Source: a virus. Taken from it: a stretch of 64,000 nt of DNA. Both the position numbers and the translations under genes were made by a program. Shown in pieces: positions 1 to 64,000 of the stretch (its first letter is position 1; each line of letters starts with the position of its first letter). The notes under the pieces are model-generated. The model was not told where the DNA came from. It worked only from the letters and a program-made list of their open reading frames with translations, and did not search any database. Where the stretch lies: positions 62,001 to 126,000 of IMG/VR virus record IMGVR_UViG_3300044712_000833; one strand, 5' to 3'.

Positions 1-803
1 TTGTGCCAGTCATGAATCTTGTAATGATGTTCTCCGTGAATCTCTATATAAACTCCATTTAAGTTTAAATTCTTTCCTCCAAAAACATAAATATCAAAGG
101 GCAAAGGGAAATTAGTTTCAGGATTTATAAATATTGGATATTCTTTTTCTCCATGATATTTACTAAGAATATAATTTTTTAATTCGGTGGCTACCTTTGA
201 TTCGCGTTGTTTCATGGAACAAATTCCACATCCTTTTCCACTTGTTCTGTGATTTATTGAAGAAAGATATTCGTGTCCGAATTGACACAACCACCAAACT
301 TTTATTCCTTCTCCATAAGTGACATCTCTTGGAGTTAAATTTCCGTTTTTAGTTGAATGCCACTCTTTCGCTATGTCTGGTCTTTGAGAGGCGAGATTGT
401 GATATACCCCAACTTGTTTTCCATCGCAAATTCCACAACCAATTTTGTGAAATATATTATTCCAACTCATGTTTGGATAATCTTTGCATTTATTACAATA
501 TAAATTTAATTTTGAAAAACTCCCTTTATATTCATTGTCTTTTGATAATTTAAATTGGCTATTATTTAGATTTAACCATAAGGATATATTCTCTAAAGAA
601 AAAGGATTTGATTTATCCACAAAATAAGGAGAATGACCTCTAATTAAGTTATGTAAATAAACATCATACTTATATCCTATTTTATCTTTAAAAACAACTT
701 TTATTCTATTTTTATTTTCAATATAATTATCAATATAAATATATCCACAACTTTCTACCTCCATTTTTATCTTATCTTTTGTTTTTACAACCTCATTTTT
801 CAT
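1..803 (-). CDS. zinc-ribbon (DUF4379-like) endonuclease, C-terminus outside window
   Basis: The reading frame opens at an ATG and runs off the window edge, giving at least 267 residues. It has repeated CxxC pairs in the pattern of the treble-clef repeats of DUF4379-type proteins (tryptophan-rich motifs such as EWH and KVWW between cysteine pairs). A following segment contains PFDIYVFGG and IEIHGEHHY, as expected of a Vsr/EDxHD-like nuclease. It is clearly paralogous to the gene at 48531-49523, which shows what the missing C-terminus should look like. A role as a free-standing homing-type endonuclease is inferred from family resemblance. It sits downstream of two tandem palindromes. Confidence 0.7.
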   Translation of the reverse strand, partial: MKNEVVKTKDKIKMEVESCGYIYIDNYIENKNRIKVVFKDKIGYKYDVYLHNLIRGHSPYFVDKSNPFSLENISLWLNLNNSQFKLSKDNEYKGSFSKLNLYCNKCKDYPNMSWNNIFHKIGCGICDGKQVGVYHNLASQRPDIAKEWHSTKNGNLTPRDVTYGEGIKVWWLCQFGHEYLSSINHRTSGKGCGICSMKQRESKVATELKNYILSKYHGEKEYPIFINPETNFPLPFDIYVFGGKNLNLNGVYIEIHGEHHYKIHDWH

Positions 804-816
804 TTTATTTTTCCTG

Positions 817-854
817 ATAAAAGTAATATTTTATTAATAAAGCAATGATTTTAT
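817..854. repeat. two tandem copies of the intercistronic palindrome
   Basis: ATAAAA-GTAATA-TTTTAT is followed after two bases by ATAAAG-CAATGA-TTTTAT. This is the only place where I see two copies back to back. They separate the endonuclease gene from the small-gene array. Confidence 0.75.
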
Positions 855-1081
855 TATTCTTTTTCCCAATCATCACAGGTAAATTCTGCCATTAGGATAC
901 CCTCGTCTTTATGAGCAATTGGAAAATCGTGTTTTTTACAAATATACCCTTTCAAATCATAAATAGAATGTTGACAAAAAAGACATATTTTAGCGTCCTC
1001 TACCCTCTTAAAAGACGGAACTTTCTTTCCTAATTCCATTGTCTGAAAAGGTCGAATTGGATAAGCATCTTTTATTTCCAT
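854..1081 (-). CDS. small cysteine-rich protein of unknown function
   Basis: 75 residues from the ATG that follows an AAGGA ribosome binding site. A longer in-frame start exists, but it would overlap the upstream gene and has no such site. The middle of the protein has CLFC followed by C..H, which could bind one zinc ion. It ends WEKE. I do not recognise a family. Confidence 0.55.
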   Translation of the reverse strand: MEIKDAYPIRPFQTMELGKKVPSFKRVEDAKICLFCQHSIYDLKGYICKKHDFPIAHKDEGILMAEFTCDDWEKE

Positions 1082-1085
1082 GTTA

Positions 1086-1289
1086 TTATCCTTTCGGTAA
1101 CATTTCCCATATGAATTTTGTGAAATCCATATCAACGATTGAAATTCCTTCTTGAATATCCCATAAGGAAACTGGAGAATTTAAATCTAATTTTCCTTCT
1201 ATAACAATAGTTCTTCCATATTCAGGGCTTTCATAAATAATTCCTAAAGCCACATCTCCGTTTACTATAACGTATTTTACTTTATTCAT
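1086..1289 (-). CDS. unknown small protein (67 aa)
   Basis: Beta-rich, acidic protein with no recognised motif. It ends five bases before the next gene and is preceded by a copy of the ATAAAA-N6-TTTTAT palindrome at 1300-1317. Confidence 0.5.
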   Translation of the reverse strand: MNKVKYVIVNGDVALGIIYESPEYGRTIVIEGKLDLNSPVSLWDIQEGISIVDMDFTKFIWEMLPKG

Positions 1290-1317
1290 ATTATCCGTTA
1301 TAAAATCGGAATTTTAT

Positions 1318-1500
1318 TTATATAAATTTGTGGTATTTGCACTTGGGACAGTAATTATAATAAGATGTTACTTTTATATAATTGCCATTCCAATCAATGA
1401 GATTCAATCCCATAAGTTTTCCGAGAACCATGTTTTTGCTTTCACATATGGGACATAATTCATTATCTAATAATATAATATATTCCACGTTTTGATTCAT
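1318..1500 (-). CDS. zinc-ribbon small protein (60 aa)
   Basis: Two CxxC pairs (CPIC near residue 16 and CPKC near residue 51) make a single zinc ribbon. It is packed two bases after the preceding gene. The function is unknown; such ribbons in phage genes often bind nucleic acid or host proteins. Confidence 0.55.
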   Translation of the reverse strand: MNQNVEYIILLDNELCPICESKNMVLGKLMGLNLIDWNGNYIKVTSYYNYCPKCKYHKFI

Positions 1501-1502
1501 GT

Positions 1503-1868
1503 TTATTCAATTATCTCAACAAGACTGTCATCGTCAATTAACTTTCTCATAGCAATCCATGTAAACTGAGGATATTCCATTTCCACAGGATATTGATACA
1601 TAACAACAACACAATTATTACAATCAATCTCTCCCCAATTATTTTCCACATCTTGTCGTCCAACCACTATTCCACTAAAAATATCTTTCTTGTGGTCTTT
1701 TATTTCTTCTCCTTCATCTTTAAAGAACTTTAAGTCTTCTTCAAAATACCAATATACTCTTTTTCCAGAAGTTAAAGAACAGTGTATTTTATCATAATTG
1801 TTTAAATTTCTAGGAATATTTTCATTGTCTAAATCTAATTGAAGATGATATAAATATGTTTTCCTCAT
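1503..1868 (-). CDS. unknown protein (121 aa)
   Basis: Acidic protein beginning MRKTYLYH, with aromatic and charged residues mixed throughout and no signal peptide or membrane segment. It is packed between two zinc-ribbon genes. Family not recognised. Confidence 0.5.
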   Translation of the reverse strand: MRKTYLYHLQLDLDNENIPRNLNNYDKIHCSLTSGKRVYWYFEEDLKFFKDEGEEIKDHKKDIFSGIVVGRQDVENNWGEIDCNNCVVVMYQYPVEMEYPQFTWIAMRKLIDDDSLVEIIE

Positions 1869-1874
1869 TATAAA

Positions 1875-2069
1875 TTAAAACTCCTCTGGAAAAATTTTCT
1901 TATAATATTCTTGAAGAAGATATTCCTCTGTTAAATAGTGAGTTCCACAAATTGAACATTCCATGCAACCGCATTCGTCACAGATATATAATTTATTATT
2001 TATAATCGTAGCTACATGCTGACAAGATTTATCAAATACAATTGATTTTTTGGGATATACGAATGTCAT
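1875..2069 (-). CDS. zinc-finger small protein (64 aa)
   Basis: The central motif CDECGCMECSICGTH supplies clustered cysteines for zinc. The gene at 42088-42267 has the same C-terminal plan (CEEC..ICDICGTHF), so the two are paralogues 40 kb apart. Its start overlaps the upstream stop codon. Confidence 0.55.
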   Translation of the reverse strand: MTFVYPKKSIVFDKSCQHVATIINNKLYICDECGCMECSICGTHYLTEEYLLQEYYKKIFPEEF

Positions 2070-2365
2070 GATTTATTCCTAATTCCGCAAGCAATCTCAA
2101 CGAGTTGAATATAATAGTCGTCCCAGTTTCCACTTGGGAGTTTATCATCAAGACAAACATTCTCCCTAAGAAAACTTCTAATTTTCATACCCCAAGTAAA
2201 GTGCGATGAAGCCCACCAATTTTCATGATCTTGTTTGTGCAGTCTGGCGACATCTTCTTTTACACCCTCTGTAAACAGGGTTTTTAAATACGAAACAGCC
2301 TTTTCAACTATCCAATCTGGACATTCTTTTAAGTATTCATCCATTGTTTTGTACTCTTCAATCAT
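2066..2365 (-). CDS. unknown protein (about 100 aa)
   Basis: I place the start at the ATG of MIEEYKTMDEYL, eight bases inside the upstream gene, because it follows an AAGGA site. A longer reading would need a TTG. The sequence is rich in Trp and charged residues (NWWASSHFTWG) and not recognised. Confidence 0.5.
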   Translation of the reverse strand: MIEEYKTMDEYLKECPDWIVEKAVSYLKTLFTEGVKEDVARLHKQDHENWWASSHFTWGMKIRSFLRENVCLDDKLPSGNWDDYYIQLVEIACGIRNKS

Positions 2366-2603
2366 TTTTACCAATCCTTCTTTTTTCAACGTTTATTGCA
2401 TGCTGAAGCCTTTTTCTGATTATTTCTTGTGTTTCCCAAGCACCAACTCTTTTATAATATTCTTCCAAAGTATAATATCTATCATTTCCTGTAGGCAGTC
2501 TTGGTTTTTCAGCATCCAGTTCCATACAGAAACCTTCCAGCCAAGATAATAGGGTGTCTGGAAAAGGGTTTAGATACTCTCGTTTAAATTTATTTTCATC
2601 CAT
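2358..2603 (-). CDS. unknown protein (81 aa)
   Basis: Hydrophilic, probably helical protein with a basic C-terminus (VEKRRIGKND). No motif recognised. Its end overlaps the following gene. Confidence 0.5.
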   Translation of the reverse strand: MDENKFKREYLNPFPDTLLSWLEGFCMELDAEKPRLPTGNDRYYTLEEYYKRVGAWETQEIIRKRLQHAINVEKRRIGKND

Positions 2604-2604
2604 A

Positions 2605-2961
2605 TTAAAATCCTTTCGGAATATGTAGAGGAGGAGGTATTCTTGCGCTTTCTTCTATGAACTTACAAGGATGATATTTCATCAATATCTTTTCTAATTC
2701 TCTTCCTGATTTATAAATTTCTTCTTGATGATAAGACAATGTGTTGTTTTCTTTATAGTAATTGTAGTTTTCAGATGAAGCTATAAAATCCCAATTCCAA
2801 TTCCATATAGAAATAAGCGCAATCAATCCAGATGGCACATGAGGGAAATGGGACTCTGGATCACCAAACCCCACCCCACACTCGCACCACATCCCAGTTG
2901 CCGCGAAGTCTGGATATAGGTGTATTGTCTTATTTTTATGATTACAATTAATTCTTTTCAT
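2605..2961 (-). CDS. unknown protein (118 aa)
   Basis: Starts at the ATG of MKRINCNHKN, which overlaps the upstream stop (TAATG) and follows AAAGGTG. Contains CECG near residue 27 and an unusual tryptophan run (IWNWNWDF). No family recognised. Confidence 0.5.
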   Translation of the reverse strand: MKRINCNHKNKTIHLYPDFAATGMWCECGVGFGDPESHFPHVPSGLIALISIWNWNWDFIASSENYNYYKENNTLSYHQEEIYKSGRELEKILMKYHPCKFIEESARIPPPLHIPKGF

Positions 2962-3188
2962 TAAATATAACACCTTTCATGACAAACAGAGCATTCATGT
3001 AAAATCTTATTTTCAATAAATCTTTCTGGAACAACTTTTTCTAATTTATCTTCAGACTTACAATTTGGACATATGAATTTTGTTCTATCGACATTAGGCA
3101 TTGGTGAATTATCAAACTGAATACCATCTATTTGAGAAAGGGGTAAGTTGTCAAAATCTTTTAATGTTCTTTCTTTTTTATTTTTCAT
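2961..3188 (-). CDS. zinc-ribbon protein (75 aa)
   Basis: The C-terminal half holds CPNC and CSVC separated by about 25 residues, a classic zinc ribbon. The N-terminal 35 residues are polar. Function unknown; its start overlaps nothing but it is translationally coupled to the next gene. Confidence 0.55.
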   Translation of the reverse strand: MKNKKERTLKDFDNLPLSQIDGIQFDNSPMPNVDRTKFICPNCKSEDKLEKVVPERFIENKILHECSVCHERCYI

Positions 3189-3220
3189 AAAACATTCCTT
3201 TCAATGAAAGAGTAATTTTA

Positions 3221-3490
3221 TTATTCCTTATTATCCAAAATTCTTTGAATTCTTCTACCTTCTTCGATTCCAGCTTTATATACGTCTTCTGGAAATCCAT
3301 GTGGAATTCCATAGGCAATTTTAAAATATGTTTCTCTACAAAACCACACAACCCAATTCAATATTAGAGGATAACAAACGGCAACTGGAATATCATATCT
3401 CCAATAGCATATACCATACCCCAGAGGGGGTTTACAACTTTGCTCAACGTCAATTCTTAACAGTCCTTTTTTATTATAACATTTGTTCAT
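3221..3490 (-). CDS. unknown protein (89 aa)
   Basis: Contains an aromatic hydrophobic stretch (PLILNWVVWF) flanked by charged segments. This may be a membrane-associated region, but it is short. A charged helix ends the protein. Family not recognised. Confidence 0.45.
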   Translation of the reverse strand: MNKCYNKKGLLRIDVEQSCKPPLGYGICYWRYDIPVAVCYPLILNWVVWFCRETYFKIAYGIPHGFPEDVYKAGIEEGRRIQRILDNKE

Positions 3491-3523
3491 TTTATATCAC
3501 TTCCGATAAAATAAGCGTTTTGT

Positions 3524-3727
3524 TTATGTTCCGTGACTCGAACCTGTTTCTAATTCTATTAGCTCTGAAATAGTTACTAATTTTTCGTTAGCTAAATTGT
3601 CGTAACCCCACTCTATATCCTCAATCAGCTTTTCACACATTACCAAATATATTTCCTCACCGAACCTTTTTCCGTGAAAATATGTAACTATTCTTTTTTT
3701 ATCTAACGACTCCCATAGTATCTGCAT
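3524..3727 (-). CDS. unknown protein (67 aa)
   Basis: ATG preceded by GAGGACA. Mixed alpha/beta composition with no motif. A palindrome copy lies at 3739-3756 between it and its upstream neighbour. Confidence 0.45.
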   Translation of the reverse strand: MQILWESLDKKRIVTYFHGKRFGEEIYLVMCEKLIEDIEWGYDNLANEKLVTISELIELETGSSHGT

Positions 3728-3752
3728 AAATGTCCTCTATAAAATGTGTCTT

Positions 3753-4205
3753 TTATTGATCTTTTGATAAATTCTTAATTTTGATAACAATATAATCACG
3801 TTCATAAGAAACAACCTGCCATAAATTTTCACAGTTTATTTCTTTATCTTCATACTTATCATAAAAAGGGACGCTATATTGAAATTCTACCTTTTCTTCC
3901 TTTTCGTTTTTGCCTATAACACAAACAGAAGTAATATCTCTGTATTTTTCCATTCTTTTTGTAAATGGAATATGAAAATCTGGATAGTCAGTTTCTTGTA
4001 GTGTTTTATAGTCTTTATTCTTTAATTTTATAATAACTTCTTCGCAACGTTGATGGTCATGAAATTGACCAGAAACATTAACAAAAGCATCTGTTTTAAT
4101 TCCTATAACTACTAAAGAGTGAAAGTCTTCTTTCGCTATTCTATATACTTCACAATTTTCTAAAACTAAATCTACAAACTCTATTTTTTCAATATAATTA
4201 TTCAT
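3753..4205 (-). CDS. unknown protein (150 aa)
   Basis: Soluble, charged protein with alternating hydrophobic residues suggesting beta strands (IEFVDLVLENCEVYRI near the start). No catalytic signature seen. Packed three bases from the next upstream gene. Confidence 0.5.
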   Translation of the reverse strand: MNNYIEKIEFVDLVLENCEVYRIAKEDFHSLVVIGIKTDAFVNVSGQFHDHQRCEEVIIKLKNKDYKTLQETDYPDFHIPFTKRMEKYRDITSVCVIGKNEKEEKVEFQYSVPFYDKYEDKEINCENLWQVVSYERDYIVIKIKNLSKDQ

Positions 4206-4208
4206 TAT

Positions 4209-4394
4209 CTACACCATATATTTTATTTCTTCTAACCAATCAGACAAGGTTTGAAAATCATTGAAGTCATCTCTATCAATTTCCAAGCCCTTTTCTATGT
4301 ATGCCGTCATATCTTTCATCCATGTCAAAAATTCAACTGTAGACAAACGTGTTTGCGGGGCTGTGTTTTTTAGTAAATCACTTGGTTTCAACAT
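4209..4394 (-). CDS. unknown protein (61 aa)
   Basis: Small acidic helical protein. It follows the methyltransferase-like gene by four bases and is probably co-translated with it. Not recognised. Confidence 0.45.
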   Translation of the reverse strand: MLKPSDLLKNTAPQTRLSTVEFLTWMKDMTAYIEKGLEIDRDDFNDFQTLSDWLEEIKYMV

Positions 4395-4398
4395 ATGC

Positions 4399-5100
4399 TT
4401 ATCCTTCCAATCTTTTAACTGCTAAATAATATGGTTCTTTGTCGTACTCAATTCCAACATAATTTCTTTTGTTCAATTTACACCATTCTCCTAAAGTTCC
4501 TGATCCCATGAAATTGTCAAGAATCCAATCTCCTTCGTCAGTAAAGGGAGAAATAATTCTGTCCATAAGTCTAAGAGGCTTTTGCCATCTAATTAATTTA
4601 CCATCGTCTTTTCTCACTCTTTCATTCGCTACGGTCGTTAGAACAATATCATCAATCCATGCTGTTGCGGGTTTGGTATCTTTTCCAAACTTATTAAGTC
4701 CTTTGCTTTTTGCCGTAGCCTTTGGTACTTGAATTCTTTCAGGATAAAATTTCCAACCAGATTCCACATTTGTATAAATCATAATAGAGTCAAAACACTG
4801 ATTGAATCTATCTTTCTTGTAATTACCCCATTCATTACGCCATTTAATGTCGTTAATAAATGTAGCACCGAGAACATCCTCCATATAAACTCTATATCTA
4901 TAATCACTATGAAAATCGCTCATGGCAATCATGACACCCCCTCTTTTCAACATTTTGAAATATTTGGAAGCCCATTCAAAATTTATGTCTTCATAAACAT
5001 AATCTGAAAAGATAAGATCATATTCTCTATCTTTTTCAAACATCATATTATCCATATTTTTAAGGATAATTTCGGTTTTATCACCTAAAGTTTCGGTCAT
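4399..5100 (-). CDS. DNA methyltransferase-like protein lacking the DPPY motif
   Basis: 233 residues in beta-class order. The C-terminal part has DNFMGSGTLG (AdoMet-binding FxGxG motif) followed by YVGIEYD, as in N4/N6 amino-methyltransferases. Where the catalytic (D/N/S)PP(Y/F) motif should be, the protein reads DLIFSDYVYED, with no PP pair. It may therefore be inactive as a methyltransferase or act as a binding protein. The start codon overlaps the stop of the DNA polymerase (TAATG), so the two are translated together. The fold assignment is fairly sure; the activity is not. Confidence 0.7.
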   Translation of the reverse strand: MTETLGDKTEIILKNMDNMMFEKDREYDLIFSDYVYEDINFEWASKYFKMLKRGGVMIAMSDFHSDYRYRVYMEDVLGATFINDIKWRNEWGNYKKDRFNQCFDSIMIYTNVESGWKFYPERIQVPKATAKSKGLNKFGKDTKPATAWIDDIVLTTVANERVRKDDGKLIRWQKPLRLMDRIISPFTDEGDWILDNFMGSGTLGEWCKLNKRNYVGIEYDKEPYYLAVKRLEG

Positions 5101-7388
5101 TATTTTCTCTTAAACTCCTCAACATTATTTATTTTTTCGTAATCTACAATCCACCAAACATATTCGTCAGGTACTTCCTTAAACCCTTCTCCTGATTTCA
5201 CAAACTTATTTTTCTTTTCAAAATTATTTAGAGAAACAATGTCTCCATATCTCAAAGGATTTCCATCAAAAAGTCCTTTTTTAATTTTGAATTTCTGTTC
5301 AGTACCTTTAGATAAAGAATAAAATGTAATACTTGGACTATATTTTAAATCAACTCCTGTAACCAATGCGTATTTAGCATTTACATCATAAGTAAGTTTT
5401 CTTTTATTCGCCTCTCTAACCTCTTTTTCTGTAATTTTCTTATCGAGAGGGCTGGAAGAAACACCTTTCTTTTTCTTCGTAATTTCTTGACCTAAAAAGT
5501 TCGTTCTTTTTCCAAAATCAATACTATTATCGAACATTGAAGTTTGAACAACACTTGGTTCAATTTCTTCAATCATCTTCTTGGCTTCTTTGATATACCA
5601 TTCTTTGTTTACTAGATACGACTCAAACGATTTGGACGGATCATATTCGTTTAGAATCTGAATCATCTTACCAACAAAGAGTCCAATTTGTCGTCCATCT
5701 CCGTGTTTCTTTAGAAGATAACCACCATAATTAGAAATATAAAATCTATTTGTTCGCTGAAGGTCTTGAATTCCAGAAAGCGTTTTTAGTTGCATCTGAA
5801 ATTCTTTCCCTACTTTCTGGCTAATGCAAAAATCAAAAATATCTTTAGAAGCATTTATTGTTTCTTTTACAGGAGTATTATGAACAAAATATTCATAAAC
5901 AGCCTTCGCAACAATTGGGTGTTTATATCCCTTTTTTAGATCAATGTCAGGGATAAAAGCACCTTTAGTTTTGACCTTGCCTTTATTATCAATTGCAATA
6001 TAGTTATTTACATCCCTTTTAATATAAGATTTGTAATATGTATATTCGAGAGTAAATCCTGTTCTTTCTTGCCATTCTTTACATACCTCATAGTACAAAG
6101 TTTCTTTTTTAATTGGAACTTCACACTCAATACCATCTGTATTTGCCGAAATACAGTGAATGCCGTTTAATTCAAGCATTTCAATCAGCATCAAAATATA
6201 AAGCTGTCCGGCAATTGTGACTGAAAGCATAGCCTTTGCATCTTCCAACCAAAATGTATCAGAATTTAGTTTTCCATAAAGCCCATTGATAGTAATCTTC
6301 AGACCATCAGCTTTTGTTTTATTGTCTTTCTTTGCCGCTAAACGTTCGGCAGTAAGAATACTTAAAACCTTTACAAATCCTTCATCTAAGTGTTCAGGAT
6401 AAATGTTATTTAGAATAATACAAGTAGGGTACATACTAGCAATATCACAACTAATAATTTTCTTCTCTGGGGTTTCATCAAAACGACAAGATGACTCCAT
6501 AGAGTGAATACCGCCTGATCCAATAGAATAACTTGTTCCTTTGTATTTAATAACTTCTTCAAATTTGAAGTTGTCATATCCCATTACCGTAGTATTCTTT
6601 ATTTTTTCATGAAAAGAAATTAATTCTGGAGTTTGAAAACTAATTACAACAGGGATACAATCTTTCAGATCAACAGATGAACGTTTTGTTCTAAGGTCTT
6701 TGATTGTTCTAACATCTACGCCTAATTCTTCTCTATAATAATGCTCCAAAATAATATTACCCATTTTGGAATCCGAAGCGTTCATTACATTCACATCATA
6801 CAACGCCCCAATTTCTTCTCGAAGCTTGATTTGAGGTTGAATTTGATTAAAGAGTTTTTGAGTAATTAAAACATCATTGATATTATATTCTAGAACAGTT
6901 TTAACTTCTTCTTTTGTTGAAATAGGATAATCATACGGGTAGGGCAAATCCTGAATTCTTTCATGCTTTAGATTTACTGCACATTGCTTCAAACCAACGC
7001 CAAGTCTATCAAAGTGCATAATCTTGAATAAATCCATAGAATCCCAAGGATAGTAAATATCTCTTGGGTATCTTAGTTTAACAAGATCATCGTCTCGTCT
7101 ATTAGCGTCTGAAATCAATCTCTTAGACAAAGCGAATAGTTTTTTTGGGAGACCGACTCCAACAGTCTGCTCTAAAATAAAACGCAATGCAGGGTCGTCA
7201 TAAGTAATACTGTTAAACCCAACTAATAGCATTTTTTGAGAACAAAAATCTTTCATAGATTGAAGGTCGTTGTGTCCACACCCGAAACTAAATTGAATTA
7301 CTTCCTGAGTTTCTTTGTCTAAAAATGTCAGACAGGCAAAGCTAGGAAAAGATTCAACATCGTAAAAATATGTTTTTTCGTAATTCAT
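5100..7388 (-). CDS. family B DNA polymerase
   Basis: 762 residues from the ATG after CGGAGAAC; a longer ORF start has no ribosome binding site and would lie in the promoter hairpin. The N-terminal 3'-5' exonuclease domain begins with YDVESFPSF (DxE) and continues with GFNSITYDD. The polymerase motifs follow in order: CDIASMYPT near residue 315 (motif A), KITINGLYGKL (motif B) and ANTDGIECE (motif C, the DTD equivalent). This is the replicative polymerase of the element. It leads a transcription unit with its own sigma-70 promoter and is coupled to the methyltransferase-like gene. The family assignment is secure; the host-range subfamily is not. Confidence 0.92.
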   Translation of the reverse strand: MNYEKTYFYDVESFPSFACLTFLDKETQEVIQFSFGCGHNDLQSMKDFCSQKMLLVGFNSITYDDPALRFILEQTVGVGLPKKLFALSKRLISDANRRDDDLVKLRYPRDIYYPWDSMDLFKIMHFDRLGVGLKQCAVNLKHERIQDLPYPYDYPISTKEEVKTVLEYNINDVLITQKLFNQIQPQIKLREEIGALYDVNVMNASDSKMGNIILEHYYREELGVDVRTIKDLRTKRSSVDLKDCIPVVISFQTPELISFHEKIKNTTVMGYDNFKFEEVIKYKGTSYSIGSGGIHSMESSCRFDETPEKKIISCDIASMYPTCIILNNIYPEHLDEGFVKVLSILTAERLAAKKDNKTKADGLKITINGLYGKLNSDTFWLEDAKAMLSVTIAGQLYILMLIEMLELNGIHCISANTDGIECEVPIKKETLYYEVCKEWQERTGFTLEYTYYKSYIKRDVNNYIAIDNKGKVKTKGAFIPDIDLKKGYKHPIVAKAVYEYFVHNTPVKETINASKDIFDFCISQKVGKEFQMQLKTLSGIQDLQRTNRFYISNYGGYLLKKHGDGRQIGLFVGKMIQILNEYDPSKSFESYLVNKEWYIKEAKKMIEEIEPSVVQTSMFDNSIDFGKRTNFLGQEITKKKKGVSSSPLDKKITEKEVREANKRKLTYDVNAKYALVTGVDLKYSPSITFYSLSKGTEQKFKIKKGLFDGNPLRYGDIVSLNNFEKKNKFVKSGEGFKEVPDEYVWWIVDYEKINNVEEFKRK

Positions 7389-7404
7389 GAGTTCTCCGTT
7401 AAAT

Positions 7405-7431
7405 AAAAATCTTCCCAATCAAGGGAAGATT
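7405..7431 (-). terminator. terminator-like hairpin overlapping the polymerase promoter
   Basis: AATCTTCCC / GGGAAGATT form a 9-bp stem with a 6-base loop followed by TTTTT on the minus strand. The stem includes part of the -10 box. It probably stops transcripts coming from the Mom-like gene. Confidence 0.65.
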
Positions 7432-7457
7432 ATACCACAAGGTTTCAATTTTGTCAA
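7429..7457 (-). promoter_or_regulatory. sigma-70 promoter for DNA polymerase
   Basis: TTGACA, 17 bp, TATAAT on the minus strand, about 40 bases upstream of the polymerase ATG. The -35 box overlaps the end of the upstream Mom-like coding sequence. Confidence 0.8.
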
Positions 7458-8047
7458 GGATACTTTTCCTCTTTCCAAAGAGGACTTAGAGATTTATCAT
7501 AAATCAATAAAAATCGATGTTTCCTACTTCTAGGTTTCCATTCTCCCTCTAACCCTTTAATCTTACCTCTGGAGTGTTTTGTGTAACTACCATCCACATT
7601 TTTTATCCAAAAATCTTTCTTTTCATCCGTTAGTCCATAATATTTAAAATTGCAAGCTTTATAAATTGTGCCAGAATGAAAATCACTGTCCGCATACGAT
7701 AAAATAGCTTTTACGTTTGTGTCTTTTTTTAATTGTTTTATGGAACGAGAAACAAACCAAGAAGTTATATTATATTCTTCTTTTTGAGTCTCTGGTTCAA
7801 CGCAAAGCCTACTTAATTCAAAAAATCCATTCTGATTGCTTCTGTCCAGTCCAAACAATCCTTTAACCAATTCTGGAACAGGAAAACCAGTAAAAATTAT
7901 TGATCCGACCAACTTTTCATTTTTAAAAAGTCCATAATTATACCCACTCTTAAATCCTTTTGAAATATCTTTTAGATAATGATGTTTCAAAAGGATTTCT
8001 GAAGCTTCTTTTTTAGATATGGATTTTATACAATATTCAGTCTTCAT
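7454..8047 (-). CDS. Mom-like DNA modification N-acyltransferase
   Basis: 197 residues with the layout of phage Mom-type proteins (GNAT fold). There is an N-terminal YGLFKNEKLVGSIIFTG strand pair, then FELSRLCVEP, and then LSYADSDFHSGTIYKACNFKYYG, the conserved ADxxHxGxxYxAxNF region. Mom of phage Mu modifies adenine in DNA and protects it from restriction; the substrate here is unknown. A second Mom-like gene lies at 40872-41604. It sits next to Dam and the polymerase, consistent with modification of newly made DNA. Confidence 0.75.
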   Translation of the reverse strand: MKTEYCIKSISKKEASEILLKHHYLKDISKGFKSGYNYGLFKNEKLVGSIIFTGFPVPELVKGLFGLDRSNQNGFFELSRLCVEPETQKEEYNITSWFVSRSIKQLKKDTNVKAILSYADSDFHSGTIYKACNFKYYGLTDEKKDFWIKNVDGSYTKHSRGKIKGLEGEWKPRSRKHRFLLIYDKSLSPLWKEEKYP

Positions 8048-8059
8048 AAAATTATGTTT

Positions 8060-8254
8060 TTATTCATGTTTCAAGACAGGATAGAATATGTTCAGAACAT
8101 ATTCTGAATCTAGATTCTCTATCCATTCAATTATTTCTTCTGGTTCAACAGGAGAACCAAATCTTTTTGAATTAGAATAAATGTCAACTTGTGCCTTTTT
8201 TATTAGTGAAATAATATATTCTTTAATAGCTTTAGACTCGTAATTCTCAGTCAT
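8060..8254 (-). CDS. unknown protein (64 aa)
   Basis: Small acidic helical protein between the Mom-like and Dam genes. No motif recognised. Confidence 0.45.
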   Translation of the reverse strand: MTENYESKAIKEYIISLIKKAQVDIYSNSKRFGSPVEPEEIIEWIENLDSEYVLNIFYPVLKHE

Positions 8255-8279
8255 TGATTTTCCTTATAAGTTCTTCATT

Positions 8280-9128
8280 TTATTCATAATTTTTATATAA
8301 GCTTTCAAATACATACTCTTTATTGCTTTTACCGTTCAATCGTCTAAAAGAAGAATTACCGTTTTCTAAAAACTCATGGGATTTATAAATGTCGTTAGGT
8401 ATTTTTATAACATAATCTTCAGAAGTTGTTTTTCCATCAAAAGACAATAACCATTTTGCCTTCTGATTTCTAAGAAAATTCCAAAGAGTATTGTAATTAT
8501 CTAAAGTACCATAATACATGCCTTTTATTCCAGCATAAGGGGGATCAAGATATATAACATCGTTTTCTGAAGTAGTTATGTTTTCATAAGATTGATTGAT
8601 AAAAGTAACATTTCTAGACTCTATTACATTTTTCCATTGCAACATTATATCTAGAAGTTTTTCTGGAATAATTCCATTTCTGTTAGGGTGAAGAGGGTTG
8701 TTGAAGTATCCGTTTTTATTATATCTAGGCATCCCGTTAAATGTGGTTCTCATGATAAACATAAAGTCGTATGGGGACTTTTCTACATTAAACTTTTCTC
8801 TGACTTTAATGTAATAGTCTTTCTTTTTATCCCAATCATCGATTGAGTTCATTTCTTTCCACAAATCTTTATAGTGCTTATAAACCCCCTCTGCGTCTAA
8901 AATAATGGTTTTCCAGAGAGATATTAAGTCGTTGTTTATGTCGCTTAGAACAAATTTGTTGACCTTTATAGATGATGTGGCTAATTTCACAAAAACACTC
9001 CCTCCTCCAACAAAGGGTTCATAATAAACATCTATTTCTTTAGGCATCATGCCCACTATTTTATCAGCCTGATTTCGTTTGCTACCAGACCACTTGATTA
9101 CAGGGTTTATTTTTTTCATATTACGCAT
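8280..9128 (-). CDS. dam: DNA adenine methyltransferase (Dam/D12 class)
   Basis: About 280 residues. Near the N-terminus are PVIKWSGSKRNQ and YYEPFVGGGSVF (AdoMet-binding motif), and near residue 195 is DVIYLDPPYAG (catalytic DPPY). This is the order of alpha-class N6-adenine methyltransferases of the Dam family. It methylates adenine in a short DNA site that cannot be predicted here. The start may be the first ATG, which overlaps the upstream stop, or the ATG at 9119; neither has a strong ribosome binding site. Confidence 0.88.
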   Translation of the reverse strand: MRNMKKINPVIKWSGSKRNQADKIVGMMPKEIDVYYEPFVGGGSVFVKLATSSIKVNKFVLSDINNDLISLWKTIILDAEGVYKHYKDLWKEMNSIDDWDKKKDYYIKVREKFNVEKSPYDFMFIMRTTFNGMPRYNKNGYFNNPLHPNRNGIIPEKLLDIMLQWKNVIESRNVTFINQSYENITTSENDVIYLDPPYAGIKGMYYGTLDNYNTLWNFLRNQKAKWLLSFDGKTTSEDYVIKIPNDIYKSHEFLENGNSSFRRLNGKSNKEYVFESLYKNYE

Positions 9129-9267
9129 TATCTAATTGACAAAGCTGATCGTTCAATTGCTCTAACACTTTAATCCAAAGTTCTTCTTCCTCTTTGTTTT
9201 TAGGAGGAAAAGGTAAATCATCTATTTCATATGCTATCTCTATAATCTTATCTTTTATACTTGTCAT
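9121..9267 (-). CDS. unknown small acidic protein (48 aa)
   Basis: ATG after an AGAGGTG ribosome binding site. The protein is highly charged (NKEEEELWIKVLEQ) and helical. It overlaps the start of dam and is followed upstream by a palindrome copy. Confidence 0.5.
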   Translation of the reverse strand: MTSIKDKIIEIAYEIDDLPFPPKNKEEEELWIKVLEQLNDQLCQLDNA

Positions 9268-9288
9268 TTTCACCTCTTAATAAAATGC

Positions 9289-9459
9289 CTATTTTATAAT
9301 GTTATCTGTATCTGTTGAAATTAAGCCAACTGATCCTAAAAGCATAAAAGCAAAAGATACTTTCAAGTATAGAGAACTCATTATTCCATCAAGCCCAAAA
9401 AATAAAATATAAATAAGACAAGCACCTAATCCCACTAAACCAAAAATCCTTTGTTTCAT
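9289..9459 (-). CDS. small membrane protein (56 aa)
   Basis: Two hydrophobic stretches (IFGLVGLGACLIYILFF and SFAFMLLGSVGLI) predict two membrane helices. Its ATG overlaps the TAA of the upstream gene. A role in the host envelope is likely but unproven. Confidence 0.55.
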   Translation of the reverse strand: MKQRIFGLVGLGACLIYILFFGLDGIMSSLYLKVSFAFMLLGSVGLISTDTDNIIK

Positions 9460-9755
9460 TAGTAACCTCTTCCGTAGAAATCAAATATTTCTGCTACAGA
9501 CCGAAAAGCCAATTCGTTACAGTTATTACCTAACACATTTCTTAAATTTTCAGCATATCTTTTCACATGTTCATAAAAGTAACTGTGTTGAGAATTTTTT
9601 GAAAAATAATTTCTCAAAAGTCTAGTAAAATCCATAAATCCATCTGTAGGGTCTTCTCTTCCGTTCTTTGAAGATAAATATGCTGATTCGACTGCTGTTA
9701 TCAGTCTATTTATATCGTCCCAAAAGTAAACTGTTTGTTGAAGTTGAGTTTTCAT
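9459..9755 (-). CDS. unknown protein (98 aa)
   Basis: Soluble helical protein with a tyrosine-rich tail ending FYGRGY. No known family seen. Confidence 0.5.
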   Translation of the reverse strand: MKTQLQQTVYFWDDINRLITAVESAYLSSKNGREDPTDGFMDFTRLLRNYFSKNSQHSYFYEHVKRYAENLRNVLGNNCNELAFRSVAEIFDFYGRGY

Positions 9756-9778
9756 AATATTTTTATAAAATGTATGCT

Positions 9779-9991
9779 TTATAATGGTTCCAGCAATTTT
9801 TGCATTGCGTGATGAAAGCTATCACAAATCATATATTTATCTTCTCCATCAATATAGAAGCACCAACCTTCACCCTCTGACCAAGCAACGTGTTTTCCAG
9901 TATCTCTAAAAACAAGGCTAACAGGGTAGAGACTCATTATATACTTCATTTCTTCTGTATTATTAGCATGTTCTATTTGTTCTTTTTTCAT
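9779..9991 (-). CDS. unknown protein (70 aa)
   Basis: Small alpha/beta protein (VSLVFRDTGKHVAW, then GWCFYIDGEDKYMICDSF). A palindrome copy lies at 10005-10022 just upstream. Not recognised. Confidence 0.45.
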   Translation of the reverse strand: MKKEQIEHANNTEEMKYIMSLYPVSLVFRDTGKHVAWSEGEGWCFYIDGEDKYMICDSFHHAMQKLLEPL

Positions 9992-10018
9992 ATTTGCTCT
10001 TTCGATAAAATATCGCTT

Positions 10019-11386
10019 TTATTCATCGTCTTGTATAAAAGAAGGTTGTTCAGGCTGACCGTTTTCTTCCTGTTCCATATCGTACATTCTAAGAAAATCG
10101 CCTTCCCATCCAAGTTCTCTTTTTCCTTTTTTGCCTTCTCGATTCTTTACCCAAAACACCGCTGGCTTTCTGGTTGTTCTAATCATAACAACTGCATTGG
10201 GAGCCTTACCGCCAGCCTGACTTAAATCGTTAAGTTGATAATCATAAATCTTATCACGATATTCTGATCCGCCTTGACCACTAACTTTTTTATTTTGATG
10301 AACTGCTATGATTGCTACATCCATTTCTCTCTGATAAGCTTTTAATCGATAAGAAATATAATTAATCTTAATATGTTCGGGTTGCGAGTCACCGCTTCCA
10401 CCTATCATTATTTGTTCAATTTGGTCAATAAAAATTACCTTTACACCATCAGCAACAGCTTTTCTGATTTTTGTTCTAAGGAGTGGTAATGTCATTTCAG
10501 AGGAATCGTCATAAACGAGAGGAGACTTTGAAATTTTTCCTAAAGCTTCTTGATACTTAACTAATTCACTATCTGATAATTGACCCTTTTCGATTCGAAT
10601 TTGAGATATGCCAGTTTGTCTCTGAACAAGCTTGTTATTAATTTCTTCAGCACTAGACTCGAAGGTAAAAAGTTTTACTTTTACTTTTTTAGTTTCTTCA
10701 GGATTTATTGCGATGTTATAAATAAGATTAAGTACTAAGGTTGACTTTCCTTCGTTTTGTTCTGAAGCAATAAGATAAAATCTAGGCGCAATTCCACCAG
10801 CATATTCATCCCAAAACTTAAGACCTGTTTCAATATACCTAGATTTTCCGTTGATGGTGTCTTGAAATTGTTGAATATTCTTTTCTGCAACATCCTTAGA
10901 TGTTCTTGTGTTTTGAGTTGGTGATCCAACATACGCACTAATTTTACCAGATTCAAAGTCCATCATGGATAAGATTTCAATTGGACGTTTACCTTCCTCA
11001 ACACCCTTTTTAATCTTTTCTGCCAACGCAGTTAGCTGTCTACTCGCTCTTAATTCTGAAATTTGAAAAGCGTAATTTTCAATTAATTCTGGACTTGAGT
11101 CCATATTTTTCAGATAATCTAAAGCATCTCTTCCATATAATTTTGTATTTGGAATGTTTATTTTTTCCAATAAACTTTTTCTTTCAAGATAATGAGAGAT
11201 AGTATCAATGTCTGGATACAAATCTGATTCTACTGTATCTTTAAAAGCCTCGTACAAAACCCCGTAAGGAACCCATCCAAAGGACGGTTTTTCTAACATG
11301 TCCTCTACTACAGAGAACAATGATCCATCTTTAAATAAAATACTAATTACATGAGCTTCTATGTTTTCATTATATGTTTTTGCCAT
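10019..11386 (-). CDS. dnaB: replicative DNA helicase, DnaB family
   Basis: 455 residues. An N-terminal helical domain is followed by a RecA-like core. The Walker A motif reads SEQNEGKST near residue 205, and Walker B reads VIFIDQIEQI. A later segment, IAVHQNKK, corresponds to the H4 region of DnaB. It unwinds duplex DNA ahead of the polymerase and would work with the adjacent primase-polymerase. The start overlaps the stop of the upstream gene, so the replication genes are translationally coupled. Confidence 0.88.
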   Translation of the reverse strand: MAKTYNENIEAHVISILFKDGSLFSVVEDMLEKPSFGWVPYGVLYEAFKDTVESDLYPDIDTISHYLERKSLLEKINIPNTKLYGRDALDYLKNMDSSPELIENYAFQISELRASRQLTALAEKIKKGVEEGKRPIEILSMMDFESGKISAYVGSPTQNTRTSKDVAEKNIQQFQDTINGKSRYIETGLKFWDEYAGGIAPRFYLIASEQNEGKSTLVLNLIYNIAINPEETKKVKVKLFTFESSAEEINNKLVQRQTGISQIRIEKGQLSDSELVKYQEALGKISKSPLVYDDSSEMTLPLLRTKIRKAVADGVKVIFIDQIEQIMIGGSGDSQPEHIKINYISYRLKAYQREMDVAIIAVHQNKKVSGQGGSEYRDKIYDYQLNDLSQAGGKAPNAVVMIRTTRKPAVFWVKNREGKKGKRELGWEGDFLRMYDMEQEENGQPEQPSFIQDDE

Positions 11387-11865
11387 TAATCATCATCCTC
11401 CTTTAATATAGACTTCAAATTCTTTAAAGTTTTCTTTTTAGCTTCAGCAGAGGCTACTTCCACCTTCTCTACTGGTTGAACTTTGAATTCTTCACTTGAC
11501 TTTTCTTCGTCATTTAAAGTTCTAACTGCATTTATCAAAAGTCCTTTAATAGAAGCTGGACGAATAATCATAAATTTTTTATTTAGATTATCATAATGTC
11601 CTTTTGCTATATTCATTGCTTTTTTCATTTTTTCTTGAGAGGGCGCAACTGCGTTCAGTTCGTCTAATTGGAGAATCCACTCTTCAAAATTAGATTTCTG
11701 TTTTCGATTGGGAATGCCGCCTTCTGGAATATTGAATGTCTTATATAACAAACGAAGAGTCCCAATAACTCTTTCTGGATAATGGGTAAAGTGTTCTGGA
11801 TCATTTCCCATTTTTCCAAAATAAAACATACCGTCTAAAATGTCGCCTTTCTTATTTTGAGACAT
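11386..11865 (-). CDS. unknown replication-cluster protein (about 159 aa)
   Basis: Starts at ATG TCT CAA, eight bases after an AAGGAG site inside the end of the primase-polymerase gene. The longer frame has no such site. Lysine-rich C-terminus with EVASAEAKKK. Its place between helicase and primase suggests a replication accessory role such as a helicase loader, but I see no diagnostic motif. Confidence 0.5.
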   Translation of the reverse strand: MSQNKKGDILDGMFYFGKMGNDPEHFTHYPERVIGTLRLLYKTFNIPEGGIPNRKQKSNFEEWILQLDELNAVAPSQEKMKKAMNIAKGHYDNLNKKFMIIRPASIKGLLINAVRTLNDEEKSSEEFKVQPVEKVEVASAEAKKKTLKNLKSILKEDDD

Positions 11866-12733
11866 ATAACTCCTTTGGAGCGTTTTTTGCGTAATGAAAT
11901 ATTGTAGCAATTGTTATTTGATTCGGAGTAAATCTTTCCCAACGATACTCTAAAGCGTCTCTATCGTATTTAGAACTTTTCTGAGACCACTTATCCCATA
12001 AAATAAATCCCTCTTCCCCCAAAGTCTTCAAAGCAAGACCTACGTTTATCCATGAGAAATAATCTTCACATACCCATTGAGGTATTTTGTCTAAAGCCGT
12101 TGCTACTCGTTTTAATGTTTTATCAGAACTCTCATTGTAATTACTTTTTGAGTTCTGTTTTTTTTCTTTTCCACGAAGCCAATCAAATTTTTCCTCTAAA
12201 TCTTTAGGTAAATTTGCTGGTTCTCTACTCCAATCGTCAGCCATTTTATATTCTTTTTTAATTCCATCCTCGTAAATATAAGACGGAGGAACAATAAAAT
12301 AAGCACCTTCTGATCTAATATCTACTCCTGCTTTTACGTTGGCATGGCTATTCATTGTCCCTTTATAAACAACGTGTAATCCTCCAGAAGCAGTTATAGA
12401 ATGCAAAGCTCCTTGGTCACTTATTCCCATAGAAGCAAAGCTGTCAAATCCCTTTTTTCCGCCCCTAACGTCAATGTCTAATACAGTTATATTAGATTTC
12501 CCACAATAAATGCCAATACAAGCTTCAGGGTATCTACCCCACCATTCCTTGATTTGTTGAATGTCTAATGTAGCCATTTTAAAACCACCCTTGTTATAAG
12601 GGGCTTTGGTTGGAATTATTATTGTCTTTCCTTTTTCATTTACAAACGGCTTGCTAGGCTTTTCTCTTGCAGGAAAAACATACCACCCACGCCTAGCATA
12701 TTCAATTGCCTTTTCAAGTAGAATGTTTTGCAT
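11852..12733 (-). CDS. primase-polymerase (Prim-Pol domain)
   Basis: 293 residues from the ATG that lies eight bases after GGAG; an in-frame GTG is nine bases further upstream. The N-terminus has ARRGWYVFPAREKPSKP and later NKGGF, WWGRYPEACIGIYCG and VLDIDVRGG with its DxD metal site. These are the conserved blocks of bifunctional DNA primase/polymerase domains. The C-terminal 100 residues resemble a PriCT-type helical region (WVCEDYFSWINVGLALK..GEEGFILWDKWS). It makes primers for the DnaB-type helicase encoded next door. Confidence 0.85.
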   Translation of the reverse strand: MQNILLEKAIEYARRGWYVFPAREKPSKPFVNEKGKTIIIPTKAPYNKGGFKMATLDIQQIKEWWGRYPEACIGIYCGKSNITVLDIDVRGGKKGFDSFASMGISDQGALHSITASGGLHVVYKGTMNSHANVKAGVDIRSEGAYFIVPPSYIYEDGIKKEYKMADDWSREPANLPKDLEEKFDWLRGKEKKQNSKSNYNESSDKTLKRVATALDKIPQWVCEDYFSWINVGLALKTLGEEGFILWDKWSQKSSKYDRDALEYRWERFTPNQITIATIFHYAKNAPKELYVSK

Positions 12734-12734
12734 T

Positions 12735-13208
12735 TTATTCACTCCAATATTCGTCTGATCCGTAGTCGTATATAATAGGGCTATGTTTTCCTATCATTCC
12801 CCAATTTCTATTTTCGTAATGCGGAACATCACCTATATCGTATTTTTTACAAAATTCCTTGACAATATTTCTTATCTCATCTGTTCTTTTATGAGAAGTA
12901 AAATGCAATCTTTTTTGAACAAGATATAACCCTTTTTTATCACATTTTACAACTGGTGCAAAATAATCTTCGTCCTTGTTTTTAACAATATATTTCCACT
13001 TTAAACTTTCTAATATATTTTGCTCAATTGAAGAATCATCTTTCTTGTTTAAAACTACCTTAACAACATAATCTTTATGTAAGAATATTTCTCTACAATG
13101 ATTGCGCCAAGGAATGTTCTTTTTCTTTAATAATTGATTATCTAAATAAACGTCTTTTCCAATTATTTCCACTGTCAGCATATTTTTATACAGGGATGTT
13201 ATTGGCAT
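12735..13208 (-). CDS. kinase-fold remnant or pseudokinase
   Basis: Up to 157 residues. YVVKVV resembles the beta-3 lysine strand of protein kinase-like folds, YLVQKRL the hinge, ENRNWG the catalytic-loop Asn region and IIYDYG the DFG position. The usual catalytic aspartate of HxD is not obvious, so this may be a minimal or inactive kinase. The first ATG lies inside a perfect hairpin (13188-13216). The ATG at 13181, just past it, is an alternative start. Neither has a clear ribosome binding site. Confidence 0.45.
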   Translation of the reverse strand: MPITSLYKNMLTVEIIGKDVYLDNQLLKKKNIPWRNHCREIFLHKDYVVKVVLNKKDDSSIEQNILESLKWKYIVKNKDEDYFAPVVKCDKKGLYLVQKRLHFTSHKRTDEIRNIVKEFCKKYDIGDVPHYENRNWGMIGKHSPIIYDYGSDEYWSE

Positions 13209-13216
13209 CCCTGTAT
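13188..13216 (-). promoter_or_regulatory. 11-bp hairpin over the start of the kinase-like gene
   Basis: ATACAGGGATG and CATCCCTGTAT pair perfectly around a 7-base loop. There is no T-run after it on either strand, so it does not look like a terminator. It would hide the first start codon. Confidence 0.6.
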
Positions 13217-13227
13217 TTATAAAATTT

Positions 13228-13839
13228 CTATTCTATTAATTCTTTTGAAAAAATAATCCATTCTAAAATTTTATTTTTTCTTTCTTCTGTAAAGAAATCC
13301 AGCGATGAGTTATACCAATCTTCAAAACCCATCTTTCTTTTTGAACTATTGCATGATTTACAAGAAGGGACACAGTTGGTTATATCGTTTGAGCCATCGT
13401 TTATAATGTGGTCTTTATGAAAATCTTGTTTATTTATTTTTAAGTGAGTTTCTATATCGATTCCGCAATAGCAACAAAGATTGTCGAAATAATTTTTACA
13501 ATTTCTCCATTGATTATCGGATATTTTATGAAATCCTTTTTGGTAATATCTCTTTAGTTGATATTCTTTTATTTTAGATTTATTATTTTTTCTCCAGTTG
13601 GATTGAATGTTTTTATATTTTTCTGGATTGTCTTTATAGTTTCTCTTCGCCTTATCTAAAAAATAATCTTTGTCATTCAAATAAAGACTTTTATTGTAGG
13701 AACTTACTTTTTCTCTGTTCTCTATTTGATATTCTTTTTGATATTCAACCCTGCATTTTTTACAGGGTTGAATTATTTTATTTGATTTTTTGTAAAAGTC
13801 TTTATCTTCTTTTTCTATTAAGCACTTCGAACACTTCAT
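13228..13839 (-). CDS. HNH endonuclease, probably a free-standing homing enzyme
   Basis: 203 residues. The N-terminus has CSKC..CKKCR, a zinc pair seen in many phage HNH proteins. The C-terminal half has CCYCG, then HKDHIINDGSNDITNCVPSC and CNSSK, the HNH fold with structural cysteines. It sits between SSB and the kinase-like gene with no good ribosome binding site and a more AT-rich sequence. Its insertion into the replication operon as a mobile gene is inferred. Confidence 0.75.
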   Translation of the reverse strand: MKCSKCLIEKEDKDFYKKSNKIIQPCKKCRVEYQKEYQIENREKVSSYNKSLYLNDKDYFLDKAKRNYKDNPEKYKNIQSNWRKNNKSKIKEYQLKRYYQKGFHKISDNQWRNCKNYFDNLCCYCGIDIETHLKINKQDFHKDHIINDGSNDITNCVPSCKSCNSSKRKMGFEDWYNSSLDFFTEERKNKILEWIIFSKELIE

Positions 13840-13845
13840 TATTAA

Positions 13846-14250
13846 TTAGAAGGGAATATCTGATTCGTCAGGGGTTTCCACAGGAACTTCTACTTCAGAT
13901 TGACGAGGGTTTCCAGAAGCATTTGATCCAAGGAATTGAAAATTACTCATAACAACCTTTGTGAAATACTTTACATCACCATTCTTATCTTCAAACTTAT
14001 CAGTCTTTAAGCGACCTTCAACATAGAGTTGACTTCCCTTATGAACATATTCCTGAATAACATCGCCCAACTTTCCCCAAACTTCAATGTTGAACCATTC
14101 GGTTTCTTTTCTGGTTTCGCCACCCTGAGTCTTGTAAGAATTGTTTACCGCAATGCTGAAAGAAACAACTTTCTTTCCTGAATTAGTATATTTTCCTTCA
14201 GGGTCTTTTCCTACATTCCCCATTAATTGTACGCGATTTAGATTAGCCAT
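13846..14250 (-). CDS. ssb: single-stranded DNA-binding protein
   Basis: 134 residues of typical bacterial SSB. MANLNRVQLMGNVGKDPE opens the OB fold, followed by SFSIAVNNSY and TEWFNIEVWGKLGD, then SQLYVEGRLKTDKF. A short disordered linker ends in the acidic tail DESDIPF, which binds partner proteins. It covers ssDNA at the fork and lies between the RecA-like ATPase and the helicase cluster. Confidence 0.95.
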   Translation of the reverse strand: MANLNRVQLMGNVGKDPEGKYTNSGKKVVSFSIAVNNSYKTQGGETRKETEWFNIEVWGKLGDVIQEYVHKGSQLYVEGRLKTDKFEDKNGDVKYFTKVVMSNFQFLGSNASGNPRQSEVEVPVETPDESDIPF

Positions 14251-14265
14251 TTTTATTTAGTCTCC

Positions 14266-15210
14266 TTATACCTTTTTCATTTCATCAAGAACAATTTTTA
14301 ACTTTTCAAGACTGAGTTCGTTTGGATTTCCATGTTTTTCAAAAACAAGAGTCTTGTAATCCTTTTCAGGATTAGATTTTACCAACTGAGCAACTTCGCG
14401 TTTCACATCAGCCAATGTTCGATTATCAGCCAAAACAACAGGTGCTTCATCTGAACCACTGTCGAGCCAATTCATCAAATCTCGACCAACTTGAGGATTA
14501 ATCTTGAAAGTCTTACCGTCCAAGAGTCCAGTACGATCTTTACTTGCTACGGCAGTATGATTGTCATCAATGTCCAAAAAGACAGTGAATTCGTATTCCA
14601 TACCTTCACGTTGAACAGGCTTCAAACCCAACTTGCGAACTCGACTGTTACCGTGTTCGTCTTTCTCTTGAACATACTCCATCTTTGACCGCATGGTTGC
14701 GATTAAGTGCATGTTGCATTGGAGCATCTTGTCAACAAATCGGTTGTGGTCAGGTGTTACTTCTCGCCATGCCGTATAACTATTTCCAGATTTGCTCTTC
14801 GTTGCTACAGTATTTTGCTTTTCAAGCAAACCCCCTTCTCCAGCCCATAGATGAGTAGTGCTGTCAACAATAGCAACTTCAATACCATTGTTTTCGCAAA
14901 TTTCAATTGCATTGATATACTTATCTGCACTAAATGGAGCTGTAAGAGTAATGGCGTTGTATTCGCCAATTTTAGTATTTGCAATCACGGAATTTACATA
15001 AAGTTCTCCGCTACCGTTTTCGGTATCGATAACTGCAATCTTTTCCCAAACTTTTTCGTCAGATAGATTGGGATATTTTTCTTTCATCAAACCAAAAGCC
15101 AACAAAAGTGATCCGGCAGTTTTTCCACCTCCGGCAGGAGCCGTAATGCCCATTTTCAAATAAGCCTTGCGACGAGCGGCTTTCTTCAATTGTAAAACTT
15201 GACTATTCAT
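14266..15210 (-). CDS. RecA-like phage ATPase (AAA_24/Sak4-like)
   Basis: 314 residues. The Walker A motif reads TAPAGGGKTAG near residue 25 and is followed by IAVIDTENGSGE. IEVAIVDSTTHLW supplies Walker B. This is the arrangement of phage nucleotide-binding proteins related to RecA/Sak4 that promote annealing or recombination together with SSB. The adjacent ssb gene, 15 bases downstream, supports this. GC content is slightly higher than in its neighbours. Confidence 0.75.
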   Translation of the reverse strand: MNSQVLQLKKAARRKAYLKMGITAPAGGGKTAGSLLLAFGLMKEKYPNLSDEKVWEKIAVIDTENGSGELYVNSVIANTKIGEYNAITLTAPFSADKYINAIEICENNGIEVAIVDSTTHLWAGEGGLLEKQNTVATKSKSGNSYTAWREVTPDHNRFVDKMLQCNMHLIATMRSKMEYVQEKDEHGNSRVRKLGLKPVQREGMEYEFTVFLDIDDNHTAVASKDRTGLLDGKTFKINPQVGRDLMNWLDSGSDEAPVVLADNRTLADVKREVAQLVKSNPEKDYKTLVFEKHGNPNELSLEKLKIVLDEMKKV

Positions 15211-15222
15211 TTATCCTCCAAA

Positions 15223-15720
15223 TTATTTTGTTAGTACTTCAACAATTCTATTTACTTCAATTGTAAAATTTTCATCATCCTCATATAAAACGGTATAATC
15301 ATTTAAATTTTCATTTGAATGATATTCTCGTTTTGAAAGATGAATTTTAAAGACCCCGTATTCTTCTTGTAAAAAGGGGACTAAACTCTTAGAAACCCCA
15401 TGCACAATAAGAACGAATTTATCAAACGTTTTATTCTCATGAATCTTTACTTCAGAGTCATCATCATTAAATGCTATAATTTTCTCTGCTAAATAACTCT
15501 TCTCAAAATCAAATAGTTCATTATATGAAACCAATTGATCTGATATAAACTTTTCTACTTCTTCTGTCTTATCGCCCTTCCAATAAAAATTCGATTTTAA
15601 ATTGTTTCTAAGTTTATTCTTCGGATTTATATTCCAAATCCATGCCATAGATTCAACTATATCGATGAACTTGTTTTTAGTTTGTGGGTCGCCTGACAGG
15701 AGAATTATTGCTTTTTTCAT
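15223..15720 (-). CDS. unknown protein resembling a degenerate dNMP kinase
   Basis: 165 residues. It starts KKAIILLSGDPQTKNKFIDIV, where a nucleotide kinase would carry its P-loop, but the GxxxxGKS motif is absent. The rest is acidic alpha/beta. It heads the replication gene cluster. The resemblance to the real kinase at 35988-36551 is only by layout, so treat it as unknown. Confidence 0.4.
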   Translation of the reverse strand: MKKAIILLSGDPQTKNKFIDIVESMAWIWNINPKNKLRNNLKSNFYWKGDKTEEVEKFISDQLVSYNELFDFEKSYLAEKIIAFNDDDSEVKIHENKTFDKFVLIVHGVSKSLVPFLQEEYGVFKIHLSKREYHSNENLNDYTVLYEDDENFTIEVNRIVEVLTK

Positions 15721-15810
15721 TGTTTTCTCCTTTTTTATTTTATTTTTTACTGCGATTTTATCATCTAAAAATCACTTCATTATTATAACCTCCAATTTAA
15801 TTTTATAGGC
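15721..15810 (-). other. non-coding stretch downstream of the tRNA cluster
   Basis: Contains GGAGG-TTATAATA-ATG followed almost at once by a stop, so any leader peptide would be two codons long. The TATAAT here is preceded by no clear -35 box. Confidence 0.3.
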
Positions 15811-15886
15811 GCGGGAGACAGGATTTGAACCCGTATGTGTCCAGTTACCCTTTCAACATGTTAGAAGCATGAGGGGATACACCCGC
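15811..15886 (-). tRNA. tRNA-like element without a D arm; anticodon loop resembles Arg(TCT)
   Basis: The acceptor GCGGGTG/CTCCCGC (6 of 7 pairs) and a normal T arm (ACGGG TTCAAAT CCTGT) are clear. Total length is 76. The region that should hold D and anticodon arms has no GG-containing D loop. Instead it can form one long hairpin: CATG-CTTCTAA-CATG, extended by CCT/AGG and by TGTATCC/GGACACA. The CTTCTAA loop would read as anticodon TCT. This layout recalls the tRNA-like domain of tmRNA more than a tRNA. It may be a degenerate tRNA-Arg or a tRNA mimic. Confidence 0.45.
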
Positions 15887-15890
15887 AAAA

Positions 15891-15993
15891 TGAGAGTTTA
15901 GGATTTCTCACAACCAGCACATAATTATCCTACGCAAAGTTCGCCAATCTTGCGCTTCGATGAATGTGAAGTTCCGCTTCAACGGCATCCATC
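15891..15993 (-). ncRNA. spacer with three short hairpins between tRNA-Gly and the tRNA-like element
   Basis: From its 5' end on the minus strand: GATGGATG/CATTCATC around an inner TGAAG/CTTCA stem (15959-15993), a CGCAA/TTGCG hairpin (about 15931-15954), and TGAGA/TCTCA (15891-15910). These may guide processing of the tRNA precursor. Confidence 0.4.
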
Positions 15994-16000
15994 TATTTGA

Positions 16001-16072
16001 GCGAACAACGGGGAACGATCCCGCAACATCTTGATTGGAAATCAAGTACTCTACCAATTGAGTTATGTTCGC
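16001..16072 (-). tRNA. tRNA-Gly(TCC)
   Basis: Full cloverleaf: acceptor GCGAACA/TGTTCGC, D arm with TTGG, anticodon stem CTTGA/TCAAG with loop TTTCCAA, and T arm GCGGG ATCGTTC CCCGT. The anticodon is TCC. CCA is not encoded; the discriminator is T. Confidence 0.9.
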
Positions 16073-16090
16073 ATCTCAATCAATAATATA

Positions 16091-16119
16091 ATTCTACCAC
16101 AATTTTTTATTCTTGTCAA
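16091..16119 (-). promoter_or_regulatory. sigma-70 promoter for tRNA-Gly
   Basis: TTGACA, 17 bp, TAGAAT on the minus strand, just after the terminator of the upstream operon and about 18 bases before tRNA-Gly. Confidence 0.8.
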
Positions 16120-16130
16120 GTGCTAAAATA

Positions 16131-16160
16131 AAATTACCAGCCAAACATGACTGGTAATTT
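16131..16160 (-). terminator. rho-independent terminator of the tRNA/sHsp operon
   Basis: AAATTACCAG/CTGGTAATTT, 10 bp with a 10-base loop, followed by ATTTT on the minus strand. It ends the transcript that carries tRNA-Trp, -Met, -Lys and the heat-shock protein. Confidence 0.8.
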
Positions 16161-16162
16161 TT

Positions 16163-16584
16163 AGAACAAGAGAACATTGAAATTAAATTACTTCCAATTA
16201 ACCTTTACATCAGGTTTAATTGGTTCATCAAATTAGATGGAAAGAGTTAGAAATCCATTTTCAAGTTGAGAGTCAATTTGTTTAGGGGTTTTTCTAAACA
16301 AAAATCGATTGTTGACCTTGAATGTCCCAAAAAGATCATCTTCTTTTTCTCCTCGAATAGAGACTGAAGCCGTATATGGATATTCTCCGTCAAGAACTTC
16401 AATTGTAAGGTCTTCTCTAGATAAGCCAGCAACGTTTACTTTCAGAATAACCTTACCGTCTTTTTCTTGCGCCGCATACCCTGATCTTTCAAGAAAAGGT
16501 CGTTTAAAATATATTGAACTGTCAAAAAGTGAAGTGAACATATAACCTCCTAAAGTGAAATGAAATTATCTGTTCTCTTGTTCT
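16163..16584. repeat. 14-bp inverted repeat enclosing the small heat-shock gene
   Basis: AGAACAAGAGAACA at 16163-16176 is the exact reverse complement of 16571-16584. In RNA the two copies would close a 420-nt loop around the coding region, much as processing stems enclose rRNA. One copy is immediately after tRNA-Lys. Confidence 0.75.
16233..16541 (-). CDS. small heat-shock protein (Hsp20/alpha-crystallin family)
   Basis: 102 residues from an ATG with a strong AGGAGGTTAT ribosome binding site. VNVAGLSREDLTIEV is the first beta pair of the alpha-crystallin domain, SIRGEKEDDLFGTF the central part, and ENGFLTLSI the conserved (E/K)NGxLxLxI ending. The C-terminal extension with I-x-I is missing, so it is on the short side. 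Such proteins hold unfolding proteins and can have virion or chaperone roles in phages. Its position inside a tRNA operon, between inverted repeats, is unusual. Confidence 0.85.
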   Translation of the reverse strand: MFTSLFDSSIYFKRPFLERSGYAAQEKDGKVILKVNVAGLSREDLTIEVLDGEYPYTASVSIRGEKEDDLFGTFKVNNRFLFRKTPKQIDSQLENGFLTLSI

Positions 16585-16588
16585 TAGT

Positions 16589-16661
16589 GAGTCCGAGAGG
16601 GGTCGAACCTCCAACTACGATGCTTAAAAGGCATGTCCTCTGCCAATTGAGGTACGGACTC
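16589..16661 (-). tRNA. tRNA-Lys(TTT)
   Basis: Cloverleaf with acceptor GAGTCCG/CGGACTC, T arm GGAGG TTCGACC CCTCT, and anticodon loop CTTTTAA on an ATGC/GCAT stem. Discriminator A; no encoded CCA. Confidence 0.9.
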
Positions 16662-16671
16662 GCTTTTTTGT

Positions 16672-16743
16672 GGGGATGGTAGGATTCGAACCTACGACCA
16701 AAGAATTATGAGTTCCCTGCGCTAACCTCTGCGCCACACCCCC
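16672..16743 (-). tRNA. tRNA-Met(CAT)
   Basis: Acceptor GGGGGTG/CATCCCC with one G-T pair, anticodon stem GGGAA/TTCTT with loop CTCATAA, and T arm GTAGG TTCGAAT CCTAC. Position 1 is paired, so it is an elongator Met tRNA or an Ile tRNA with modified CAT. Sequence alone cannot decide. No encoded CCA. Confidence 0.88.
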
Positions 16744-16750
16744 GAATTAT

Positions 16751-16837
16751 CGGTTTTACTGCGGCTCCTCCGCTCTGATCCGCTCAGAGTCTCCCACCGA
16801 AAAGTCTTATCGTTATCATATCCGATAACGAAAACCG
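16751..16837 (-). ncRNA. stem-closed structured RNA (87 nt)
   Basis: CGGTTTT and AAAACCG form a 7-bp closing stem. Inside are CGTTATC/GATAACG (7 bp), CTCTGA/TCAGAG (6 bp) and a GCGG/CCGC hairpin. The outline is that of a cloverleaf, but there is no T-loop signature or anticodon arm. It lies directly between tRNA-Met and the next element. Confidence 0.5.
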
Positions 16838-16844
16838 CTAGAAT

Positions 16845-16916
16845 TAATAACGTTCAAAAGAGTTACAAAGACGAAAGTGACTTTGACTATCCTTTCATTA
16901 CAAACTCTCGTTATTA
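16845..16916 (-). ncRNA. stem-closed structured RNA (72 nt)
   Basis: TAATAACG/CGTTATTA (8 bp) encloses AGAGTT/AACTCT (6 bp) with a six-base bulge on one side. Inside, CAAAG and CTTTG can pair. It abuts tRNA-Trp with two bases between them. Confidence 0.5.
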
Positions 16917-16918
16917 GC

Positions 16919-16988
16919 AGTACCCAAAGGAGTCGAACCTTCACCCTCGGTTTTGGAGACCTAGTGACTACCATTATCTTAGGGTACT
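16919..16988 (-). tRNA. tRNA-Trp(CCA)
   Basis: Acceptor AGTACCC/GGGTACT, anticodon stem AGGT/ACCG with loop CTCCAAA, and T arm GAAGG TTCGACT CCTTT. The anticodon is CCA. The 3' CCA end is not encoded; discriminator G. Confidence 0.88.
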
Positions 16989-17011
16989 AAATAAAATCCA
17001 TATTTTATAAA

Positions 17012-17080
17012 TTTTTTGGTTAGATACGAGGAAAGTAGTCAATTCAACTGCATCTCATTACGGACTATTCCACCAAAAAA
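17012..17080 (-). ncRNA. stem-closed element after the 637-residue gene (69 nt)
   Basis: TTTTTTGGT and ACCAAAAAA make a 9-bp closing stem starting one base after the stop codon. TAGTC/GACTA pairs inside. No T-run follows, so it is not an ordinary terminator. It may be a processing signal between mRNA and tRNA-Trp. Confidence 0.45.
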
Positions 17081-17081
17081 T

Positions 17082-18995
17082 CTATGAAAACATCTTTACA
17101 AAAGTTGTTTTATCCAAAGACTCTAGTGACAAGTCAATAATCTCTACATCTTCTGGAATATCGCTTCTCTCGTCCACAATCGTTCCTCCAGCAAGTTCGA
17201 TAATTTCTCGAAGATCAATTGTATTAGTTGAAGTCTTCAAAAGAAAATCTCTAATTAATTCTGATTGAGAACCAACACTTGAACTAATCGAATTACCTAC
17301 AGATGTCATCAAAAAGTAAACACGAGTCTCTCCGTCCTTATTGGAAATCAGTCCAATTGAATTTTGCTTCTTGTCGATTGTAACATTCTGAGAAAACAAA
17401 ACATTGTTAGGATTAACCATATATCCACCTTCAGTTCTTCGTCCACCTTCAAAGTTTTTACCAACGTTTTCTCTAGCCACGAAAAGTTTGCAGTTTTCAA
17501 CTTGACCATCAGAGCGACCCATATTGAACCAGTTAGCCGAAATCAAAGCATCAGACATTCCTTTGAACGAAGAGAAATAAAACATTTCACTTGCCCCATT
17601 TGGGCGAGGAGCATCTGTCATATCGCCGGAGAAAAGAATTGATTTACTAGATGATCGATATTTTGCATCCCAACCATATTTACCCGTAGCGTCAATAATT
17701 GAAAAGTCAATATCAATTCTTTCATGTGGATTATTGTACCAATGAATACCAACCACCAAGTCATCTGATCCAACCGACACAGAAGTATTTGCAGGAACAT
17801 TCCCAACAAACTGCTTTTCTGATTGAGGAAGTGAGTAATTTACATAAGAAGGAATATGAAACACTTTTCCGTCAACATTTTTTGAAATATCTGAAGCGAT
17901 TGATTGAATGGTGTAATTCAAAACTTTTTTAAGTTGGTTTTCATCAAACCAGTCAGAAAATTCAGTAGCAAACCCTTTACCGTTTCGAACACGATAAACG
18001 ATTGATTCCATTCCAGAAAGCCGATTCTTTAAAGCATATGCCAAACGAACCTTCCGCCAAACAGAATACTCGGAAATTTTATTCTTAAACTCTCGAATCT
18101 TAAATTCTCCATTCTTCATTTTTCCAGTAATGGAATTCATATAGTCTTCAGGGAGTGGTTTGTGAAGTTTATTCGCCTTCTTTCGAAGATTATTAAAGAA
18201 CGTCTTATTTTGACTAATAGACTTCATAGCCAAGAAGAGAGGCTTGTATCTGAAAAAAATAGAAGCTAAATTTTTCGGTGTCTTTTCAAGCAAAGAATCT
18301 AATACACGATAATCAGAACTCTTGATTTTAGAAATCAAATAATTATTTTTGATTACAAGAGATTCTCCAGTTAACTTTGTAATTACAAATCTTAACCAAG
18401 CATTAGGTTCTGAAGGGACAATGTTATAATGATTCATCAATAGAGTACGAAATTCTCTATTCTGAATTTCAGAAACCCATCCTTCTTGATATTTATTTTC
18501 TTTTACAACAGTCATTAAATCTGTAAGAGTTTGTTTGGAAAGAGCAATTCCAGATGATCCAAGATTTACAACTTCATTTAATACTTCTTCTGCGTTTAAA
18601 GATTTAATGAAAACAAGAGGGATATTATCATATTCTTCTGGAAGATTTAGTTTTTCTGCTGGAATATAAACATAGTTTTCATTATAAACACCAAGAGATT
18701 CAAAACCGTATGTGGTGATATAGTGAAAAATCTGCTCTGCCATCAATTGAATAATCGAAGCGTTTGCCACCTTACCCCAAGTCTTGTGAAAAGATGAATT
18801 CAGTTTTTCTCCACCAATCCCTACAACATCTTCAATTGCAGAAAAAAGAGATTGGTTTGGAATAATTTTAGGATCAAGAATATAACCATTCTTAATCATT
18901 CTAAAAATATCATTTACATGAAAAACAAACTCAGATTGACTTTCTGTTTGAACCGCGTTAAAAAGTCGAAGTAATGCGATTTCTTTAGTACTCAT
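17082..18995 (-). CDS. large protein with a possible TerD-like C-terminal domain (637 aa)
   Basis: The start follows AGGAGACAG. Residues 1-370 are helical with no motif I can name; VYRVRNGKGFATEF ends that part. From about residue 410, SVGSDDLVVGIHWYN..RIDIDFSIID and the later SDGQVENCKLF resemble the beta-sandwich strands of TerD-type stress proteins (LDLDxSxxxxD). Bacterial proteins that join a long helical region to such a domain are known. It is the only large gene in the tRNA operon. A link to stress or RNA metabolism is guesswork. Confidence 0.45.
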   Translation of the reverse strand: MSTKEIALLRLFNAVQTESQSEFVFHVNDIFRMIKNGYILDPKIIPNQSLFSAIEDVVGIGGEKLNSSFHKTWGKVANASIIQLMAEQIFHYITTYGFESLGVYNENYVYIPAEKLNLPEEYDNIPLVFIKSLNAEEVLNEVVNLGSSGIALSKQTLTDLMTVVKENKYQEGWVSEIQNREFRTLLMNHYNIVPSEPNAWLRFVITKLTGESLVIKNNYLISKIKSSDYRVLDSLLEKTPKNLASIFFRYKPLFLAMKSISQNKTFFNNLRKKANKLHKPLPEDYMNSITGKMKNGEFKIREFKNKISEYSVWRKVRLAYALKNRLSGMESIVYRVRNGKGFATEFSDWFDENQLKKVLNYTIQSIASDISKNVDGKVFHIPSYVNYSLPQSEKQFVGNVPANTSVSVGSDDLVVGIHWYNNPHERIDIDFSIIDATGKYGWDAKYRSSSKSILFSGDMTDAPRPNGASEMFYFSSFKGMSDALISANWFNMGRSDGQVENCKLFVARENVGKNFEGGRRTEGGYMVNPNNVLFSQNVTIDKKQNSIGLISNKDGETRVYFLMTSVGNSISSSVGSQSELIRDFLLKTSTNTIDLREIIELAGGTIVDERSDIPEDVEIIDLSLESLDKTTFVKMFS

Positions 18996-19020
18996 TTTTA
19001 TACTGTCTCCTATAATAAAA

Positions 19021-19077
19021 ATGTGGCGAATGGTAATTAGATTAACAGTCTGTGAAAAGGAACCATTTATGCCACAT
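19021..19077 (-). ncRNA. stem-closed UCCUU element, copy 1
   Basis: ATGTGGC/GCCACAT closing stem, then a three-base bulge ATA, inner stem AATGGT/ACCATT, and one opposing C. The inner loop begins TCCTTTTC. Same plan as the elements at 19089 and 19273. Confidence 0.6.
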
Positions 19078-19088
19078 ACTAATAAAAC

Positions 19089-19148
19089 TGGCGGGTGCTA
19101 TACTTGTGATCTCCAAAAGGTCATGTTTTAAAGGAAGCACCTTTGCCA
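19089..19148 (-). ncRNA. stem-closed UCCUU element, copy 2
   Basis: TGGC/GCCA closing stem, bulge AAA, inner stem GGTGCT/AGCACC, and one opposing C. The inner loop begins TCCTTTAAAAC and contains ACCTTTTG, which copy 3 shares. The closing stem is the weakest of the three. Confidence 0.55.
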
Positions 19149-19156
19149 AAATTAGT

Positions 19157-19268
19157 GGAGAGGGCAGGACTCGAACCTGCAACCCAAAGTTCCGGTTTAT
19201 AAGGAACTGCGTGTGCGCCTAGCGGGCAGTAAATAAGACTTTTGCTCTGCCAATTGAGCTACCTCCCC
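19157..19268 (-). tRNA. 112-nt tRNA with about 40 extra nucleotides in the anticodon arm
   Basis: The acceptor GGGGAGG/CCTCTCC, D arm (GCTC AATTGGCA GAGC) and T arm (GCAGG TTCGAGT CCTGC) are all canonical. The anticodon stem AAAGT/ACTTT is also present, but it encloses 47 nt instead of 7. The insert contains GCC/GGC and GCG/CGC hairpins and AGTTCC/GGAACT, which competes with the anticodon stem. The mature anticodon depends on where the extra RNA is removed: TAT, TAG and TCG are all possible. Discriminator A, no encoded CCA. If nothing is removed it is a pseudo-tRNA. Confidence 0.75.
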
Positions 19269-19272
19269 AGAA

Positions 19273-19332
19273 GTTGAGCGAGAACTATATATTCGCAAAA
19301 GGTGAAAGTTTAAGGAAGTTCTTTTGCTCAAC
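19273..19332 (-). ncRNA. stem-closed UCCUU element, copy 3
   Basis: GTTGAGC/GCTCAAC closing stem (7 bp), bulge AAA, inner stem AGAACT/AGTTCT and one opposing C. The inner loop begins TCCTTAAAC and contains CACCTTTTGCG. It is the first transcribed element after the operon promoter. Confidence 0.6.
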
Positions 19333-19342
19333 AACAGTATTA

Positions 19343-19371
19343 ATAATACCACATATTTTATATTTTGTCAA
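19343..19371 (-). promoter_or_regulatory. sigma-70 promoter of the tRNA operon
   Basis: TTGACA, 17 bp, TATTAT on the minus strand, directly after the stop of the upstream gene. No other good promoter is seen until 16119, so elements down to the terminator at 16131 are probably one transcript. Confidence 0.8.
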
Positions 19372-19378
19372 GGGTATT

Positions 19379-19795
19379 TTACTTTGAATTTAAAGTGATT
19401 CTAGTAGAAATTTTTTCACTTCGTAAACCTAATAGTTTAGGGTTCTCTAACGCCATTCCTTCTAAAGCATCAACATCATATTCTATTTTTCTATCAAGAC
19501 CTATTCTAATTAGTTTTGATTTTATTTCACCTTTATCTTTTAAGATAATAGTTTGGGCATAATCTTTAGCATATGCTTCCAGTAATTTCTTTTTTGTTTT
19601 TTCTGCTTTTTCAGCGGTTTCAATTTTTGGATTAAACTCTTCTTCCATATCTTGAATTTCTTGGGCTACTTCAGGATGTTTTTCTAAAATCTTTTGGAGA
19701 GCCGTTTCCTTAGATGATTTCAAATCTTCCAAAAGATAACGAACATTTCCGTAATCATCCATGATCTGTTGCAATTGCTCTAAACTTGTTGTCAC
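19379..19795 (-). CDS. coiled-coil protein of unknown function (138 aa)
   Basis: Long charged helices with heptad-like leucines occupy residues 1-75 (AEKAEKTKKKLLEAY). The C-terminal 50 residues look like beta strands. The plan resembles phage Gp157/Gam-type nuclease-protecting proteins, but no specific motif confirms this. It is coupled by start/stop overlap to the exonuclease gene. Confidence 0.5.
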   Translation of the reverse strand: MTTSLEQLQQIMDDYGNVRYLLEDLKSSKETALQKILEKHPEVAQEIQDMEEEFNPKIETAEKAEKTKKKLLEAYAKDYAQTIILKDKGEIKSKLIRIGLDRKIEYDVDALEGMALENPKLLGLRSEKISTRITLNSK

Positions 19796-20526
19796 TAAAT
19801 AACTCCTTCTTCCCTAAGAACTTTTTCTGGAATCCAATTATAAAAATCTTCTCTATTTGGTGCTGAAGTCATCCATGATGTATCGGGTTTTTCTAACTTC
19901 AAACATTCTTTCACAGTCAACATCTGAGTTTTTAAGTAATTATCTTTTCCAGAATTTGATTTCCATCGAATGTAACCGCTTGATTGAATGTGATTTGCTA
20001 ACTTTAATGGCTGAATCACATCGTACTTGAGATATTCACGAACTGCTGAGTATTCCCCTGACCTCCACAACATCGGGGCTTTGGAGCCGTTCATTTGACT
20101 AAACTTAGTTTTATCATTTAGTTCAACCTCATGAAGTTTAGTTTCCATCTTTGCACCAATAAGAGCCTTATCTAATCCGAGATAAAAACCTTTTTGGGCA
20201 ACAACTAGAAACATTCCATCAATATGATTAAGTGCCAATCTCCCACACTCTTCCAACATTCCAGAGTAAAGAGCAAGTAATCGTAGATCAAAGTGGAGTC
20301 CGTTCCAAGTAAATAAAGTAAACCCCTCATTTACTTTCTTCTGTAAATCTAAAACAAGGTTTTGAGCTTTTACTTTAGACATATGAGGAACATCATCATA
20401 GTAATGGACATTTTCATAATCCGTACAAAAAGCCGCTACTGAAGGAGTAATTTTTGATAAATCAACATTTTCTCCTTCAGGTAAGTCTTCGTAAATTTCA
20501 ATATCGTAACTTAAGAATTCTTTCAT
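19795..20526 (-). CDS. DEDD-type 3'-5' exonuclease
   Basis: 243 residues. YDIEIYED near the start is Exo I (DxE), FTWNGLHFDLRLL is Exo II (NxxxFD), and EYLKYDVIQPLKL is the final YxxxD block. This is the RNase H-like exonuclease fold found in family B polymerases, here without a polymerase domain. It could act in recombination, primer removal or proofreading in trans. The gene pair with the coiled-coil protein suggests a small recombination module. Confidence 0.7.
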   Translation of the reverse strand: MKEFLSYDIEIYEDLPEGENVDLSKITPSVAAFCTDYENVHYYDDVPHMSKVKAQNLVLDLQKKVNEGFTLFTWNGLHFDLRLLALYSGMLEECGRLALNHIDGMFLVVAQKGFYLGLDKALIGAKMETKLHEVELNDKTKFSQMNGSKAPMLWRSGEYSAVREYLKYDVIQPLKLANHIQSSGYIRWKSNSGKDNYLKTQMLTVKECLKLEKPDTSWMTSAPNREDFYNWIPEKVLREEGVI

Positions 20527-20741
20527 TATAAAATAATCCAGTCTAGAATTCTAATATTGGGATTCTTAACCATAACCATATCTTTATTGTAGGTCTCCAG
20601 ATAATACATGTATTTATTTTCCAAATCATCGGTGTTTTGAATAACTTCAATTGCTCCACTAGGAAGTTGAACTGCTACAACAATCAATCGAACATTAACC
20701 TTTTCAGAATAATCTTGAGTAAATTTCATTTTAAGAGACAT
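20526..20741 (-). CDS. unknown protein (71 aa)
   Basis: Beta-rich small protein overlapping its neighbours on both sides. No motif recognised. Confidence 0.45.
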   Translation of the reverse strand: MSLKMKFTQDYSEKVNVRLIVVAVQLPSGAIEVIQNTDDLENKYMYYLETYNKDMVMVKNPNIRILDWIIL

Positions 20742-21030
20742 GTGTTCCCTCCAATTTTGGATAACTTGCTACAAAGTCTATAATGTAAATAATAGGAGTT
20801 TGATTCGTTTTTTCAAACCGCGTTTCGTTTTTGATTCTCAATGTAACTCCCATAGGAACCGAACCAGAGTTCATATTTTGTAGCTTTGTTTTTAAACAGT
20901 TCTCACTACAGTAAATATATCTAGACTCTTTACCATCAAGTCTAGCAAGTAATTCAGCCCGACTTGGTAGGAATTTGTAAAACAAAGAGGAGCAATTTGG
21001 GCATTTTTCAAGGGTCTCGGTTAGTTTCAA
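20731..21030 (-). CDS. zinc-finger protein (99 aa)
   Basis: CPNC near residue 10 and YCSENC near residue 40 fit a four-cysteine zinc site of the type seen in MYM/FCS-like fingers. The rest is beta-rich. Function unknown. Confidence 0.5.
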   Translation of the reverse strand: MKLTETLEKCPNCSSLFYKFLPSRAELLARLDGKESRYIYCSENCLKTKLQNMNSGSVPMGVTLRIKNETRFEKTNQTPIIYIIDFVASYPKLEGTHVS

Positions 21031-21251
21031 TTTGGCTTCCTCTTATTTCCAAGAGCCAGTCTTAATTGATTCTCAAGGTAGTTTGCTTCTTTGTTACAGT
21101 AATCTCGGATAAACCCCCTATTATACATTGCTTCAAGTCTATACTCTGAAATCAGGGTGTTAATTTTAGATGTCATATTCCTGATCCTCCAGTTGTTTTT
21201 GTTTGGATTTTTAGAAATAACATTTAAATAATGTCGAATTGTAATATCCAT
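21027..21251 (-). CDS. unknown basic protein (74 aa)
   Basis: Basic helical protein with many Asn and Arg residues. Its stop overlaps the start of the zinc-finger gene. Not recognised. Confidence 0.45.
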   Translation of the reverse strand: MDITIRHYLNVISKNPNKNNWRIRNMTSKINTLISEYRLEAMYNRGFIRDYCNKEANYLENQLRLALGNKRKPN

Positions 21252-21259
21252 GTTTTCTC

Positions 21260-21820
21260 CTAAGCGTAATATGTAAAACCATTTTCATTAAGCAACTGAC
21301 GAACAGATGACTTAAACATTTTTTCGAACATTCTTTTGTAATTTTTGGCAAACATCCAGCTATTTATAAGTGAAATATCAACTAACGAACTAGAAATAAA
21401 ATCCACGTATTTTGTGTATCCAGACATAAATAAAATCCCAGTTTTATCCATAAAATCATAAATGGACTCCTGAGAAGATGACATTACCCCACAAGAAGCA
21501 AGATGGAGTCCAAACCCTTGAAATCTCCTTCCCATCATAACAGCAAGATCATTCAGAGTCACTTCAAATTCTGTATACATGCCCGTATGAATTTTTTCAG
21601 GATCGCCATGTAAAGCCAGATACAACAAAGAAAAGTTCCTTGTGGGAACGTTGTTTAAAATATATTTCATTTCCTCTGGTGTGTAGAAGAATTTATAGTA
21701 ATTTTTCGTACCATGAAAATCTGAAACAAATCTCAGTATCGGTTGCATACTCGCGTTTTCTGAATTACTACCATCCCAAGATTCCAAGCTAATGATCCCT
21801 TTTGTTGTTCTTTTCTTCAT
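21260..21820 (-). CDS. caspase/CHAT-like protein (DUF6642-like)
   Basis: 186 residues. LLYLALHGDPE places a histidine at residue 71 after a hydrophobic strand, and FGLHLASCGVM places a cysteine at 110 after a second strand. This is the His-Gly...Ser-Cys dyad layout of caspase-like (CHAT/C14) folds. Other features, such as GIISLESWD at the start, LNDLAVMMG between the two, and FMSGYTKYVDFISSSL after, match my memory of small DUF6642-type proteins. It may be a protease or a catalytically minimal relative. GAGGAG lies 13 bases before the ATG. I infer a role against, or borrowed from, host defence. Confidence 0.55.
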   Translation of the reverse strand: MKKRTTKGIISLESWDGSNSENASMQPILRFVSDFHGTKNYYKFFYTPEEMKYILNNVPTRNFSLLYLALHGDPEKIHTGMYTEFEVTLNDLAVMMGRRFQGFGLHLASCGVMSSSQESIYDFMDKTGILFMSGYTKYVDFISSSLVDISLINSWMFAKNYKRMFEKMFKSSVRQLLNENGFTYYA

Positions 21821-22127
21821 TCCAAAATTTCATCTCCTCTTCGAATTCTTCTTTTGTTAGAGTTTCTTTCATTTCGGAAATTTCTTCTTCGGATAGTTCG
21901 TCTTTTGCAAACTTTACCTCCCCGTCAACCAGAATTGGGTTTCCGCAAGCTTTCAAACACCAACCGATATATTGTTTTAAATCATCAAGTGTCTCACAGG
22001 TTAAATCAATTGGGTTTTCTGTGTAAGCATATATTTCTCCCTTTTCATTATAAAACACTTCATGAATTCCATACGACTCTTCCCCAGATGGATAAGTCTT
22101 TTTTACTACCCTATGATTCCAAGTCAT
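21789..22127 (-). CDS. unknown acidic protein (112 aa)
   Basis: The N-terminus (WNHRVVKKTYPSGEESYGIHEVFYNEKG) occurs in many small phage and bacterial proteins. A Glu-rich coiled region closes it. It overlaps the caspase-like gene by 32 bases and is probably co-translated. Confidence 0.55.
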   Translation of the reverse strand: MTWNHRVVKKTYPSGEESYGIHEVFYNEKGEIYAYTENPIDLTCETLDDLKQYIGWCLKACGNPILVDGEVKFAKDELSEEEISEMKETLTKEEFEEEMKFWNEEKNNKRDH

Positions 22128-22348
22128 TTATAATTTACTCCATTCTTTTCAATGCTGTATTTTACCGCTTCTTCAATGGTATCTTTCCAGTCATCTGAAT
22201 CGATGTGAAAAATATATTTCTCCCCTGTCTTATTTTCAACCTGAACAGTTAATTCGAAAGACAAAGCCCACTTGCCATCGTCGTCAAAAAGTAATGCGGG
22301 GCAATAACCGCTATCCGCTAATTTATTTAATTCTTTGATTAGGTTCAT
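22124..22348 (-). CDS. unknown protein (74 aa)
   Basis: Small alpha/beta protein with LLFDDDGKWALSFE in the middle. It overlaps its neighbours by four bases on each side, so translation is chained. Confidence 0.45.
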   Translation of the reverse strand: MNLIKELNKLADSGYCPALLFDDDGKWALSFELTVQVENKTGEKYIFHIDSDDWKDTIEEAVKYSIEKNGVNYK

Positions 22349-22593
22349 TTATGTCTCCCATAAATTTGGTCTAAACACAAGTACAATAGATACCAAACTG
22401 ACCAGCGAAGTCTCTGAAAATTTTTTACTGATCCGCCTTTCCAAATTTTCTTATCAGAATTCTTTTCAAATATTTTAAACTGATAATTTCCCAAACTTTT
22501 TGTACCAGTAATATCGTTCCAAATTTCCATAATCCATGTTTCTTTGGCTGGTGAAAACCCTAAAGGTAGAAGTTCTATTTTAATTCTAATCAT
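22345..22593 (-). CDS. unknown protein (82 aa)
   Basis: Trp-rich basic protein (RLRWSVWYLLYLCLDQIYGRHK at its end could sit on a membrane). Family not recognised. Confidence 0.4.
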   Translation of the reverse strand: MIRIKIELLPLGFSPAKETWIMEIWNDITGTKSLGNYQFKIFEKNSDKKIWKGGSVKNFQRLRWSVWYLLYLCLDQIYGRHK

Positions 22594-22948
22594 GATTTAT
22601 AAAAATTTTAATGGATTTTCTTAAAACCTTATCATATTCTTTTTTACTTATTTCGTCCATTTGATTATATGAGAATGTAAACCTATCAGCATCGTTTAAT
22701 TCGGTGTTTGGTTTACTAATCAAAATTTCATCCTCCCATAACTTAAAATATTCTCCAATTAAAGTACCATGTTTATTTTGGTATCTTATTCTTAAATATA
22801 GAGTATAAGGATTTCCAGTATCAAAATAATATTTAAAATATTTTCCAACCCATTTTCCATTTATGTCAAATCTTTCAGACGCATAGATTTCATTAAGTTC
22901 TTCTCTCGCATCATCTATAATTTTTATCAATTCCTGCGTTCTATTCAT
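22586..22948 (-). CDS. unknown protein (120 aa)
   Basis: Charged and Tyr-rich; the first 20 residues look helical, then beta strands follow. A palindrome copy at 22963-22980 separates it from the upstream gene. Confidence 0.45.
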   Translation of the reverse strand: MNRTQELIKIIDDAREELNEIYASERFDINGKWVGKYFKYYFDTGNPYTLYLRIRYQNKHGTLIGEYFKLWEDEILISKPNTELNDADRFTFSYNQMDEISKKEYDKVLRKSIKIFINHD

Positions 22949-22976
22949 TTATGTCTCCAATCATAAAATAATCATT

Positions 22977-23192
22977 TTATACACTATTGTAATCTATTTT
23001 TACACTTTTATAAAAAGCACTTCCTTGAGTGAAGTCTTTTTCATCAACCCTCATTTGAAATCTTCTAGGACATTTCGGGCAATAGCAATAGAGTGTATTT
23101 TTTCCGTCCACCCAAAAATAACCAAATTTACCAATCCAAAATTTTCTATGATTTTTACTGCAAACATCCGACTGTTTTATCTTATTTCCCAC
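22977..23192 (-). CDS. zinc-ribbon protein (71 aa)
   Basis: I place the start at the GTG that follows AAAGGATATTC; an in-frame TTG further upstream has no such site. The centre reads CYCPKCPRRF, with an earlier C/H pair (CSKNHRKFW), enough for one zinc ion. Function unknown. Confidence 0.5.
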   Translation of the reverse strand: MGNKIKQSDVCSKNHRKFWIGKFGYFWVDGKNTLYCYCPKCPRRFQMRVDEKDFTQGSAFYKSVKIDYNSV

Positions 23193-23225
23193 GAATATCC
23201 TTTCATAAAAGAACAATTTTATTAA

Positions 23226-23417
23226 TTAACTTTTTAAATTGTTTTTATTTAATAAATAATCAATCCTACTATTGACTAAAGCAAAACTCCCAAGTCCAAA
23301 AAGTAAAATTCCTATCCTAAGCCATGTGTCAGCAGAGCCTCCTAAAAAATCACCCATGTTCCCGCTTTGAACAATTATAAACGCCCCAAAAGTAAAAAAA
23401 ATAAATCCTAAAGACAT
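23226..23417 (-). CDS. small membrane protein (63 aa)
   Basis: Two hydrophobic segments, LGFIFFTFGAFIIVQ at the start and IGILLFGLGSFALV after residue 33, predict a two-helix membrane hairpin. Basic C-terminus. No family. Confidence 0.5.
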   Translation of the reverse strand: MSLGFIFFTFGAFIIVQSGNMGDFLGGSADTWLRIGILLFGLGSFALVNSRIDYLLNKNNLKS

Positions 23418-23452
23418 AATCAGTATCCTTTATAAAATATACCTTTTATTTA

Positions 23453-23707
23453 TTAATAGTCTCTATAATATTTAATAGAGTTCGCAATGGTCGGAAATAA
23501 TAACTTGGCTATTTCGTAAGAAATAGGGTCTCCTCGCTCTGCAACTTCACTGTCGCCCCAATGACTCAAACCTCGATAAGCAAGCCAGCTATCTTCTTCA
23601 TGTACAACAGCGATAATTTTATACCCAAATCTATCTCCTACTTCAATCTCGTTTAGGGTAATGCTGTATGAATTTAAAGTATTTTCCTTATTGAAAATCC
23701 TTACCAT
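23453..23707 (-). CDS. unknown protein (84 aa)
   Basis: Beta-rich, acidic protein without a signal peptide. Located directly downstream of the recombinase gene, separated by a degenerate palindrome. Not recognised. Confidence 0.45.
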   Translation of the reverse strand: MVRIFNKENTLNSYSITLNEIEVGDRFGYKIIAVVHEEDSWLAYRGLSHWGDSEVAERGDPISYEIAKLLFPTIANSIKYYRDY

Positions 23708-23741
23708 TTTAAATCTCCTGATTTATAGAATAGATGTTTTA

Positions 23742-24602
23742 TTAATTTTCCGATAACATAATGTTCTTTACTGCCATATCATTCTTACCGATATATAACT
23801 CAGTGGTGGTATGAGATTTATGACGAGCAATCGCTTGAGCCGCACGATCACCGTGTTCGTATGCTACATTGGTAATACGAGTAGCACGTAGACGATGTGC
23901 CGTGATTTTCTTTTCAATACCTGCACGTTCACAGGCATCTTTTACACGATTGTTTACAGTGTCTCCGGTCATTGACACAGACTGTTTTCCGCGAGTTCCG
24001 TAAAACAAATATTCGCTATCTGTGTTGCGTTCCTTCAAAACATATTCCTGAAGCATAGCGCAAAGACGGTCATTCAAATAAGTTTTCGCTTCGTCTCCTC
24101 CCTTGCCTGTAATAGTAATCTCACAACCACTAATATCGGACATTTTGATACCAGCGATTTCAGAGCGACGAAGAGCAGTCTTTAGAGCCATAGCCAACAT
24201 AAACTTTTCTTGAAGATTGCGACCTGCGTTGATAACTAATTCTTCCTCGTCTGGAGAAAGAATATCCTTAAACTTTCGCTTTACGTCTACAAATTTAGTC
24301 TTCCCGAATTTGACGAAGAAAAAGGGGCATTCGTTAGAAACATACTTCCCTTCTTTCAAATAAGCAAAGAACGCACTAAGGTTTCGAATAAGTCCGTTCA
24401 AACTAACATTGGAAAGACCAAGAGAGCCGTAGAAGTTATGATACTTATCCACAGAAATTTCTTCGATTTCAGATGTATCTTTAATTTCAAAATGATTGAT
24501 GAACTTCTGAATATCCTTTGTGTAGGATCGAATAGTGTTTTCTGATTTATCACCGATTTTTAGTACCGCGATATAAGCACTCACGACATTTTGAATTTCC
24601 AT
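23742..24602 (-). CDS. tyrosine recombinase / integrase
   Basis: 286 residues. A SAM-like core-binding domain occupies residues 1-100. The catalytic domain has ALRRSE (Arg 145), AHRLR (His 236, Arg 239), ARHKS (His 261) and the nucleophile ELYIG (Tyr 270). The set is complete. It may integrate the element, resolve replication products or invert DNA. I see no obvious att site nearby. It has its own near-perfect promoter, and its GC content is a little above its neighbours, which may mean a separate origin. Confidence 0.88.
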   Translation of the reverse strand: MEIQNVVSAYIAVLKIGDKSENTIRSYTKDIQKFINHFEIKDTSEIEEISVDKYHNFYGSLGLSNVSLNGLIRNLSAFFAYLKEGKYVSNECPFFFVKFGKTKFVDVKRKFKDILSPDEEELVINAGRNLQEKFMLAMALKTALRRSEIAGIKMSDISGCEITITGKGGDEAKTYLNDRLCAMLQEYVLKERNTDSEYLFYGTRGKQSVSMTGDTVNNRVKDACERAGIEKKITAHRLRATRITNVAYEHGDRAAQAIARHKSHTTTELYIGKNDMAVKNIMLSEN

Positions 24603-24630
24603 GACAATCTCCTTATTTGATTATGCTTTA

Positions 24631-24659
24631 ATTATACAATATTATCGTGAGTTTGTCAA
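24631..24659 (-). promoter_or_regulatory. sigma-70 promoter of the recombinase
   Basis: TTGACA, 17 bp, TATAAT on the minus strand, 28 bases upstream of the recombinase ATG. Confidence 0.85.
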
Positions 24660-24668
24660 GGGTCAATT

Positions 24669-25586
24669 TTAGAGACTTTTCCTTACAATATCAAAATATA
24701 ATTCTTTGATACCATTAATGTTCGGCTTATGAGGAAGTGGACTTTCATTATACCACGTTTCAAATTCAGATTCCATGTTCTTAGCCATATCTAAGATTTC
24801 TTCATATTTATAAAATCCGTCTTTTATGGCTTTGATCCATTCTGCATTAGGAAGAGGAAATGTAATATTACCAGTAAGTAGCAATTCTTTTCCTTCGGTC
24901 ATTAAACGAAAAACATGAGAAGCGAACTTAGTATCGTATCCAAATTTTTCTTCTGTTTCTCTACGTTTGGGATTACGATTCTTCAACCAAGACTGATAAT
25001 TATCCCAATCCTTTTTTACGTCCCTATATTCTTTCTCCCTCTTAACGTTGTCTAAATATTCTTCTTTGAATAAGTCTTGAGGAAGAGAAAGAGTATTTTG
25101 AAGATGGGCTTCAGAGATCAAAGGAACAGCACCTAGTCCAAAATCCTCTCTCGTTGGTTTTCTTTTAGGTGGATTAATAAACCACCTCCGATGACGCTCA
25201 ATCGCTTTAATTTGAGCAAAAGCGTAACCTGTAAAAGTGTATTTGATTTTCTTTGATAAAAATAAGTCCCTATTATTTAGAATATATTCCCACATTTTTG
25301 TTTTGTACAAAACATGAGAGTCTGGAATAAACCACAATTCAATTATATTAGGATTTGCTTGCGAAGATAAATTAAAGAATTTTCCCAAATCATAAATAGC
25401 CATATCCTCCTCTTCTTCAAAAGAGTCTTTAACTTCAAAATTATGAAATGGATCGATTAATACCGACAACGGGGGAAGACAAACCCCACGTTTATCATAG
25501 TCTGAATCTTTATTGGCTGTTCCATATAACCTAGAACCAGTTGTTGCCTTAAACAGTAAATATTCTTCTGGATCAAATTGTTTCAT
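24669..25586 (-). CDS. RlaP-type nucleotidyltransferase
   Basis: 305 residues. KATTGSRLYGTANKDSDYDKRGV is the G(S)xxYG...D.D signature of the DNA polymerase beta-like nucleotidyltransferase family called RlaP. IELWFIPDSHVL and ERHRRWF follow. Phage relatives exist, but the substrate is not settled; transfer of nucleotides to RNA is one proposal. A palindrome copy sits just upstream. Confidence 0.75.
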   Translation of the reverse strand: MKQFDPEEYLLFKATTGSRLYGTANKDSDYDKRGVCLPPLSVLIDPFHNFEVKDSFEEEEDMAIYDLGKFFNLSSQANPNIIELWFIPDSHVLYKTKMWEYILNNRDLFLSKKIKYTFTGYAFAQIKAIERHRRWFINPPKRKPTREDFGLGAVPLISEAHLQNTLSLPQDLFKEEYLDNVKREKEYRDVKKDWDNYQSWLKNRNPKRRETEEKFGYDTKFASHVFRLMTEGKELLLTGNITFPLPNAEWIKAIKDGFYKYEEILDMAKNMESEFETWYNESPLPHKPNINGIKELYFDIVRKSL

Positions 25587-25618
25587 TACATCTCCGATAA
25601 AATGATTGTTTTATTCAA

Positions 25619-26464
25619 CTAATCTACCCATTGAAGCCCAATGCCGTTAGAAATTACTACGTCGTATTCTTCCAAAGAAATCTCTTGTGGAATATTGTTG
25701 ATAACAACCTCGTATGCTTTTTGACGGTTCTCTTGAAACAAACTTGTAGTCTTTACATTACCGTTTGTCGGATTAATTTTAGGAATCAAATACGCAGTAA
25801 AAGAATTTCCCGTAAAGTTTCTTTCTGTATTCAAAATTGAAAAATCAAATGGTTTATTTTCCCAAGAATTGTCTTTTTTCTTTTCGATTTTGGGAAACAC
25901 TTCAAATTCAATTTTTTTAACTATTTCTGAAAAGGGATGTTCAGGAAGACCATTAGAATAAAAAACAACATTTCTAAAAAATAAACATAATTCTACTTTG
26001 TTTAGAGTTGGGTCTATTTCAAAAATCTTAGAGTTTAGAAACTCAAAAACAGGAACTTCATCTACGGTTGAAAAAGCGTTATGAGGAGCATGAGTACCTT
26101 TATATCCAGAACGAGAATCTACCCCCTGAGACGACGATCCTCCACTTTGAAATAAAGTAACTTTACAACCATCAGAGTATTCCGCTCTATAAATCCAGTC
26201 TTTTTGAGAATCCTCCATGCTTCTACCGCATTCGTGACAAGATGCAGAATACAACCCGTTTCCTCTAGGGTACGCAGGAGAATTTTTTCCACACCAGCCA
26301 CATATTATATCGACTGCCCCCTGCTTTTCCATAACTTCATATCTACTATCGTACCAATAAGAACGTTTATATGTCAATAAAGGTTGAATTCCTGTTTTCT
26401 TAAATAGATTAGAAAAACATCCTTTTTCTCGATTATCAAAAAATATTGGTAAATTTGTTTTCAT
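25619..26464 (-). CDS. unknown protein with a zinc ribbon (281 aa)
   Basis: IICGWCGKNS near residue 55 and SCHECGRS near residue 77 form a zinc ribbon. The rest is beta-rich with a Gly/Ser segment (FQSGGSSSQGVDSRSG). No enzymatic motif. Largest unknown in this section. Confidence 0.5.
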   Translation of the reverse strand: MKTNLPIFFDNREKGCFSNLFKKTGIQPLLTYKRSYWYDSRYEVMEKQGAVDIICGWCGKNSPAYPRGNGLYSASCHECGRSMEDSQKDWIYRAEYSDGCKVTLFQSGGSSSQGVDSRSGYKGTHAPHNAFSTVDEVPVFEFLNSKIFEIDPTLNKVELCLFFRNVVFYSNGLPEHPFSEIVKKIEFEVFPKIEKKKDNSWENKPFDFSILNTERNFTGNSFTAYLIPKINPTNGNVKTTSLFQENRQKAYEVVINNIPQEISLEEYDVVISNGIGLQWVD

Positions 26465-26478
26465 ATTTTATCCTTTTA

Positions 26479-26496
26479 ATAAAATCGTCGTTTTAT
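26479..26496. repeat. type copy of the intercistronic palindrome ATAAAA-N6-TTTTAT
   Basis: Other copies with the same 6-6-6 spacing, allowing one mismatch, start at 817, 837, 1300, 3739, 9280, 10005, 22963, 23205, 25597, 27541, 28338, 28934, 29709, 30057, 34735, 38725, 42281, 50153, 51028, 53845, 54047, 54265, 55014, 55434, 56414, 56855, 58198 and 61431. Looser copies lie near 9765, 52582 and 57700. Each sits between two minus-strand genes, often supplying the TAA stop of one and leading into the AGGAG of the next. The middle hexamer differs between copies (here CGACGA). Confidence 0.85.
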
Positions 26497-26501
26497 TGGC
26501 A

Positions 26502-26693
26502 TTAATATTTTATTTTTGAACAAATCTTAAATCCGTCTTCTGGATTGTTCCAAATAATAACCAAGCATTCCCAAAACCCAAACCAAAAATTATCAGTATA
26601 ATGCTTATGAGTCCTATCAGGATCAATAAAACCATATCCGTAATCCGTTCGAATTAGAAATTGTCCTTTGTTGTTTTTTAATGAAAAATTCAT
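26502..26693 (-). CDS. unknown protein (63 aa)
   Basis: Aromatic-rich small protein (FWFGFWECLVIIW) with a possible membrane-surface segment. Not recognised. Confidence 0.4.
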   Translation of the reverse strand: MNFSLKNNKGQFLIRTDYGYGFIDPDRTHKHYTDNFWFGFWECLVIIWNNPEDGFKICSKIKY

Positions 26694-26715
26694 CTGTAAT
26701 CTCCGAAATTATTTT

Positions 26716-27102
26716 TTATGATACCATTGAATTTCTAATCATTGCTGAACAGGATTCGATAGTAGCGTCTCCACTGCCTTCCCATCTAATTGCCGACATT
26801 TCTTTCTTCCATTTTTCGTTATTTTTGGAGATTATTTCTCTTGAATATTCTTTAGTTTTTTCCTCGGCAACGGCAGGCGATAAGCCGTTTCTAATGTTTT
26901 GCAAAAAATCTCTTGTTACTTCTTGCTTTAAAAACCATTCGAAAGAAGCGTTTCCAACAGGAGTTGTTCCAAAAGGCGGAGTCAATTCTTTTTCTTTTTT
27001 TATGTAGAAAAAACACTTCTGACCCAAATCAATCATGACTTGAAATACTTTTAATCTTTTTTCTTCGTCCAAAGATTTTATCCAATTTTCATTTTCATTC
27101 AT
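26716..27102 (-). CDS. unknown protein (128 aa)
   Basis: Starts at the ATG of MNENENWIKSL, which overlaps the upstream stop (ATGA) and follows GGAG. Lys/Glu-rich helical protein. No family recognised. Confidence 0.5.
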   Translation of the reverse strand: MNENENWIKSLDEEKRLKVFQVMIDLGQKCFFYIKKEKELTPPFGTTPVGNASFEWFLKQEVTRDFLQNIRNGLSPAVAEEKTKEYSREIISKNNEKWKKEMSAIRWEGSGDATIESCSAMIRNSMVS

Positions 27103-27305
27103 TCTAAAGGCACTCCTCCGAGCCATTGAGTTAGGGTTGCAATATCATCTCTATCGTTTATAGTTGCTTTACACCAAAGAAAAGGAACATCTAACGGATT
27201 GCATGGGAAAATTTCTAAGGTTTCTTTTTTCTGAAGTGATTCCATATACCATAAATTCAACTGAATTAAAGATATTGGTTTTCCTATTTCTGGAGAAATA
27301 TTCAT
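27099..27305 (-). CDS. unknown protein (68 aa)
   Basis: Small mixed protein with several Trp residues. Its end overlaps the start of the next gene. Not recognised. Confidence 0.45.
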   Translation of the reverse strand: MNISPEIGKPISLIQLNLWYMESLQKKETLEIFPCNPLDVPFLWCKATINDRDDIATLTQWLGGVPLE

Positions 27306-27314
27306 TTTATTTTC

Positions 27315-27521
27315 CTAATTAACGAAGAGAGCATTATTTCGATACTTTTTGACTTTCCATCTTTGAGAAGATAAATCAAAAACCTCATTGTACCGCATAA
27401 TTTGATACCCTTTTACTTCGGAATCTTTCTCAAGCACGAATACTAAAAAATGAAGTTCTGGCATAGTTACACAAGCATATTGAAGCAATGAACCGCCATA
27501 ATCAACAACTATTGTGAACAT
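27315..27521 (-). CDS. unknown protein (68 aa)
   Basis: Beta-rich; starts MFTIVVDYGGS. A palindrome copy lies downstream at 27541 on the far side of its start. Not recognised. Confidence 0.4.
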   Translation of the reverse strand: MFTIVVDYGGSLLQYACVTMPELHFLVFVLEKDSEVKGYQIMRYNEVFDLSSQRWKVKKYRNNALFVN

Positions 27522-27554
27522 TTATTCTCCTTTTAACCCAATAAAATTGCTATT

Positions 27555-28076
27555 TTATTCTTTCTGTAATCCTTCATTGTAAATTTTCGTTTCAATTTTT
27601 TCTAGATTTGAACACTTAATATGATAAACTTTCATCCATTGCTTCTTCGCTCTTTTAATCATATCTCTAGTTCCAGTGTTCCCTTTCTTTCTTTCAGCGT
27701 CAAAAGCAATACATATTTCTCCAACGCAGTAATTAGCCATTTCCTGATTCCTCAAGTAGCCCGCTAAACTATTATAGCCACCATAAAAATCAGGTTTCCA
27801 AATACAAGTTGGAGTATTTCCCCAATTTTCAGGCTTCTTTGGTTCTTCATTTGTCCATTCAGCAGGGAATAAAGTTAGTTTCAAATTATGACTCTTAGCC
27901 CACTGTTCACCTAGATAATCTGCACCCTTCGGATTGTTACCAGAAACTACTTCAATATCTTTAGAAGATATTTCTTTGAAATACTGTTCTTTAGATACAA
28001 TGTCGGTTAGAGTCTGGAAAATGAAATCCTTATTTTTTAATTCGATATTTCTTGATCCGCAAATAAGAATTTTCAT
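27555..28076 (-). CDS. SLOG-domain protein (YspA-like, DUF2493)
   Basis: 173 residues. KILICGSRNI starts the Rossmann-like fold, VVSGNNPKGADYLGEQWAK is the hallmark SGxxxGADxxxxxxA loop, and LFPAEW follows. SLOG proteins sense or process nucleotide ligands and often accompany defence or counter-defence genes. The substrate here is unknown. It neighbours a small basic gene and an HNH endonuclease. Confidence 0.75.
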   Translation of the reverse strand: MKILICGSRNIELKNKDFIFQTLTDIVSKEQYFKEISSKDIEVVSGNNPKGADYLGEQWAKSHNLKLTLFPAEWTNEEPKKPENWGNTPTCIWKPDFYGGYNSLAGYLRNQEMANYCVGEICIAFDAERKKGNTGTRDMIKRAKKQWMKVYHIKCSNLEKIETKIYNEGLQKE

Positions 28077-28077
28077 T

Positions 28078-28323
28078 CTATTCCTTTATATCATATGAAA
28101 CAAGAATAGCTTTACCACCCATCTTCTGAGGATAGTAATCTCGAAGAACAATCTTTTTTTCTAATGATTCCACCCATTCCCAAGCCATTTGGATACTGTG
28201 ATTATAAGTATCTCCTACGAAATGAGCAATGTGTTTTCCAGATAAAAGCTTGATAGCGGATTTTTCTGGAAGATATTGATCTTTTTCTAATTCAACTTCA
28301 ATAATTTTTCTATGACGACCCAT
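28078..28323 (-). CDS. unknown protein (81 aa)
   Basis: Basic N-terminus (MGRHRKIIEVELEKDQ), then alpha/beta. Follows the SLOG gene start by two bases and may be coupled to it. Confidence 0.45.
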   Translation of the reverse strand: MGRHRKIIEVELEKDQYLPEKSAIKLLSGKHIAHFVGDTYNHSIQMAWEWVESLEKKIVLRDYYPQKMGGKAILVSYDIKE

Positions 28324-28351
28324 GTTTTCTCCTATTTATAAAACTGTGCTT

Positions 28352-28918
28352 TTATTCATGTTTTCTTGACTTACCAGCAAATTCGCCATAATATTTTTCA
28401 CGCATCTTCTTTGCAAACTCTCCAGCATCATGTACGTCCTCGAACTTTTCAGGGAATAATTTATTCTTTCCATCCACTTGCAATTGAACTCTCCAATGTC
28501 CGTTTATCCAAGAAACATTACGATACCCCGAAGTGTTGTTTTTATTTTCTCCGCTTCTATTCATTAGATTGAACTTATCTGTTGTTATTCTTAAATTTTC
28601 ATCCGTATAGTCTAATGTGTCGTTATTTATATGGTCAATTATATAATTATAGTCATAACATTCAGTAATAAATCTTCCCAATTGCAGAGGTTTTGACTTT
28701 TGTTTTCCGTTATCTGTTCCTAATTGAATTGTACATTTTGCATAATACTTATTATTACTCCAATTCCAAAACATATGCCAATGCTGATCTAAATTTAAAA
28801 GTCTCTTTAAATGTTTTTTAGAAACTTTGACTATAAATTTTTTAGTGCCTTTATAAATCGATATTTCTACTACATTTCCCCTTATTGTGTATTCATTAAA
28901 TCCCTTCTTTTTACCCAT
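28352..28918 (-). CDS. HNH endonuclease with AP2-type DNA-binding domain
   Basis: 188 residues. IIDHINNDTLDYTDENLRI near residue 90 is the phage HNH core. NKNNTSGYRNVSW..GHWRVQL near residue 130 is the AP2/ERF-like strand pair common at the C-terminus of such homing enzymes. It is a free-standing homing endonuclease and a mobile gene by family, with no intron seen around it. Confidence 0.8.
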   Translation of the reverse strand: MGKKKGFNEYTIRGNVVEISIYKGTKKFIVKVSKKHLKRLLNLDQHWHMFWNWSNNKYYAKCTIQLGTDNGKQKSKPLQLGRFITECYDYNYIIDHINNDTLDYTDENLRITTDKFNLMNRSGENKNNTSGYRNVSWINGHWRVQLQVDGKNKLFPEKFEDVHDAGEFAKKMREKYYGEFAGKSRKHE

Positions 28919-28950
28919 CTTTTCCTTTTATGAATAAACTTGTCATTTTA

Positions 28951-29100
28951 TTAGCAGTCTCTACTACCATCTTCATAACCTTTTTCCCAAGCATCATGTA
29001 ACTCTTTCTCATTTTCTTGGTTAAAGGGATTTGATGGAGGTAAATCGTCGTATCCTGCCGAAAAACCATCCCAATATGCGTTTGAAACCTCATTGGTCAT
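28951..29100 (-). CDS. RMF-like small protein (49 aa)
   Basis: ATG follows AAGGAGATAAA. The sequence has the pattern AYWDGFSAGYDD..PSNPFNQ then AWEKGYEDG, the GxxAGxxxxxxNPY..AWxxGFxxG layout of ribosome-modulation-factor-like proteins. RMF dimerises ribosomes in bacteria; phage versions are common but their role is not settled. It has its own promoter embedded in a terminator. Confidence 0.7.
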   Translation of the reverse strand: MTNEVSNAYWDGFSAGYDDLPPSNPFNQENEKELHDAWEKGYEDGSRDC

Positions 29101-29121
29101 TTTATCTCCTTATTTTTAATA

Positions 29122-29150
29122 AGTATATCATAAAACAAAAATCCTGTCAA
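29122..29150 (-). promoter_or_regulatory. sigma-70 promoter with -35 inside a terminator stem
   Basis: TTGACA, 17 bp, TATACT on the minus strand, about 20 bases before the RMF-like gene. Confidence 0.8.
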
Positions 29151-29171
29151 GGTCTAATTTTGACAGGATTT
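29139..29171 (-). terminator. strong terminator hairpin holding a -35 box
   Basis: AAATCCTGTCAA/TTGACAGGATTT is a perfect 12-bp stem with a 9-base loop, followed by TTGTTTT on the minus strand. The downstream arm contains the TTGACA of the promoter above. Confidence 0.85.
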
Positions 29172-29176
29172 AATAA

Positions 29177-29437
29177 CTACTTTTTAGATTTCTTAGAATT
29201 ACTCAATTCATCTAAAGTTACAAATTTTGGATTATTTTTAATTGTCCCCTTTGAAGTGACTGTAAGAATGAAAATTTTACAATCTGAAATATCTGTTTCA
29301 ACTTCATTGTAACTCATTAGTTCTTGAAGAGTTCTAAAATAAGAAACTCCTCCATCAATCATGAAATCAACCAAATCAATTTCTGAGAACTCCAATTCCT
29401 CTGAACTATCGATTACTGCATAAACTGTATTACTCAT
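29177..29437 (-). CDS. unknown acidic protein (86 aa)
   Basis: Acidic alpha/beta protein with a lysine tail (SKKSKK). Its transcript ends at the terminator just downstream. Not recognised. Confidence 0.5.
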   Translation of the reverse strand: MSNTVYAVIDSSEELEFSEIDLVDFMIDGGVSYFRTLQELMSYNEVETDISDCKIFILTVTSKGTIKNNPKFVTLDELSNSKKSKK

Positions 29438-29458
29438 TTTTCGTCTCCTTTGTTTGTA

Positions 29459-29695
29459 TTATTCTTTAAAAGAAATTCGATTAGCCAAATATAACTCTTG
29501 GAAAAAAGAAGCGATTATATGAGCGATAACTTGCGTTGATATTAGCTCCGCTTCCTCTCTACCGTCATTCAACATTTTCACCATAGAATTAGTATTTTTC
29601 AGAACAAGGACAAGTGAAGTTTTGTCATCTTCCGATATAATAACATCTAATTTTTCAATGGCTTTACTTACTACTTCTTCGTAATTTTGACTCAT
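29459..29695 (-). CDS. unknown protein, paralogue of the gene at 30071
   Basis: 78 residues. About half the positions match the second copy, including NYEE, KNTNSMVKMLN and LISTQVIAHII, and both end FKE. A tandem duplication separated by one other gene. Function unknown. Confidence 0.55.
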   Translation of the reverse strand: MSQNYEEVVSKAIEKLDVIISEDDKTSLVLVLKNTNSMVKMLNDGREEAELISTQVIAHIIASFFQELYLANRISFKE

Positions 29696-29794
29696 TATAC
29701 TCCTTTTAATAAAATTAGTCTTTTATCAATTCAATTTCTTGGATTAAATTTTCCAACTGGTCATAATTATACTTACCCCATATAAATTCCCATA

Positions 29795-30043
29795 TTATAT
29801 ATACTCAACGGGTTCGTCAATCCAACTAATATTTCTTCCAATTAACTTAGCAATACTTCCTTTTGGTACAACTACATAATTACAATTCTTTTCCTCGATT
29901 TCCTTATCACTGTAGTTAGAATAATGCCAATAATTCCAATGACCACTGACATATTTTCCATCCATCATCCACCCGTCCCACCTAAAAGGTTTTTCTTGAA
30001 AGATTTCTTCAGTTCCGTCCTCTCCAACACAAAGCCAACTCAT
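29795..30043 (-). CDS. unknown Trp/Tyr-rich protein (82 aa)
   Basis: Aromatic-rich (WDGWMMDGKYVSGHWNYWHY). It lies between the two paralogous genes. Not recognised. Confidence 0.45.
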   Translation of the reverse strand: MSWLCVGEDGTEEIFQEKPFRWDGWMMDGKYVSGHWNYWHYSNYSDKEIEEKNCNYVVVPKGSIAKLIGRNISWIDEPVEYI

Positions 30044-30070
30044 ATTTTAATCCTTTATAAAATCACAATT

Positions 30071-30307
30071 TTATTCTTTAAATTTAGCATCACCAGATAA
30101 CGACAATTCCATTAGATACCAATTTATAATGTATGCAATGAGTTGAGTCGATACAAGCTCCGATCCTTCATCCCAGTTATTTAATACCTTGACTATCCGA
30201 TTTGTATTATTCAAAAATAAAACCATGTTTCTCTTTCCTTTTTCGGAAACATCTAGGTTCAAGTCATTGATTACTTTTTCTACCATTTCTTCGTAATTGG
30301 GTTTCAT
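30071..30307 (-). CDS. unknown protein, paralogue of the gene at 29459
   Basis: 78 residues, same length and plan as the copy at 29459 (NYEEMV, NNTNRIVKVLN, LVSTQLIAYII, ending FKE). Confidence 0.55.
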   Translation of the reverse strand: MKPNYEEMVEKVINDLNLDVSEKGKRNMVLFLNNTNRIVKVLNNWDEGSELVSTQLIAYIINWYLMELSLSGDAKFKE

Positions 30308-30507
30308 TTATTCTTATCTCCTACAAGTATGAACAAAAAGATTCCAATTGCTAAAAATATTGCGTCTATCCATAGCGCATTGTATCCCAAATGTGGACTC
30401 GTACTATTTCCAATTATGAAACCGTCTATAATCAGATATGACAAAGGACATCCGATAAATGGCAATCCTAAGACTATTCTAGGGTCAAAATGCATTGTCC
30501 GCTCCAA
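30304..30507 (-). CDS. small membrane protein (67 aa)
   Basis: Two hydrophobic segments (IVLGLPFIGCPLSYLII and AIFLAIGIFLFILV) predict two membrane helices. Overlaps both neighbours. Confidence 0.5.
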   Translation of the reverse strand: MERTMHFDPRIVLGLPFIGCPLSYLIIDGFIIGNSTSPHLGYNALWIDAIFLAIGIFLFILVGDKNK

Positions 30508-30902
30508 TCCACGTTCACATTCTTAACGACAGCCACATAACAAGGCTCTTCGTTTGTAGAAAAAAGACAAACGGGAGTCCCATCGGGTTCAAACATTTTA
30601 ATAACGTCTCCATAAACCAACATCTTGGGGTGAATCTCCACCCAAATGCCAGATAGACTAAATCGAATGAATCTTGTCTCGGACTCTTTCATACTACATG
30701 ACTGATCCCATAACTTTCTTATTTTCATTCCATCTTGGTTTACAGCCCATATTTCAACCGAAGAATACTTTCTCTCTAAGGTTCTAATTCGGGGAATAAC
30801 CTCTCCATATAAAGACGCATTGCTAGGAAATGGAATTTGATATATTTCATTTCCGTTTTCAGTTTCAACCACTGGAACAATACTGATTGTATCTACTAAC
30901 AT
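30474..30902 (-). CDS. unknown beta-rich protein (142 aa)
   Basis: Soluble, mostly strands. The last 11 codons overlap the next gene. No catalytic motif recognised. Confidence 0.5.
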   Translation of the reverse strand: MLVDTISIVPVVETENGNEIYQIPFPSNASLYGEVIPRIRTLERKYSSVEIWAVNQDGMKIRKLWDQSCSMKESETRFIRFSLSGIWVEIHPKMLVYGDVIKMFEPDGTPVCLFSTNEEPCYVAVVKNVNVDWSGQCILTLE

Positions 30903-30929
30903 TTTTCTCCTTCTAATAAAAGATAAATT

Positions 30930-31142
30930 TTATTTACTTTTTAAAACAAAAGTATCAGCGAAAAACCAAAAAGCAATTGACATAAATAACAAAGGAATTA
31001 CTGCAAAAATAATGAACCATCCATAAGAAGATATTTTTTCAACAGCAAGCCCAATTCCTCCAATTGATGCGAAAACCATAAGAACAGAAACGCTTTTATA
31101 TGTTAGAAATATAAGAATGTCAATTAATTTTTCTTTATTCAT
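30930..31142 (-). CDS. small membrane protein (70 aa)
   Basis: Two strong hydrophobic helices (SVSVLMVFASIGGIGLAV and FIIFAVIPLLFMSIAFWFF). Basic ends suggest both termini are cytoplasmic. No family. Confidence 0.55.
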   Translation of the reverse strand: MNKEKLIDILIFLTYKSVSVLMVFASIGGIGLAVEKISSYGWFIIFAVIPLLFMSIAFWFFADTFVLKSK

Positions 31143-31143
31143 T

Positions 31144-31482
31144 TTATTTTTTCACTTTTTTCCATTCAAGAAAGTATTGATCTGAAACATAATCTCCAGA
31201 TTTGAATTGTCCAGTGGATAAAACTATTTGAAGAACAATTGCCATATCTTTATGCAACTTCCAACAATATTTCTCTTGTTGAGAAGTTAATCTCAATTCG
31301 CCGCCCTCAATTTCAACAAAGTCTAAATCTATCGCTTCAGCGATACTTCGGGGAATATCAGAGTCTCCATATGGTCTTTTAGAGTCTATATTGACTCTTT
31401 GAGTATCTTCGTTCCAATAAACTAAAATAGACTTTACTAGCTTAATATGATCCCTTGTTACTTCAAAATATTTTTTACTCAC
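31144..31482 (-). CDS. unknown protein (112 aa)
   Basis: Starts with GTG, overlapping the TGA of the lipoprotein gene. The sequence includes LRLTSQQEKYCWKLHKDMAIVLQIV, probably helical. Not recognised. Confidence 0.5.
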   Translation of the reverse strand: MSKKYFEVTRDHIKLVKSILVYWNEDTQRVNIDSKRPYGDSDIPRSIAEAIDLDFVEIEGGELRLTSQQEKYCWKLHKDMAIVLQIVLSTGQFKSGDYVSDQYFLEWKKVKK

Positions 31483-31607
31483 TTAGACTCCTCTTGATAA
31501 CAAATGGATGATCCACCAGCCACAGCCTGTAAAGCACAGGAAGTTGATTGACATCCTATAATAAAAACAGTTACGACTACAAGAATAATATATTTTAATC
31601 TTTTCAT
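31479..31607 (-). CDS. small lipoprotein (42 aa)
   Basis: KRLKYIILVVVTVFIIGC is a lipoprotein signal peptide with the lipobox IIGC at residue 19. The mature part is only about 23 residues and has two more cysteines. Small phage lipoproteins often mediate superinfection exclusion or lysis; this is a family-level guess. Confidence 0.65.
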   Translation of the reverse strand: MKRLKYIILVVVTVFIIGCQSTSCALQAVAGGSSICYQEESK

Positions 31608-31840
31608 TCTAATTCTCTCAATCTATTAGATAGTTCGTATAGGTCAGATGTCATTTCTACCCTATATCCGTTTCTAAATATCATATAATTATTTATATCC
31701 CTCCCCCACATAAATGAACAACATTGTTCGACCTCAAATTTCCCATCAAAAATAAAAACCTCTCCTGCTGGTTTCACTTCGGACAATGTGGAGTTAGCTA
31801 TTTCAATATTTATACGATTTACTCTTACAATCTTAATCAT
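31604..31840 (-). CDS. unknown protein (78 aa)
   Basis: Beta-rich small protein overlapping the lipoprotein start. Not recognised. Confidence 0.45.
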   Translation of the reverse strand: MIKIVRVNRINIEIANSTLSEVKPAGEVFIFDGKFEVEQCCSFMWGRDINNYMIFRNGYRVEMTSDLYELSNRLRELE

Positions 31841-31855
31841 AAAACTTTCCCTTTA

Positions 31856-32095
31856 TTAATCTATGTTGAAAACATAACCGCAATTAGAGCAGAGGTTAAA
31901 ATACTCTTTTCTCATTGGAGATAATCGATTAAACCCATAAACTTTTTCATCAGTATATTTTTGATCTTCAAAAACTGTATCATAATCTGTTTCAATGTGA
32001 AGTTCTTCGATGCTTTTACAATTTGGACAAACTTGTTTCCAATATTCATGCCAAGTAGTTATTTGCCTCGGAATTAAAAATTTCTTTGTGTTCAT
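31856..32095 (-). CDS. zinc-ribbon protein (79 aa)
   Basis: CPNC near residue 19 and CSNC near residue 69 make a zinc ribbon with a long insert. Function unknown. Confidence 0.55.
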   Translation of the reverse strand: MNTKKFLIPRQITTWHEYWKQVCPNCKSIEELHIETDYDTVFEDQKYTDEKVYGFNRLSPMRKEYFNLCSNCGYVFNID

Positions 32096-32107
32096 AAAAT
32101 GTTCCTT

Positions 32108-32425
32108 TTATTTTCCATCTAGAACTGCGTTTGAAATCAGTTCTCTAATTTCTCCCCAAGGGACTCCGTTATAATTATCATCACCATGAGAAATCCAAGA
32201 ATCGACAAGTTCCATGTAATAAGGTAATCTTTCTTCTGGAGACATATCTTTCCAACAGTATTCACATAAGGGAAAACAGCCACTACCCATTCTGTAAGGT
32301 GTTGAATGGAAATTATCTATAACAAAAGAGATATGACATCTTCCACAAGAAGCGGTATCTGGAAACATTATTTCAGAAATCTTTCCAATCTTAGTTCTGC
32401 TTTGCAACATAAGTTTTTTGTTCAT
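32108..32425 (-). CDS. zinc-binding protein (105 aa)
   Basis: CGRCH near residue 27 and CEYCW near residue 58 pair as a zinc ribbon or small finger. The C-terminal helix is acidic. Not recognised beyond that. Confidence 0.5.
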   Translation of the reverse strand: MNKKLMLQSRTKIGKISEIMFPDTASCGRCHISFVIDNFHSTPYRMGSGCFPLCEYCWKDMSPEERLPYYMELVDSWISHGDDNYNGVPWGEIRELISNAVLDGK

Positions 32426-32437
32426 AAAATCTGCCTT

Positions 32438-32701
32438 TTATTTAGGTTCAAAATTTGGTTCTTCAGGAAGACTCGTCCAGCACTTAGGATCATATACAAC
32501 ATCGTATCCTCCTTGTTCATCTTGCCAACTTCCAATCCTGCACCATCTCCAACCAATGTACCCATTGGGATAGTTCACAGAGTCTTCGTTCCAAGAAACA
32601 TGAACCCACTCCCCTTTTCCATCTGCGCTAAGTTCTTCGCTCCATACAAGAATCGGAGTCCCATCTTTAGGGGCTATATCCATTGAGTTATATTTTGTCA
32701 T
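32438..32701 (-). CDS. DUF551-like protein (87 aa)
   Basis: YNSMDIAPKDGTPILVW at the N-terminus and a Trp-rich end (KCWTSLPEEP) match the small phage family with the IxxAPKDGxxIL...W..LPxPP pattern. Function unknown in all members I know. Confidence 0.65.
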   Translation of the reverse strand: MTKYNSMDIAPKDGTPILVWSEELSADGKGEWVHVSWNEDSVNYPNGYIGWRWCRIGSWQDEQGGYDVVYDPKCWTSLPEEPNFEPK

Positions 32702-32716
32702 TATAAAATTTACCTC

Positions 32717-33025
32717 TTATTTACTCTTCATAATTTTATTTTGAAGTTCTAAAATTCTATCTTTAGATAAAGGAGGGGCATTGTCAATTTCAATTTCTGT
32801 TGCTACTCCATTGTGGTAAAAAACAACATCCCAATGAGTAATATTATATTTACGCCTTAATGTGTCTTGAATTTTTGAATATTCATTAACCAGAGAAATT
32901 ATTTCTTTCCACTCGGCTTTGTGGAATTCAAAAATATGATTTCTCAAAGGTTTTGCTGAAGCGTTATCGTGAAACCTTCCTAAGTCACTTCCGCATATCG
33001 GACATATTACATTTCTTTTTGTCAT
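32717..33025 (-). CDS. zinc-finger protein (102 aa)
   Basis: CPICGSDLGRF..NHIFEFH gives two cysteines and two histidines early on, like a C2H2 finger. The remainder is alpha/beta. Confidence 0.5.
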   Translation of the reverse strand: MTKRNVICPICGSDLGRFHDNASAKPLRNHIFEFHKAEWKEIISLVNEYSKIQDTLRRKYNITHWDVVFYHNGVATEIEIDNAPPLSKDRILELQNKIMKSK

Positions 33026-33042
33026 CGAATAAAATCCTTCTT

Positions 33043-33315
33043 TTATTCGTTTGGAATTAATTTAACCAAGACAGGAGCATATGCACTGTGGTTAGTATCG
33101 TAAAACCAGTCGCATGTCTTTTCTTCTGTAACATTAAATGTTTCAACAACTCTCCCTAATCTCCCGCCAATTTCCTTATTTACGATATTTTTAACCTGAT
33201 AAACTTCAGGATAAGTATCTTCCATAAAGAAATCACCAATAGATAAATCGTAAAGATCAACGTACCCAGTTTGACCTACGAACAAGGCAGTAAAATTTTT
33301 CCAGTTCTTTCCCAT
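33043..33315 (-). CDS. unknown protein (90 aa)
   Basis: Beta-rich; GQTGYVDLYDLSIGDFFM suggests a small barrel. It lies four bases from the next gene. Confidence 0.45.
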   Translation of the reverse strand: MGKNWKNFTALFVGQTGYVDLYDLSIGDFFMEDTYPEVYQVKNIVNKEIGGRLGRVVETFNVTEEKTCDWFYDTNHSAYAPVLVKLIPNE

Positions 33316-33318
33316 ATT

Positions 33319-33525
33319 TTACTCTTTTCCTATAATGTAATAAGAATCTAAATTAATTTCAGTTGATATTTTAGATAAAACAAAAACATCAGTTAGTCCG
33401 AAAGTCTCTTCTGATCCAACAATAGAGAACAGACCATCACTATCATATCTACCTACGGTAACGTACTTTGAATCATTTATGCTAACCCAATAAAAACAAT
33501 TTTTTTCTAAGTATTTAATGTTCAT
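33319..33525 (-). CDS. unknown protein (68 aa)
   Basis: Beta-rich small protein, similar in composition to its neighbour. Not recognised. Confidence 0.4.
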   Translation of the reverse strand: MNIKYLEKNCFYWVSINDSKYVTVGRYDSDGLFSIVGSEETFGLTDVFVLSKISTEINLDSYYIIGKE

Positions 33526-33527
33526 AC

Positions 33528-33731
33528 TTAATTCCTTTCATTTGTAATCATATCCTCAATCATCCAATAAGTAGACCAATTACAGGGAACTTTCTCTAAT
33601 AGAATATTATTAAACCTAATCTCATAATTTCTTCGATTATCAACCATTCTAATATCAAAACCATTATAAATAAATGGTTCGCCGCTCAAAAGGATTTCGT
33701 TCATGTCGTCAATACTATTTTGTCCACACAT
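33528..33731 (-). CDS. unknown protein (67 aa)
   Basis: Polar alpha/beta protein; its start overlaps the end of the glycosylase gene. Not recognised. Confidence 0.4.
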   Translation of the reverse strand: MCGQNSIDDMNEILLSGEPFIYNGFDIRMVDNRRNYEIRFNNILLEKVPCNWSTYWMIEDMITNERN

Positions 33732-34197
33732 AAGGTAAAGTCACATTTCCTTTCTTGTCAATTTTTATGGGAGCAGCGGGTTCTTCACTCCAACCGAATC
33801 TGCCGTACCAATCCATATCCTTGTAAAGCAAAGCAGAACGATAAGCAGATAAAACATCCTCGCGCCTGATCCAATCTGGTTCTTTGTAATCTTCGAACGA
33901 TATTTGAGAAACAATCGCTTCAGCTTCAACACCGTTCTTGTGAGTCCGCTTTCCACCACGACGACCGTCATCGAAACGGGCAATCCATTCGTCGTGTAAA
34001 GCACAAATATAAGAAAGCAAGCACTTATGATAACCCTCCCACATGAGATATGGATGAATGTTGCCTTGACGCTTCCCTTGACCAGTTATGTAACGATATA
34101 CCTGAAAGGCTTCAGTGATTTGTTTGCCTAAACGCTTTGTGTCTAGGCATTTTGCGTTTTCGTGAAAATCTGTTGAAGTCAAAAATATGTTTGTCAT
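33715..34197 (-). CDS. pyrimidine-dimer DNA glycosylase-like protein
   Basis: 160 residues. KCLDTKRLGKQITEAFQVYRYI, then HPYLMWEGYHKCLLSYICALHDEWI and WYGRFGWSEEP...LPYVW match the family of pyrimidine-dimer DNA glycosylases (T4 endonuclease V-related and DUF-type relatives). The likely role is repair of UV damage. The ATG is only nine bases after the -10 box of the promoter, so the mRNA is probably almost leaderless. No Shine-Dalgarno sequence precedes it. GC content is higher than around. Confidence 0.75.
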   Translation of the reverse strand: MTNIFLTSTDFHENAKCLDTKRLGKQITEAFQVYRYITGQGKRQGNIHPYLMWEGYHKCLLSYICALHDEWIARFDDGRRGGKRTHKNGVEAEAIVSQISFEDYKEPDWIRREDVLSAYRSALLYKDMDWYGRFGWSEEPAAPIKIDKKGNVTLPYVWTK

Positions 34198-34206
34198 AGT
34201 GAAGTA

Positions 34207-34235
34207 ATTATAAACGAAAACCCCTTATTTGTCAA
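34207..34235 (-). promoter_or_regulatory. sigma-70 promoter giving a near-leaderless mRNA
   Basis: TTGACA, 17 bp, TATAAT on the minus strand. The -35 box lies within the hairpin at 34221-34239. Confidence 0.8.
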
Positions 34236-34239
34236 GGGG
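34221..34239 (-). terminator. terminator hairpin holding a -35 box
   Basis: CCCCTT/AAGGGG with a 7-base loop, followed by TTTTCGTTT on the minus strand. It ends the macro-domain transcript. Confidence 0.8.
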
Positions 34240-34722
34240 CAATTTATAAATATAAACATCTAATGTTGGATAACATTTTAGAGCATCTTTAATAAGAGAT
34301 AAAACAATATCCCAATCGCCACCACCCAACCCACATCCAATACCATAAGGAATAGCGACAGACAGATTAAGATTTTCGGCGTAAATAAAAACAGAATTTA
34401 ATCCATTAATAAGAGAGAAATAATTCGTGTGTCTCCTGTCTGTACCATAATTTTCTTGACCAAAAATAGATGCTATGTATTGAACCCTATATTTATCGTC
34501 GCTTATTCCAAACCAATAAACCAAGCCCTCAATCGATATTTCATTGAATTTATATTTTTCACACATCAAAATATAATCATCTAATATATTGGGATATTTC
34601 TGTCTAATTTGTTTTGCTAATCCAGAACCCATTACTTTTTTATGATTCACAGATTGAACAATAATGTTTGCGTGAGAGTCTAAAATATTCCCTTCTACAA
34701 ATTCAATTCCGAAAAATTTCAT
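34225..34722 (-). CDS. macro-domain protein
   Basis: 165 residues. IEFVEGNILDSHANIIVQSVNHKKVMGSGLAKQI is the ADP-ribose binding loop pattern (GNI...NI..N.VN....GSGLA), and IPYGIGCGLGGGDWDIV is the conserved P.GxGxGGxxW segment. Such proteins bind or hydrolyse ADP-ribose adducts, including ADP-ribose-1''-phosphate from tRNA splicing. It could reverse host ADP-ribosylation or serve RNA repair. It is followed by a terminator that overlaps its last codons. Confidence 0.85.
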   Translation of the reverse strand: MKFFGIEFVEGNILDSHANIIVQSVNHKKVMGSGLAKQIRQKYPNILDDYILMCEKYKFNEISIEGLVYWFGISDDKYRVQYIASIFGQENYGTDRRHTNYFSLINGLNSVFIYAENLNLSVAIPYGIGCGLGGGDWDIVLSLIKDALKCYPTLDVYIYKLPLDK

Positions 34723-34751
34723 ATTTTATCCTTTATAAAACTGCTATTTTA

Positions 34752-35108
34752 TTATTCTTTAAATCTCAAAGGGACTAAACCAATTGTAGAACGATGACCT
34801 CTGTACTTTAAATTTGCATCTGTTTGTTGCTGAATTTGAAAATCAATCGGGAGTCCTGTCATTTTCTCTCCTAATGCAGAAAAAGCCATACACAAAGAAA
34901 TCCATTTAGCATTATCTAGACATTCATCAGGTTTTCCAAAGCCCATTTTTTCATAATCATCATCTGATAAAATCAATCTAACATCAACGTCTCTCCATAT
35001 TTTATTATCCAAAGATGATCCAACATGATAAGGAGGAACTCCAAAAGCGTCCCAAACTTTTGATCCAAATTCATTTAAAAATAAATGTTGTGGCATTCCT
35101 ACGCCCAT
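34752..35108 (-). CDS. minimal nucleotidyltransferase-fold protein (118 aa)
   Basis: VGSSLDNKIWRDVDVRLIL is the GS(x)nDVD motif of polymerase-beta-like nucleotidyltransferases. The fold seems cut short after the first acidic pair. A role in RNA or protein nucleotidylation is possible. It neighbours the macro-domain gene, separated only by a palindrome. Confidence 0.6.
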   Translation of the reverse strand: MGVGMPQHLFLNEFGSKVWDAFGVPPYHVGSSLDNKIWRDVDVRLILSDDDYEKMGFGKPDECLDNAKWISLCMAFSALGEKMTGLPIDFQIQQQTDANLKYRGHRSTIGLVPLRFKE

Positions 35109-35109
35109 A

Positions 35110-35208
35110 TTATAACTCCTTCATTGTCTCAATTACTTGTTCAATTGAAATAGGGTAAAAATTGTGGCAATCTACACCAATGTCAAAAGATTTTCCATAA
35201 GAGGACAT
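35110..35208 (-). CDS. possible tiny protein (33 aa)
   Basis: An ATG shortly after the upstream stop reads SSYGKSFDIGVDCHNFY to a TAA just before the next ATG, and an AGGAG-like sequence precedes that next gene. Codon use is normal but the size makes it uncertain. Confidence 0.35.
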   Translation of the reverse strand: MSSYGKSFDIGVDCHNFYPISIEQVIETMKEL

Positions 35209-35218
35209 ATTGCCATTT

Positions 35219-35473
35219 TTATTCCTTAACATATTGAACTCTGTCGGTATAAAAAGTATCCATTTTACTACCATCTTGTAGAAAACACTCTACATAAAAT
35301 TGATTGTCAGACTCTTTATAAAAACAGTCCCATCTGTTTTCATAATACCGTTTAGCACCTAAGCCATCTCCAAAAATCCAATATGATCCTTCCAATGGCA
35401 TTCGAGGAGAACAGGCTAATAAAATAAAAACTGTTATTGATAAAAACAATATTTTATTCATAAATTTAAACAT
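35219..35473 (-). CDS. small lipoprotein (84 aa)
   Basis: KILFLSITVFILLACS is a lipoprotein signal with the lipobox LLAC near residue 21. The mature part is beta-rich with two cysteines. The first ATG overlaps the upstream stop; a second ATG four codons on is an alternative start. Confidence 0.6.
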   Translation of the reverse strand: MFKFMNKILFLSITVFILLACSPRMPLEGSYWIFGDGLGAKRYYENRWDCFYKESDNQFYVECFLQDGSKMDTFYTDRVQYVKE

Positions 35474-35777
35474 ATCTAAAATGACGCTCCTCTTGTTCTA
35501 AAACTTCCTGTAACCAAATTGGGAAATCTTCCGCTTTTTTACCCTTCCATTTTTTACCGCATTCACAAACGATTTCGAGAGAAGCGTATTTTTCTATATC
35601 CCATTCGTTAGACCAATCATTTTCAATCTTTGCCTCATGATAATTATCTTCATTCTTTTTAATAGACAATTCAGTTACATGAAAAGTTAATAAGTCTTTA
35701 TATATTTTTAGTCTTTCATGTCTGCATTTATTATTAAAAAGGGTTGGTTTTATGATTGCTTTTGGTTCTAAAAACAT
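35466..35777 (-). CDS. unknown protein with a CxC pair (103 aa)
   Basis: I place the start at the ATG of MFLEPKAII, after AAGGATGG; the longer frame overlaps the upstream gene by 77 bases. CECGKKWKGKKAEDFP near the end could be half of a zinc site. Not recognised. Confidence 0.5.
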   Translation of the reverse strand: MFLEPKAIIKPTLFNNKCRHERLKIYKDLLTFHVTELSIKKNEDNYHEAKIENDWSNEWDIEKYASLEIVCECGKKWKGKKAEDFPIWLQEVLEQEERHFRYV

Positions 35778-35787
35778 AATCCCATCC

Positions 35788-35991
35788 TTAAATGGTTGCT
35801 TCGTCAGGTTTATCAAAAACTCGTTGCAATTGAAAAGCTCTGACAAATGTTGGATGCCCGTCATCGGCAGAATAAATTTTTATCCAATTTTCATCTTTAG
35901 TCAAAGGAGGAATTACTGGTTCACCCTCATAAATTCTACCTTCGGTTAACCATAAGTCCAGAGAATCTTTTACAACACATTTATATTTCAT
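35788..35991 (-). CDS. unknown protein (67 aa)
   Basis: Starts MKYKCVVKDSLD..LTEGRIYEGE, a small beta-barrel pattern frequent in phage early proteins. Function unknown. Confidence 0.5.
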   Translation of the reverse strand: MKYKCVVKDSLDLWLTEGRIYEGEPVIPPLTKDENWIKIYSADDGHPTFVRAFQLQRVFDKPDEATI

Positions 35992-36551
35992 AAGAGACCT
36001 AAAAGTGCCTTGCTTTGATTAGTGGTAAACAATTTGTTAACAATGGCTTTTCTTAAGTTTTCTTCTCCGGTATTCGAATATACGGTAACATCCAAATTTA
36101 TATTATCCAAATCTGTTTCTGAAGGATGAAGTCTTTGGGAAGGACTTAAAGAATTTTCGTAATTAAGTCTTCCTATTCTTACAGAAGTATAGCAAAGGGG
36201 GTTATATTCTTCAAAAATACTAATTTCATTTTTGAAACGAGTATCATCTAAAATAAAATAATCAAATTCTCCATCAAAAGTCGTAATAAAATCAAAAACT
36301 GTTTTTGCCCAAAAATCAGGATTTTTCTTTCTAACAACGTCTGTTCCCAATCGTTGAAGTAACGATCTTCCTTCTTCATTTTTCTTTCCATCCCATTTAT
36401 AATAGGATTTACAAATAAACTTCAAATAACCAGCGAAAGACATGATAAGAGCAGTTTTACCTAGAGATTCAATTTCCTCTTTGATAATATTAGCCGCAAG
36501 AGTCTTTCCTGATTCAGCTTTTCCAGCAAGTAAAATTACATGACTCATCAT
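35988..36551 (-). CDS. deoxynucleoside monophosphate kinase
   Basis: 187 residues from the ATG pair that overlaps the stop of the nucleotidase gene and follows AGGAG. ILLAGKAESGKTLAA is the P-loop. FAGYLKFI, LLQRLGTDVVR and FWAKTVF follow as in T4 gp1-like dNMP kinases, and DDTRFKNEI is the Walker B/LID part. It phosphorylates dNMPs to dNDPs to feed replication, together with the adjacent nucleotidase. Confidence 0.8.
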   Translation of the reverse strand: MMSHVILLAGKAESGKTLAANIIKEEIESLGKTALIMSFAGYLKFICKSYYKWDGKKNEEGRSLLQRLGTDVVRKKNPDFWAKTVFDFITTFDGEFDYFILDDTRFKNEISIFEEYNPLCYTSVRIGRLNYENSLSPSQRLHPSETDLDNINLDVTVYSNTGEENLRKAIVNKLFTTNQSKALLGLL

Positions 36552-37099
36552 ACAGATATAATCTCCTGTCCATTCTTTTGTTTTGAAAAGAAGTCTACAA
36601 CTTCTATCCAATTATTTACTCTCGGATACCCAGTTAAATATTTATTCCACTCTTTCGTATATATAACACCTTTTCCATACGCTTTTATTACATTTTCTGG
36701 TCTGTCGTCTACAAGATAATCACAAGCAATAAGGCTTTTATCTAAAGCTTCAAAATAATCTTCTCTTTTTGTAATCAACCCATGCTTTTGTAACCATATA
36801 TATTTTGCGTTTGTTTGTTCTGGAGTAGAAGCAGTTACGAAAATAACTCTATACCCCATATTTCTAAGAGTGCTAACTCCAAAAAAAGAATTTTTTTCTG
36901 GAAGAATGTCATCATAAAGATTAGGAAGTTTTAGATAATCATACATTTTACTTCCAATCTTAGTATAATCCCCTATATTCCAATCTTTTATATCCGACTC
37001 TTGCAAAACATCATTGTGATCGAAATTATAATACTGTAACCATCTAGAAACCAGTTTGGCAATAGTGTCATCTACATCTATACCAACAATTTTATTCAT
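36548..37099 (-). CDS. 5'(3')-deoxyribonucleotidase-like HAD phosphatase
   Basis: 183 residues. IVGIDVDDTIAKL is HAD motif I (DxD), IFVTAST is motif II, and ACDYLVDDRPENV is motif IV. This matches the 5'-nucleotidase (NT5C) branch. It probably removes phosphate from nucleotides made by degradation of host DNA. Confidence 0.8.
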   Translation of the reverse strand: MNKIVGIDVDDTIAKLVSRWLQYYNFDHNDVLQESDIKDWNIGDYTKIGSKMYDYLKLPNLYDDILPEKNSFFGVSTLRNMGYRVIFVTASTPEQTNAKYIWLQKHGLITKREDYFEALDKSLIACDYLVDDRPENVIKAYGKGVIYTKEWNKYLTGYPRVNNWIEVVDFFSKQKNGQEIISV

Positions 37100-37111
37100 A
37101 AAATTTTCCTT

Positions 37112-37369
37112 TTATTTCTTCATCTCCAAAACATAAGTCACAGCCAAATCTTTATTGTCATCCCATAAATCCAAATCTTCCTTTAGCGGTTCAACTGAAT
37201 TATTTATAATTGTCTTAAACACTCTTTCCAGTTCTGGAGAATTCTTTTTGAAGTCCATCGTTTTACCACCTTCCCAAAGATATTTTCGGTATTTGAAAAT
37301 TCTCACTGAAGCGATTTGAGTTTCTTTGTCACAAAAAATCTTTACTTCTTTAGTTGTTGAAGTTCTCAT
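37112..37369 (-). CDS. unknown protein (85 aa)
   Basis: Alpha/beta, basic N-terminus, acidic C-terminus. No motif recognised. Confidence 0.45.
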   Translation of the reverse strand: MRTSTTKEVKIFCDKETQIASVRIFKYRKYLWEGGKTMDFKKNSPELERVFKTIINNSVEPLKEDLDLWDDNKDLAVTYVLEMKK

Positions 37370-37377
37370 ATTATCTC

Positions 37378-37584
37378 CTATTTCAATGCGATCAAAACTG
37401 AACTCTGCACAGATAAACTAATAACATCTTCTTTGTCGAAAATATAATATCCATCCCCTCTCAAAATATCAAGTCTATATCTTCCTTCAGTTGTTGTTTT
37501 CTTTAAAAGACCATAGAGAGACATCTTTTCATTAAAGATATTGACAAACGACCCAACATGTTCTTGCAGTTCTTTATTATTCAT
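37378..37584 (-). CDS. unknown protein (68 aa)
   Basis: Small protein whose second half is beta-rich (YRLDILRGDGYYIFDKEDVISL), resembling an Sm-like strand pattern. Not confirmed. Confidence 0.4.
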   Translation of the reverse strand: MNNKELQEHVGSFVNIFNEKMSLYGLLKKTTTEGRYRLDILRGDGYYIFDKEDVISLSVQSSVLIALK

Positions 37585-37596
37585 AAAATGTCCATT

Positions 37597-37998
37597 CTAT
37601 ACAACTTCAAAAAAAATTGATGTTTCTAAACCCGGATTATCTTTACAGTAAATTTTTAGTCTTGTTTTTCCTTTTCTGTTTCCATAAATCCATCCGTCAT
37701 TTGAAACAAGAAGAACTCCGTAATTTTCAGATTCAAAATTTAACCAAGTATTCAATAGTGAAAAAGGTGCGTTTGAGTTTGGAATTCCAAAAACTTTTAA
37801 TTCTTTCTTACTTCCGTAATAAACACTTGTGTCTCCCCCTTGAACACCGATTGCAATTAAATCTTCTAAATAATAATTTATGTGATTTCTAATGTTTGTT
37901 TGTTCAATATTTTTGGGGATTATAGGTGCGCCACAACGAGGACATTCTCTATCTTCTGGAAATAATTTTGTAGAACAAAAATCACAATTAGTAATCAT
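37597..37998 (-). CDS. zinc-ribbon plus Ig-like strand protein (133 aa)
   Basis: CDFC and CPRCG within the first 22 residues form a zinc ribbon. The rest looks like a beta sandwich and is followed by a palindrome-like spacer. Function unknown. Confidence 0.5.
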   Translation of the reverse strand: MITNCDFCSTKLFPEDRECPRCGAPIIPKNIEQTNIRNHINYYLEDLIAIGVQGGDTSVYYGSKKELKVFGIPNSNAPFSLLNTWLNFESENYGVLLVSNDGWIYGNRKGKTRLKIYCKDNPGLETSIFFEVV

Positions 37999-38013
37999 AA
38001 AACTCCAATTCTA

Positions 38014-38175
38014 TTAACTTGTTTCGTCCATCCACAAACTGTGAAATAATGCGGCGAAGCCGAGCGATGGTGAAAACAGAGGGCTAAAAAACTTTTCTCT
38101 AGTAAAAAATACAATTCCCATCATAATGAGAATAAAAAAATAAAACAATAATCCACTAACAGTTATTTCTCTCAT
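38014..38175 (-). CDS. small membrane protein (53 aa)
   Basis: One strong membrane helix (SGLLFYFFILIMMGIVFF). The ATG overlaps the upstream TGA. Confidence 0.55.
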   Translation of the reverse strand: MREITVSGLLFYFFILIMMGIVFFTREKFFSPLFSPSLGFAALFHSLWMDETS

Positions 38176-38489
38176 TTATTATTTTCCTCTTTTGTCAATG
38201 ATTTCTTAATTTGATCTTGATAAATTTTTATTTCATTGTTTACTTCGGATAAAGAAGTGATTCTTTGTGGAAGAACAACTTCTTTTAACCAAGCAACCAT
38301 GTTTGAAAATAAAATAGTTAAATCTTCTCCGTAACATCTTTCAAATAATGATTGTGGCATATTGTAATCTCCTTCCGTTCCATCCGTTGTCTCAACGGTA
38401 TACAATCCATCACTACACCACACTTTATATTCTCTATAAGAATATATTCTATCATCATATGTCAATCGATATAATTTTTTAATTTCCAT
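38172..38489 (-). CDS. unknown protein (105 aa)
   Basis: N-terminal beta strands, C-terminal charged helix (NNEIKIYQDQIKKSL). Possibly an oligomer through the helix. Not recognised. Confidence 0.45.
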   Translation of the reverse strand: MEIKKLYRLTYDDRIYSYREYKVWCSDGLYTVETTDGTEGDYNMPQSLFERCYGEDLTILFSNMVAWLKEVVLPQRITSLSEVNNEIKIYQDQIKKSLTKEENNK

Positions 38490-38512
38490 TTTATCCTCAT
38501 AAAATCACTCTT

Positions 38513-38710
38513 CTATCCATCTATCCCAATTGTATTTTCAACGAGACTTATAAAATCATCAATGGCTGTTTTTAGTTCATCATATCCGTTTGGAACATGA
38601 TTGTTGTTCTCGTACCATTCTGGGTAAAAGGTCGATAACATGGATTCTAGTTCTCCTTTTGCTCTTGCCCACGCCATTGCTCTTAATGTAGAAAGCATTT
38701 CTTTATCCAT
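38513..38710 (-). CDS. unknown helical protein (65 aa)
   Basis: Mostly helix (LRAMAWARAKGELESMLSTF). Preceded by a palindrome copy at 38725. Confidence 0.45.
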   Translation of the reverse strand: MDKEMLSTLRAMAWARAKGELESMLSTFYPEWYENNNHVPNGYDELKTAIDDFISLVENTIGIDG

Positions 38711-38738
38711 CTATTCTCCTGTTAATAAAATCGCGGTT

Positions 38739-39485
38739 TTATTTATTTTTTTCCACAACAATAATTCTTGTCTTAACCATTGTTCCAGATTCTTTGAATT
38801 CACCAGCGTCTAATTCAATAATTTTTCCATTGTTTTCTTCAAGCCATGATCTAAACTCTTTACTCAAACTATTTTCTCTGAAAAAAGGACTCTCAGAGAC
38901 GACTGATACTAAACGACCACCCTTCTTCAAACAATCCCACATATGGAAAACATGCTTAACGTCTTGTTGTTTCGTAAATGGAGGATTTGCAATAATTTTA
39001 TCAAACTTTTCAATTGGACTCCAAGATAAGAAGTCAATGTGAGCGACTGAATATCCCTTGTCCTTTAAGACCTTGCAATTCTCTGGCATCAGTTCAACGG
39101 CTACATAAGCGTTGTTTTTAGGAAATTCTTCTAGAATTGATCCTTGTCCAGCAGAAGGTTCAAGCAACATATCTCTCGATTGAATATCTGCCAATCCAAT
39201 CATTTGGAGGACAATATCTTTCGGAGTTGGGAAATATTGATACTCTTTTTTCTTATCTGTCCATTCTCCTGTATTAATCATCTCATCAATATCGTCTGAG
39301 GGATTATGGTCAAACAAGTGACCTTTCAATTTACGATTCCACTTTCCTCCGATACTCTCCAAACACTTGTTAACATCCGTATAAAGTTTTCGATCCAATT
39401 GAATGTCTGGAAGAAAAAGAAGATTTGACTCTTCTTCAACGGTAGACGTTTTTAAAATATTTAGAACTTCTTGTTTAATTTTCAT
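38739..39485 (-). CDS. N6-adenine DNA methyltransferase (NPPF type)
   Basis: 248 residues. YFPTPKDIV and LLEPSAGQGSILEEF form the AdoMet site and KIIANPPFTKQQDVKHV the catalytic NPPF. An HTH-like N-terminal part precedes it. It fits the gamma-type methyltransferases common in phages. The recognition site is unknown. Confidence 0.8.
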   Translation of the reverse strand: MKIKQEVLNILKTSTVEEESNLLFLPDIQLDRKLYTDVNKCLESIGGKWNRKLKGHLFDHNPSDDIDEMINTGEWTDKKKEYQYFPTPKDIVLQMIGLADIQSRDMLLEPSAGQGSILEEFPKNNAYVAVELMPENCKVLKDKGYSVAHIDFLSWSPIEKFDKIIANPPFTKQQDVKHVFHMWDCLKKGGRLVSVVSESPFFRENSLSKEFRSWLEENNGKIIELDAGEFKESGTMVKTRIIVVEKNK

Positions 39486-39506
39486 TTTATATTTTCCTCA
39501 TTTAAA

Positions 39507-39791
39507 TTATCTGATTGACATCTTCACAGTGTAAATATCCAAATCGCTACGCAAAGCACCTGTACCGAAATACAAATAACTATCAAATCTCATTCCCCTA
39601 ATAGAGTCAGGGTTATTGTAGTAAATAAATTCGCATCCTTCATATAATCCTTCTTGTGACCATTTATAAAGAGCAATATCTATAAATGTTTCAAATTCTC
39701 TTATACTCCCTGCTATCACAAGAACTTTTCGACTATTTATTTTTGAAAACAATTCTTCAAGACTATTCATCGACACTCTCAAATGGATCAA
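39507..39791 (-). CDS. unknown protein (94 aa)
   Basis: Alpha/beta protein with KVLVIAGSIREFETFI, resembling a Rossmann first strand but without the expected glycine loop. Its start overlaps the upstream gene. Confidence 0.45.
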   Translation of the reverse strand: MIHLRVSMNSLEELFSKINSRKVLVIAGSIREFETFIDIALYKWSQEGLYEGCEFIYYNNPDSIRGMRFDSYLYFGTGALRSDLDIYTVKMSIR

Positions 39792-39963
39792 AAGGTTCTG
39801 CTACCTTTCTGTCTCCAAATTCTCGTTGATAATCTCTTCCTGCTTGAAAACAAAACCAAATGATTTGATGAATTTGTTCATAAGGAATTCCTTGTAGAAC
39901 AGAATAATTAGCTACTTGACAAACCTTCTTTTCTGATTCTGTCAATTCAATTGCATCAGACAT
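39763..39963 (-). CDS. unknown acidic protein (66 aa)
   Basis: Acidic, mostly helical protein. Ends with PFDPFESVDE, overlapping the following gene. Confidence 0.45.
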   Translation of the reverse strand: MSDAIELTESEKKVCQVANYSVLQGIPYEQIHQIIWFCFQAGRDYQREFGDRKVAEPFDPFESVDE

Positions 39964-40180
39964 TTTTACTCCAATCTATAATTATGTCCCAATTGTTTTT
40001 GCAGGATTGGCACTTTTTGGTCTCCACACTGTATCCTTGATCTGAAAAATGTTTTTCAATCCCATTCGCCGTTTCGGTATTCATTTCGGCTGAAATCAAA
40101 TACAACTTCTTTCTTCCTTTATTTTTCAATCTGATAATGTCTTCTGTTAGTTCTTTTATCCATTCGCTTTTCTTTTTCAT
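39956..40180 (-). CDS. unknown protein with a CxxC pair (74 aa)
   Basis: Contains CQSC near residue 60 and an alpha/beta body resembling small host-modifying phage proteins ([16 protein letters not shown]). It overlaps the methyltransferase gene. Confidence 0.5.
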
Positions 40181-40875
40181 AAAATAGGAGTTTCCTTTCC
40201 GTGTTCTGGTGAAATATCACCACCAATAAAAACTCTATCCGTTGCAACGCAAGCATCTAATGACAAAAATGATCCTGCACAGGGGTCTAAGATAACGTCT
40301 CCAATATTTGTAACCGATTCAATCAAAGTCTTTGTTAGTAACATAGGTTTTTTGTGAGGATGACCTAACCTTGGATTATCTATTTTTTCAACCCAAGTAT
40401 CTCGAATGCTTTTGTTTTTCCAGTTTTTAGTCGTCTTTGGTAATTTCTGATAAATAAGTAATTCTTCGTTTGTTCTCCTGCTTCTTGATCCCATACCAAA
40501 AGACTCTTTGTACCAAACAATTTTATCTACAAGACTAAATGTATCGGAAAAATATTTATCAGACCTCATCCAATCCAAATGAATACCTTCAGCAACAGTA
40601 AATTTATCTACCCATAAAAATAAATATGATGATGGAGTCAAAACCCTTCCTATTTCAAGCAAAAACCGAACAATCAACTCGTCGCTCATTTGAGCAAGTG
40701 CTGATCGCTTGACCATTCTACTTTTTCCCTCATTTCCAAATTTTAATTTATCTAACCCCTTCCTATATTGAGGATCGAAGATAGATAGATTTACACTATT
40801 CGACTCCAAATAAGATAGAAGAGCAAGACCGTCGCATAATAGTTTTTTATTTTGATTATTTTCTAAAAAAGTCAT
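40177..40875 (-). CDS. DNA methyltransferase (DPQY variant)
   Basis: 232 residues. [15 protein letters not shown] holds the catalytic motif as DPQY instead of [22 protein letters not shown] is the AdoMet motif near the C-terminus, giving beta-class order. DPQY variants occur in active phage enzymes, so activity is plausible. It is coupled by overlap to the broken Mom-like gene, suggesting the two modify the same DNA. Confidence 0.78.
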
Positions 40876-41604
40876 GCAATAACTCCTATTTTTGGGTATG
40901 GGAGAGTCTTATCTTTTATAAATTCAAAATTCTTTCGTTTTACTCTCTTGTTCCCTCTTAGAAAAACATATCTGTGTTTTCCAGAACTTTCTTTATAAGT
41001 CCATCCATATATTTTCATCAATTCACTGTTTGACATGCTTTTATATTCTGGATGTCTCATTTTGTATATTCCCAAAAGACGAGGGTGTTTTTCTACTCCA
41101 TCTTCTGTGACTAAAACTTTTCCTCCATTTGACATACCACAATAATACCAGTTAGTCGCCTGATATATATCCTGCATGATTTTGGGATGGGTCTGCAAAT
41201 GATACTAGTATTTCGACCTCTTCATGGAGAAGTTTAATCGCTTCAGAAATAAGTTTGCTTTCCGTGTTTCTTGGCATCCCATCTGCACTCCACATTCTAG
41301 TTAACTCCAAATACTGACCATTTTCAATATTTGGAAATAGTGCCGTATATTGATTTTTTCCAGAACCCATTCCAAAAACAATTACTCCAGCAAGCTTATC
41401 TCCGTAATATCCAGCATAAACGTATTTTGTGCTATCTGGCATTGTTTTAGAGTAATGATATGTTGCAATGTATGGTCTAGCAAATTTTACGTCCACTTGT
41501 TTTACCAACATCTGAGAAACTGGAATGTTATTGTAATTCAATTCTTCAAAATTTGATTTATCTAAATATTCTTTTCTAGCTTTATCATCAAATGTTTTTG
41601 TCAT
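40872..41604 (-). pseudogene. Mom-like acyltransferase gene interrupted by a frameshift
   Basis: The N-terminal frame (41152-41604) reads PYIATYHYSKTMPDSTKY and VSFADPSQNHAG, then leaves the family pattern and stops. A second frame (40872-41198) continues exactly where it breaks with IYQATNWYYCGMSNGG and the C-terminal HRYVFLRGNK. Restoring one TA unit in the (TA) run near 41165 would join them into NHAGYIYQATNW, the conserved Mom-type motif. It could be a real mutation, an assembly error or a +1 recoding site. Confidence 0.7.
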
Positions 41605-41637
41605 TTATTTTCCTTAATGAATAAAAGTCTTGTTCTA

Positions 41638-41829
41638 TCAATCATTTGTTACGGCAATTCTCAATCTTTCAGGTTCAACCCAACTAATCCAACCAGTCGA
41701 AGTCCATTCGATTTTTATTTTACCGCTTACCACTTCTCCAGTGAGAACGTGGGCAGGATACCACTTTTTGTCAAAACTATCTTGGGCTTCATATTCAATA
41801 CGTTTAGTTGTTTCATTTTGATTCAACAT
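41638..41829 (-). CDS. unknown Tudor-like protein (63 aa)
   Basis: The pattern YEAQDSFDKKWYPAHVL..GKIKIEWTS resembles a small Tudor/SH3 barrel (D..WY.A.V). Preceded by a palindrome-like spacer. Confidence 0.45.
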   Translation of the reverse strand: MLNQNETTKRIEYEAQDSFDKKWYPAHVLTGEVVSGKIKIEWTSTGWISWVEPERLRIAVTND

Positions 41830-41841
41830 AAAAACTCCATT

Positions 41842-42075
41842 TTATTCATTCACCATAAACATATTGTGAACAATAGTTTGTTTTCCATTAAATTCTGCCG
41901 TAAAGTAATGAGTAGGCTTTTCGTAAAAAACACCAAAGGTTTTCTTTAGTGTTTGGAACTCTTCCTCTGAAAATACCCAAGCGTCTTTGCTTGTTTCATG
42001 ACGATACCACCAAAGTCCTTTTGCTAAATAATAGCAAACATCACCTTCTTGACGACAAACAACATATCCATTCAT
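41842..42075 (-). CDS. unknown protein (77 aa)
   Basis: Short repeats of charged and aromatic residues. Probably a small barrel. Not recognised. Confidence 0.45.
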   Translation of the reverse strand: MNGYVVCRQEGDVCYYLAKGLWWYRHETSKDAWVFSEEEFQTLKKTFGVFYEKPTHYFTAEFNGKQTIVHNMFMVNE

Positions 42076-42087
42076 AAAATTATCCTT

Positions 42088-42267
42088 TTATTTATTATTG
42101 ATTTCGTCTTCATAAATAATGAAAAAGTGTGTTCCGCAAATATCGCATATAAAACCGTCACATTCCTCACAAATAATTCTTCTTCCTTCAACTTCAAACG
42201 GAATATGATTGCAATGGGGATCAAGTACTCTAGCATTTTCAGGGTATCTGTATAAAAATTTACTCAT
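42088..42267 (-). CDS. zinc-finger small protein (59 aa), paralogue of the gene at 1875
   Basis: CEECDGFICDICGTHF carries the same cysteine cluster as the gene at 1875-2069; an earlier HCNH could complete the site. Confidence 0.55.
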   Translation of the reverse strand: MSKFLYRYPENARVLDPHCNHIPFEVEGRRIICEECDGFICDICGTHFFIIYEDEINNK

Positions 42268-42298
42268 TTATTTTCTCCTAATAAAATATCACTTTTAT

Positions 42299-42814
42299 TT
42301 ACAAATTTGCGAGACCTTGTGGGTCTGTTCTAAAGTCCTCGGAGTTCCAATAAACATATTTTTCTCTTTTTTGTTTCCACTCTCCAGTTTCGTAATCTTT
42401 TTCATAATGGGTATGATAATCAATATAGTTTTCCATTTCTTTTATCTTAGAAATAGACTCCCAAAAAATTTTCTTTTCTCCGCTTGAGTCTTCTATAACA
42501 AAACAAATTCTGACATCAACTTTTTCTTGAACCTCTACAATTTGATAACTCTTATAAGATTTTAATTTCATTGCTATTGCGTTTTGTCTTCCATTAAAGT
42601 ATCCTGTATACCCTTTAACCTCTACCAGTAAAGAAAGTTTGTTTTCATTATAAAACTCTAAATCAGGGTACGCCACCCAAAAGTCAAGATTGGGATATTT
42701 TTTGGCTTGCGGAAGAGTTTTGCCACTCTTGTCTTTCGGTTCAAAAAACTTCCATGCACCTAAATTAGAATATCTATTGAGCAAATTCATTACGTAAGAT
42801 TCACTCAGATACAT
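42299..42814 (-). CDS. PD-(D/E)XK-like nuclease
   Basis: 171 residues. LDFWVAYPDLEFY supplies an aspartate strand, and LLVEVKGY supplies the ExK pair that follows it in this fold. Such proteins are common phage-encoded endonucleases. A second, similar gene is at 50167. Substrate unknown. Confidence 0.6.
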   Translation of the reverse strand: MYLSESYVMNLLNRYSNLGAWKFFEPKDKSGKTLPQAKKYPNLDFWVAYPDLEFYNENKLSLLVEVKGYTGYFNGRQNAIAMKLKSYKSYQIVEVQEKVDVRICFVIEDSSGEKKIFWESISKIKEMENYIDYHTHYEKDYETGEWKQKREKYVYWNSEDFRTDPQGLANL

Positions 42815-43088
42815 CTTTTTGTTCCTTTTGAATAGATTTTATAAAATTATCTATGTCAAAATCTTCATCAATCATTTTTTCACCGTTTGGTAAAACTGAC
42901 TCATTTACTTCTCTAGGAACTTCAACTATCCCTCCATCGTCTCGTTTAGCGTATAATGGCATTTCTTGTTCACATTGTTTAAAACCTTCTACATATGCCA
43001 ACTCAAGCATTTGTTTTATAGATAGAGACGTTAAATTCTCTGATTTCTCAGAAAATATGGAAAACCACTTTTCAAATTCGTTATTCAT
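42801..43088 (-). CDS. unknown protein (95 aa)
   Basis: Starts at MNNEFEKWF after GGAGAAAATAT; a longer frame has no binding site. Acidic, with a helical C-terminus (FIKSIQKEQKDVSE). First gene behind the promoter at 43136. Confidence 0.5.
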   Translation of the reverse strand: MNNEFEKWFSIFSEKSENLTSLSIKQMLELAYVEGFKQCEQEMPLYAKRDDGGIVEVPREVNESVLPNGEKMIDEDFDIDNFIKSIQKEQKDVSE

Positions 43089-43105
43089 ATATTTTCTCCT
43101 TAAAT

Positions 43106-43139
43106 AAATTAAACCAAGATTTCTAACTTGGTTTAATTT
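43106..43139 (-). terminator. hairpin overlapping the -10 box
   Basis: AAATTAAACCAAG/CTTGGTTTAATTT, 13 bp with an 8-base loop, followed by ATTT on the minus strand. It begins inside the promoter's -10 box, as at the DNA polymerase promoter. Confidence 0.65.
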
Positions 43140-43164
43140 TATCACATCTCTATTAAATTGTCAA
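43136..43164 (-). promoter_or_regulatory. sigma-70 promoter
   Basis: TTGACA, 17 bp, TAAAAT on the minus strand, after the membrane protein gene. Confidence 0.75.
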
Positions 43165-43167
43165 GAG

Positions 43168-43983
43168 CTATTTTGAACCTGCAAGCATTGATCTCATGTT
43201 GCTAGTAAGGATTTCTGCAAAACCACAAAGAATGGTAACAATAATCATAACGCTTATAACTAAGAGATTGTATAACCACTTCATTCCAATAAAGTTTTCT
43301 GGAGTGAAAAGAACAAGCGTAGGGGAAACGTCTAAGAGAGTATCGATTACCCACAAAAATAACGCTGTCCACAAAAAACCCCTAACATCGTTAGGAATGT
43401 TTTTCCACATTCTAGGACTCAATATCCACTTAGCAGAAATACCTCTTTTTTGAATAAGAGACCACATGTAAATTTGTATGGCAGATGCCCCCATAGACAG
43501 TATTGATCCAAAACCAAAACCGTTAACGAAAGTTAAGGTGTTGATTTTTGTATTGATAATCAAACTGATACCAATAGACCCCATGATAAAATCCGCAAGG
43601 TTCGATGCAATAATACCGCCAACAATCATTACTCCTTTTATAATATCCAAGGCAATTTCTGTTGCAGTAAATACCCACCCCCAAGCTGTTTCAGACATAC
43701 CAGTTCGTTGAGAATTAATATATTGAGAACTCTTTGGTAGATTTGCTGTTAAATCTTTTCTTTTGTCTGGTGTATGTTGATACGGATATACTTTTTTTGT
43801 TTCTTCCATTCTACTTTGTTCGGTATAATTTGTAGGTTTTGTATTATAGGATGTAGTGTAAGGATAATTCGTATTTGTTTTTTCTCTTTCTTCTTTTACG
43901 ACTTTTCCAATATCCAACGCGCTAATAGGAACAGGATTGTTTTTTCTTTTTTCTTCTATTTGTGATCTCAAACTATTGTTCAT
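43168..43983 (-). CDS. polytopic membrane protein (271 aa)
   Basis: An unusually polar N-terminal 95 residues rich in Tyr, Thr and Lys is followed by about five hydrophobic helices (for example GVMIVGGIIASNLADFIMGS and LLVISVMI IVTILCGFAEI). No family recognised. It lies just after the RNA-repair genes in the operon direction. Confidence 0.55.
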   Translation of the reverse strand: MNNSLRSQIEEKRKNNPVPISALDIGKVVKEEREKTNTNYPYTTSYNTKPTNYTEQSRMEETKKVYPYQHTPDKRKDLTANLPKSSQYINSQRTGMSETAWGWVFTATEIALDIIKGVMIVGGIIASNLADFIMGSIGISLIINTKINTLTFVNGFGFGSILSMGASAIQIYMWSLIQKRGISAKWILSPRMWKNIPNDVRGFLWTALFLWVIDTLLDVSPTLVLFTPENFIGMKWLYNLLVISVMIIVTILCGFAEILTSNMRSMLAGSK

Positions 43984-43987
43984 AAAA

Positions 43988-44218
43988 TCAACCTTTTATC
44001 AATTCTGCCATTTCTCTATACTGTTCAATTCGATAAGGAAACAAATTGGTTCCAAACATCACAAGGCTGAGATGTCTTGGATGTTTGAACTCTTCTATAA
44101 AATTTTTATTTTCAATTCCTTGTAATATCTCATTCAATTTTTGAATGTAGGTTGGGTTTGTAGACTCAGAAATCATCCATTTAATTATTATAGAATAAAC
44201 CTGAGAGTCTGTGTTCAT
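43988..44218 (-). CDS. unknown protein (76 aa)
   Basis: Helical protein coupled to the kinase-HD gene by one base of overlap. Not recognised. Confidence 0.45.
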   Translation of the reverse strand: MNTDSQVYSIIIKWMISESTNPTYIQKLNEILQGIENKNFIEEFKHPRHLSLVMFGTNLFPYRIEQYREMAELIKG

Positions 44219-45126
44219 TAGTGCGCTCGTTTGTCTGCATCATGGAGCATTTCAAGAAAATAGAATAAATCTTCCCCGACAATAGATTTTAGTTTTTCCT
44301 TAGCCTTATCCGTCTTGACATCGTACATTCTCATGTGGTAGTTAATCAAAGTGATTGCGTTAATCAAATCAACCATTCTTGTAACTTTAGTGTCAAGATA
44401 AAACATGGCTTCATACGCGCTAACGTTTTCGTGATTGAAATATCTTGCGATTACTTTGTCCTCTTTTTCTTCAAAACTCTGAACCATAGGTTTGCCACAA
44501 TCATGAAGGAGACCAGCCAGTTCAACCCACTTATCAACATTGTTCATGGAAAGGTACTCTGCGACTTTACGACTGTGTATTCCAAGCGTCATGGAATGAT
44601 AAGGGTTCATTTGGTCAAAATGATCCGCAAAAGACAAATATTCATCCAAATCATAAACGGTTTCATCATAATTGTATTCGATGTCAATTAAATCCCAACC
44701 TTCAGTCGGAGTCGGAAACTGAAAAGATTTCCACATTCTGTCGATAACTTCTTTGGGAACAACACGAGAACGGCTCTGATTGTTTTCAACACAACGACCA
44801 TAAGAAGTTGCAAGCACAATACATTCCTTGACTACGTTATTACCCAACTTTTGAAGAAGGGCTACTCTATGTTTTCGGGAAACATTAGTGGCATCAAAAA
44901 CAACGTTCAACCCATTCGAGAGATTGGCTAAAATGTCATTATGAATAATTTCAAACAACTTATTATTATCTCCCTGAATTTCAGGTTTTCCGTAAAATAT
45001 CTCTCGGTAAGCATCAGACTCAATAATCAGAGTCTTGTCTGATCCGTATGTGTCTTTTAGTTTTTTGGCGCATGTAGACTTTCCACTTCCTACCAGCCCT
45101 ACTAACATTGTAAAAGTAACGCTCAT
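44218..45126 (-). CDS. polynucleotide kinase fused to an HD phosphohydrolase
   Basis: 302 residues. LVGLVGSGKSTC (Lys 16) is the P-loop, and VVFDATNVSRKHR is the LID/acceptor part seen in T4 Pnkp-like 5'-OH polynucleotide kinases. From about residue 195, LAGLLHDCGKPM..YFNHENVSAYEA is an HD metal-binding domain. Bacterial HD-Pnk enzymes pair these two domains to heal broken RNA ends; here the kinase comes first. The next gene is an RNA ligase in an overlapping arrangement, so the pair is a classic RNA-repair cassette, probably acting on tRNAs cut by host anticodon nucleases. Confidence 0.8.
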   Translation of the reverse strand: MSVTFTMLVGLVGSGKSTCAKKLKDTYGSDKTLIIESDAYREIFYGKPEIQGDNNKLFEIIHNDILANLSNGLNVVFDATNVSRKHRVALLQKLGNNVVKECIVLATSYGRCVENNQSRSRVVPKEVIDRMWKSFQFPTPTEGWDLIDIEYNYDETVYDLDEYLSFADHFDQMNPYHSMTLGIHSRKVAEYLSMNNVDKWVELAGLLHDCGKPMVQSFEEKEDKVIARYFNHENVSAYEAMFYLDTKVTRMVDLINAITLINYHMRMYDVKTDKAKEKLKSIVGEDLFYFLEMLHDADKRAH

Positions 45127-46247
45127 TGTTTAGCTCCTATTGAAACAAGTAATTTTTCACTATCAATACTCAAAATCCAACTCAAAATAGATTCTTTATT
45201 ATTTGAAACCTTATTATCTAAAAGAAGAAAAAATAGAGAAGGACACGAAGTTTCTTTAGCCCACATAGCAAAATCTTTTCTTGTTGAAAAACTTAGATTT
45301 TTATATTGTTCGTAATCATGTAAAACATTATCGATGTACACGACAAATTTGTTTTTTACATAGTCAAAATAGTCTTTATACTCTGGATAAATAGATAAAA
45401 AATCGTCATCTCCGTTTACTTTTATCATATCTAAGACTCTGGAATAGGTAATAACTCCATTATTCTTCAAGTGATGAGCGGACACATAAGCAGGGGACTT
45501 AATTTTAACTCTGTTATAATTTTTATCTACTACAACATATCCCTCTGCGCTAAAAGGTAAATTTTCAGCGGCGGATAAACATTCTTCTAAAGTATTCAAC
45601 GGATAAGAATACGGCTTTTCAATCCCTATTTCCAATTCTTCTTCTAAAAGAGTTATGTTATTTCTTGATCCAATATGAAACAACTTTGTTTTCTGATATG
45701 GAACGACGACTCTGTTATAAGGGCTTACCAATTCAAAAATATAAGTATAATTCTTATCTAAACTATTTTTCCAATTTTGATAATCAATTCCTTCAAGTAC
45801 AAAAGCATATCTAAACAAATCATAGTAATCATCTAAACGAACTTCTCCGTTATTAACAAATACGGAATTCATTAACTCTGCGTCTGAGGCATTAATTGTT
45901 CCGTTTGTTGAAACATGCCAGATATTTCCATGCCACCAAAGTTTTATAATTAATCCATCTAACTTCTCTAAAACACTAACTCCCGAATTCCAATCTATTT
46001 CATGGGCATTGGTTTCTTGAACATTAAAGAATTTGAAAAAAGGAACACAAACTGGAGTCAATGTTGGCTCATGTAAAATAATTCCTCTACATTCTTGAAC
46101 AATACGCAAAGACATATTGCTTTCAATTCCATACTTAAAAAGAGTATAATCACCATCTCTCTTTATGGATAAACTATAAGGAGAACTAGACAGAACTTCT
46201 TCCCAATTATCATTATTTTTTATAAAATCTACTAATTTCAAATTCAT
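45123..46247 (-). CDS. RNA ligase (T4 Rnl1-like)
   Basis: 374 residues. VLEKLDGLIIKLW (Lys 95) is nucleotidyltransferase motif I. RGIILHEPT precedes it, as in Rnl1; YIFELVSPYNRVV is motif IIIa, and EGYVVVDKNYNRVKIKSPAY holds motifs IV and V. The C-terminal 120 residues form the helical tRNA-specific domain expected of Rnl1. It seals 5'-phosphate and 3'-OH ends made by the kinase-HD protein next to it. It is the first gene behind the promoter at 46268. Confidence 0.85.
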   Translation of the reverse strand: MNLKLVDFIKNNDNWEEVLSSSPYSLSIKRDGDYTLFKYGIESNMSLRIVQECRGIILHEPTLTPVCVPFFKFFNVQETNAHEIDWNSGVSVLEKLDGLIIKLWWHGNIWHVSTNGTINASDAELMNSVFVNNGEVRLDDYYDLFRYAFVLEGIDYQNWKNSLDKNYTYIFELVSPYNRVVVPYQKTKLFHIGSRNNITLLEEELEIGIEKPYSYPLNTLEECLSAAENLPFSAEGYVVVDKNYNRVKIKSPAYVSAHHLKNNGVITYSRVLDMIKVNGDDDFLSIYPEYKDYFDYVKNKFVVYIDNVLHDYEQYKNLSFSTRKDFAMWAKETSCPSLFFLLLDNKVSNNKESILSWILSIDSEKLLVSIGAKQ

Positions 46248-46267
46248 AATTTATCTCCTAAAATATA

Positions 46268-46296
46268 AGTATACCACAACATAGTAAATTTGTCAA
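46268..46296 (-). promoter_or_regulatory. sigma-70 promoter of the RNA-repair operon
   Basis: TTGACA, 17 bp, TATACT on the minus strand, about 20 bases before the ligase ATG. Confidence 0.8.
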
Positions 46297-46302
46297 GGAA
46301 TC

Positions 46303-46323
46303 AAAAGGAGGCTATGCGCCTCC
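46303..46323 (-). terminator. terminator overlapping the stop of the membrane protein gene
   Basis: GGAGGC/GCCTCC, loop GCATA, then TTTT on the minus strand. The TAG stop codon of the upstream gene is inside the loop. Confidence 0.8.
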
Positions 46324-47520
46324 TCCTGACATTATTTCTTCCGCCTGTCGAATAGTTTGTTCGTCAACTAAATTGTTTTGTACAATCCAGTCACGATTAT
46401 CGACGATAAATCTCGCCAACTCTTTAGGAGGAATTACAGTTTGTTTGACTTCTTCAGTGTTCAAAAATCTATTATTTCGCTTGATAAAGTCTTTAATTAG
46501 AGTTCCATAATATTTTTTATTAGTTTCCTCCAAATCTTTTTCTGTAATCTTTCCTGATCCCAACAATAATTGTGCGTTATCAATTACAAATTTCTGTAAT
46601 GCGGAGTAAGATGTTCCTAAAGCGACTCCAGCCGTTTCTGAGACAGTTTTGTTTGTAGGAATGTTTTCGTTTTGTAAATAATAATCGTTGATAAAATTAT
46701 AAGCCATTTCAAATTTGCTTAGTTTTTTCTGTTGCTCCTGTTTCTGTTCTTGTTTGGGTTGTTGTTGAGATTGAGGGGATTGGGTGTTACCATAGACTCT
46801 ATCACTTTTCTTGTGACGAATGTTATAGTGAGAACTCACATAAGAATCTCTAGCGTCTTCTCTCCATCTCATATCTGCTTTTCTATGTTCGTATAATTTT
46901 TCATTCTTTTTAGATGAAACATTATTCAAAATAAAACCAAGATTTTCAGATGAATAAAACGCGACAAGAGCAGAAGCACCTCCCGTAATAAGAGCCAAGA
47001 CTATATTCATAAAGGCTTGCCAACCCTCACTAACTGTTACGATGCTGAAGCTAGAAAAAATACCCGCTGAAATAACTGTTACCAGAGATACAACCAAACC
47101 TGTTTTTGAGACTTCCATTTTTCCAGACTCCCTACCTTTAGTCAAGCCGTACCCAAGCAAAAACCCTTCAAAAGCTAAAAGAGCAAAAATCATTGATCCA
47201 AAACCAAGCACGTTCCCCAAAAAACTAAATTGGGAATCTAATCCAAACTTTTGAAAAAGAAGTTCCTCCAATAACCAGAATAACCCCCCTGTACGAATAG
47301 CACTCAATAGAGCAGAACCAATTGCAGACATAACAAACAAAGAAGACTCAAGACCTGCTAAACGCCAAAAACTAAGTTCTTCTGGAGTCGGGGGTTCAGG
47401 ACGAGGAACATCTTTTTTGTAAATGTTGTTTAGATAAGCTTCAAACGCCTCATTGTCTTTTCGAAGTTCTTCTTCATAAATATTTCTTTCTTCTTGAGAA
47501 ACAATATTTTCTTCAGTCAT
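46312..47520 (-). CDS. polytopic membrane protein (402 aa)
   Basis: An acidic N-terminus is followed by about four hydrophobic helices between residues 50 and 195 (such as LGFGSMIFALLAFEGFLLGYG). Then comes a Gln/Lys-rich linker (QQQPKQEQKQEQQKK) and a helical C-terminal half. The composition suggests an inner-membrane anchor with a large cytoplasmic tail. No family recognised. Its start overlaps the DUF2227-like gene. Confidence 0.55.
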   Translation of the reverse strand: MTEENIVSQEERNIYEEELRKDNEAFEAYLNNIYKKDVPRPEPPTPEELSFWRLAGLESSLFVMSAIGSALLSAIRTGGLFWLLEELLFQKFGLDSQFSFLGNVLGFGSMIFALLAFEGFLLGYGLTKGRESGKMEVSKTGLVVSLVTVISAGIFSSFSIVTVSEGWQAFMNIVLALITGGASALVAFYSSENLGFILNNVSSKKNEKLYEHRKADMRWREDARDSYVSSHYNIRHKKSDRVYGNTQSPQSQQQPKQEQKQEQQKKLSKFEMAYNFINDYYLQNENIPTNKTVSETAGVALGTSYSALQKFVIDNAQLLLGSGKITEKDLEETNKKYYGTLIKDFIKRNNRFLNTEEVKQTVIPPKELARFIVDNRDWIVQNNLVDEQTIRQAEEIMSGGGA

Positions 47521-48125
47521 TTATTATCCTTTAATTTTCTGATAGATTTATATTCGTAAAGTCTTCCTTTAGCCCACTCTGTATCAAGTATTAAATGTAT
47601 TCCGTCCCCTATAAACCATGCTGTAAATTGAGATAGAACATATTGAGGAAACCATTTTTCCATAGCAAACGAATGGTATATGCTTACAGTCCGTATCCAA
47701 CTCCAATTAACTAATCCATAAGAATAAATACCATAAAACAATAACATAACAGGGATATTGTAAAATATCATTCTTCCGATTGTTCCGAGAATAAAGCCAT
47801 GTGACAAAGGCGATCTATGCCCTCCAAAGAGTCCTATAATGTAAGCGTATATAAACGTGTACGCAACGAATAAAGCACCCAAAAAACCCAAATAAAATTT
47901 TCTTGTAAATCTGAGTACTCTGCCCTCAGAACTCGTTAAGCCCAACTGATCTGCATCAGGATCAATTATTTCACATAAAAGAAAATTCAAATATAAAAAT
48001 AGAGCGTACAAGTACGAATTGTTATCCCCTGCTACAAAAAGAAAAATCCAAAGTATTAAACCAAGAGGGATGATAACATACCATCCCATTCTTAAATATT
48101 TATTATGTACATCACCAGAAGCCAT
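47517..48125 (-). CDS. membrane-bound metal-binding protein (DUF2227-like)
   Basis: 202 residues with about five membrane helices. Conserved blocks are SGDVHNKY at the start, IDPDADQLGL, HRSPLSHG and GDGIHLILD. They match the YdjM/DUF2227 family, whose His and Asp residues bind metal. It could act on phospholipid or another membrane substrate; none is proven. Confidence 0.7.
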   Translation of the reverse strand: MASGDVHNKYLRMGWYVIIPLGLILWIFLFVAGDNNSYLYALFLYLNFLLCEIIDPDADQLGLTSSEGRVLRFTRKFYLGFLGALFVAYTFIYAYIIGLFGGHRSPLSHGFILGTIGRMIFYNIPVMLLFYGIYSYGLVNWSWIRTVSIYHSFAMEKWFPQYVLSQFTAWFIGDGIHLILDTEWAKGRLYEYKSIRKLKDNK

Positions 48126-48163
48126 TAAGTCATTTTAACCTCGTAATTCATAAAATAACTATT

Positions 48164-48271
48164 TTATTTATATTTAACAACTAACGCAACAATTATAACA
48201 ATCATTCCTAAAACCGCTGGAACATACATGTCGTCCATTTCAAATTCAAAACTACCAAGTTTGATTTTCAT
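48164..48271 (-). CDS. single-helix membrane miniprotein (35 aa)
   Basis: MKIKLGSFEFEMDD precedes one membrane helix (YVPAVLGMIVIIVALVV). A good ATG but a weak ribosome binding site. Confidence 0.4.
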   Translation of the reverse strand: MKIKLGSFEFEMDDMYVPAVLGMIVIIVALVVKYK

Positions 48272-48511
48272 CTAGTTTCTCTTTCCACAATAAGGACATA
48301 CCGCAAAACCATCCTCATACTGAACAGTAAACAAATTAAATCTGTTACCACATCCCCGTCTCCTATTGCCACCACACCAAGCGAGTTCTAATTTATCGTT
48401 TGGTACGGTGACTTGTAACAATTGTTCGTTTGTTGGTTCAATTAAATTTTCTTCATCCAACATTAAGATTGCTTCTTTAATATGTTCTTGAATAAGAGCT
48501 TTTGCATTCAT
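48272..48511 (-). CDS. zinc-ribbon protein (79 aa)
   Basis: C-terminal CGGNRRRGCGNRF and CPYCGKRN make a zinc ribbon. Helical acidic N-terminus. Function unknown. Confidence 0.55.
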   Translation of the reverse strand: MNAKALIQEHIKEAILMLDEENLIEPTNEQLLQVTVPNDKLELAWCGGNRRRGCGNRFNLFTVQYEDGFAVCPYCGKRN

Positions 48512-48530
48512 TTTATTTTCCTTCTTGATT

Positions 48531-49523
48531 TTAGAAATATAGTGTTTTTAATTTTTCATCTATGAAAAATATTGCTTCTTCGAGTGTTTTTATTTTTCTT
48601 AAATCTACTTCTATATATGTTCCGTTTTTACGAGCAAATCTGCGCTTAAGTCTGTCTCTGTGTTTTTGATTTTCAAATTCTTCCTCTGAACTTGTTCCTT
48701 TTTTCTTTGCCGATTGTTTATGCCTTTGTTCAATCATATAATGCTGTTTCCAATGAACTTCAATGTAAATCCCGTTGATTGTTTGATCTTTTCCACCAAA
48801 AATATAAATGTCAAAAGGAAGAGGACGATTTGTTTCAGGATTTTTAAAAATAGGATATTCTTCTTCTGCATGATGTTTATTAAGAATATACCGTTTTAGC
48901 CCAGTGGCTATTTTTGATTCTTGTTGATTATTAGAACATTTTTTACAACCACTACCCATATTTGTTCGGTTATTAACAGATGAATAATAATCATGTCCGT
49001 TGGGACATAACCACCAAACCTCTTTATTTACTCCATATGTAATATCAAAAGGAGTCAAATTTCCGTTCTTGGTTGGATGCCACTCCGAGGCTATTTCTGG
49101 AAACTGAACAGCCAGATCATGATATATTCCAACCTGATCCCCTGAACATATTGGACATCCTCTTTTTTGATAAATCTTATTCCAAGAAATTTTTGGATAA
49201 TCTTTGCATTTTTTACAGTAAAAATTTAATTTTAAAGAACTTCCTTTATATTCATTATTTTCCAATAATTTAAATTGACTATTATTCAATTCTAACCATA
49301 AAGGAATGTTATGAGATAAGGTGAATGGATTTTCTTTATGAACAAAACTTATATTTTTACTTTTTAAAATTTTTATCGATGTTACATCATATCTGTATCC
49401 GTTTTTATCTTCTACTACAACCCTATTGGCTTGATTGTGTATATAACCATAGATATATTTATAATTAAAAGATTCGACAAGTTCTTTTATTTCTTCGTCA
49501 GTTCTCTTTTTACCAGAAGACAT
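48531..49523 (-). CDS. zinc-ribbon (DUF4379-like) endonuclease (330 aa)
   Basis: Four or more cysteine pairs in the middle (CKKC, CPIC, C..GH, CKKC) form treble-clef repeats. EIASEWHPTKNGNLTPFDI and KEVWWLCPNGHDY follow the DUF4379 pattern. The C-terminal part has FDIYIFGG, IYIEVHWKQHY and RHKQ..RR, as in Vsr/EDxHD nucleases. It is paralogous to the truncated gene at the window start. A homing function is inferred. Confidence 0.7.
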   Translation of the reverse strand: MSSGKKRTDEEIKELVESFNYKYIYGYIHNQANRVVVEDKNGYRYDVTSIKILKSKNISFVHKENPFTLSHNIPLWLELNNSQFKLLENNEYKGSSLKLNFYCKKCKDYPKISWNKIYQKRGCPICSGDQVGIYHDLAVQFPEIASEWHPTKNGNLTPFDITYGVNKEVWWLCPNGHDYYSSVNNRTNMGSGCKKCSNNQQESKIATGLKRYILNKHHAEEEYPIFKNPETNRPLPFDIYIFGGKDQTINGIYIEVHWKQHYMIEQRHKQSAKKKGTSSEEEFENQKHRDRLKRRFARKNGTYIEVDLRKIKTLEEAIFFIDEKLKTLYF

Positions 49524-49531
49524 TTTAAATT

Positions 49532-49765
49532 TTATTTTCCAATCTTTTTGATTTGATAATTCATTTCGTCTTCTGAAATAACACTAAACTTTCTAAGCCA
49601 CTTCAAAACAGGAGGTACAGAAATTCCAGTATATATAATGCTTTTAGTAGATATTTTTACTGCATTATAATATACTGCGTCTGTCCCAAAAACAGCTTGC
49701 CATTCAGGATCAGTTTGCTCTACAATAGCGTATTCTTTATTTGGTGTTTCGTAAATAATTTTCAT
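49532..49765 (-). CDS. unknown protein (77 aa)
   Basis: Small alpha/beta protein. Overlaps the upstream gene (ATGA). Not recognised. Confidence 0.45.
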   Translation of the reverse strand: MKIIYETPNKEYAIVEQTDPEWQAVFGTDAVYYNAVKISTKSIIYTGISVPPVLKWLRKFSVISEDEMNYQIKKIGK

Positions 49766-49932
49766 TCTTCCTCTTCAACGTCATTTATAAACCGATAAGG
49801 AACCCAATCGAAATTGAAATCTAGTTTTTCTTCCCATACAGCCCATTCTAACCAACGCTTTTCAGTATAAATACTCAACGGAAAATATAAGAATCCACTT
49901 TTAATTCTAGTATCACCAACTCGATATTTCAT
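49762..49932 (-). CDS. unknown acidic protein (56 aa)
   Basis: Overlaps both neighbours through ATGA, so all three genes are translated in a chain. Trp-rich (KRWLEWAVWEEK), acidic tail. Not recognised. Confidence 0.5.
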   Translation of the reverse strand: MKYRVGDTRIKSGFLYFPLSIYTEKRWLEWAVWEEKLDFNFDWVPYRFINDVEEEE

Positions 49933-50141
49933 TCAACCTCCACTGTATTTTCTTCTTCTCTATTGTAACCCAATAATTGTAAACAAGAATTTATAGGAAT
50001 ATATCTAACGCATTCCTGATATTTAACATTCCAAACCCCACTATTATCTAAATGAACTGATCCAATAAAAATTCCTTGCCTGTAAACTAAACAAAGCCAG
50101 CCGTTTACAGCCATGTATTCGTAAATCTTTCCTTCAATCAT
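49929..50141 (-). CDS. unknown protein (70 aa)
   Basis: Beta-rich small protein (NGWLCLVYRQGIFIGSVHL). A palindrome copy at 50153-50170 separates it from the upstream nuclease gene. Confidence 0.45.
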   Translation of the reverse strand: MIEGKIYEYMAVNGWLCLVYRQGIFIGSVHLDNSGVWNVKYQECVRYIPINSCLQLLGYNREEENTVEVE

Positions 50142-50166
50142 ATTTCTCCTTTATAAAATAGCACTT

Positions 50167-50670
50167 TTATTCATTGCTTATCCAAGAAAAATCGGTATTC
50201 AAACTATTATATTTCCATTTATAATGACTTCTCTGGTCTCTTGGAAAATATAATTTCTTCGGAGATTCTTTAGATAAATCTAAATCTATCAAATCTTTCC
50301 AATACCAATCATCAGATTCTTTTACATGAAAAACAACTTTTATATCTATTTCTTCGTATTCCAAAAGTTTCAAATAATCATGAAACTGATCTTCAGGTAT
50401 TGTTACGAACAAATCATTTCCGTCTTTATATAGTTTTGTATAACTTTTCACTTCTATCCTAAGTATTACACTTCCGCTTTCTTCTAAAACTTCTATATCT
50501 GGACAAACAAGAAGTATGCCCCTAAATGTTTCGATTAACTGTCCGCCCTTCCCGTTAAGTTCAGAATAATATATTTTCGCTATTCTTCCTGCGTTTTTAA
50601 GGTTTTGAAGAAATTTATACTCGGACTCTTTTCCTCTTTCAAGATTTTCTCTATATCTTTTATTTGACAT
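50167..50670 (-). CDS. PD-(D/E)XK-like nuclease (167 aa)
   Basis: Starts at ATG TCA AAT AAA, overlapping the upstream stop. KESEYKFLQNLKN is the first helix, PDIEVLEESGSVILRIEVKSY the D...ExK core, and FHVKESDDWYWKDL follows. Related in plan to the gene at 42299. Likely a DNA endonuclease; target unknown. Confidence 0.6.
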   Translation of the reverse strand: MSNKRYRENLERGKESEYKFLQNLKNAGRIAKIYYSELNGKGGQLIETFRGILLVCPDIEVLEESGSVILRIEVKSYTKLYKDGNDLFVTIPEDQFHDYLKLLEYEEIDIKVVFHVKESDDWYWKDLIDLDLSKESPKKLYFPRDQRSHYKWKYNSLNTDFSWISNE

Positions 50671-51013
50671 AAGGTTCTTTATAAACAGAATAGTTTTTGA
50701 ATGTTGAAACCCTACTTTTAAAATCATCAATTATGGTAAAGTCTTTTGGAATATTTATATCGATATCCATGTGAGAAATAAATATATTCGTCCAAACTTC
50801 TCTCAAATGACTTTCAAATACCTCCAAAATTAAAGAAGACGGATTATTAATTTTTTTAGATAGGTATTTTTTTATTAAACCATCCAGTCTAATGTAATCT
50901 TTTACAGTTTCATCTGATATAATCTTAGAATGATAAGATGAAAAAACCCAAGTAGAAAGACCATCTGAAAGATAAAGAATCATTCCAATATTTTTTATAT
51001 TATCCTCAATCAT
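50660..51013 (-). CDS. unknown protein (117 aa)
   Basis: Alpha/beta protein without recognised motif. Overlaps the nuclease gene and could be its partner. Confidence 0.45.
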   Translation of the reverse strand: MIEDNIKNIGMILYLSDGLSTWVFSSYHSKIISDETVKDYIRLDGLIKKYLSKKINNPSSLILEVFESHLREVWTNIFISHMDIDINIPKDFTIIDDFKSRVSTFKNYSVYKEPYVK

Positions 51014-51041
51014 ATTTCTCCTTATGAATAAAAGTCAAATT

Positions 51042-52065
51042 TTATCCATTAATGTCTTTAAGCAAAACCTCAGCCATTTGATTCATACGAGTAGCACGTT
51101 GCCCCATTAAAATACTCAGATTAGCAGGTTTCTTTTCCATCTGTCCATAATTAAAGTATTCGGTCGCAGAGTTGAACAATCCCCAATAATCCTGAGTAAT
51201 AGCAGTACCTTGACCAGCAAACAAACTATAAATTCCATCTCGATACTGAGTCATAAGTTTCTTTTCCGTTTCCAACTTTTCTTCCTTGCTTGCGCGAAGT
51301 TTAGTCGGATAATCTTCAGGAAGAGGTTTCGGATCAGGATAAGCAGTAAACAAAAGACGGTAGACTTCTTTCTCTTCAATGAGAGGGACTTTAGTAAGTT
51401 GTTTGAAAAACGAATTTGTCAACTCAACTTGCTTCTTAGTGCTAGATTGAACATGATTCATCCATTCACCAAGTTCAAACTTCATATTCTTGGACGTATG
51501 CTTCCCTGCATATATACGACCCTTGTTTGACTTCTTTTCCTGCATGGCTTCAGCAATAGCCGCAAGTCCAAGTGTTTTGACAAACAACACGAGTCGTTAC
51601 AACATTCAGGCTTGCTCCCATCACGCCGTCAAATCCAATGGCACAAAAACCATACCATTGAACAACATCATCTTTTACAACTTCAGTTTCAGGAAGTTTC
51701 CAAGTAAGAAAAAGACGTTCTCCTTTTCCTAACATACCAAGAGTCTCAACCGGTTCAGAAACTTTTTGGTCAAATAATTCTACGGCATCTAGAGGTTGAA
51801 GAATATTGTATCGGTCAGTTGTATATCCGAAAACACGTTCTTTAGGGTCATCAGGAAGAGCAGAACGAACAATTGCAAAATCACCCGTTTCGGTTGGAAT
51901 ATCGTTGAGAGTCACAGTTACAGGGCGTTTTTCAATCCAATAACCACCACCCAAAGCGGTTAGGGCTTCAACCCCTGTTTGATCTTCTTTAGAAACCACA
52001 CCTAAACCATGCCAAGCAGGTTCTCGATTTCCATAAAAACGCTGTCCAAAAATGTTATGAGCCAT
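51042..52065 (-). pseudogene. DUF932 (phage/plasmid-like) gene interrupted by a frameshift
   Basis: The first frame (51550-52065) holds NREPAWHGLGVVSKEDQTGVEA and the conserved LNVVTTRVVCQNT, then stops 5 codons later. The second frame (51042-51590) continues with LGLAAIAEAMQEKKSNKGRIYAGKHT and the C-terminal NYGQMEKKPANLSILMG. Adding one AC unit at the AACAC run near 51580 restores VVCQNTLGLAA. Full-length DUF932 proteins are about 330 residues, so together these make one gene. It has a promoter at 52101. Confidence 0.7.
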
Positions 52066-52100
52066 TTATTTTCTCCTGTTTGTTTATTGATTATACAATA

Positions 52101-52129
52101 ATTATAAAACAGTTATTTAGATTTGTCAA
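52101..52129 (-). promoter_or_regulatory. sigma-70 promoter of the DUF932 gene
   Basis: TTGACA, 17 bp, TATAAT on the minus strand, followed by CAGGAG before the ATG. Confidence 0.8.
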
Positions 52130-52355
52130 GGTTTCTGAAAAACTCATCTATCAAATCTTTTATGTACGATCCATTTTCAACTGTTTCCTGAACGTTTTTA
52201 AAATCAGGATACCAATATCCAATTACAGAACTATAGTTTTGAGGGTTCAAATACCATTTTTTATTGATAACAACTATAGAAACCTCGTCGTCTTCCATTT
52301 CGGTGACAAAAGAAAAGCTTAACCAATATTGATTTTCGGATAATAATTTTAACAT
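52113..52355 (-). CDS. unknown protein (80 aa)
   Basis: Beta-rich protein whose end overlaps the promoter of the DUF932 gene. Not recognised. Confidence 0.45.
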   Translation of the reverse strand: MLKLLSENQYWLSFSFVTEMEDDEVSIVVINKKWYLNPQNYSSVIGYWYPDFKNVQETVENGSYIKDLIDEFFRNLDKSK

Positions 52356-52373
52356 GTTTATAAAACCCTTATT

Positions 52374-52574
52374 TTATTTAAAATTCTGAGACTCGTATAC
52401 CTTATCGCCCAACATCCACAAAAAGAGACCGATAAGGGGAAAAATCAAACCAATAATTGTAACAACTCCTCCAATAAAATTACTATCTAAATCGAGCAAC
52501 ATTTTTATGTATCCCGCTGTAAAAATTATTGGTAAAATTCTAAAAATAAATAGTGTCAAAATTTTATTATTCAT
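52374..52574 (-). CDS. small membrane protein (66 aa)
   Basis: Two hydrophobic helices (ILTLFIFRILPIIFTAGYI and GGVVTIIGLIFPLIGLFLWML). No family. Confidence 0.5.
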   Translation of the reverse strand: MNNKILTLFIFRILPIIFTAGYIKMLLDLDSNFIGGVVTIIGLIFPLIGLFLWMLGDKVYESQNFK

Positions 52575-52601
52575 TTGTTCTCCATAAAAGCATCCTTTTA
52601 T

Positions 52602-53291
52602 TTATTTCCTTTTCTCATTTGTTGGCTTCAGCCAGATTGATCCAGAAAAACAAGCCTTAGCCAACAAAGGATAATCACTAAAGAGTTTCATTGTATCGAA
52701 GGTATTCGACGCGAACATTTTATGAACTTCGTTTTGAATTCGTTCTTCTGAAACCATCTTGAGTCTATCCATCCAGCCATGAGAGGTAAAAAAGTACATA
52801 ATATCTGAGTCAACACTCATGTCTTTTGTAATAGAAAATCTCAATGCTCTAAGGAGTCGAAGGGAATCCTTTATCATTTTGTCTCTAGTATCGCCTACAC
52901 ATCGTATAAAACGACGACTAATATCACTAACTCCCCCGAATGGGTCAATGATTTCCCCTGTCTCAACGTTTCTGGCGATGGCGTTCATTGTAAAATCTCG
53001 CCTAGCAAGATCATCAAAAATGTCTCCTTCTTCGACATAATCAGGACGACGACCATCCGAGTAAGTTCCGTCTTTCCTACAAAGAACAAAGTCAGCCGCG
53101 ATTTCATTTACGTTAGCCCGAATAGTAAAATATTCAGGACTTTCTAAATATATTTTTCCACCCTCGGCAATTATGTAATCGCGCATTGCTTCATAAGAGG
53201 GTGCTTCTACTGCATAATCAACATCTTTATTTTGCAAACCCATAAACTCATCTCTGAGTTTTCCACCAACTTCATATACTTTAATTTTCAT
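52602..53291 (-). CDS. cca: CCA-adding tRNA nucleotidyltransferase (head domain)
   Basis: 229 residues. VYEVGGKLRDEFMG..KDVDYAVE is the GGxxRD..DxD catalytic loop. ADFVLCRKD follows, then LARRDFTMNAIARN, IDPFGGVSDI and RFIRCVGD, and RLLRALRFS supplies the neck. This is the class II CCA-adding/poly(A) head and neck; the C-terminal body and tail are short. None of the tRNA genes in the window encodes CCA, so this enzyme could finish them independently of the host. Confidence 0.85.
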   Translation of the reverse strand: MKIKVYEVGGKLRDEFMGLQNKDVDYAVEAPSYEAMRDYIIAEGGKIYLESPEYFTIRANVNEIAADFVLCRKDGTYSDGRRPDYVEEGDIFDDLARRDFTMNAIARNVETGEIIDPFGGVSDISRRFIRCVGDTRDKMIKDSLRLLRALRFSITKDMSVDSDIMYFFTSHGWMDRLKMVSEERIQNEVHKMFASNTFDTMKLFSDYPLLAKACFSGSIWLKPTNEKRK

Positions 53292-53603
53292 TTAATCCTC
53301 AAAATAATACAAATTATGTTTCTTGACAATTTCATCAACATACTTTTTTAGAAATTCTCTGGCTTGTTCGTCGTTTTCAGGAATGTACTTTAAAGTAATC
53401 CACTCGAAATTAGGTTTTCCTTCAATTTCTTTATTGACTGATAATTTTATACGAATTCTTTTATCGCTACTGCTCCAATTCGGGTGAGCAATATATCCGC
53501 ACACTTTACCGTTAATTTTAATATCAATGTCTGGATCACCAGCCCCAACTGATGCTAAACCCGTTACTTCTGGATGCTTTTTGAAACGAATTTTATTTTT
53601 CAT
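53292..53603 (-). CDS. unknown protein (103 aa) on a leaderless mRNA
   Basis: The ATG of MKNKIRFKKHPEV lies only seven bases after the -10 box of the promoter, so the transcript should begin at or next to the start codon. No Shine-Dalgarno site is possible. An upstream in-frame start would lie before the promoter. Beta-rich basic protein. Its end overlaps nothing but abuts the CCA enzyme gene. Confidence 0.55.
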   Translation of the reverse strand: MKNKIRFKKHPEVTGLASVGAGDPDIDIKINGKVCGYIAHPNWSSSDKRIRIKLSVNKEIEGKPNFEWITLKYIPENDEQAREFLKKYVDEIVKKHNLYYFED

Positions 53604-53610
53604 AATATTA

Positions 53611-53639
53611 ATTATAAGCGAAAAACCCTTGCTTGTCAA
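53611..53639 (-). promoter_or_regulatory. sigma-70 promoter giving a leaderless mRNA
   Basis: TTGACA, 17 bp, TATAAT on the minus strand; -35 inside the hairpin described next. Confidence 0.8.
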
Positions 53640-53645
53640 GGGTTT
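53623..53645 (-). terminator. terminator hairpin holding a -35 box
   Basis: AAACCCTT/AAGGGTTT with a 7-base loop, followed by TTCGCTT on the minus strand. Same plan as at 34221. Confidence 0.8.
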
Positions 53646-53838
53646 AACAAATGTTTCTTTGAACCACATTCCATACATAAATATAGCTTTTTACTGTAAA
53701 TTCTTCTCTTCCATCGTGCGCCCTCATAGCCTCTAAAAGACTCGTGTAACCATGTCTAGGAAGTTCTTTTAAATTCTCTAATTCGGATATTCGAACAACA
53801 AAGTAAAGTTCATGAACAATTACAGGAGTCATTTTCAT
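53644..53838 (-). CDS. unknown protein (64 aa)
   Basis: Beta-rich; the TAA stop is at the foot of the terminator. Not recognised. Confidence 0.45.
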   Translation of the reverse strand: MKMTPVIVHELYFVVRISELENLKELPRHGYTSLLEAMRAHDGREEFTVKSYIYVWNVVQRNIC

Positions 53839-53858
53839 TCCTTTATAAAACAGTGATT

Positions 53859-54032
53859 TTATTTATGTTCTTTGCAGATGCCCCAACGCCAGTATTTAGG
53901 GACTATTTGATCCGAAATCCATTTTCCACACAAGCCGCAATGACAGCCCGTAACTAAATCATCGACTTGGTAATATCCGTAATCGTTTAAGATAGACTTA
54001 ATCTTATTTTTTATAAAACTAAAAACATTCAT
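53859..54032 (-). CDS. zinc-binding small protein (57 aa)
   Basis: CHCGLCGKW..and CKEHK near the end give four possible zinc ligands. Amphipathic N-terminal helix. Palindrome copies lie on both sides (53845 and 54047). Confidence 0.5.
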   Translation of the reverse strand: MNVFSFIKNKIKSILNDYGYYQVDDLVTGCHCGLCGKWISDQIVPKYWRWGICKEHK

Positions 54033-54060
54033 AATATTCTGATCCTATAAAATTACCATT

Positions 54061-54246
54061 TTATTCATATGCAAGTTTCTGTCTAACAAATTCATTCACA
54101 GAAATTTCTTTTACCAGCCATTTACGAAAACGACCTTTCACTTGTTCAAAAGACGTTCCTAAAACCCATCGTGTTTCAACTTGATTAGTGACCATAAAGC
54201 ATTTTTTACCTTCAGCTAAAGCCCGAAGAATGTTATAGTGTTTCAT
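54061..54246 (-). CDS. unknown basic protein (61 aa)
   Basis: Basic helical protein flanked by palindromes. Not recognised. Confidence 0.45.
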   Translation of the reverse strand: MKHYNILRALAEGKKCFMVTNQVETRWVLGTSFEQVKGRFRKWLVKEISVNEFVRQKLAYE

Positions 54247-54281
54247 ATTTATTCCTCCACATAGATAAAATGCTAGTTTTA

Positions 54282-54545
54282 TTATGACTCATATTCTAAA
54301 TGAGAAATTTCTTTGTAATCTTCAGGTGGTTGAGTCGATAAACTAAATTCTATTCCAAAAGTTTTAGCATATCTGTCTCCACCATATTTAACAATTCGTA
54401 TGTCAGAAGATTCCAAATTTGGAAAATCTTGTTTAGCAACGGAAACTAATCCTTCGAATTTATCATACTGTGATCCATAATTAGATTCTCGTATGACAAA
54501 ATGATAATCACCATTTTTTGCAGGGCAAAATTCTTTAATTAACAT
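54282..54545 (-). CDS. unknown protein (87 aa)
   Basis: Alpha/beta protein whose start overlaps the stop of the next upstream gene by one base. The stop is just past a palindrome. Not recognised. Confidence 0.45.
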   Translation of the reverse strand: MLIKEFCPAKNGDYHFVIRESNYGSQYDKFEGLVSVAKQDFPNLESSDIRIVKYGGDRYAKTFGIEFSLSTQPPEDYKEISHLEYES

Positions 54546-54751
54546 TATTTACTCTCCCAAATTTCGCCCGACAATATACCATCTTTGATTTCGTCCGATC
54601 CAAATTCGATAGTAACAGAAGAGAAGAAACCAGCATCAAGAATTTTTACATATAGAGTTGCAGAATGTTCAGTGATTGTTTCATACCCAACAACCTTAAA
54701 TTTCATGTTACCTGTTTGATAAACTTTATCTTTCATTTTTTCGTAGTTCAT
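54545..54751 (-). CDS. unknown protein (68 aa)
   Basis: Mostly beta strands. Its last codons contain the first (leftmost) GGGCGAAAT motif, read as GEIW. Confidence 0.45.
   Translation of the reverse strand: MNYEKMKDKVYQTGNMKFKVVGYETITEHSATLYVKILDAGFFSSVTIEFGSDEIKDGILSGEIWESK
54561..54569 (-). repeat. type copy of the GGGCGAAAWT motif
   Basis: On the minus strand this short sequence recurs at 54817, 55424, 56015, 56200, 57216, 57889, 58746, 58823, 59361, 59640, 61714, 62818, 62954, 63219 and 63895 (left ends), with near matches at 60095 and 60720 and one in reverse orientation at 59877. It is read in all three frames where it falls in genes. Confidence 0.75.
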
Positions 54752-54999
54752 TCTTCGTCTCCGCTTGGGATATAGAATTCGTCGGTATATTCTGTAAAGT
54801 CACGTTTAGCAATTAAATTTCGCCCTTCATCTGTATTAATATAATTCCAAACCCTATCAACCAGAGTTTCAGGATCATTGGCTGTAAAAATCATAGGCGA
54901 TGAGGGGTAGGGAAATCGAACAGAGTAATTATTATGAGTAGTAAGTTCACTAACAAGAGCATGTTCGCAAACATAATTAATGATAGTTGACTTTTCCAT
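54748..54999 (-). CDS. unknown protein (83 aa)
   Basis: Acidic alpha/beta protein, overlapping the next gene. Carries one GGGCGAAAT motif read as GRN. Not recognised. Confidence 0.45.
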   Translation of the reverse strand: MEKSTIINYVCEHALVSELTTHNNYSVRFPYPSSPMIFTANDPETLVDRVWNYINTDEGRNLIAKRDFTEYTDEFYIPSGDEE

Positions 55000-55035
55000 T
55001 TTGTTTATCCTTAATAAAATTTATGTTTTATTCGT

Positions 55036-55389
55036 TTACCAGTCTTCTTCGTCTTCAAATTCATCAACAGAATCTAATTCATCATCTCCATTTTGATTTT
55101 CAATTTCTTCCCATTCAATATCGGGAAAATAAATAACTACTCCCAGCCCCATAGAGTCCGATTTTGCCCCCATAAAAAGAGGAGTAATATCTTCCAATTC
55201 AATACCATCATCATGAGATTCAACATAGGATTGAATAGCTTCTGCAATGGATAAGAAAGCGTCAAACCCATTTTCCCCACTTTCAAGATTGAAAGACAAG
55301 CATTTCTTTCCGTACACTCCGCGACCAGAATATGATTGTGTTTCAAATCCCGCATCTTCTACAATATCTTGCAAATCTGAAAAATTCAT
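55036..55389 (-). CDS. acidic protein (117 aa)
   Basis: The C-terminal 30 residues are mostly Asp and Glu (DELDSVDEFEDEEDW), as in DNA-mimic or anti-restriction proteins, though this is only a compositional hint. An ordinary folded domain precedes it. Confidence 0.5.
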   Translation of the reverse strand: MNFSDLQDIVEDAGFETQSYSGRGVYGKKCLSFNLESGENGFDAFLSIAEAIQSYVESHDDGIELEDITPLFMGAKSDSMGLGVVIYFPDIEWEEIENQNGDDELDSVDEFEDEEDW

Positions 55390-55447
55390 TTTGATTCTCC
55401 TGTTATTTTTTTTGTTTTATCAAATTTCGCCCAATAAAAGAATACTT

Positions 55448-55636
55448 TTATTCATCCGCTACATGTATCTCAAGACTTTCCCAAAACTCTAATTTTTCAG
55501 TTGTTTCAGTTCCCTTTTCAACCTGTGTCACATATACCAAAATCCGAGGAGAGTCTTTTTCAGGAAATTGCTGAAACAATTTTACATTATAAAAAGTCTT
55601 TCTTGAGCCATCCAATTCTTCCAATATTAACTTCAT
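55448..55636 (-). CDS. unknown protein (62 aa)
   Basis: Beta-rich small protein. The palindrome at 55434 provides its stop region. Not recognised. Confidence 0.45.
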   Translation of the reverse strand: MKLILEELDGSRKTFYNVKLFQQFPEKDSPRILVYVTQVEKGTETTEKLEFWESLEIHVADE

Positions 55637-55664
55637 AATTCATCCTTTACATAAAATACAGATT

Positions 55665-55955
55665 TTATGTGTTAAAAAGAAGTGAAACAAACGATTCTCT
55701 TCCACAATTAAAGCAATCTTTGTTGTAAACATTGTTTTCTTCGTCACAAAAAACACAAATCTTTGTAAGGTCTTCAGATTCGACACTCTTCCACGTAGTA
55801 TATTCTTCCTTTTGCCAAAAATAGAATTCGCCTCTTAGAGAATGAGAATTATAATCACTTACTCTTTCTCTCGCTTCTTCCTCTGTTTCAACATTTTCCG
55901 CACCCCATTTTCCATACTCGTCTAACATCCAAATAGCATAAGGTTTCATTTTCAT
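55665..55955 (-). CDS. zinc-ribbon protein (96 aa)
   Basis: C-terminal CVFC and CFNC form a zinc ribbon. The N-terminal 60 residues are acidic and aromatic. Not recognised. Confidence 0.5.
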   Translation of the reverse strand: MKMKPYAIWMLDEYGKWGAENVETEEEARERVSDYNSHSLRGEFYFWQKEEYTTWKSVESEDLTKICVFCDEENNVYNKDCFNCGRESFVSLLFNT

Positions 55956-55960
55956 TTATC

Positions 55961-56179
55961 CTATTCGTTGATAATGCAAGCCAAACAGGTTACTTTGAAG
56001 GGGCATTTGTTACAATTTTCGCCCGTTTCATTTACATAAAAATCTTTCGACTGATCCAAAGTTGCATTTGGTAAAAGTTCTCCGTTTGCAATCAACGTTG
56101 AAAGGCAGAGAATATCTTCAATACTTTCGGCGTTTTCAATCTTAGGATGAGTAACGGTTAGAGTCTTTACGTTTGTCAT
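55961..56179 (-). CDS. iron-sulfur or zinc cysteine-rich protein (72 aa)
   Basis: Starts at MTNVKTLTV after AAGGAAAA; a longer frame overlaps the neighbour. Ends CNKCPFKVTCLACI, four cysteines in a pattern like small Fe-S or zinc sites. GGGCGAAAAT is read as GEN just before. Confidence 0.5.
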   Translation of the reverse strand: MTNVKTLTVTHPKIENAESIEDILCLSTLIANGELLPNATLDQSKDFYVNETGENCNKCPFKVTCLACIINE

Positions 56180-56180
56180 T

Positions 56181-56399
56181 TTAGTTTTCCTTGTTTTCAA
56201 TTTTCGCCCTTTGAAGAAGAAATCGGGCTTTTTCTTTGGCTTGAGATTCGTCATCCCAAAAACCTACAATGTCTTTTGGGTCAAGACCACCTTTGTATTG
56301 ATTACAGAGTCCTTCGGTCAAATCCGTTTGAAAGCAAATGTCTTCCAGTGTTGAATTTTTGTTCGGTTTGGTTACAACCCAAAGGCGAGATATTTTCAT
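56181..56399 (-). CDS. unknown protein (72 aa)
   Basis: Alpha/beta, one cysteine pair. GGGCGAAAAT here is read in another frame (RAKIE). Not recognised. Confidence 0.45.
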   Translation of the reverse strand: MKISRLWVVTKPNKNSTLEDICFQTDLTEGLCNQYKGGLDPKDIVGFWDDESQAKEKARFLLQRAKIENKEN

Positions 56400-56434
56400 T
56401 TGATCCTCTTTTAATAAAACCTTGATTTTATAAA

Positions 56435-56830
56435 TTAAATATTTATTGTTGAAAACTCAACACTATAGCCAAGTAATTGCAACTCAGTTTTCAACCACAT
56501 AGCTACTTTCATAGCCGATTTCTTGTTCTTGAAAAAGCAATCGCCATCATCAAATTTTCCGCTATTTTCAACAACCTTTTTATGAAAAGAATCGTTTCCT
56601 AAGATGACATCAGGATTAGCTACGAAAACGTCTTCAAATCCATCATCGTCTAAATAATATTTGTTTCCGTTTTCATCTCGATTATTATCCAAGCAAATAC
56701 TTACGCAGTAAATATTATCCCCAGACTTTGCCTTTGGAAATAGAGTCTCTAAACTCCCCCAATTTTCCAATCTTTCACAGGAAACAGATAAATCAATATT
56801 GTTCAAGAATTGTTTTCCTTGATAATTCAT
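56435..56830 (-). CDS. unknown acidic protein (131 aa)
   Basis: Asp/Asn-rich protein with CVSICLDNN. A palindrome copy lies at each end. Not recognised. Confidence 0.5.
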   Translation of the reverse strand: MNYQGKQFLNNIDLSVSCERLENWGSLETLFPKAKSGDNIYCVSICLDNNRDENGNKYYLDDDGFEDVFVANPDVILGNDSFHKKVVENSGKFDDGDCFFKNKKSAMKVAMWLKTELQLLGYSVEFSTINI

Positions 56831-56875
56831 TTGAGACTCCTTTTGTTTATCTGAATAAAATCCTCATTTTATCGA

Positions 56876-57130
56876 TTAGAGTTCTCCCGGCTGTCTTCCA
56901 AAGCCGAAAATAGTCCAAACTTTATCCATAAATTTCGATTTTGTCATACTGCTTACTTCACCAGCACCAGATACAAAAATCGTAAGTGTTCCGTCTTTAC
57001 AGTCCGAACTAGGGGAAAAATTCAATCTGATTTCTTGATTGATATTGTTTCTTTTAATCTTTACAACAACTTCTCCCGTATTAACATCTCTGCTAACTTT
57101 CATGTCTGAGTTTGTTGGATAATCTGCCAT
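56876..57130 (-). CDS. unknown protein (84 aa)
   Basis: Beta-rich, predicted soluble. First gene behind the promoter at 57160. Not recognised. Confidence 0.45.
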   Translation of the reverse strand: MADYPTNSDMKVSRDVNTGEVVVKIKRNNINQEIRLNFSPSSDCKDGTLTIFVSGAGEVSSMTKSKFMDKVWTIFGFGRQPGEL

Positions 57131-57159
57131 TTTTATTCTCCTTATTCATTGATATAATA

Positions 57160-57188
57160 ATTATAGCACACTACTAAATAAAAAGCAA
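57160..57188 (-). promoter_or_regulatory. sigma-70 promoter
   Basis: TTGCTT, 17 bp, TATAAT on the minus strand, with ATGCGAAATTTTC just upstream (a relative of the GGGCGAAAWT motif). Confidence 0.7.
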
Positions 57189-57206
57189 TAGAAAATTTCG
57201 CATATA

Positions 57207-57434
57207 TTAATTGCAATTTTCGCCCGATAATATTAAGCCAGTGTAGACATTGTATTTATTATTAGGAGTCCTAACAACTCTAGCGCGACCATAAACGATA
57301 GGTTCACCGAGTCCGTTGTTTTCTTTTTCAGTCCAGACATCAACCTCATCAAACAAAAGTAGAATTTCATCCAGAGAATAAAACTTAAATGTTTGCCCCG
57401 CATTTAGTTTGTGAGAAGTGAAAATTTGCGCCAT
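57207..57434 (-). CDS. unknown protein (75 aa)
   Basis: Starts at the ATG of MAQIFTSHK; a longer frame runs through the tiny gene upstream. Ends LILSGENCN, with the GGGCGAAAAT motif in its last codons. Not recognised. Confidence 0.45.
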   Translation of the reverse strand: MAQIFTSHKLNAGQTFKFYSLDEILLLFDEVDVWTEKENNGLGEPIVYGRARVVRTPNNKYNVYTGLILSGENCN

Positions 57435-57438
57435 TGTT

Positions 57439-57513
57439 TTATCCAAAGATAACGAGAGAAAAACCAATGCCAAATAACACAACAATCGCAATTACAAAAA
57501 TAGTTGTTCCCAT
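57439..57513 (-). CDS. membrane miniprotein (24 aa)
   Basis: ATG after AAAAGGAT; the whole product is one hydrophobic helix (TIFVIAIVVLFGIGFSLVIF). Too short for certainty. Confidence 0.4.
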   Translation of the reverse strand: MGTTIFVIAIVVLFGIGFSLVIFG

Positions 57514-57516
57514 ATT

Positions 57517-57699
57517 TTATCCTTTTACATAACCTTCTTGAATTAGAAATTTTTCAAAATTAGCCAGTTTCTTTTTATTCTTGAAAATTTTTATATCAAA
57601 GAAAGGACTCCCGTCATTGTGAGTTTTATATCCGTCATGAAAGTTGACAAGATACTTACACTTGGCGACCCCATACATTATGTTATATGTTTTGTCCAT
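57517..57699 (-). CDS. unknown basic protein (60 aa)
   Basis: Lys/Tyr-rich protein. The next upstream gene is separated by a palindrome-like spacer. Not recognised. Confidence 0.45.
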   Translation of the reverse strand: MDKTYNIMYGVAKCKYLVNFHDGYKTHNDGSPFFDIKIFKNKKKLANFEKFLIQEGYVKG

Positions 57700-57711
57700 A
57701 AAATGATCCTT

Positions 57712-57873
57712 TTATTCGTTTACGACTTTGAAGATAGAAATTTCAGATAGCAAAATTTCTTCTTTGCTACCAACATACAGGGAAATTGTTATCATATTGT
57801 ACCCATAATGAATCTCTTCTACATTAAGTATGGTTTCCTGATTTCCATTTTTGTAAGAAATGTGAATTAACAT
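57712..57873 (-). CDS. unknown protein (53 aa)
   Basis: ATG after an AGGAGAAAAT site (minus strand). Beta-rich (YNMITISLYVGSKEEILL). Not recognised. Confidence 0.45.
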   Translation of the reverse strand: MLIHISYKNGNQETILNVEEIHYGYNMITISLYVGSKEEILLSEISIFKVVNE

Positions 57874-57881
57874 ATTTTCTC

Positions 57882-58181
57882 CTAGAAAATTTCGCCCGAT
57901 ATAAACGTTAACTTTGATCCAAAAACCTGCATGATTTCAAAATACTTTTCTTTATAAATTACAGGGTCATAAATGTCATAACTAACCGACTGAGGTAACC
58001 ATGACCAGAGATTATTACAAACTGAACGCAAGTATTCATCTATTTTTTGACCTGTTTTATCGTCAGTACGATATTCTTCAAATTTCTTAGTCTCAAGATT
58101 GAACAATCGAATTACCCAAAAGGTAACACCGTTCTTATTTATAGGATTAACTGTCATTGTAAATTCGTTTTGGTCAATCAT
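57882..58181 (-). CDS. unknown protein (99 aa)
   Basis: Alpha/beta protein ending SGEIF with the GGGCGAAAT motif at its stop. Not recognised. Confidence 0.45.
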   Translation of the reverse strand: MIDQNEFTMTVNPINKNGVTFWVIRLFNLETKKFEEYRTDDKTGQKIDEYLRSVCNNLWSWLPQSVSYDIYDPVIYKEKYFEIMQVFGSKLTFISGEIF

Positions 58182-58220
58182 TATATTTTCTCCATATATA
58201 AAAGATTACTTTTATTAATA

Positions 58221-58703
58221 TCAAACCGCCATATCCTTTACAATCTCATCTTGCCCCATATCTAGCAAGACTTCCTTAAGTTTCGCATAGAATTCAGCCC
58301 GACCATTATCATACAGGCTAATACCCATTTCACGGACAATATCAGCGGCGTAGTGGATGGTAATCATGTGAATTTGTTTTTCAGTCAGAACATCCCCAAA
58401 GTCTGCGAGAAATTCCATATTACCTGAAGAGTAATTTGCATTCCAGCCAGCAGATTCAATGTGTTCAGTATCAGAGTCAATGTACAATACTTTCAAGGTA
58501 TCATAGGTTGACTTCTTAGGGGCATTCCAGAATTCGCCAGCCTTGCGAGGATCGGTAGTTTGCCGAACAACGCGCATACCCTTTTTCTTGTCTGATTCAA
58601 TCCAGACACGCATTTTACAGCGCAAACGAAAACCAAAGGGGTAATCTTCAATAATAAAGGCGGTATCTTCTGAAGTGTGAATTTGTTCTAATAGTTGTTT
58701 CAT
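58221..58703 (-). CDS. unknown protein (160 aa)
   Basis: Starts after AGGAGACTAAACAA. Charged alpha/beta protein, slightly higher GC than its neighbours, so it may have been acquired separately. Served by the TTGCAA-type promoter at 58736. Confidence 0.5.
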   Translation of the reverse strand: MKQLLEQIHTSEDTAFIIEDYPFGFRLRCKMRVWIESDKKKGMRVVRQTTDPRKAGEFWNAPKKSTYDTLKVLYIDSDTEHIESAGWNANYSSGNMEFLADFGDVLTEKQIHMITIHYAADIVREMGISLYDNGRAEFYAKLKEVLLDMGQDEIVKDMAV

Positions 58704-58735
58704 TTGTTTAGTCTCCTGTTTTTATTGATACATCT

Positions 58736-58780
58736 ATTATAATCGATTTTCGCCCTAGTAACATTGCAAATTCATTGCAA
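58736..58780 (-). promoter_or_regulatory. TTGCAA-repeat promoter element, copy 1
   Basis: TATAAT preceded by CTAGGGCGAAAAT and, 22 bases upstream, TTGCAA repeated 11 bp further. No good -35 at 17 bp, so an activator may be needed. Confidence 0.6.
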
Positions 58781-58782
58781 AA

Positions 58783-59010
58783 TTATTCAATAAACAATTT
58801 TTCATTTTCTACCCAAGCGGATTTTTCGCCCATTGAACGAGCAATATCAGAAAATAAATCAGCACAGTCTCCCCAAATTTCAGGGCGATCCCAAAAACCA
58901 ACACCGTGACCATTGCGAGTCAACCAAAAATCATGACCCATTTGGTTCATAATCTCTTGATTGCTCCAATCAATAATGAAAGTTTTCTTTTTGTATTCCT
59001 CATTAGTCAA
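58783..59010 (-). CDS. unknown protein (75 aa)
   Basis: Starts with TTG; the nearby ATG is out of frame. Trp-rich (FWLTRNGHGVGFWDRPEIWGD), a pattern seen in many small phage proteins with unknown function. Confidence 0.5.
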   Translation of the reverse strand: MTNEEYKKKTFIIDWSNQEIMNQMGHDFWLTRNGHGVGFWDRPEIWGDCADLFSDIARSMGEKSAWVENEKLFIE

Positions 59011-59147
59011 TATTTTTTCAATAAATGAGTAGCAATCTTGATAAGTTGATTTCCATGAATCAACATCGAAACCGCTTCAAAATATGCCCCCATAATTGAA
59101 AGAGCCTTATTTGTATCATTTGGTGCATGGGACGGGTTTTTATTCAT
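59007..59147 (-). CDS. unknown small protein (46 aa)
   Basis: ATG behind an AGGAGT-like site. Helical with a basic end. Overlaps the next gene by four bases. Confidence 0.45.
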   Translation of the reverse strand: MNKNPSHAPNDTNKALSIMGAYFEAVSMLIHGNQLIKIATHLLKKY

Positions 59148-59174
59148 AAAACTCCTTTATTTTGTTATAATATA

Positions 59175-59203
59175 ATTATACCAAATATCTTTATAAATTG
59201 CAA
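59175..59203 (-). promoter_or_regulatory. sigma-70 promoter
   Basis: TTGCAA, 17 bp, TATAAT on the minus strand, with ATGCGAAATTTGC upstream. Confidence 0.7.
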
Positions 59204-59245
59204 GAGCAAATTTCGCATAGAATAATTGCAGATTCATATTAAAAA

Positions 59246-59371
59246 TTATGACCTATCTTGATTATTTCTTAGTTTTGATCTATGCTGGATAAATCTTTGA
59301 TTAGGGTTTACACTTAGTCCTATATATTTCTTGCCATTAACTTTATTTTCAATACAATAAATTTCGCCCAT
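59246..59371 (-). pseudogene. GIY-YIG endonuclease fragment (41 aa)
   Basis: MGEIYCIENKVNGKKYIGLS and RFIQHRSKL are the first half of a GIY-YIG nuclease domain; the arginine is present but the catalytic glutamate region is missing. A remnant of a homing endonuclease. Its start codon overlaps a GGGCGAAAT motif. Confidence 0.65.
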
Positions 59372-59374
59372 TGA

Positions 59375-59647
59375 TTACTTAATTCTCTTTCTTTCTCTTG
59401 CTATATCAGTAATTAAAGTTCCTTGTAAGTGATGACTCTCATGTTGTGCAATACGGGCAAGCATTCCAGATAATACAATCGACTTAGATTCTCCGTCAGA
59501 TGACGTGTAATCTAACGTAATAAAATTATGACGTTCAATAAGACATAGAAGATTAGGAATTGATCCGCATCCTTCCCAGTCCCACGATGTACCTTTGTCT
59601 TTGTGACGTTTGATTGTAGGATTGATAAAGGCTTGCCAAATTTCGCC
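59375..59647 (-). pseudogene. peptide deformylase remnant without N-terminus
   Basis: 90 codons with no usable start. EGCGSIPNLL matches the EGCLS motif and ARIAQHESHHLQG the HExxH zinc motif of peptide deformylases. The first third, with GLAAPQ, is missing. The frame opens exactly at a GGGCGAAAT motif, directly after a TAG. This may be a deletion scar; phages do encode intact deformylases. Confidence 0.65.
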
Positions 59648-59744
59648 CTATGTAAAAGGCGAGTCGGTCTTCGGCGGTAATAGTTTTGATCCAGTCTTTA
59701 CCTTTCAGAGTATAACGAGATTTGAAAAGGTTAGGATAAATCAT
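59553..59744 (-). CDS. unknown protein, possibly a chimeric 5' fragment (63 aa)
   Basis: Starts MIYPNLFKSRY with ordinary phage composition for 32 codons to the GGGCGAAAT motif, then reads through the deformylase remnant in another frame. Only the first half looks real. Confidence 0.4.
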   Translation of the reverse strand: MIYPNLFKSRYTLKGKDWIKTITAEDRLAFYIGRNLASLYQSYNQTSQRQRYIVGLGRMRINS

Positions 59745-60007
59745 TATATCGTTATAATTACTTCAAAATTAGGTTTATCAGGCATGACTCGGTCAATTCC
59801 ATATTTACGACTCGCATAATCTAGAGTCTTATCGTACATTTCAATTGCAGATTCGTAATTATTAGCATATGCGTTAGGGCGAAACGTTTTTTCTACTGTT
59901 TGTCCTTCTATAATCCCCCCTACAATCCAGTCATATCCATATTCGCTTATATATAACTCACATTCTCCGCATTTTTCTTGATATAAAACTTTTCCGATTG
60001 TTTCCAT
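59744..60007 (-). CDS. unknown protein (87 aa)
   Basis: Alpha/beta protein with CGEC near residue 13. Overlaps the next gene by one base. A reversed copy of the GGGCGAAA motif is in it. Not recognised. Confidence 0.5.
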   Translation of the reverse strand: METIGKVLYQEKCGECELYISEYGYDWIVGGIIEGQTVEKTFRPNAYANNYESAIEMYDKTLDYASRKYGIDRVMPDKPNFEVIITI

Positions 60008-60035
60008 GATTAACTCCTTGATTATTTATACTTCA

Positions 60036-60064
60036 ATTATAGCAGAGAAAAATATAAATGTCAA
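60036..60064 (-). promoter_or_regulatory. sigma-70 promoter
   Basis: TTGACA, 17 bp, TATAAT on the minus strand, with AAGGGCAAATTTTC upstream. Confidence 0.8.
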
Positions 60065-60102
60065 TGATTTTTTATTGCAGGTTCATTACAGAAAATTTGC
60101 CC

Positions 60103-60447
60103 TTATGAATTAAGTAAAATTTCCGGCATGAGTTCAGTCATTTTGTTATAAATCGTTTCCCACTCAATTTGATCTCCGCAATGAGTAAAAATAATATAAC
60201 GTAAGAGAGACTGAATAGATTTGTCTTGAATATTATAAAGTAAGTTAGACAACATAACTTTAATTTCAATATCTCGCACAGAATCTACTTTTTGAGGTTC
60301 AGGCATTCCTTCCCCCTTCCACATTTCAAGAATTTTAGAAGGATGAAAATTAATAAGTCCAAAAGAGTATTTTTTCTCAAGGATTTTCCAATCGTTTACG
60401 CTTAGAGAATTATGCCATTCGATAGCCTTATCAATTTCGTTTGTCAT
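60103..60447 (-). CDS. unknown helical protein (114 aa)
   Basis: Mostly helical, acidic. Ends at the upstream edge of the promoter at 60036. Not recognised. Confidence 0.5.
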   Translation of the reverse strand: MTNEIDKAIEWHNSLSVNDWKILEKKYSFGLINFHPSKILEMWKGEGMPEPQKVDSVRDIEIKVMLSNLLYNIQDKSIQSLLRYIIFTHCGDQIEWETIYNKMTELMPEILLNS

Positions 60448-60448
60448 T

Positions 60449-60931
60449 TTAGACTCCTAGTTTCTTTGTTAAAAGTTCTTTATGGTTACTGTGAATAAGG
60501 TCATTTTGCAAGTCTTCAACAAGAGACTTTTTAAGGGCAATGCAAAACTTTTCGAAAACCTGTAAAATCTTTTCTACGTTCCCTTCAGCCTTACGAAAAG
60601 ACAACTTGCGCCGACCATAAGCAGAATATTTGTCTTCAGGCTTAAGCCAGTACGATTTATTGACATTTTCAATTAAGATAATTTCGGGCAATTCGGAGTC
60701 GATTGTAACATCTTTGGAAAATTCGCCCGATGGAGTCACAATGCGAAAGGTAATGTGTAGCATGTCATTATCCCAGTAACTCCTTGAGTTTTCTTCTTTT
60801 GATCCTGCCAAGAAAAGATTAACGTAAATGCTAGAATAAAAGCGAGAGTCAAATTTCGCAAACGCTTTACTATGTGGAAAGTGTTTATTATAAATTGACT
60901 CAAGGCTAGAGCATAATTTAGATGTAATCAT
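60449..60931 (-). CDS. unknown protein (160 aa)
   Basis: Basic/aromatic alpha/beta protein; a GGGCGAATT motif is read as GEF. Two bases from the next gene. Not recognised. Confidence 0.5.
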   Translation of the reverse strand: MITSKLCSSLESIYNKHFPHSKAFAKFDSRFYSSIYVNLFLAGSKEENSRSYWDNDMLHITFRIVTPSGEFSKDVTIDSELPEIILIENVNKSYWLKPEDKYSAYGRRKLSFRKAEGNVEKILQVFEKFCIALKKSLVEDLQNDLIHSNHKELLTKKLGV

Positions 60932-60948
60932 TGTGACTCCTTATTTAT

Positions 60949-61152
60949 TTAAACCTGAGAAGGTAATGGAAGTTCAATTTTATTTAAGAGACAAAGTACC
61001 TTTTTTGCTTCCGCAAGATTTTTACCATCTGCAATTAATTCTCCATCTCCATTATCTGCAAAAATTTTAACTCCTTTGAATCCGCTTTTACTTTCAAAGT
61101 GTTCAATTTTTACATTCCAGCCAGAATTAACAAACCGCGTAATAATGTCCAT
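60949..61152 (-). CDS. unknown protein (67 aa)
   Basis: Alpha/beta with GFKGVKIFADNGDGELIADG. Served by the element at 61182. Not recognised. Confidence 0.45.
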   Translation of the reverse strand: MDIITRFVNSGWNVKIEHFESKSGFKGVKIFADNGDGELIADGKNLAEAKKVLCLLNKIELPLPSQV

Positions 61153-61181
61153 TTTTTTGATTTCCTTTTTTGTTATAACTA

Positions 61182-61226
61182 ATTATACCCTATTTTGCCC
61201 CTAGAAATATTGCAAAATCATTACAA
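61182..61226 (-). promoter_or_regulatory. TTGCAA-repeat promoter element, copy 2
   Basis: TATAAT, CTAGGGGCAAAAT, TTGCAA 22 bases upstream and TTGTAA 11 bp further, matching copies at 58736 and 62097. Confidence 0.6.
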
Positions 61227-61418
61227 ATTTTTATTTAAGATGTCTATGTAATCAAAACAAATTTTTTTGTAATTTTGGAATCCCCCTCGCATTGATAAAA
61301 TAGAAAACTGAGTCATTTGATGACTTGTAAACCCTTCAGCCAGCATAGCCCGCCAAACATAGCCACCCATAGCGGTAACAGAAGTTTGATCTACATTATC
61401 CAAAGAATATTTTTCCAT
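61221..61418 (-). CDS. unknown protein (65 aa)
   Basis: Small helical protein with CFDYIDILNKNL at its end, overlapping the promoter element. Not recognised. Confidence 0.45.
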   Translation of the reverse strand: MEKYSLDNVDQTSVTAMGGYVWRAMLAEGFTSHQMTQFSILSMRGGFQNYKKICFDYIDILNKNL

Positions 61419-61453
61419 AGTTGACTCCTTATAAAATGGCGATTTTATCCAAG

Positions 61454-61693
61454 TTATTTGGTATAAATCCTGAACCCATACCCCTGCTTTGTGGGTTCGG
61501 TAGTAAAATTAGACTTTACTTTGTTCCTAATAATCCCAAGATTACAAGAATTAATATAATCCTCTATAAATTTCTCTTGATATTCGGTAAATGGTTTTAA
61601 ATTGCTGATGGGTCTAATATAAATATGACCCGTCAAAGCATGAATGATTTTTACAGGGAAAGGGAAAGATTCAGATTCTAATTTTGCGCCCAT
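61454..61693 (-). CDS. unknown protein (79 aa)
   Basis: Alpha/beta protein, basic end. Starts two bases from the next gene's stop. Not recognised. Confidence 0.45.
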   Translation of the reverse strand: MGAKLESESFPFPVKIIHALTGHIYIRPISNLKPFTEYQEKFIEDYINSCNLGIIRNKVKSNFTTEPTKQGYGFRIYTK

Positions 61694-61694
61694 G

Positions 61695-62072
61695 TTATGA
61701 CTCCTGATCCTGACTTTCGCCCATCAAATAATCATAGGCGGTTTTTGTGATAACATAAGAGTTCCGTTCAGCCCGCATTACGTAGACCGTCTTAAAGAAT
61801 CCCTTTGCTAGATTTTCTTTATCTTGATTATATTTGATAACTTCAGGATGATTAGGATTACCAAACGGAAAATCCCAAGAGCGGCAAATCTGACGGAGTC
61901 GCTCCGCTTCTTTTTCTTCTTTGTTGTCATCCCGTACCGTTTCAATAGAAGGGCTATAACCTTCATTCTTAAGGGTCTCTAACCATTCCTTGACCGTCAT
62001 TACTTTTTTATTGTGACGGATAAGGGAATTTAAGTATTTTTCAGTCCGTGCCTTTTGCGCTTGAGTAATCAT
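61695..62072 (-). CDS. unknown protein (125 aa)
   Basis: Starts at MITQAQKARTEK after AAGGAGTCGTA. Basic helical first half with VMTVKEWLETLK, which could be an HTH-like helix pair. Not recognised with certainty. Confidence 0.5.
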   Translation of the reverse strand: MITQAQKARTEKYLNSLIRHNKKVMTVKEWLETLKNEGYSPSIETVRDDNKEEKEAERLRQICRSWDFPFGNPNHPEVIKYNQDKENLAKGFFKTVYVMRAERNSYVITKTAYDYLMGESQDQES

Positions 62073-62096
62073 TACGACTCCTTGTTTGATACAATA

Positions 62097-62142
62097 ATTA
62101 TAACCCAATTTTGCCCCTAGAAACATTGCAAAAACGTTGCAA
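62097..62142 (-). promoter_or_regulatory. TTGCAA-repeat promoter element, copy 3
   Basis: TATAAT, then CTAGGGGCAAAAT, TTGCAA 23 bases upstream and again 11 bp further. Best preserved copy. Confidence 0.6.
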
Positions 62143-62595
62143 TTATTTGATTTTTTCTATCTTTACACAGTCTCCGGTATAAAACCTATACCCCTTAACT
62201 CTTGATTTTCCCTTAGTAACCGTAATCATGGTCATTTTATCATCTGATTTTATTTCTACAACCTTACCAAAATCGGATGACTCCATAAGAAGAGAGTTAT
62301 TAAAACTGTAAGTTACTTTATCCCCTACCGCGATTCCTTCTAAATCCGATTGTTCTAAAATTACTTGGGGAAGGTCTAGTAATAATCCTGTTTTATGAAG
62401 TTCAGGAATATCTTTAGCGGGAACATAACACCAGTTCCCAAAATGAGAAGTTACCCTATAAGAATCTCTACTTATAATACCTTTTAATTCAATGTCTGAG
62501 ATTTTTAAACCGACTTTCCCCAACTCCTCGGTTAAGACTTCTTCCATTGATTTATTTTCACTATAGGGAATATCGACTCGGATTGTTTTAATCAT
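62143..62595 (-). CDS. unknown protein (150 aa)
   Basis: Alpha/beta; the C-terminal part (IAVGDKVTYSFNN..GKVVEIKSDDKMTMITV) resembles a small barrel. Not recognised. Confidence 0.5.
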   Translation of the reverse strand: MIKTIRVDIPYSENKSMEEVLTEELGKVGLKISDIELKGIISRDSYRVTSHFGNWCYVPAKDIPELHKTGLLLDLPQVILEQSDLEGIAVGDKVTYSFNNSLLMESSDFGKVVEIKSDDKMTMITVTKGKSRVKGYRFYTGDCVKIEKIK

Positions 62596-62607
62596 TTTTG
62601 AATACCT

Positions 62608-62898
62608 TTAAATCACTTGAAAAATAGCATAATCCGACAACATGCCGCCGCCGATAATTTTAATGGCTTTTTCGTATTCGGGCATTGTTTTAATGTAATC
62701 TTCTGGACAAAGGTACAAGAGTCTGTAATTATCTTTTGGCTTTTCCTCAAGATAATATGCAATTTGAATTGTGCCGCCTTTTAATGCCTCATGTTCGGAT
62801 AATACCAGTTTCCCCTTATTTTCGCCCGATAAACTAAGGCGATTTTCAGGACGGACTCCGGTATTGAAGTACATTTTATAACCTTTATTTTCTTCCAT
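62608..62898 (-). CDS. unknown protein (96 aa)
   Basis: Starts at MEENKGYKMYF after CAGGAGATTC. Beta-rich. A GGGCGAAAAT motif is read as GEN. Behind the promoter at 62922. Confidence 0.5.
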   Translation of the reverse strand: MEENKGYKMYFNTGVRPENRLSLSGENKGKLVLSEHEALKGGTIQIAYYLEEKPKDNYRLLYLCPEDYIKTMPEYEKAIKIIGGGMLSDYAIFQVI

Positions 62899-62921
62899 GT
62901 TTGAATCTCCTGTATAATTCA

Positions 62922-62950
62922 ATTGTAGCACAATTTGAAAACAGAGTCAA
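62922..62950 (-). promoter_or_regulatory. sigma-70 promoter
   Basis: TTGACT, 17 bp, TACAAT on the minus strand, with GGGCGAAAATTCC touching the -35 box. Confidence 0.75.
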
Positions 62951-62964
62951 GGAATTTTCGCCCT

Positions 62965-63192
62965 TTATTTTCCAGTATAACCCGAATCGTTTACAGATTC
63001 GCCCCGTGCTATTTTTGCATCCCGTAAATGGTAGGTAATCGCCCATGCAATAGCATCTAATTTTTTACGGGCTGAAGGGGTGTATAGATAGAATTGACCC
63101 CTTAACCGATTCTTTGGGTCTTCCTTGATTTTCTTTTCCATCTCTTGCAATTCTGCTATGGAGTATTTATTGTAGAGTTTCGCGGAGTCCAT
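62965..63192 (-). CDS. unknown protein (75 aa)
   Basis: Starts at MDSAKLYNKYS, overlapping the upstream stop (TAATG). Helical, basic. Not recognised. Confidence 0.5.
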   Translation of the reverse strand: MDSAKLYNKYSIAELQEMEKKIKEDPKNRLRGQFYLYTPSARKKLDAIAWAITYHLRDAKIARGESVNDSGYTGK

Positions 63193-63608
63193 TATTCGAC
63201 TCCACCGTAAAGAGGAAAATTTTCGCCCTTGAAAGTATCCCATAGTAAAAAGTCAATATACCCGTTTTCAACAATTGAATCAAGCGGGTTAACAATATGG
63301 TAATTATGAATGTTAGTCCATGCTCGCCCACGAAGAGTCACACTTTCATTATCTTCGATGGTTGAATCTTCACAGATTACCAAACATTGACTCATTTGCC
63401 CTAACTCATCGGCATTACAAACATGCCAGCCATTACACCAGTAAGACTCGGTTAATTCAATAAATGCTTGGTCAGAATTCGGGGTATAACTTGTTAACAT
63501 GTCTTCTTCATGGTCTTTTATAAACTGCAAAAAATCTGCCTGATTTTCAGCCGTTACACGCAAGACTCGCCCGTTATCGATAATTTCAAATTTTAGATTT
63601 TCTGTCAT
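63192..63608 (-). CDS. unknown protein (138 aa)
   Basis: Acidic alpha/beta protein with several Trp residues (YWCNGWHVC) and cysteines. GGGCGAAAAT is read as GEN near its end. Not recognised. Confidence 0.5.
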   Translation of the reverse strand: MTENLKFEIIDNGRVLRVTAENQADFLQFIKDHEEDMLTSYTPNSDQAFIELTESYWCNGWHVCNADELGQMSQCLVICEDSTIEDNESVTLRGRAWTNIHNYHIVNPLDSIVENGYIDFLLWDTFKGENFPLYGGVE

Positions 63609-63618
63609 GATTGACTCC

Positions 63619-64000
63619 TTATTCGCCTTGAATGAATTCGATTCGATTCGATTGTTTAGCGTCCTTAATCCATTCTTGCAATTCTTTTTTACTCACGTTT
63701 ACATCAGGCAAAAGAATATATGAGTTATTCAGGATAGCGGAGGGGATTTTATTACCATACTTGTAAACTGCCAAGATGACCCCGTTAAGGTCGTATTGTA
63801 CAAAGATTGCAAGGCGATTCCCGTTGGAGTCATGACCTGCCTTAAGACATTGTACAAGAGTTAAAGGGTTTTCACTGATAAAACATTCCCCCATTTTTCG
63901 CCCTGCATTGTCTTCGATGTAATTAGTCCCTTTTTGGTAGACTCCAGCCGTGATTTTTGCGCCAACTGAATGAAGGGTATTCTCTAGGTCATCAGCCTGA
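63619..64000 (-). CDS. unknown protein, N-terminus outside window
   Basis: The frame is open to the window end, so the ATG at 63894 is probably internal. The visible 127 residues include AGVYQKGTNYIEDNAGRK and VQYDLNGVILAVYKYG. The GGGCGAAAAAT motif is read as GRK here. Not recognised. Confidence 0.5.
   Translation of the reverse strand, partial: QADDLENTLHSVGAKITAGVYQKGTNYIEDNAGRKMGECFISENPLTLVQCLKAGHDSNGNRLAIFVQYDLNGVILAVYKYGNKIPSAILNNSYILLPDVNVSKKELQEWIKDAKQSNRIEFIQGE

What the first reader, a model, noticed from the sequence alone, without database searches (positions are those of the whole stretch)
54561..63903. GGGCGAAAWT motif concentrated in the last 9.5 kb, in coding and intergenic DNA
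I count about 16 close copies, nearly all on the minus strand, and found no TTCGCCC on the plus strand before 54.5 kb in my reading. It is read in all three frames inside genes (GEN/GEI, GRN/GRK, AKI), so protein conservation cannot explain it. The signal acts at nucleotide level: an origin or initiator site, a partition or packaging site, a recombination hot spot or an RNA-processing site. It also sits at the junction of a truncated gene (59640) and next to several promoters.
Basis: seen in the sequence. Interest (0 to 1): 0.82.

Follow-up and report, generated by a model that had tools for sequence, protein, structure and literature searches.

The report
Oriented site array in phage early genes
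A large phage repeats one short DNA word dozens of times, always in the direction of transcription, through its first-transcribed 11 kb and almost nowhere else, and several relatives do the same with a different word, which suggests strand-specific landing sites used to shut off early genes.

Summary
The window is part of a 129,715-bp metagenomic phage of the SPbeta superfamily. GGGCGAA occurs 23 times on the minus strand, all within record 116,563-127,875 (18 in the window); outside that stretch the record has none, and inside it one plus-strand copy. A synonymous-codon shuffle gives 1.5 in genes (maximum 6 of 1000) against 18 seen. A position matrix finds 33 sense sites there and none in sense elsewhere. 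The stretch is the promoter-proximal start of the leftward arm, a run of small genes. Nine of 11 sigma70-type promoters there carry the motif, only near -14, -37 or -61 from the -10 box. Terminase relatives lack this word, but at least five carry another at the same place and orientation (ATAACAGA, GGAAAATYTG, CGGAAAAT); in three of these the word is depleted from the sense strand of non-early genes. Best reading: asymmetric, directional silencing sites resembling mycobacteriophage stoperators, bound by an unidentified protein. A cleavage or repression tag in early mRNA, like T4 RegB sites, is nearly as likely. Origin, partition and packaging readings are not supported. No MrpR homologue, repressor-type protein or serine integrase was found.

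The parts
54560..63903 (-). part of the motif array inside the window (continues to record 127,875)
54560..54569 (-). GGGCGAAATT, 24 nt upstream of next start codon
54816..54825 (-). GGGCGAAATT, in gene
55161..55170 (-). variant GGGGCAAAAT, in gene
55423..55432 (-). GGGCGAAATT, intergenic
56015..56024 (-). GGGCGAAAAT, in gene
56200..56209 (-). GGGCGAAAAT, in gene, 30 nt before next start
57193..57202 (-). variant TGCGAAATTT at register -37 of promoter with -10 at 57165
57216..57225 (-). GGGCGAAAAT at register -60 of promoter with -10 at 57165
57423..57432 (-). variant GGCGCAAATT, in gene
57888..57897 (-). GGGCGAAATT, last codons of a gene, 24 nt before next start
58746..58755 (-). GGGCGAAAAT in the -35/-10 spacer (register -14) of promoter with -10 at 58741
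58822..58831 (-). GGGCGAAAAA, in gene
59208..59217 (-). variant TGCGAAATTT at register -37 of promoter with -10 at 59180
59360..59369 (-). GGGCGAAATT over the start of a GIY-YIG fragment
59375..59648 (-). motif GGGCGAAATT (59639-59648) followed at once by the C-terminal half of a truncated peptide deformylase gene
60094..60103 (-). variant AGGGCAAATT at register about -61 of promoter with -10 at 60041
60719..60728 (-). GGGCGAATTT, in gene
61192..61201 (-). variant GGGGCAAAAT in the -35/-10 spacer of promoter with -10 at 61187
61681..61690 (-). variant GGCGCAAAAT at start of a gene
61713..61722 (-). GGGCGAAAGT, end of gene, 29 nt before next start
62108..62117 (-). variant GGGGCAAAAT in the -35/-10 spacer of promoter with -10 at 62102
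62818..62827 (-). GGGCGAAAAT, in gene
62954..62963 (-). GGGCGAAAAT at register -36 of promoter with -10 at 62927
62995..63004 (-). GGGCGAATCT, end of gene
63219..63228 (-). GGGCGAAAAT, end of gene, 36 nt before next start
63894..63903 (-). GGGCGAAAAA, in gene

Best explanation
The motif (about TTWATC-GGGCGAAAWTTG, roughly 13 bp, no dyad) is an asymmetric, orientation-dependent binding site for an unidentified phage protein that silences the first-transcribed (early) genes. Bound in or just upstream of early promoters it would act as an operator. Bound elsewhere in the early transcription units it would stop RNA polymerase arriving from one side, as stoperators do. This would shut off early genes later in infection, or in lysogeny if the phage is temperate. 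Shown: the array, its strict sense orientation, its restriction to the start of the early arm, nucleotide-level selection inside genes, the promoter registers, and comparable but differently spelled arrays in relatives. Inferred: that a protein binds DNA there, that the effect is silencing, and its timing.
For: 23 of 24 GGGCGAA in the record are sense to transcription in one 11.4-kb block; 33 sense sites above 12 bits in the block, 0 sense elsewhere. In-gene excess over codon shuffle. Nine of 11 promoters in the block carry it, at only three registers, four of them between -35 and -10. Sites prefer 15-80 nt before start codons (P 0.003). Relatives have sense arrays at the same place in the genome: G008 34 sense sites against 0 elsewhere in sense, G006 23 against 4, G035 48 against 2, G032 31 against 1, G033 24 against 5. 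In non-early genes the word is depleted in sense in three relatives (G035 3 against 13.3, G033 16 against 27.4, G032 8 against 17.2) and less or not in antisense. Precedents: L5-clade stoperators, 13-14 bp without dyad, 20-30 per genome, oriented with transcription, specificity differing between relatives (PMC6550527), reversal abolishing repression (PMC9283540); in the same superfamily the SPbeta repressor MrpR binds the repeated element SPBRE (PMC10516654).
Against: No candidate binding protein. Pfam and PHROG scans showed no repressor-type helix-turn-helix and no serine integrase among the hits listed; phmmer found no MrpR homologue. In G033 most of the strong sigmaA promoters of the early region lack the motif, so promoter operators are not general. 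The G000 promoters fall into look-alike groups, so the registers are not independent. L5 stoperators lie mostly in short intergenic spaces across the genome, whereas here 18 of 23 are in genes and all are in one block. All of this is sequence inference.
Confidence: 0.45

Rival explanations
1. RNA-level tag: the motif is read in early mRNA by a phage endoribonuclease or RNA-binding repressor that inactivates early transcripts, as T4 RegB does.
For: Strict sense orientation, restriction to early transcripts, preference for translation-initiation regions, depletion from sense strands of non-early genes in relatives, strong promoters without the motif in G033, no repressor found. T4 RegB cuts GGAG followed by A-rich sequence in early mRNAs, mostly in translation-initiation regions and sometimes in coding sequence (PMC3014915); the words here are also G(s) followed by A-rich sequence. 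The phage encodes an RNA ligase and a kinase-like P-loop protein.
Against: Four sites lie in -35/-10 spacers at fixed register. Sites in G000 are not more single-stranded than with shuffled flanks (0.41 against 0.46), though RegB is inhibited by structure. Information content near 16 bits is high for an RNase. No RegB-like gene was identified.
Confidence: 0.33
2. Gene-boundary recombination word: short oriented repeats where small early genes are swapped.
For: Clustering near gene ends and starts; the array coincides with a block of small genes mostly without homologues; a truncated deformylase begins at one copy.
Against: Ten bases is short for homologous recombination; many copies are mid-gene, in excess of synonymous-codon expectation; depletion in sense strands elsewhere in relatives is not explained.
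Confidence: 0.09
3. Promoter or activator element: the motif recruits RNA polymerase or an activator for early transcription.
For: Registers near -37 and -61 from the -10 box resemble class II and class I activator positions; Brevibacillus phage Sundance has an early-region word (TTACATTAAT) that is part of a longer promoter-like element.
Against: Most copies are inside genes with no -10 at fixed distance; no conservation beyond the 11-13-bp core; two strong promoters lack it.
Confidence: 0.08
4. Replication, primase, partition or packaging signal.
For: Strand asymmetry and location near the inferred divergence point of the two arms.
Against: Spread over 11 kb with a median spacing of about 500 bp; orientation tracks transcription; sites prefer positions upstream of gene starts in G000, G006 and G008; not at the sharp skew switch.
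Confidence: 0.04
5. Chance or coding artefact.
For: None after testing.
Against: Dinucleotide and codon shuffles, all frames, intergenic copies, independent arrays in relatives.
Confidence: 0.01

Closest known systems
Stoperators of cluster A mycobacteriophages (L5, Bxb1, TipsytheTRex)
   Same: Asymmetric site of about 13 bp, 20-35 copies, oriented with transcription, some in promoters and most not, specificity differing between related phages.
   Different: Confined to the first 11 kb of the early arm, mostly inside genes; no repressor found; lysogeny unproven; unrelated host and phage group.
SPBRE / MrpR system of Bacillus phage SPbeta
   Same: Same phage superfamily (terminase about 37%, RdRP-like polymerase gene, shared core genes); repeated element oriented with transcription and placed at early promoters or against the Shine-Dalgarno sequence.
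   Different: SPBRE (about ATACAAAWAATATGTAT) is longer, nearly palindromic, intergenic and spread over the whole arm; a MrpR homologue was found only in Sundance among the phages tested, not in G000.
T4 RegB cleavage sites (GGAG + A-rich)
   Same: Early-transcript sites, strand-specific, often at translation-initiation regions, also in coding sequence.
   Different: Word is longer and differs by phage; no RegB-like gene identified; copies also lie in promoter spacers.
Promoter-early-stem-loop (PeSL) cassettes of T4-like phages (from memory)
   Same: Repeated element in a plastic block of small early genes.
   Different: No stem-loop and no linked downstream promoter at most copies.

Membership tests
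Cluster A stoperator system | 13-14-bp site without dyad symmetry, 20-30 copies | tested here: met
   about 13-bp core, 23 exact and 33 matrix sites
Cluster A stoperator system | sites oriented with transcription | tested here: met
   23 sense, 1 antisense
Cluster A stoperator system | some sites in promoters, most not promoter-associated | tested here: met
   10 of about 33 at promoters
Cluster A stoperator system | sites distributed throughout the genome, mainly in short intergenic spaces | tested here: not met
   one 11.4-kb block; 18 of 23 in genes
Cluster A stoperator system | cognate monomeric repressor with HTH and stoperator domains | tested here: inconclusive
   no repressor-type family among the hits; an L5-type repressor sequence itself was not compared
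Cluster A stoperator system | binding stops elongation in one orientation | not testable with these tools
   needs reporter assays
SPbeta MrpR/SPBRE system | MrpR (tyrosine-recombinase-fold repressor lacking catalytic residues) | tested here: not met
   phmmer with MrpR finds Sundance only; the replication-arm tyrosine recombinase of G000 matches Phage_integrase and appears by eye to keep the catalytic R, K, H, R, H, Y
SPbeta MrpR/SPBRE system | SPBRE consensus sites | tested here: not met
   GGGCGAAAWT does not resemble the element derived
T4 RegB early-mRNA cleavage | RegB-type endoribonuclease | tested here: inconclusive
   none named in Pfam/PHROG scans, but the small proteins are mostly unassigned
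T4 RegB early-mRNA cleavage | cleavage inside the motif in early mRNA | not testable with these tools
   needs RNA end mapping

The most novel reading that the evidence does not exclude
A lineage of large SPbeta-related phages marks its early transcription units with a dense, strictly sense-oriented word whose spelling drifts from phage to phage (GGGCGAAAWT, ATAACAGA, CGGAAAAT, GGAAAATYTG), is kept out of the sense strand of other genes, and is read by an undescribed factor that silences early genes on DNA or RNA independently of lysogeny.
Probability: 0.4. Interest if true: 0.78.

Novelty: new variant of a known kind. Interest (0 to 1): 0.62.

Why it matters
If true, directional silencing sites are not a peculiarity of cluster A mycobacteriophages but are also used, with a faster-drifting spelling, by a widespread group of large phages whose early host-takeover genes are almost all uncharacterised. 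The word also offers a simple way to delimit early regions in metagenomic phage genomes, and co-variation of word and gene content offers a route to the unknown factor.

Tried and rejected
(1) Same word elsewhere: a pair-spacing scan of IMG/VR and whole-record searches found no other GGGCGAAAWT array. (2) Motif plus TATAAT scan of IMG/VR: 54 single hits, none examined further. (3) Relatives through an early-gene protein or the capsid in IMG/VR: none. (4) Host through genome contigs: only a 3-kb contig in an archaeal MAG, probably mis-binned. (5) RNA accessibility: no effect in G000. (6) MrpR as reader: no homologue in G000. (7) G012, Enterocloster phages, LIBA6276, FADO: no comparable array with this scan; weak or coding-type signals in G031, G034, G036, G037, LC76P1 and MT835469 are not counted. 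(8) G012's top word is a tandem repeat. (9) Shine-Dalgarno enrichment probably explains the GGAGG words of G036/G037 but not GGAAAAT in G035. (10) The mycobacteriophage L5 record was not available as a positive control.

Full report
What the window is. The window is positions 62,001-126,000 of a 129,715-bp IMG/VR virus record. Gene calls show a plus-strand arm (about 0-52 kb; terminase, capsid and other structural genes) and a minus-strand arm (about 53-128.3 kb). The terminase is about 37% identical to SPbeta YonF, a 902-aa protein at record 5,422-8,130 carries an RdRP-like polymerase domain (YonO-like by family and position, inferred), and about a dozen core families are shared with SPbeta, Enterocloster phages and metagenomic relatives. 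The record shows no end repeats, so it may be incomplete.

The observation. GGGCGAA occurs 23 times on the minus strand, all in record 116,563-127,875; there are none on the minus strand in the first 116.5 kb and one on the plus strand, inside the array. Shuffles of the window give 2.9 against 19. Eighteen copies lie in genes against 1.5 expected from synonymous-codon shuffling, maximum 6 in 1000, and it is the most over-represented 7-mer of the region by that test. A matrix built from the sites extends the set to about 33 sense sites above 12 bits, 0 sense sites elsewhere, and one antisense site inside and one outside. The matrix was trained on the region, so these counts describe the array and do not test it independently; the exact-word counts do that.

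Where the sites sit. The array begins in the first gene of the minus arm and ends 11.4 kb downstream, in a block of small genes mostly without homologues, one of which matches TreK, a terminal-repeat protein of Staphylococcus phages. That these are early genes is inferred from position, gene size and promoters. Sites favour the 15-80 nt before a start codon (11 against 4.2 by circular shift, P 0.003). Of 11 sigma70-type promoters listed in the block, nine carry the motif or a close variant, at offsets near -14 (four, inside the -35/-10 spacer), -37 (three) or -61 (three) from the -10 box. Ten offsets in three 3-bp bins did not occur in 5000 random draws, but the promoters fall into look-alike groups, so this overstates the independence.

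Relatives. Records with 55-81% terminase identity lack an array of this word. A scan for clustered 7/8-mers found other words in the same kind of place: ATAACAGA in G008 and TAACAGA in G006, GGAAAAT in G035, CGGAAAAT in G032 and G033, each on the sense strand near the start of the arm that faces away from the structural arm. Dinucleotide-shuffled controls in the first batch scored at most 6.7 against 20-32 for G000, G006 and G008. Matrix counts (sense in region against sense elsewhere, above 12 bits) are 34/0, 23/4, 48/2, 31/1 and 24/5 for G008, G006, G035, G032 and G033, with 0-1 antisense in the regions. The preference for sites before start codons holds in G006 and G008, partly in G035, and not in G032 or G033. 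In genes outside the early block the word is depleted from the sense strand in G035, G033 and G032, less so or not in antisense; the numbers for G000 itself are too small to tell. Not every relative has an array: G012, the Enterocloster phages, LIBA6276 and FADO show none with this scan, and several weak signals were not counted.

Mechanism. Any explanation must account for strand-specificity relative to transcription, restriction to the start of the early arm, independence of reading frame, and drift of the word between relatives. Two mechanisms do so. One is directional DNA-bound silencing. In L5-clade mycobacteriophages 20-30 asymmetric sites oriented with transcription are bound by a repressor that blocks initiation at operators and elongation at stoperators (PMC6550527), and reversing the sites abolishes repression (PMC9283540). 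SPbeta, in the same superfamily as G000, uses MrpR on the repeated element SPBRE (PMC10516654); in SPbeta that element is itself mostly sense-oriented and set against promoters or Shine-Dalgarno sequences. The other is an mRNA tag like T4 RegB sites, which lie in early transcripts, mostly in translation-initiation regions, as GGAG followed by A-rich sequence (PMC3014915). Promoter-spacer copies and the lack of an accessibility signal favour DNA for G000; motif-free strong promoters in G033 and the absence of an identified repressor favour RNA. I put DNA at 0.45 and RNA at 0.33. In both cases the reader protein is unknown, and silencing is inferred.

What is known and what differs. It works like a stoperator array, but I do not file it as a member: genome-wide intergenic distribution was tested and not met, and no cognate repressor was found. 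It is not the MrpR/SPBRE system: phmmer finds a MrpR homologue only in Sundance among the phages tested, and the words differ. Sundance's own early word, TTACATTAAT, belongs to a longer promoter-like element before gene starts and somewhat resembles SPBRE; I treat it as a separate case.

Origin and packaging. The GC-skew switch of the record is at 50-55 kb, far from the array. The array lies next to the point where the two arms would diverge if the record is circular, which is also where early transcription would start, so proximity to a possible origin is not informative.

Noticed in passing
record 120,001-129,715 (window 58,001-64,000 and beyond): GANTC (HinfI/CcrM site) is strongly over-represented towards the record end: 77 in the last 4.7 kb against about 15 expected, 40 in the 5 kb before, about 17 per 5 kb elsewhere; in genes 47 against 21 by synonymous shuffle. 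The phage encodes a methyltransferase whose best PDB match is CcrM. The large relatives G006, G008 and G012 show no comparable enrichment.
   Followed up: partly
window 59,375-59,648 minus: Truncated peptide deformylase: only the C-terminal half (EGCGS and QHExxHLxG motifs), starting at a motif copy.
   Followed up: partly
window 59,246-59,371 minus: 41-aa GIY-YIG endonuclease fragment whose start overlaps a motif copy.
   Followed up: no
record minus arm: Three Mom-like DNA modification proteins, at least three DNA methyltransferases, an RNA ligase and a kinase-like P-loop protein in one phage.
   Followed up: no
Brevibacillus phage Sundance KT151959 (L173), 121.6-134.0 kb: Repeated early element GTGTGTTTTT-N12-TTACATTAATATATGA before many small genes, and a MrpR homologue annotated as putative integrase at 118,759-119,727; the element may be its SPBRE counterpart.
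   Followed up: partly
L017 about 1,290-1,260, 2,670-2,640, 3,440-3,410 (minus): Recurrent small intergenic hairpins of the type AAAAT-N4-ATTTTAT between early genes (seen).
   Followed up: no
L102 2,611-2,870 (relative G012): Tandem array of a 12-bp unit GGGATTCAGTGW near the start of G012's plus arm.
   Followed up: no
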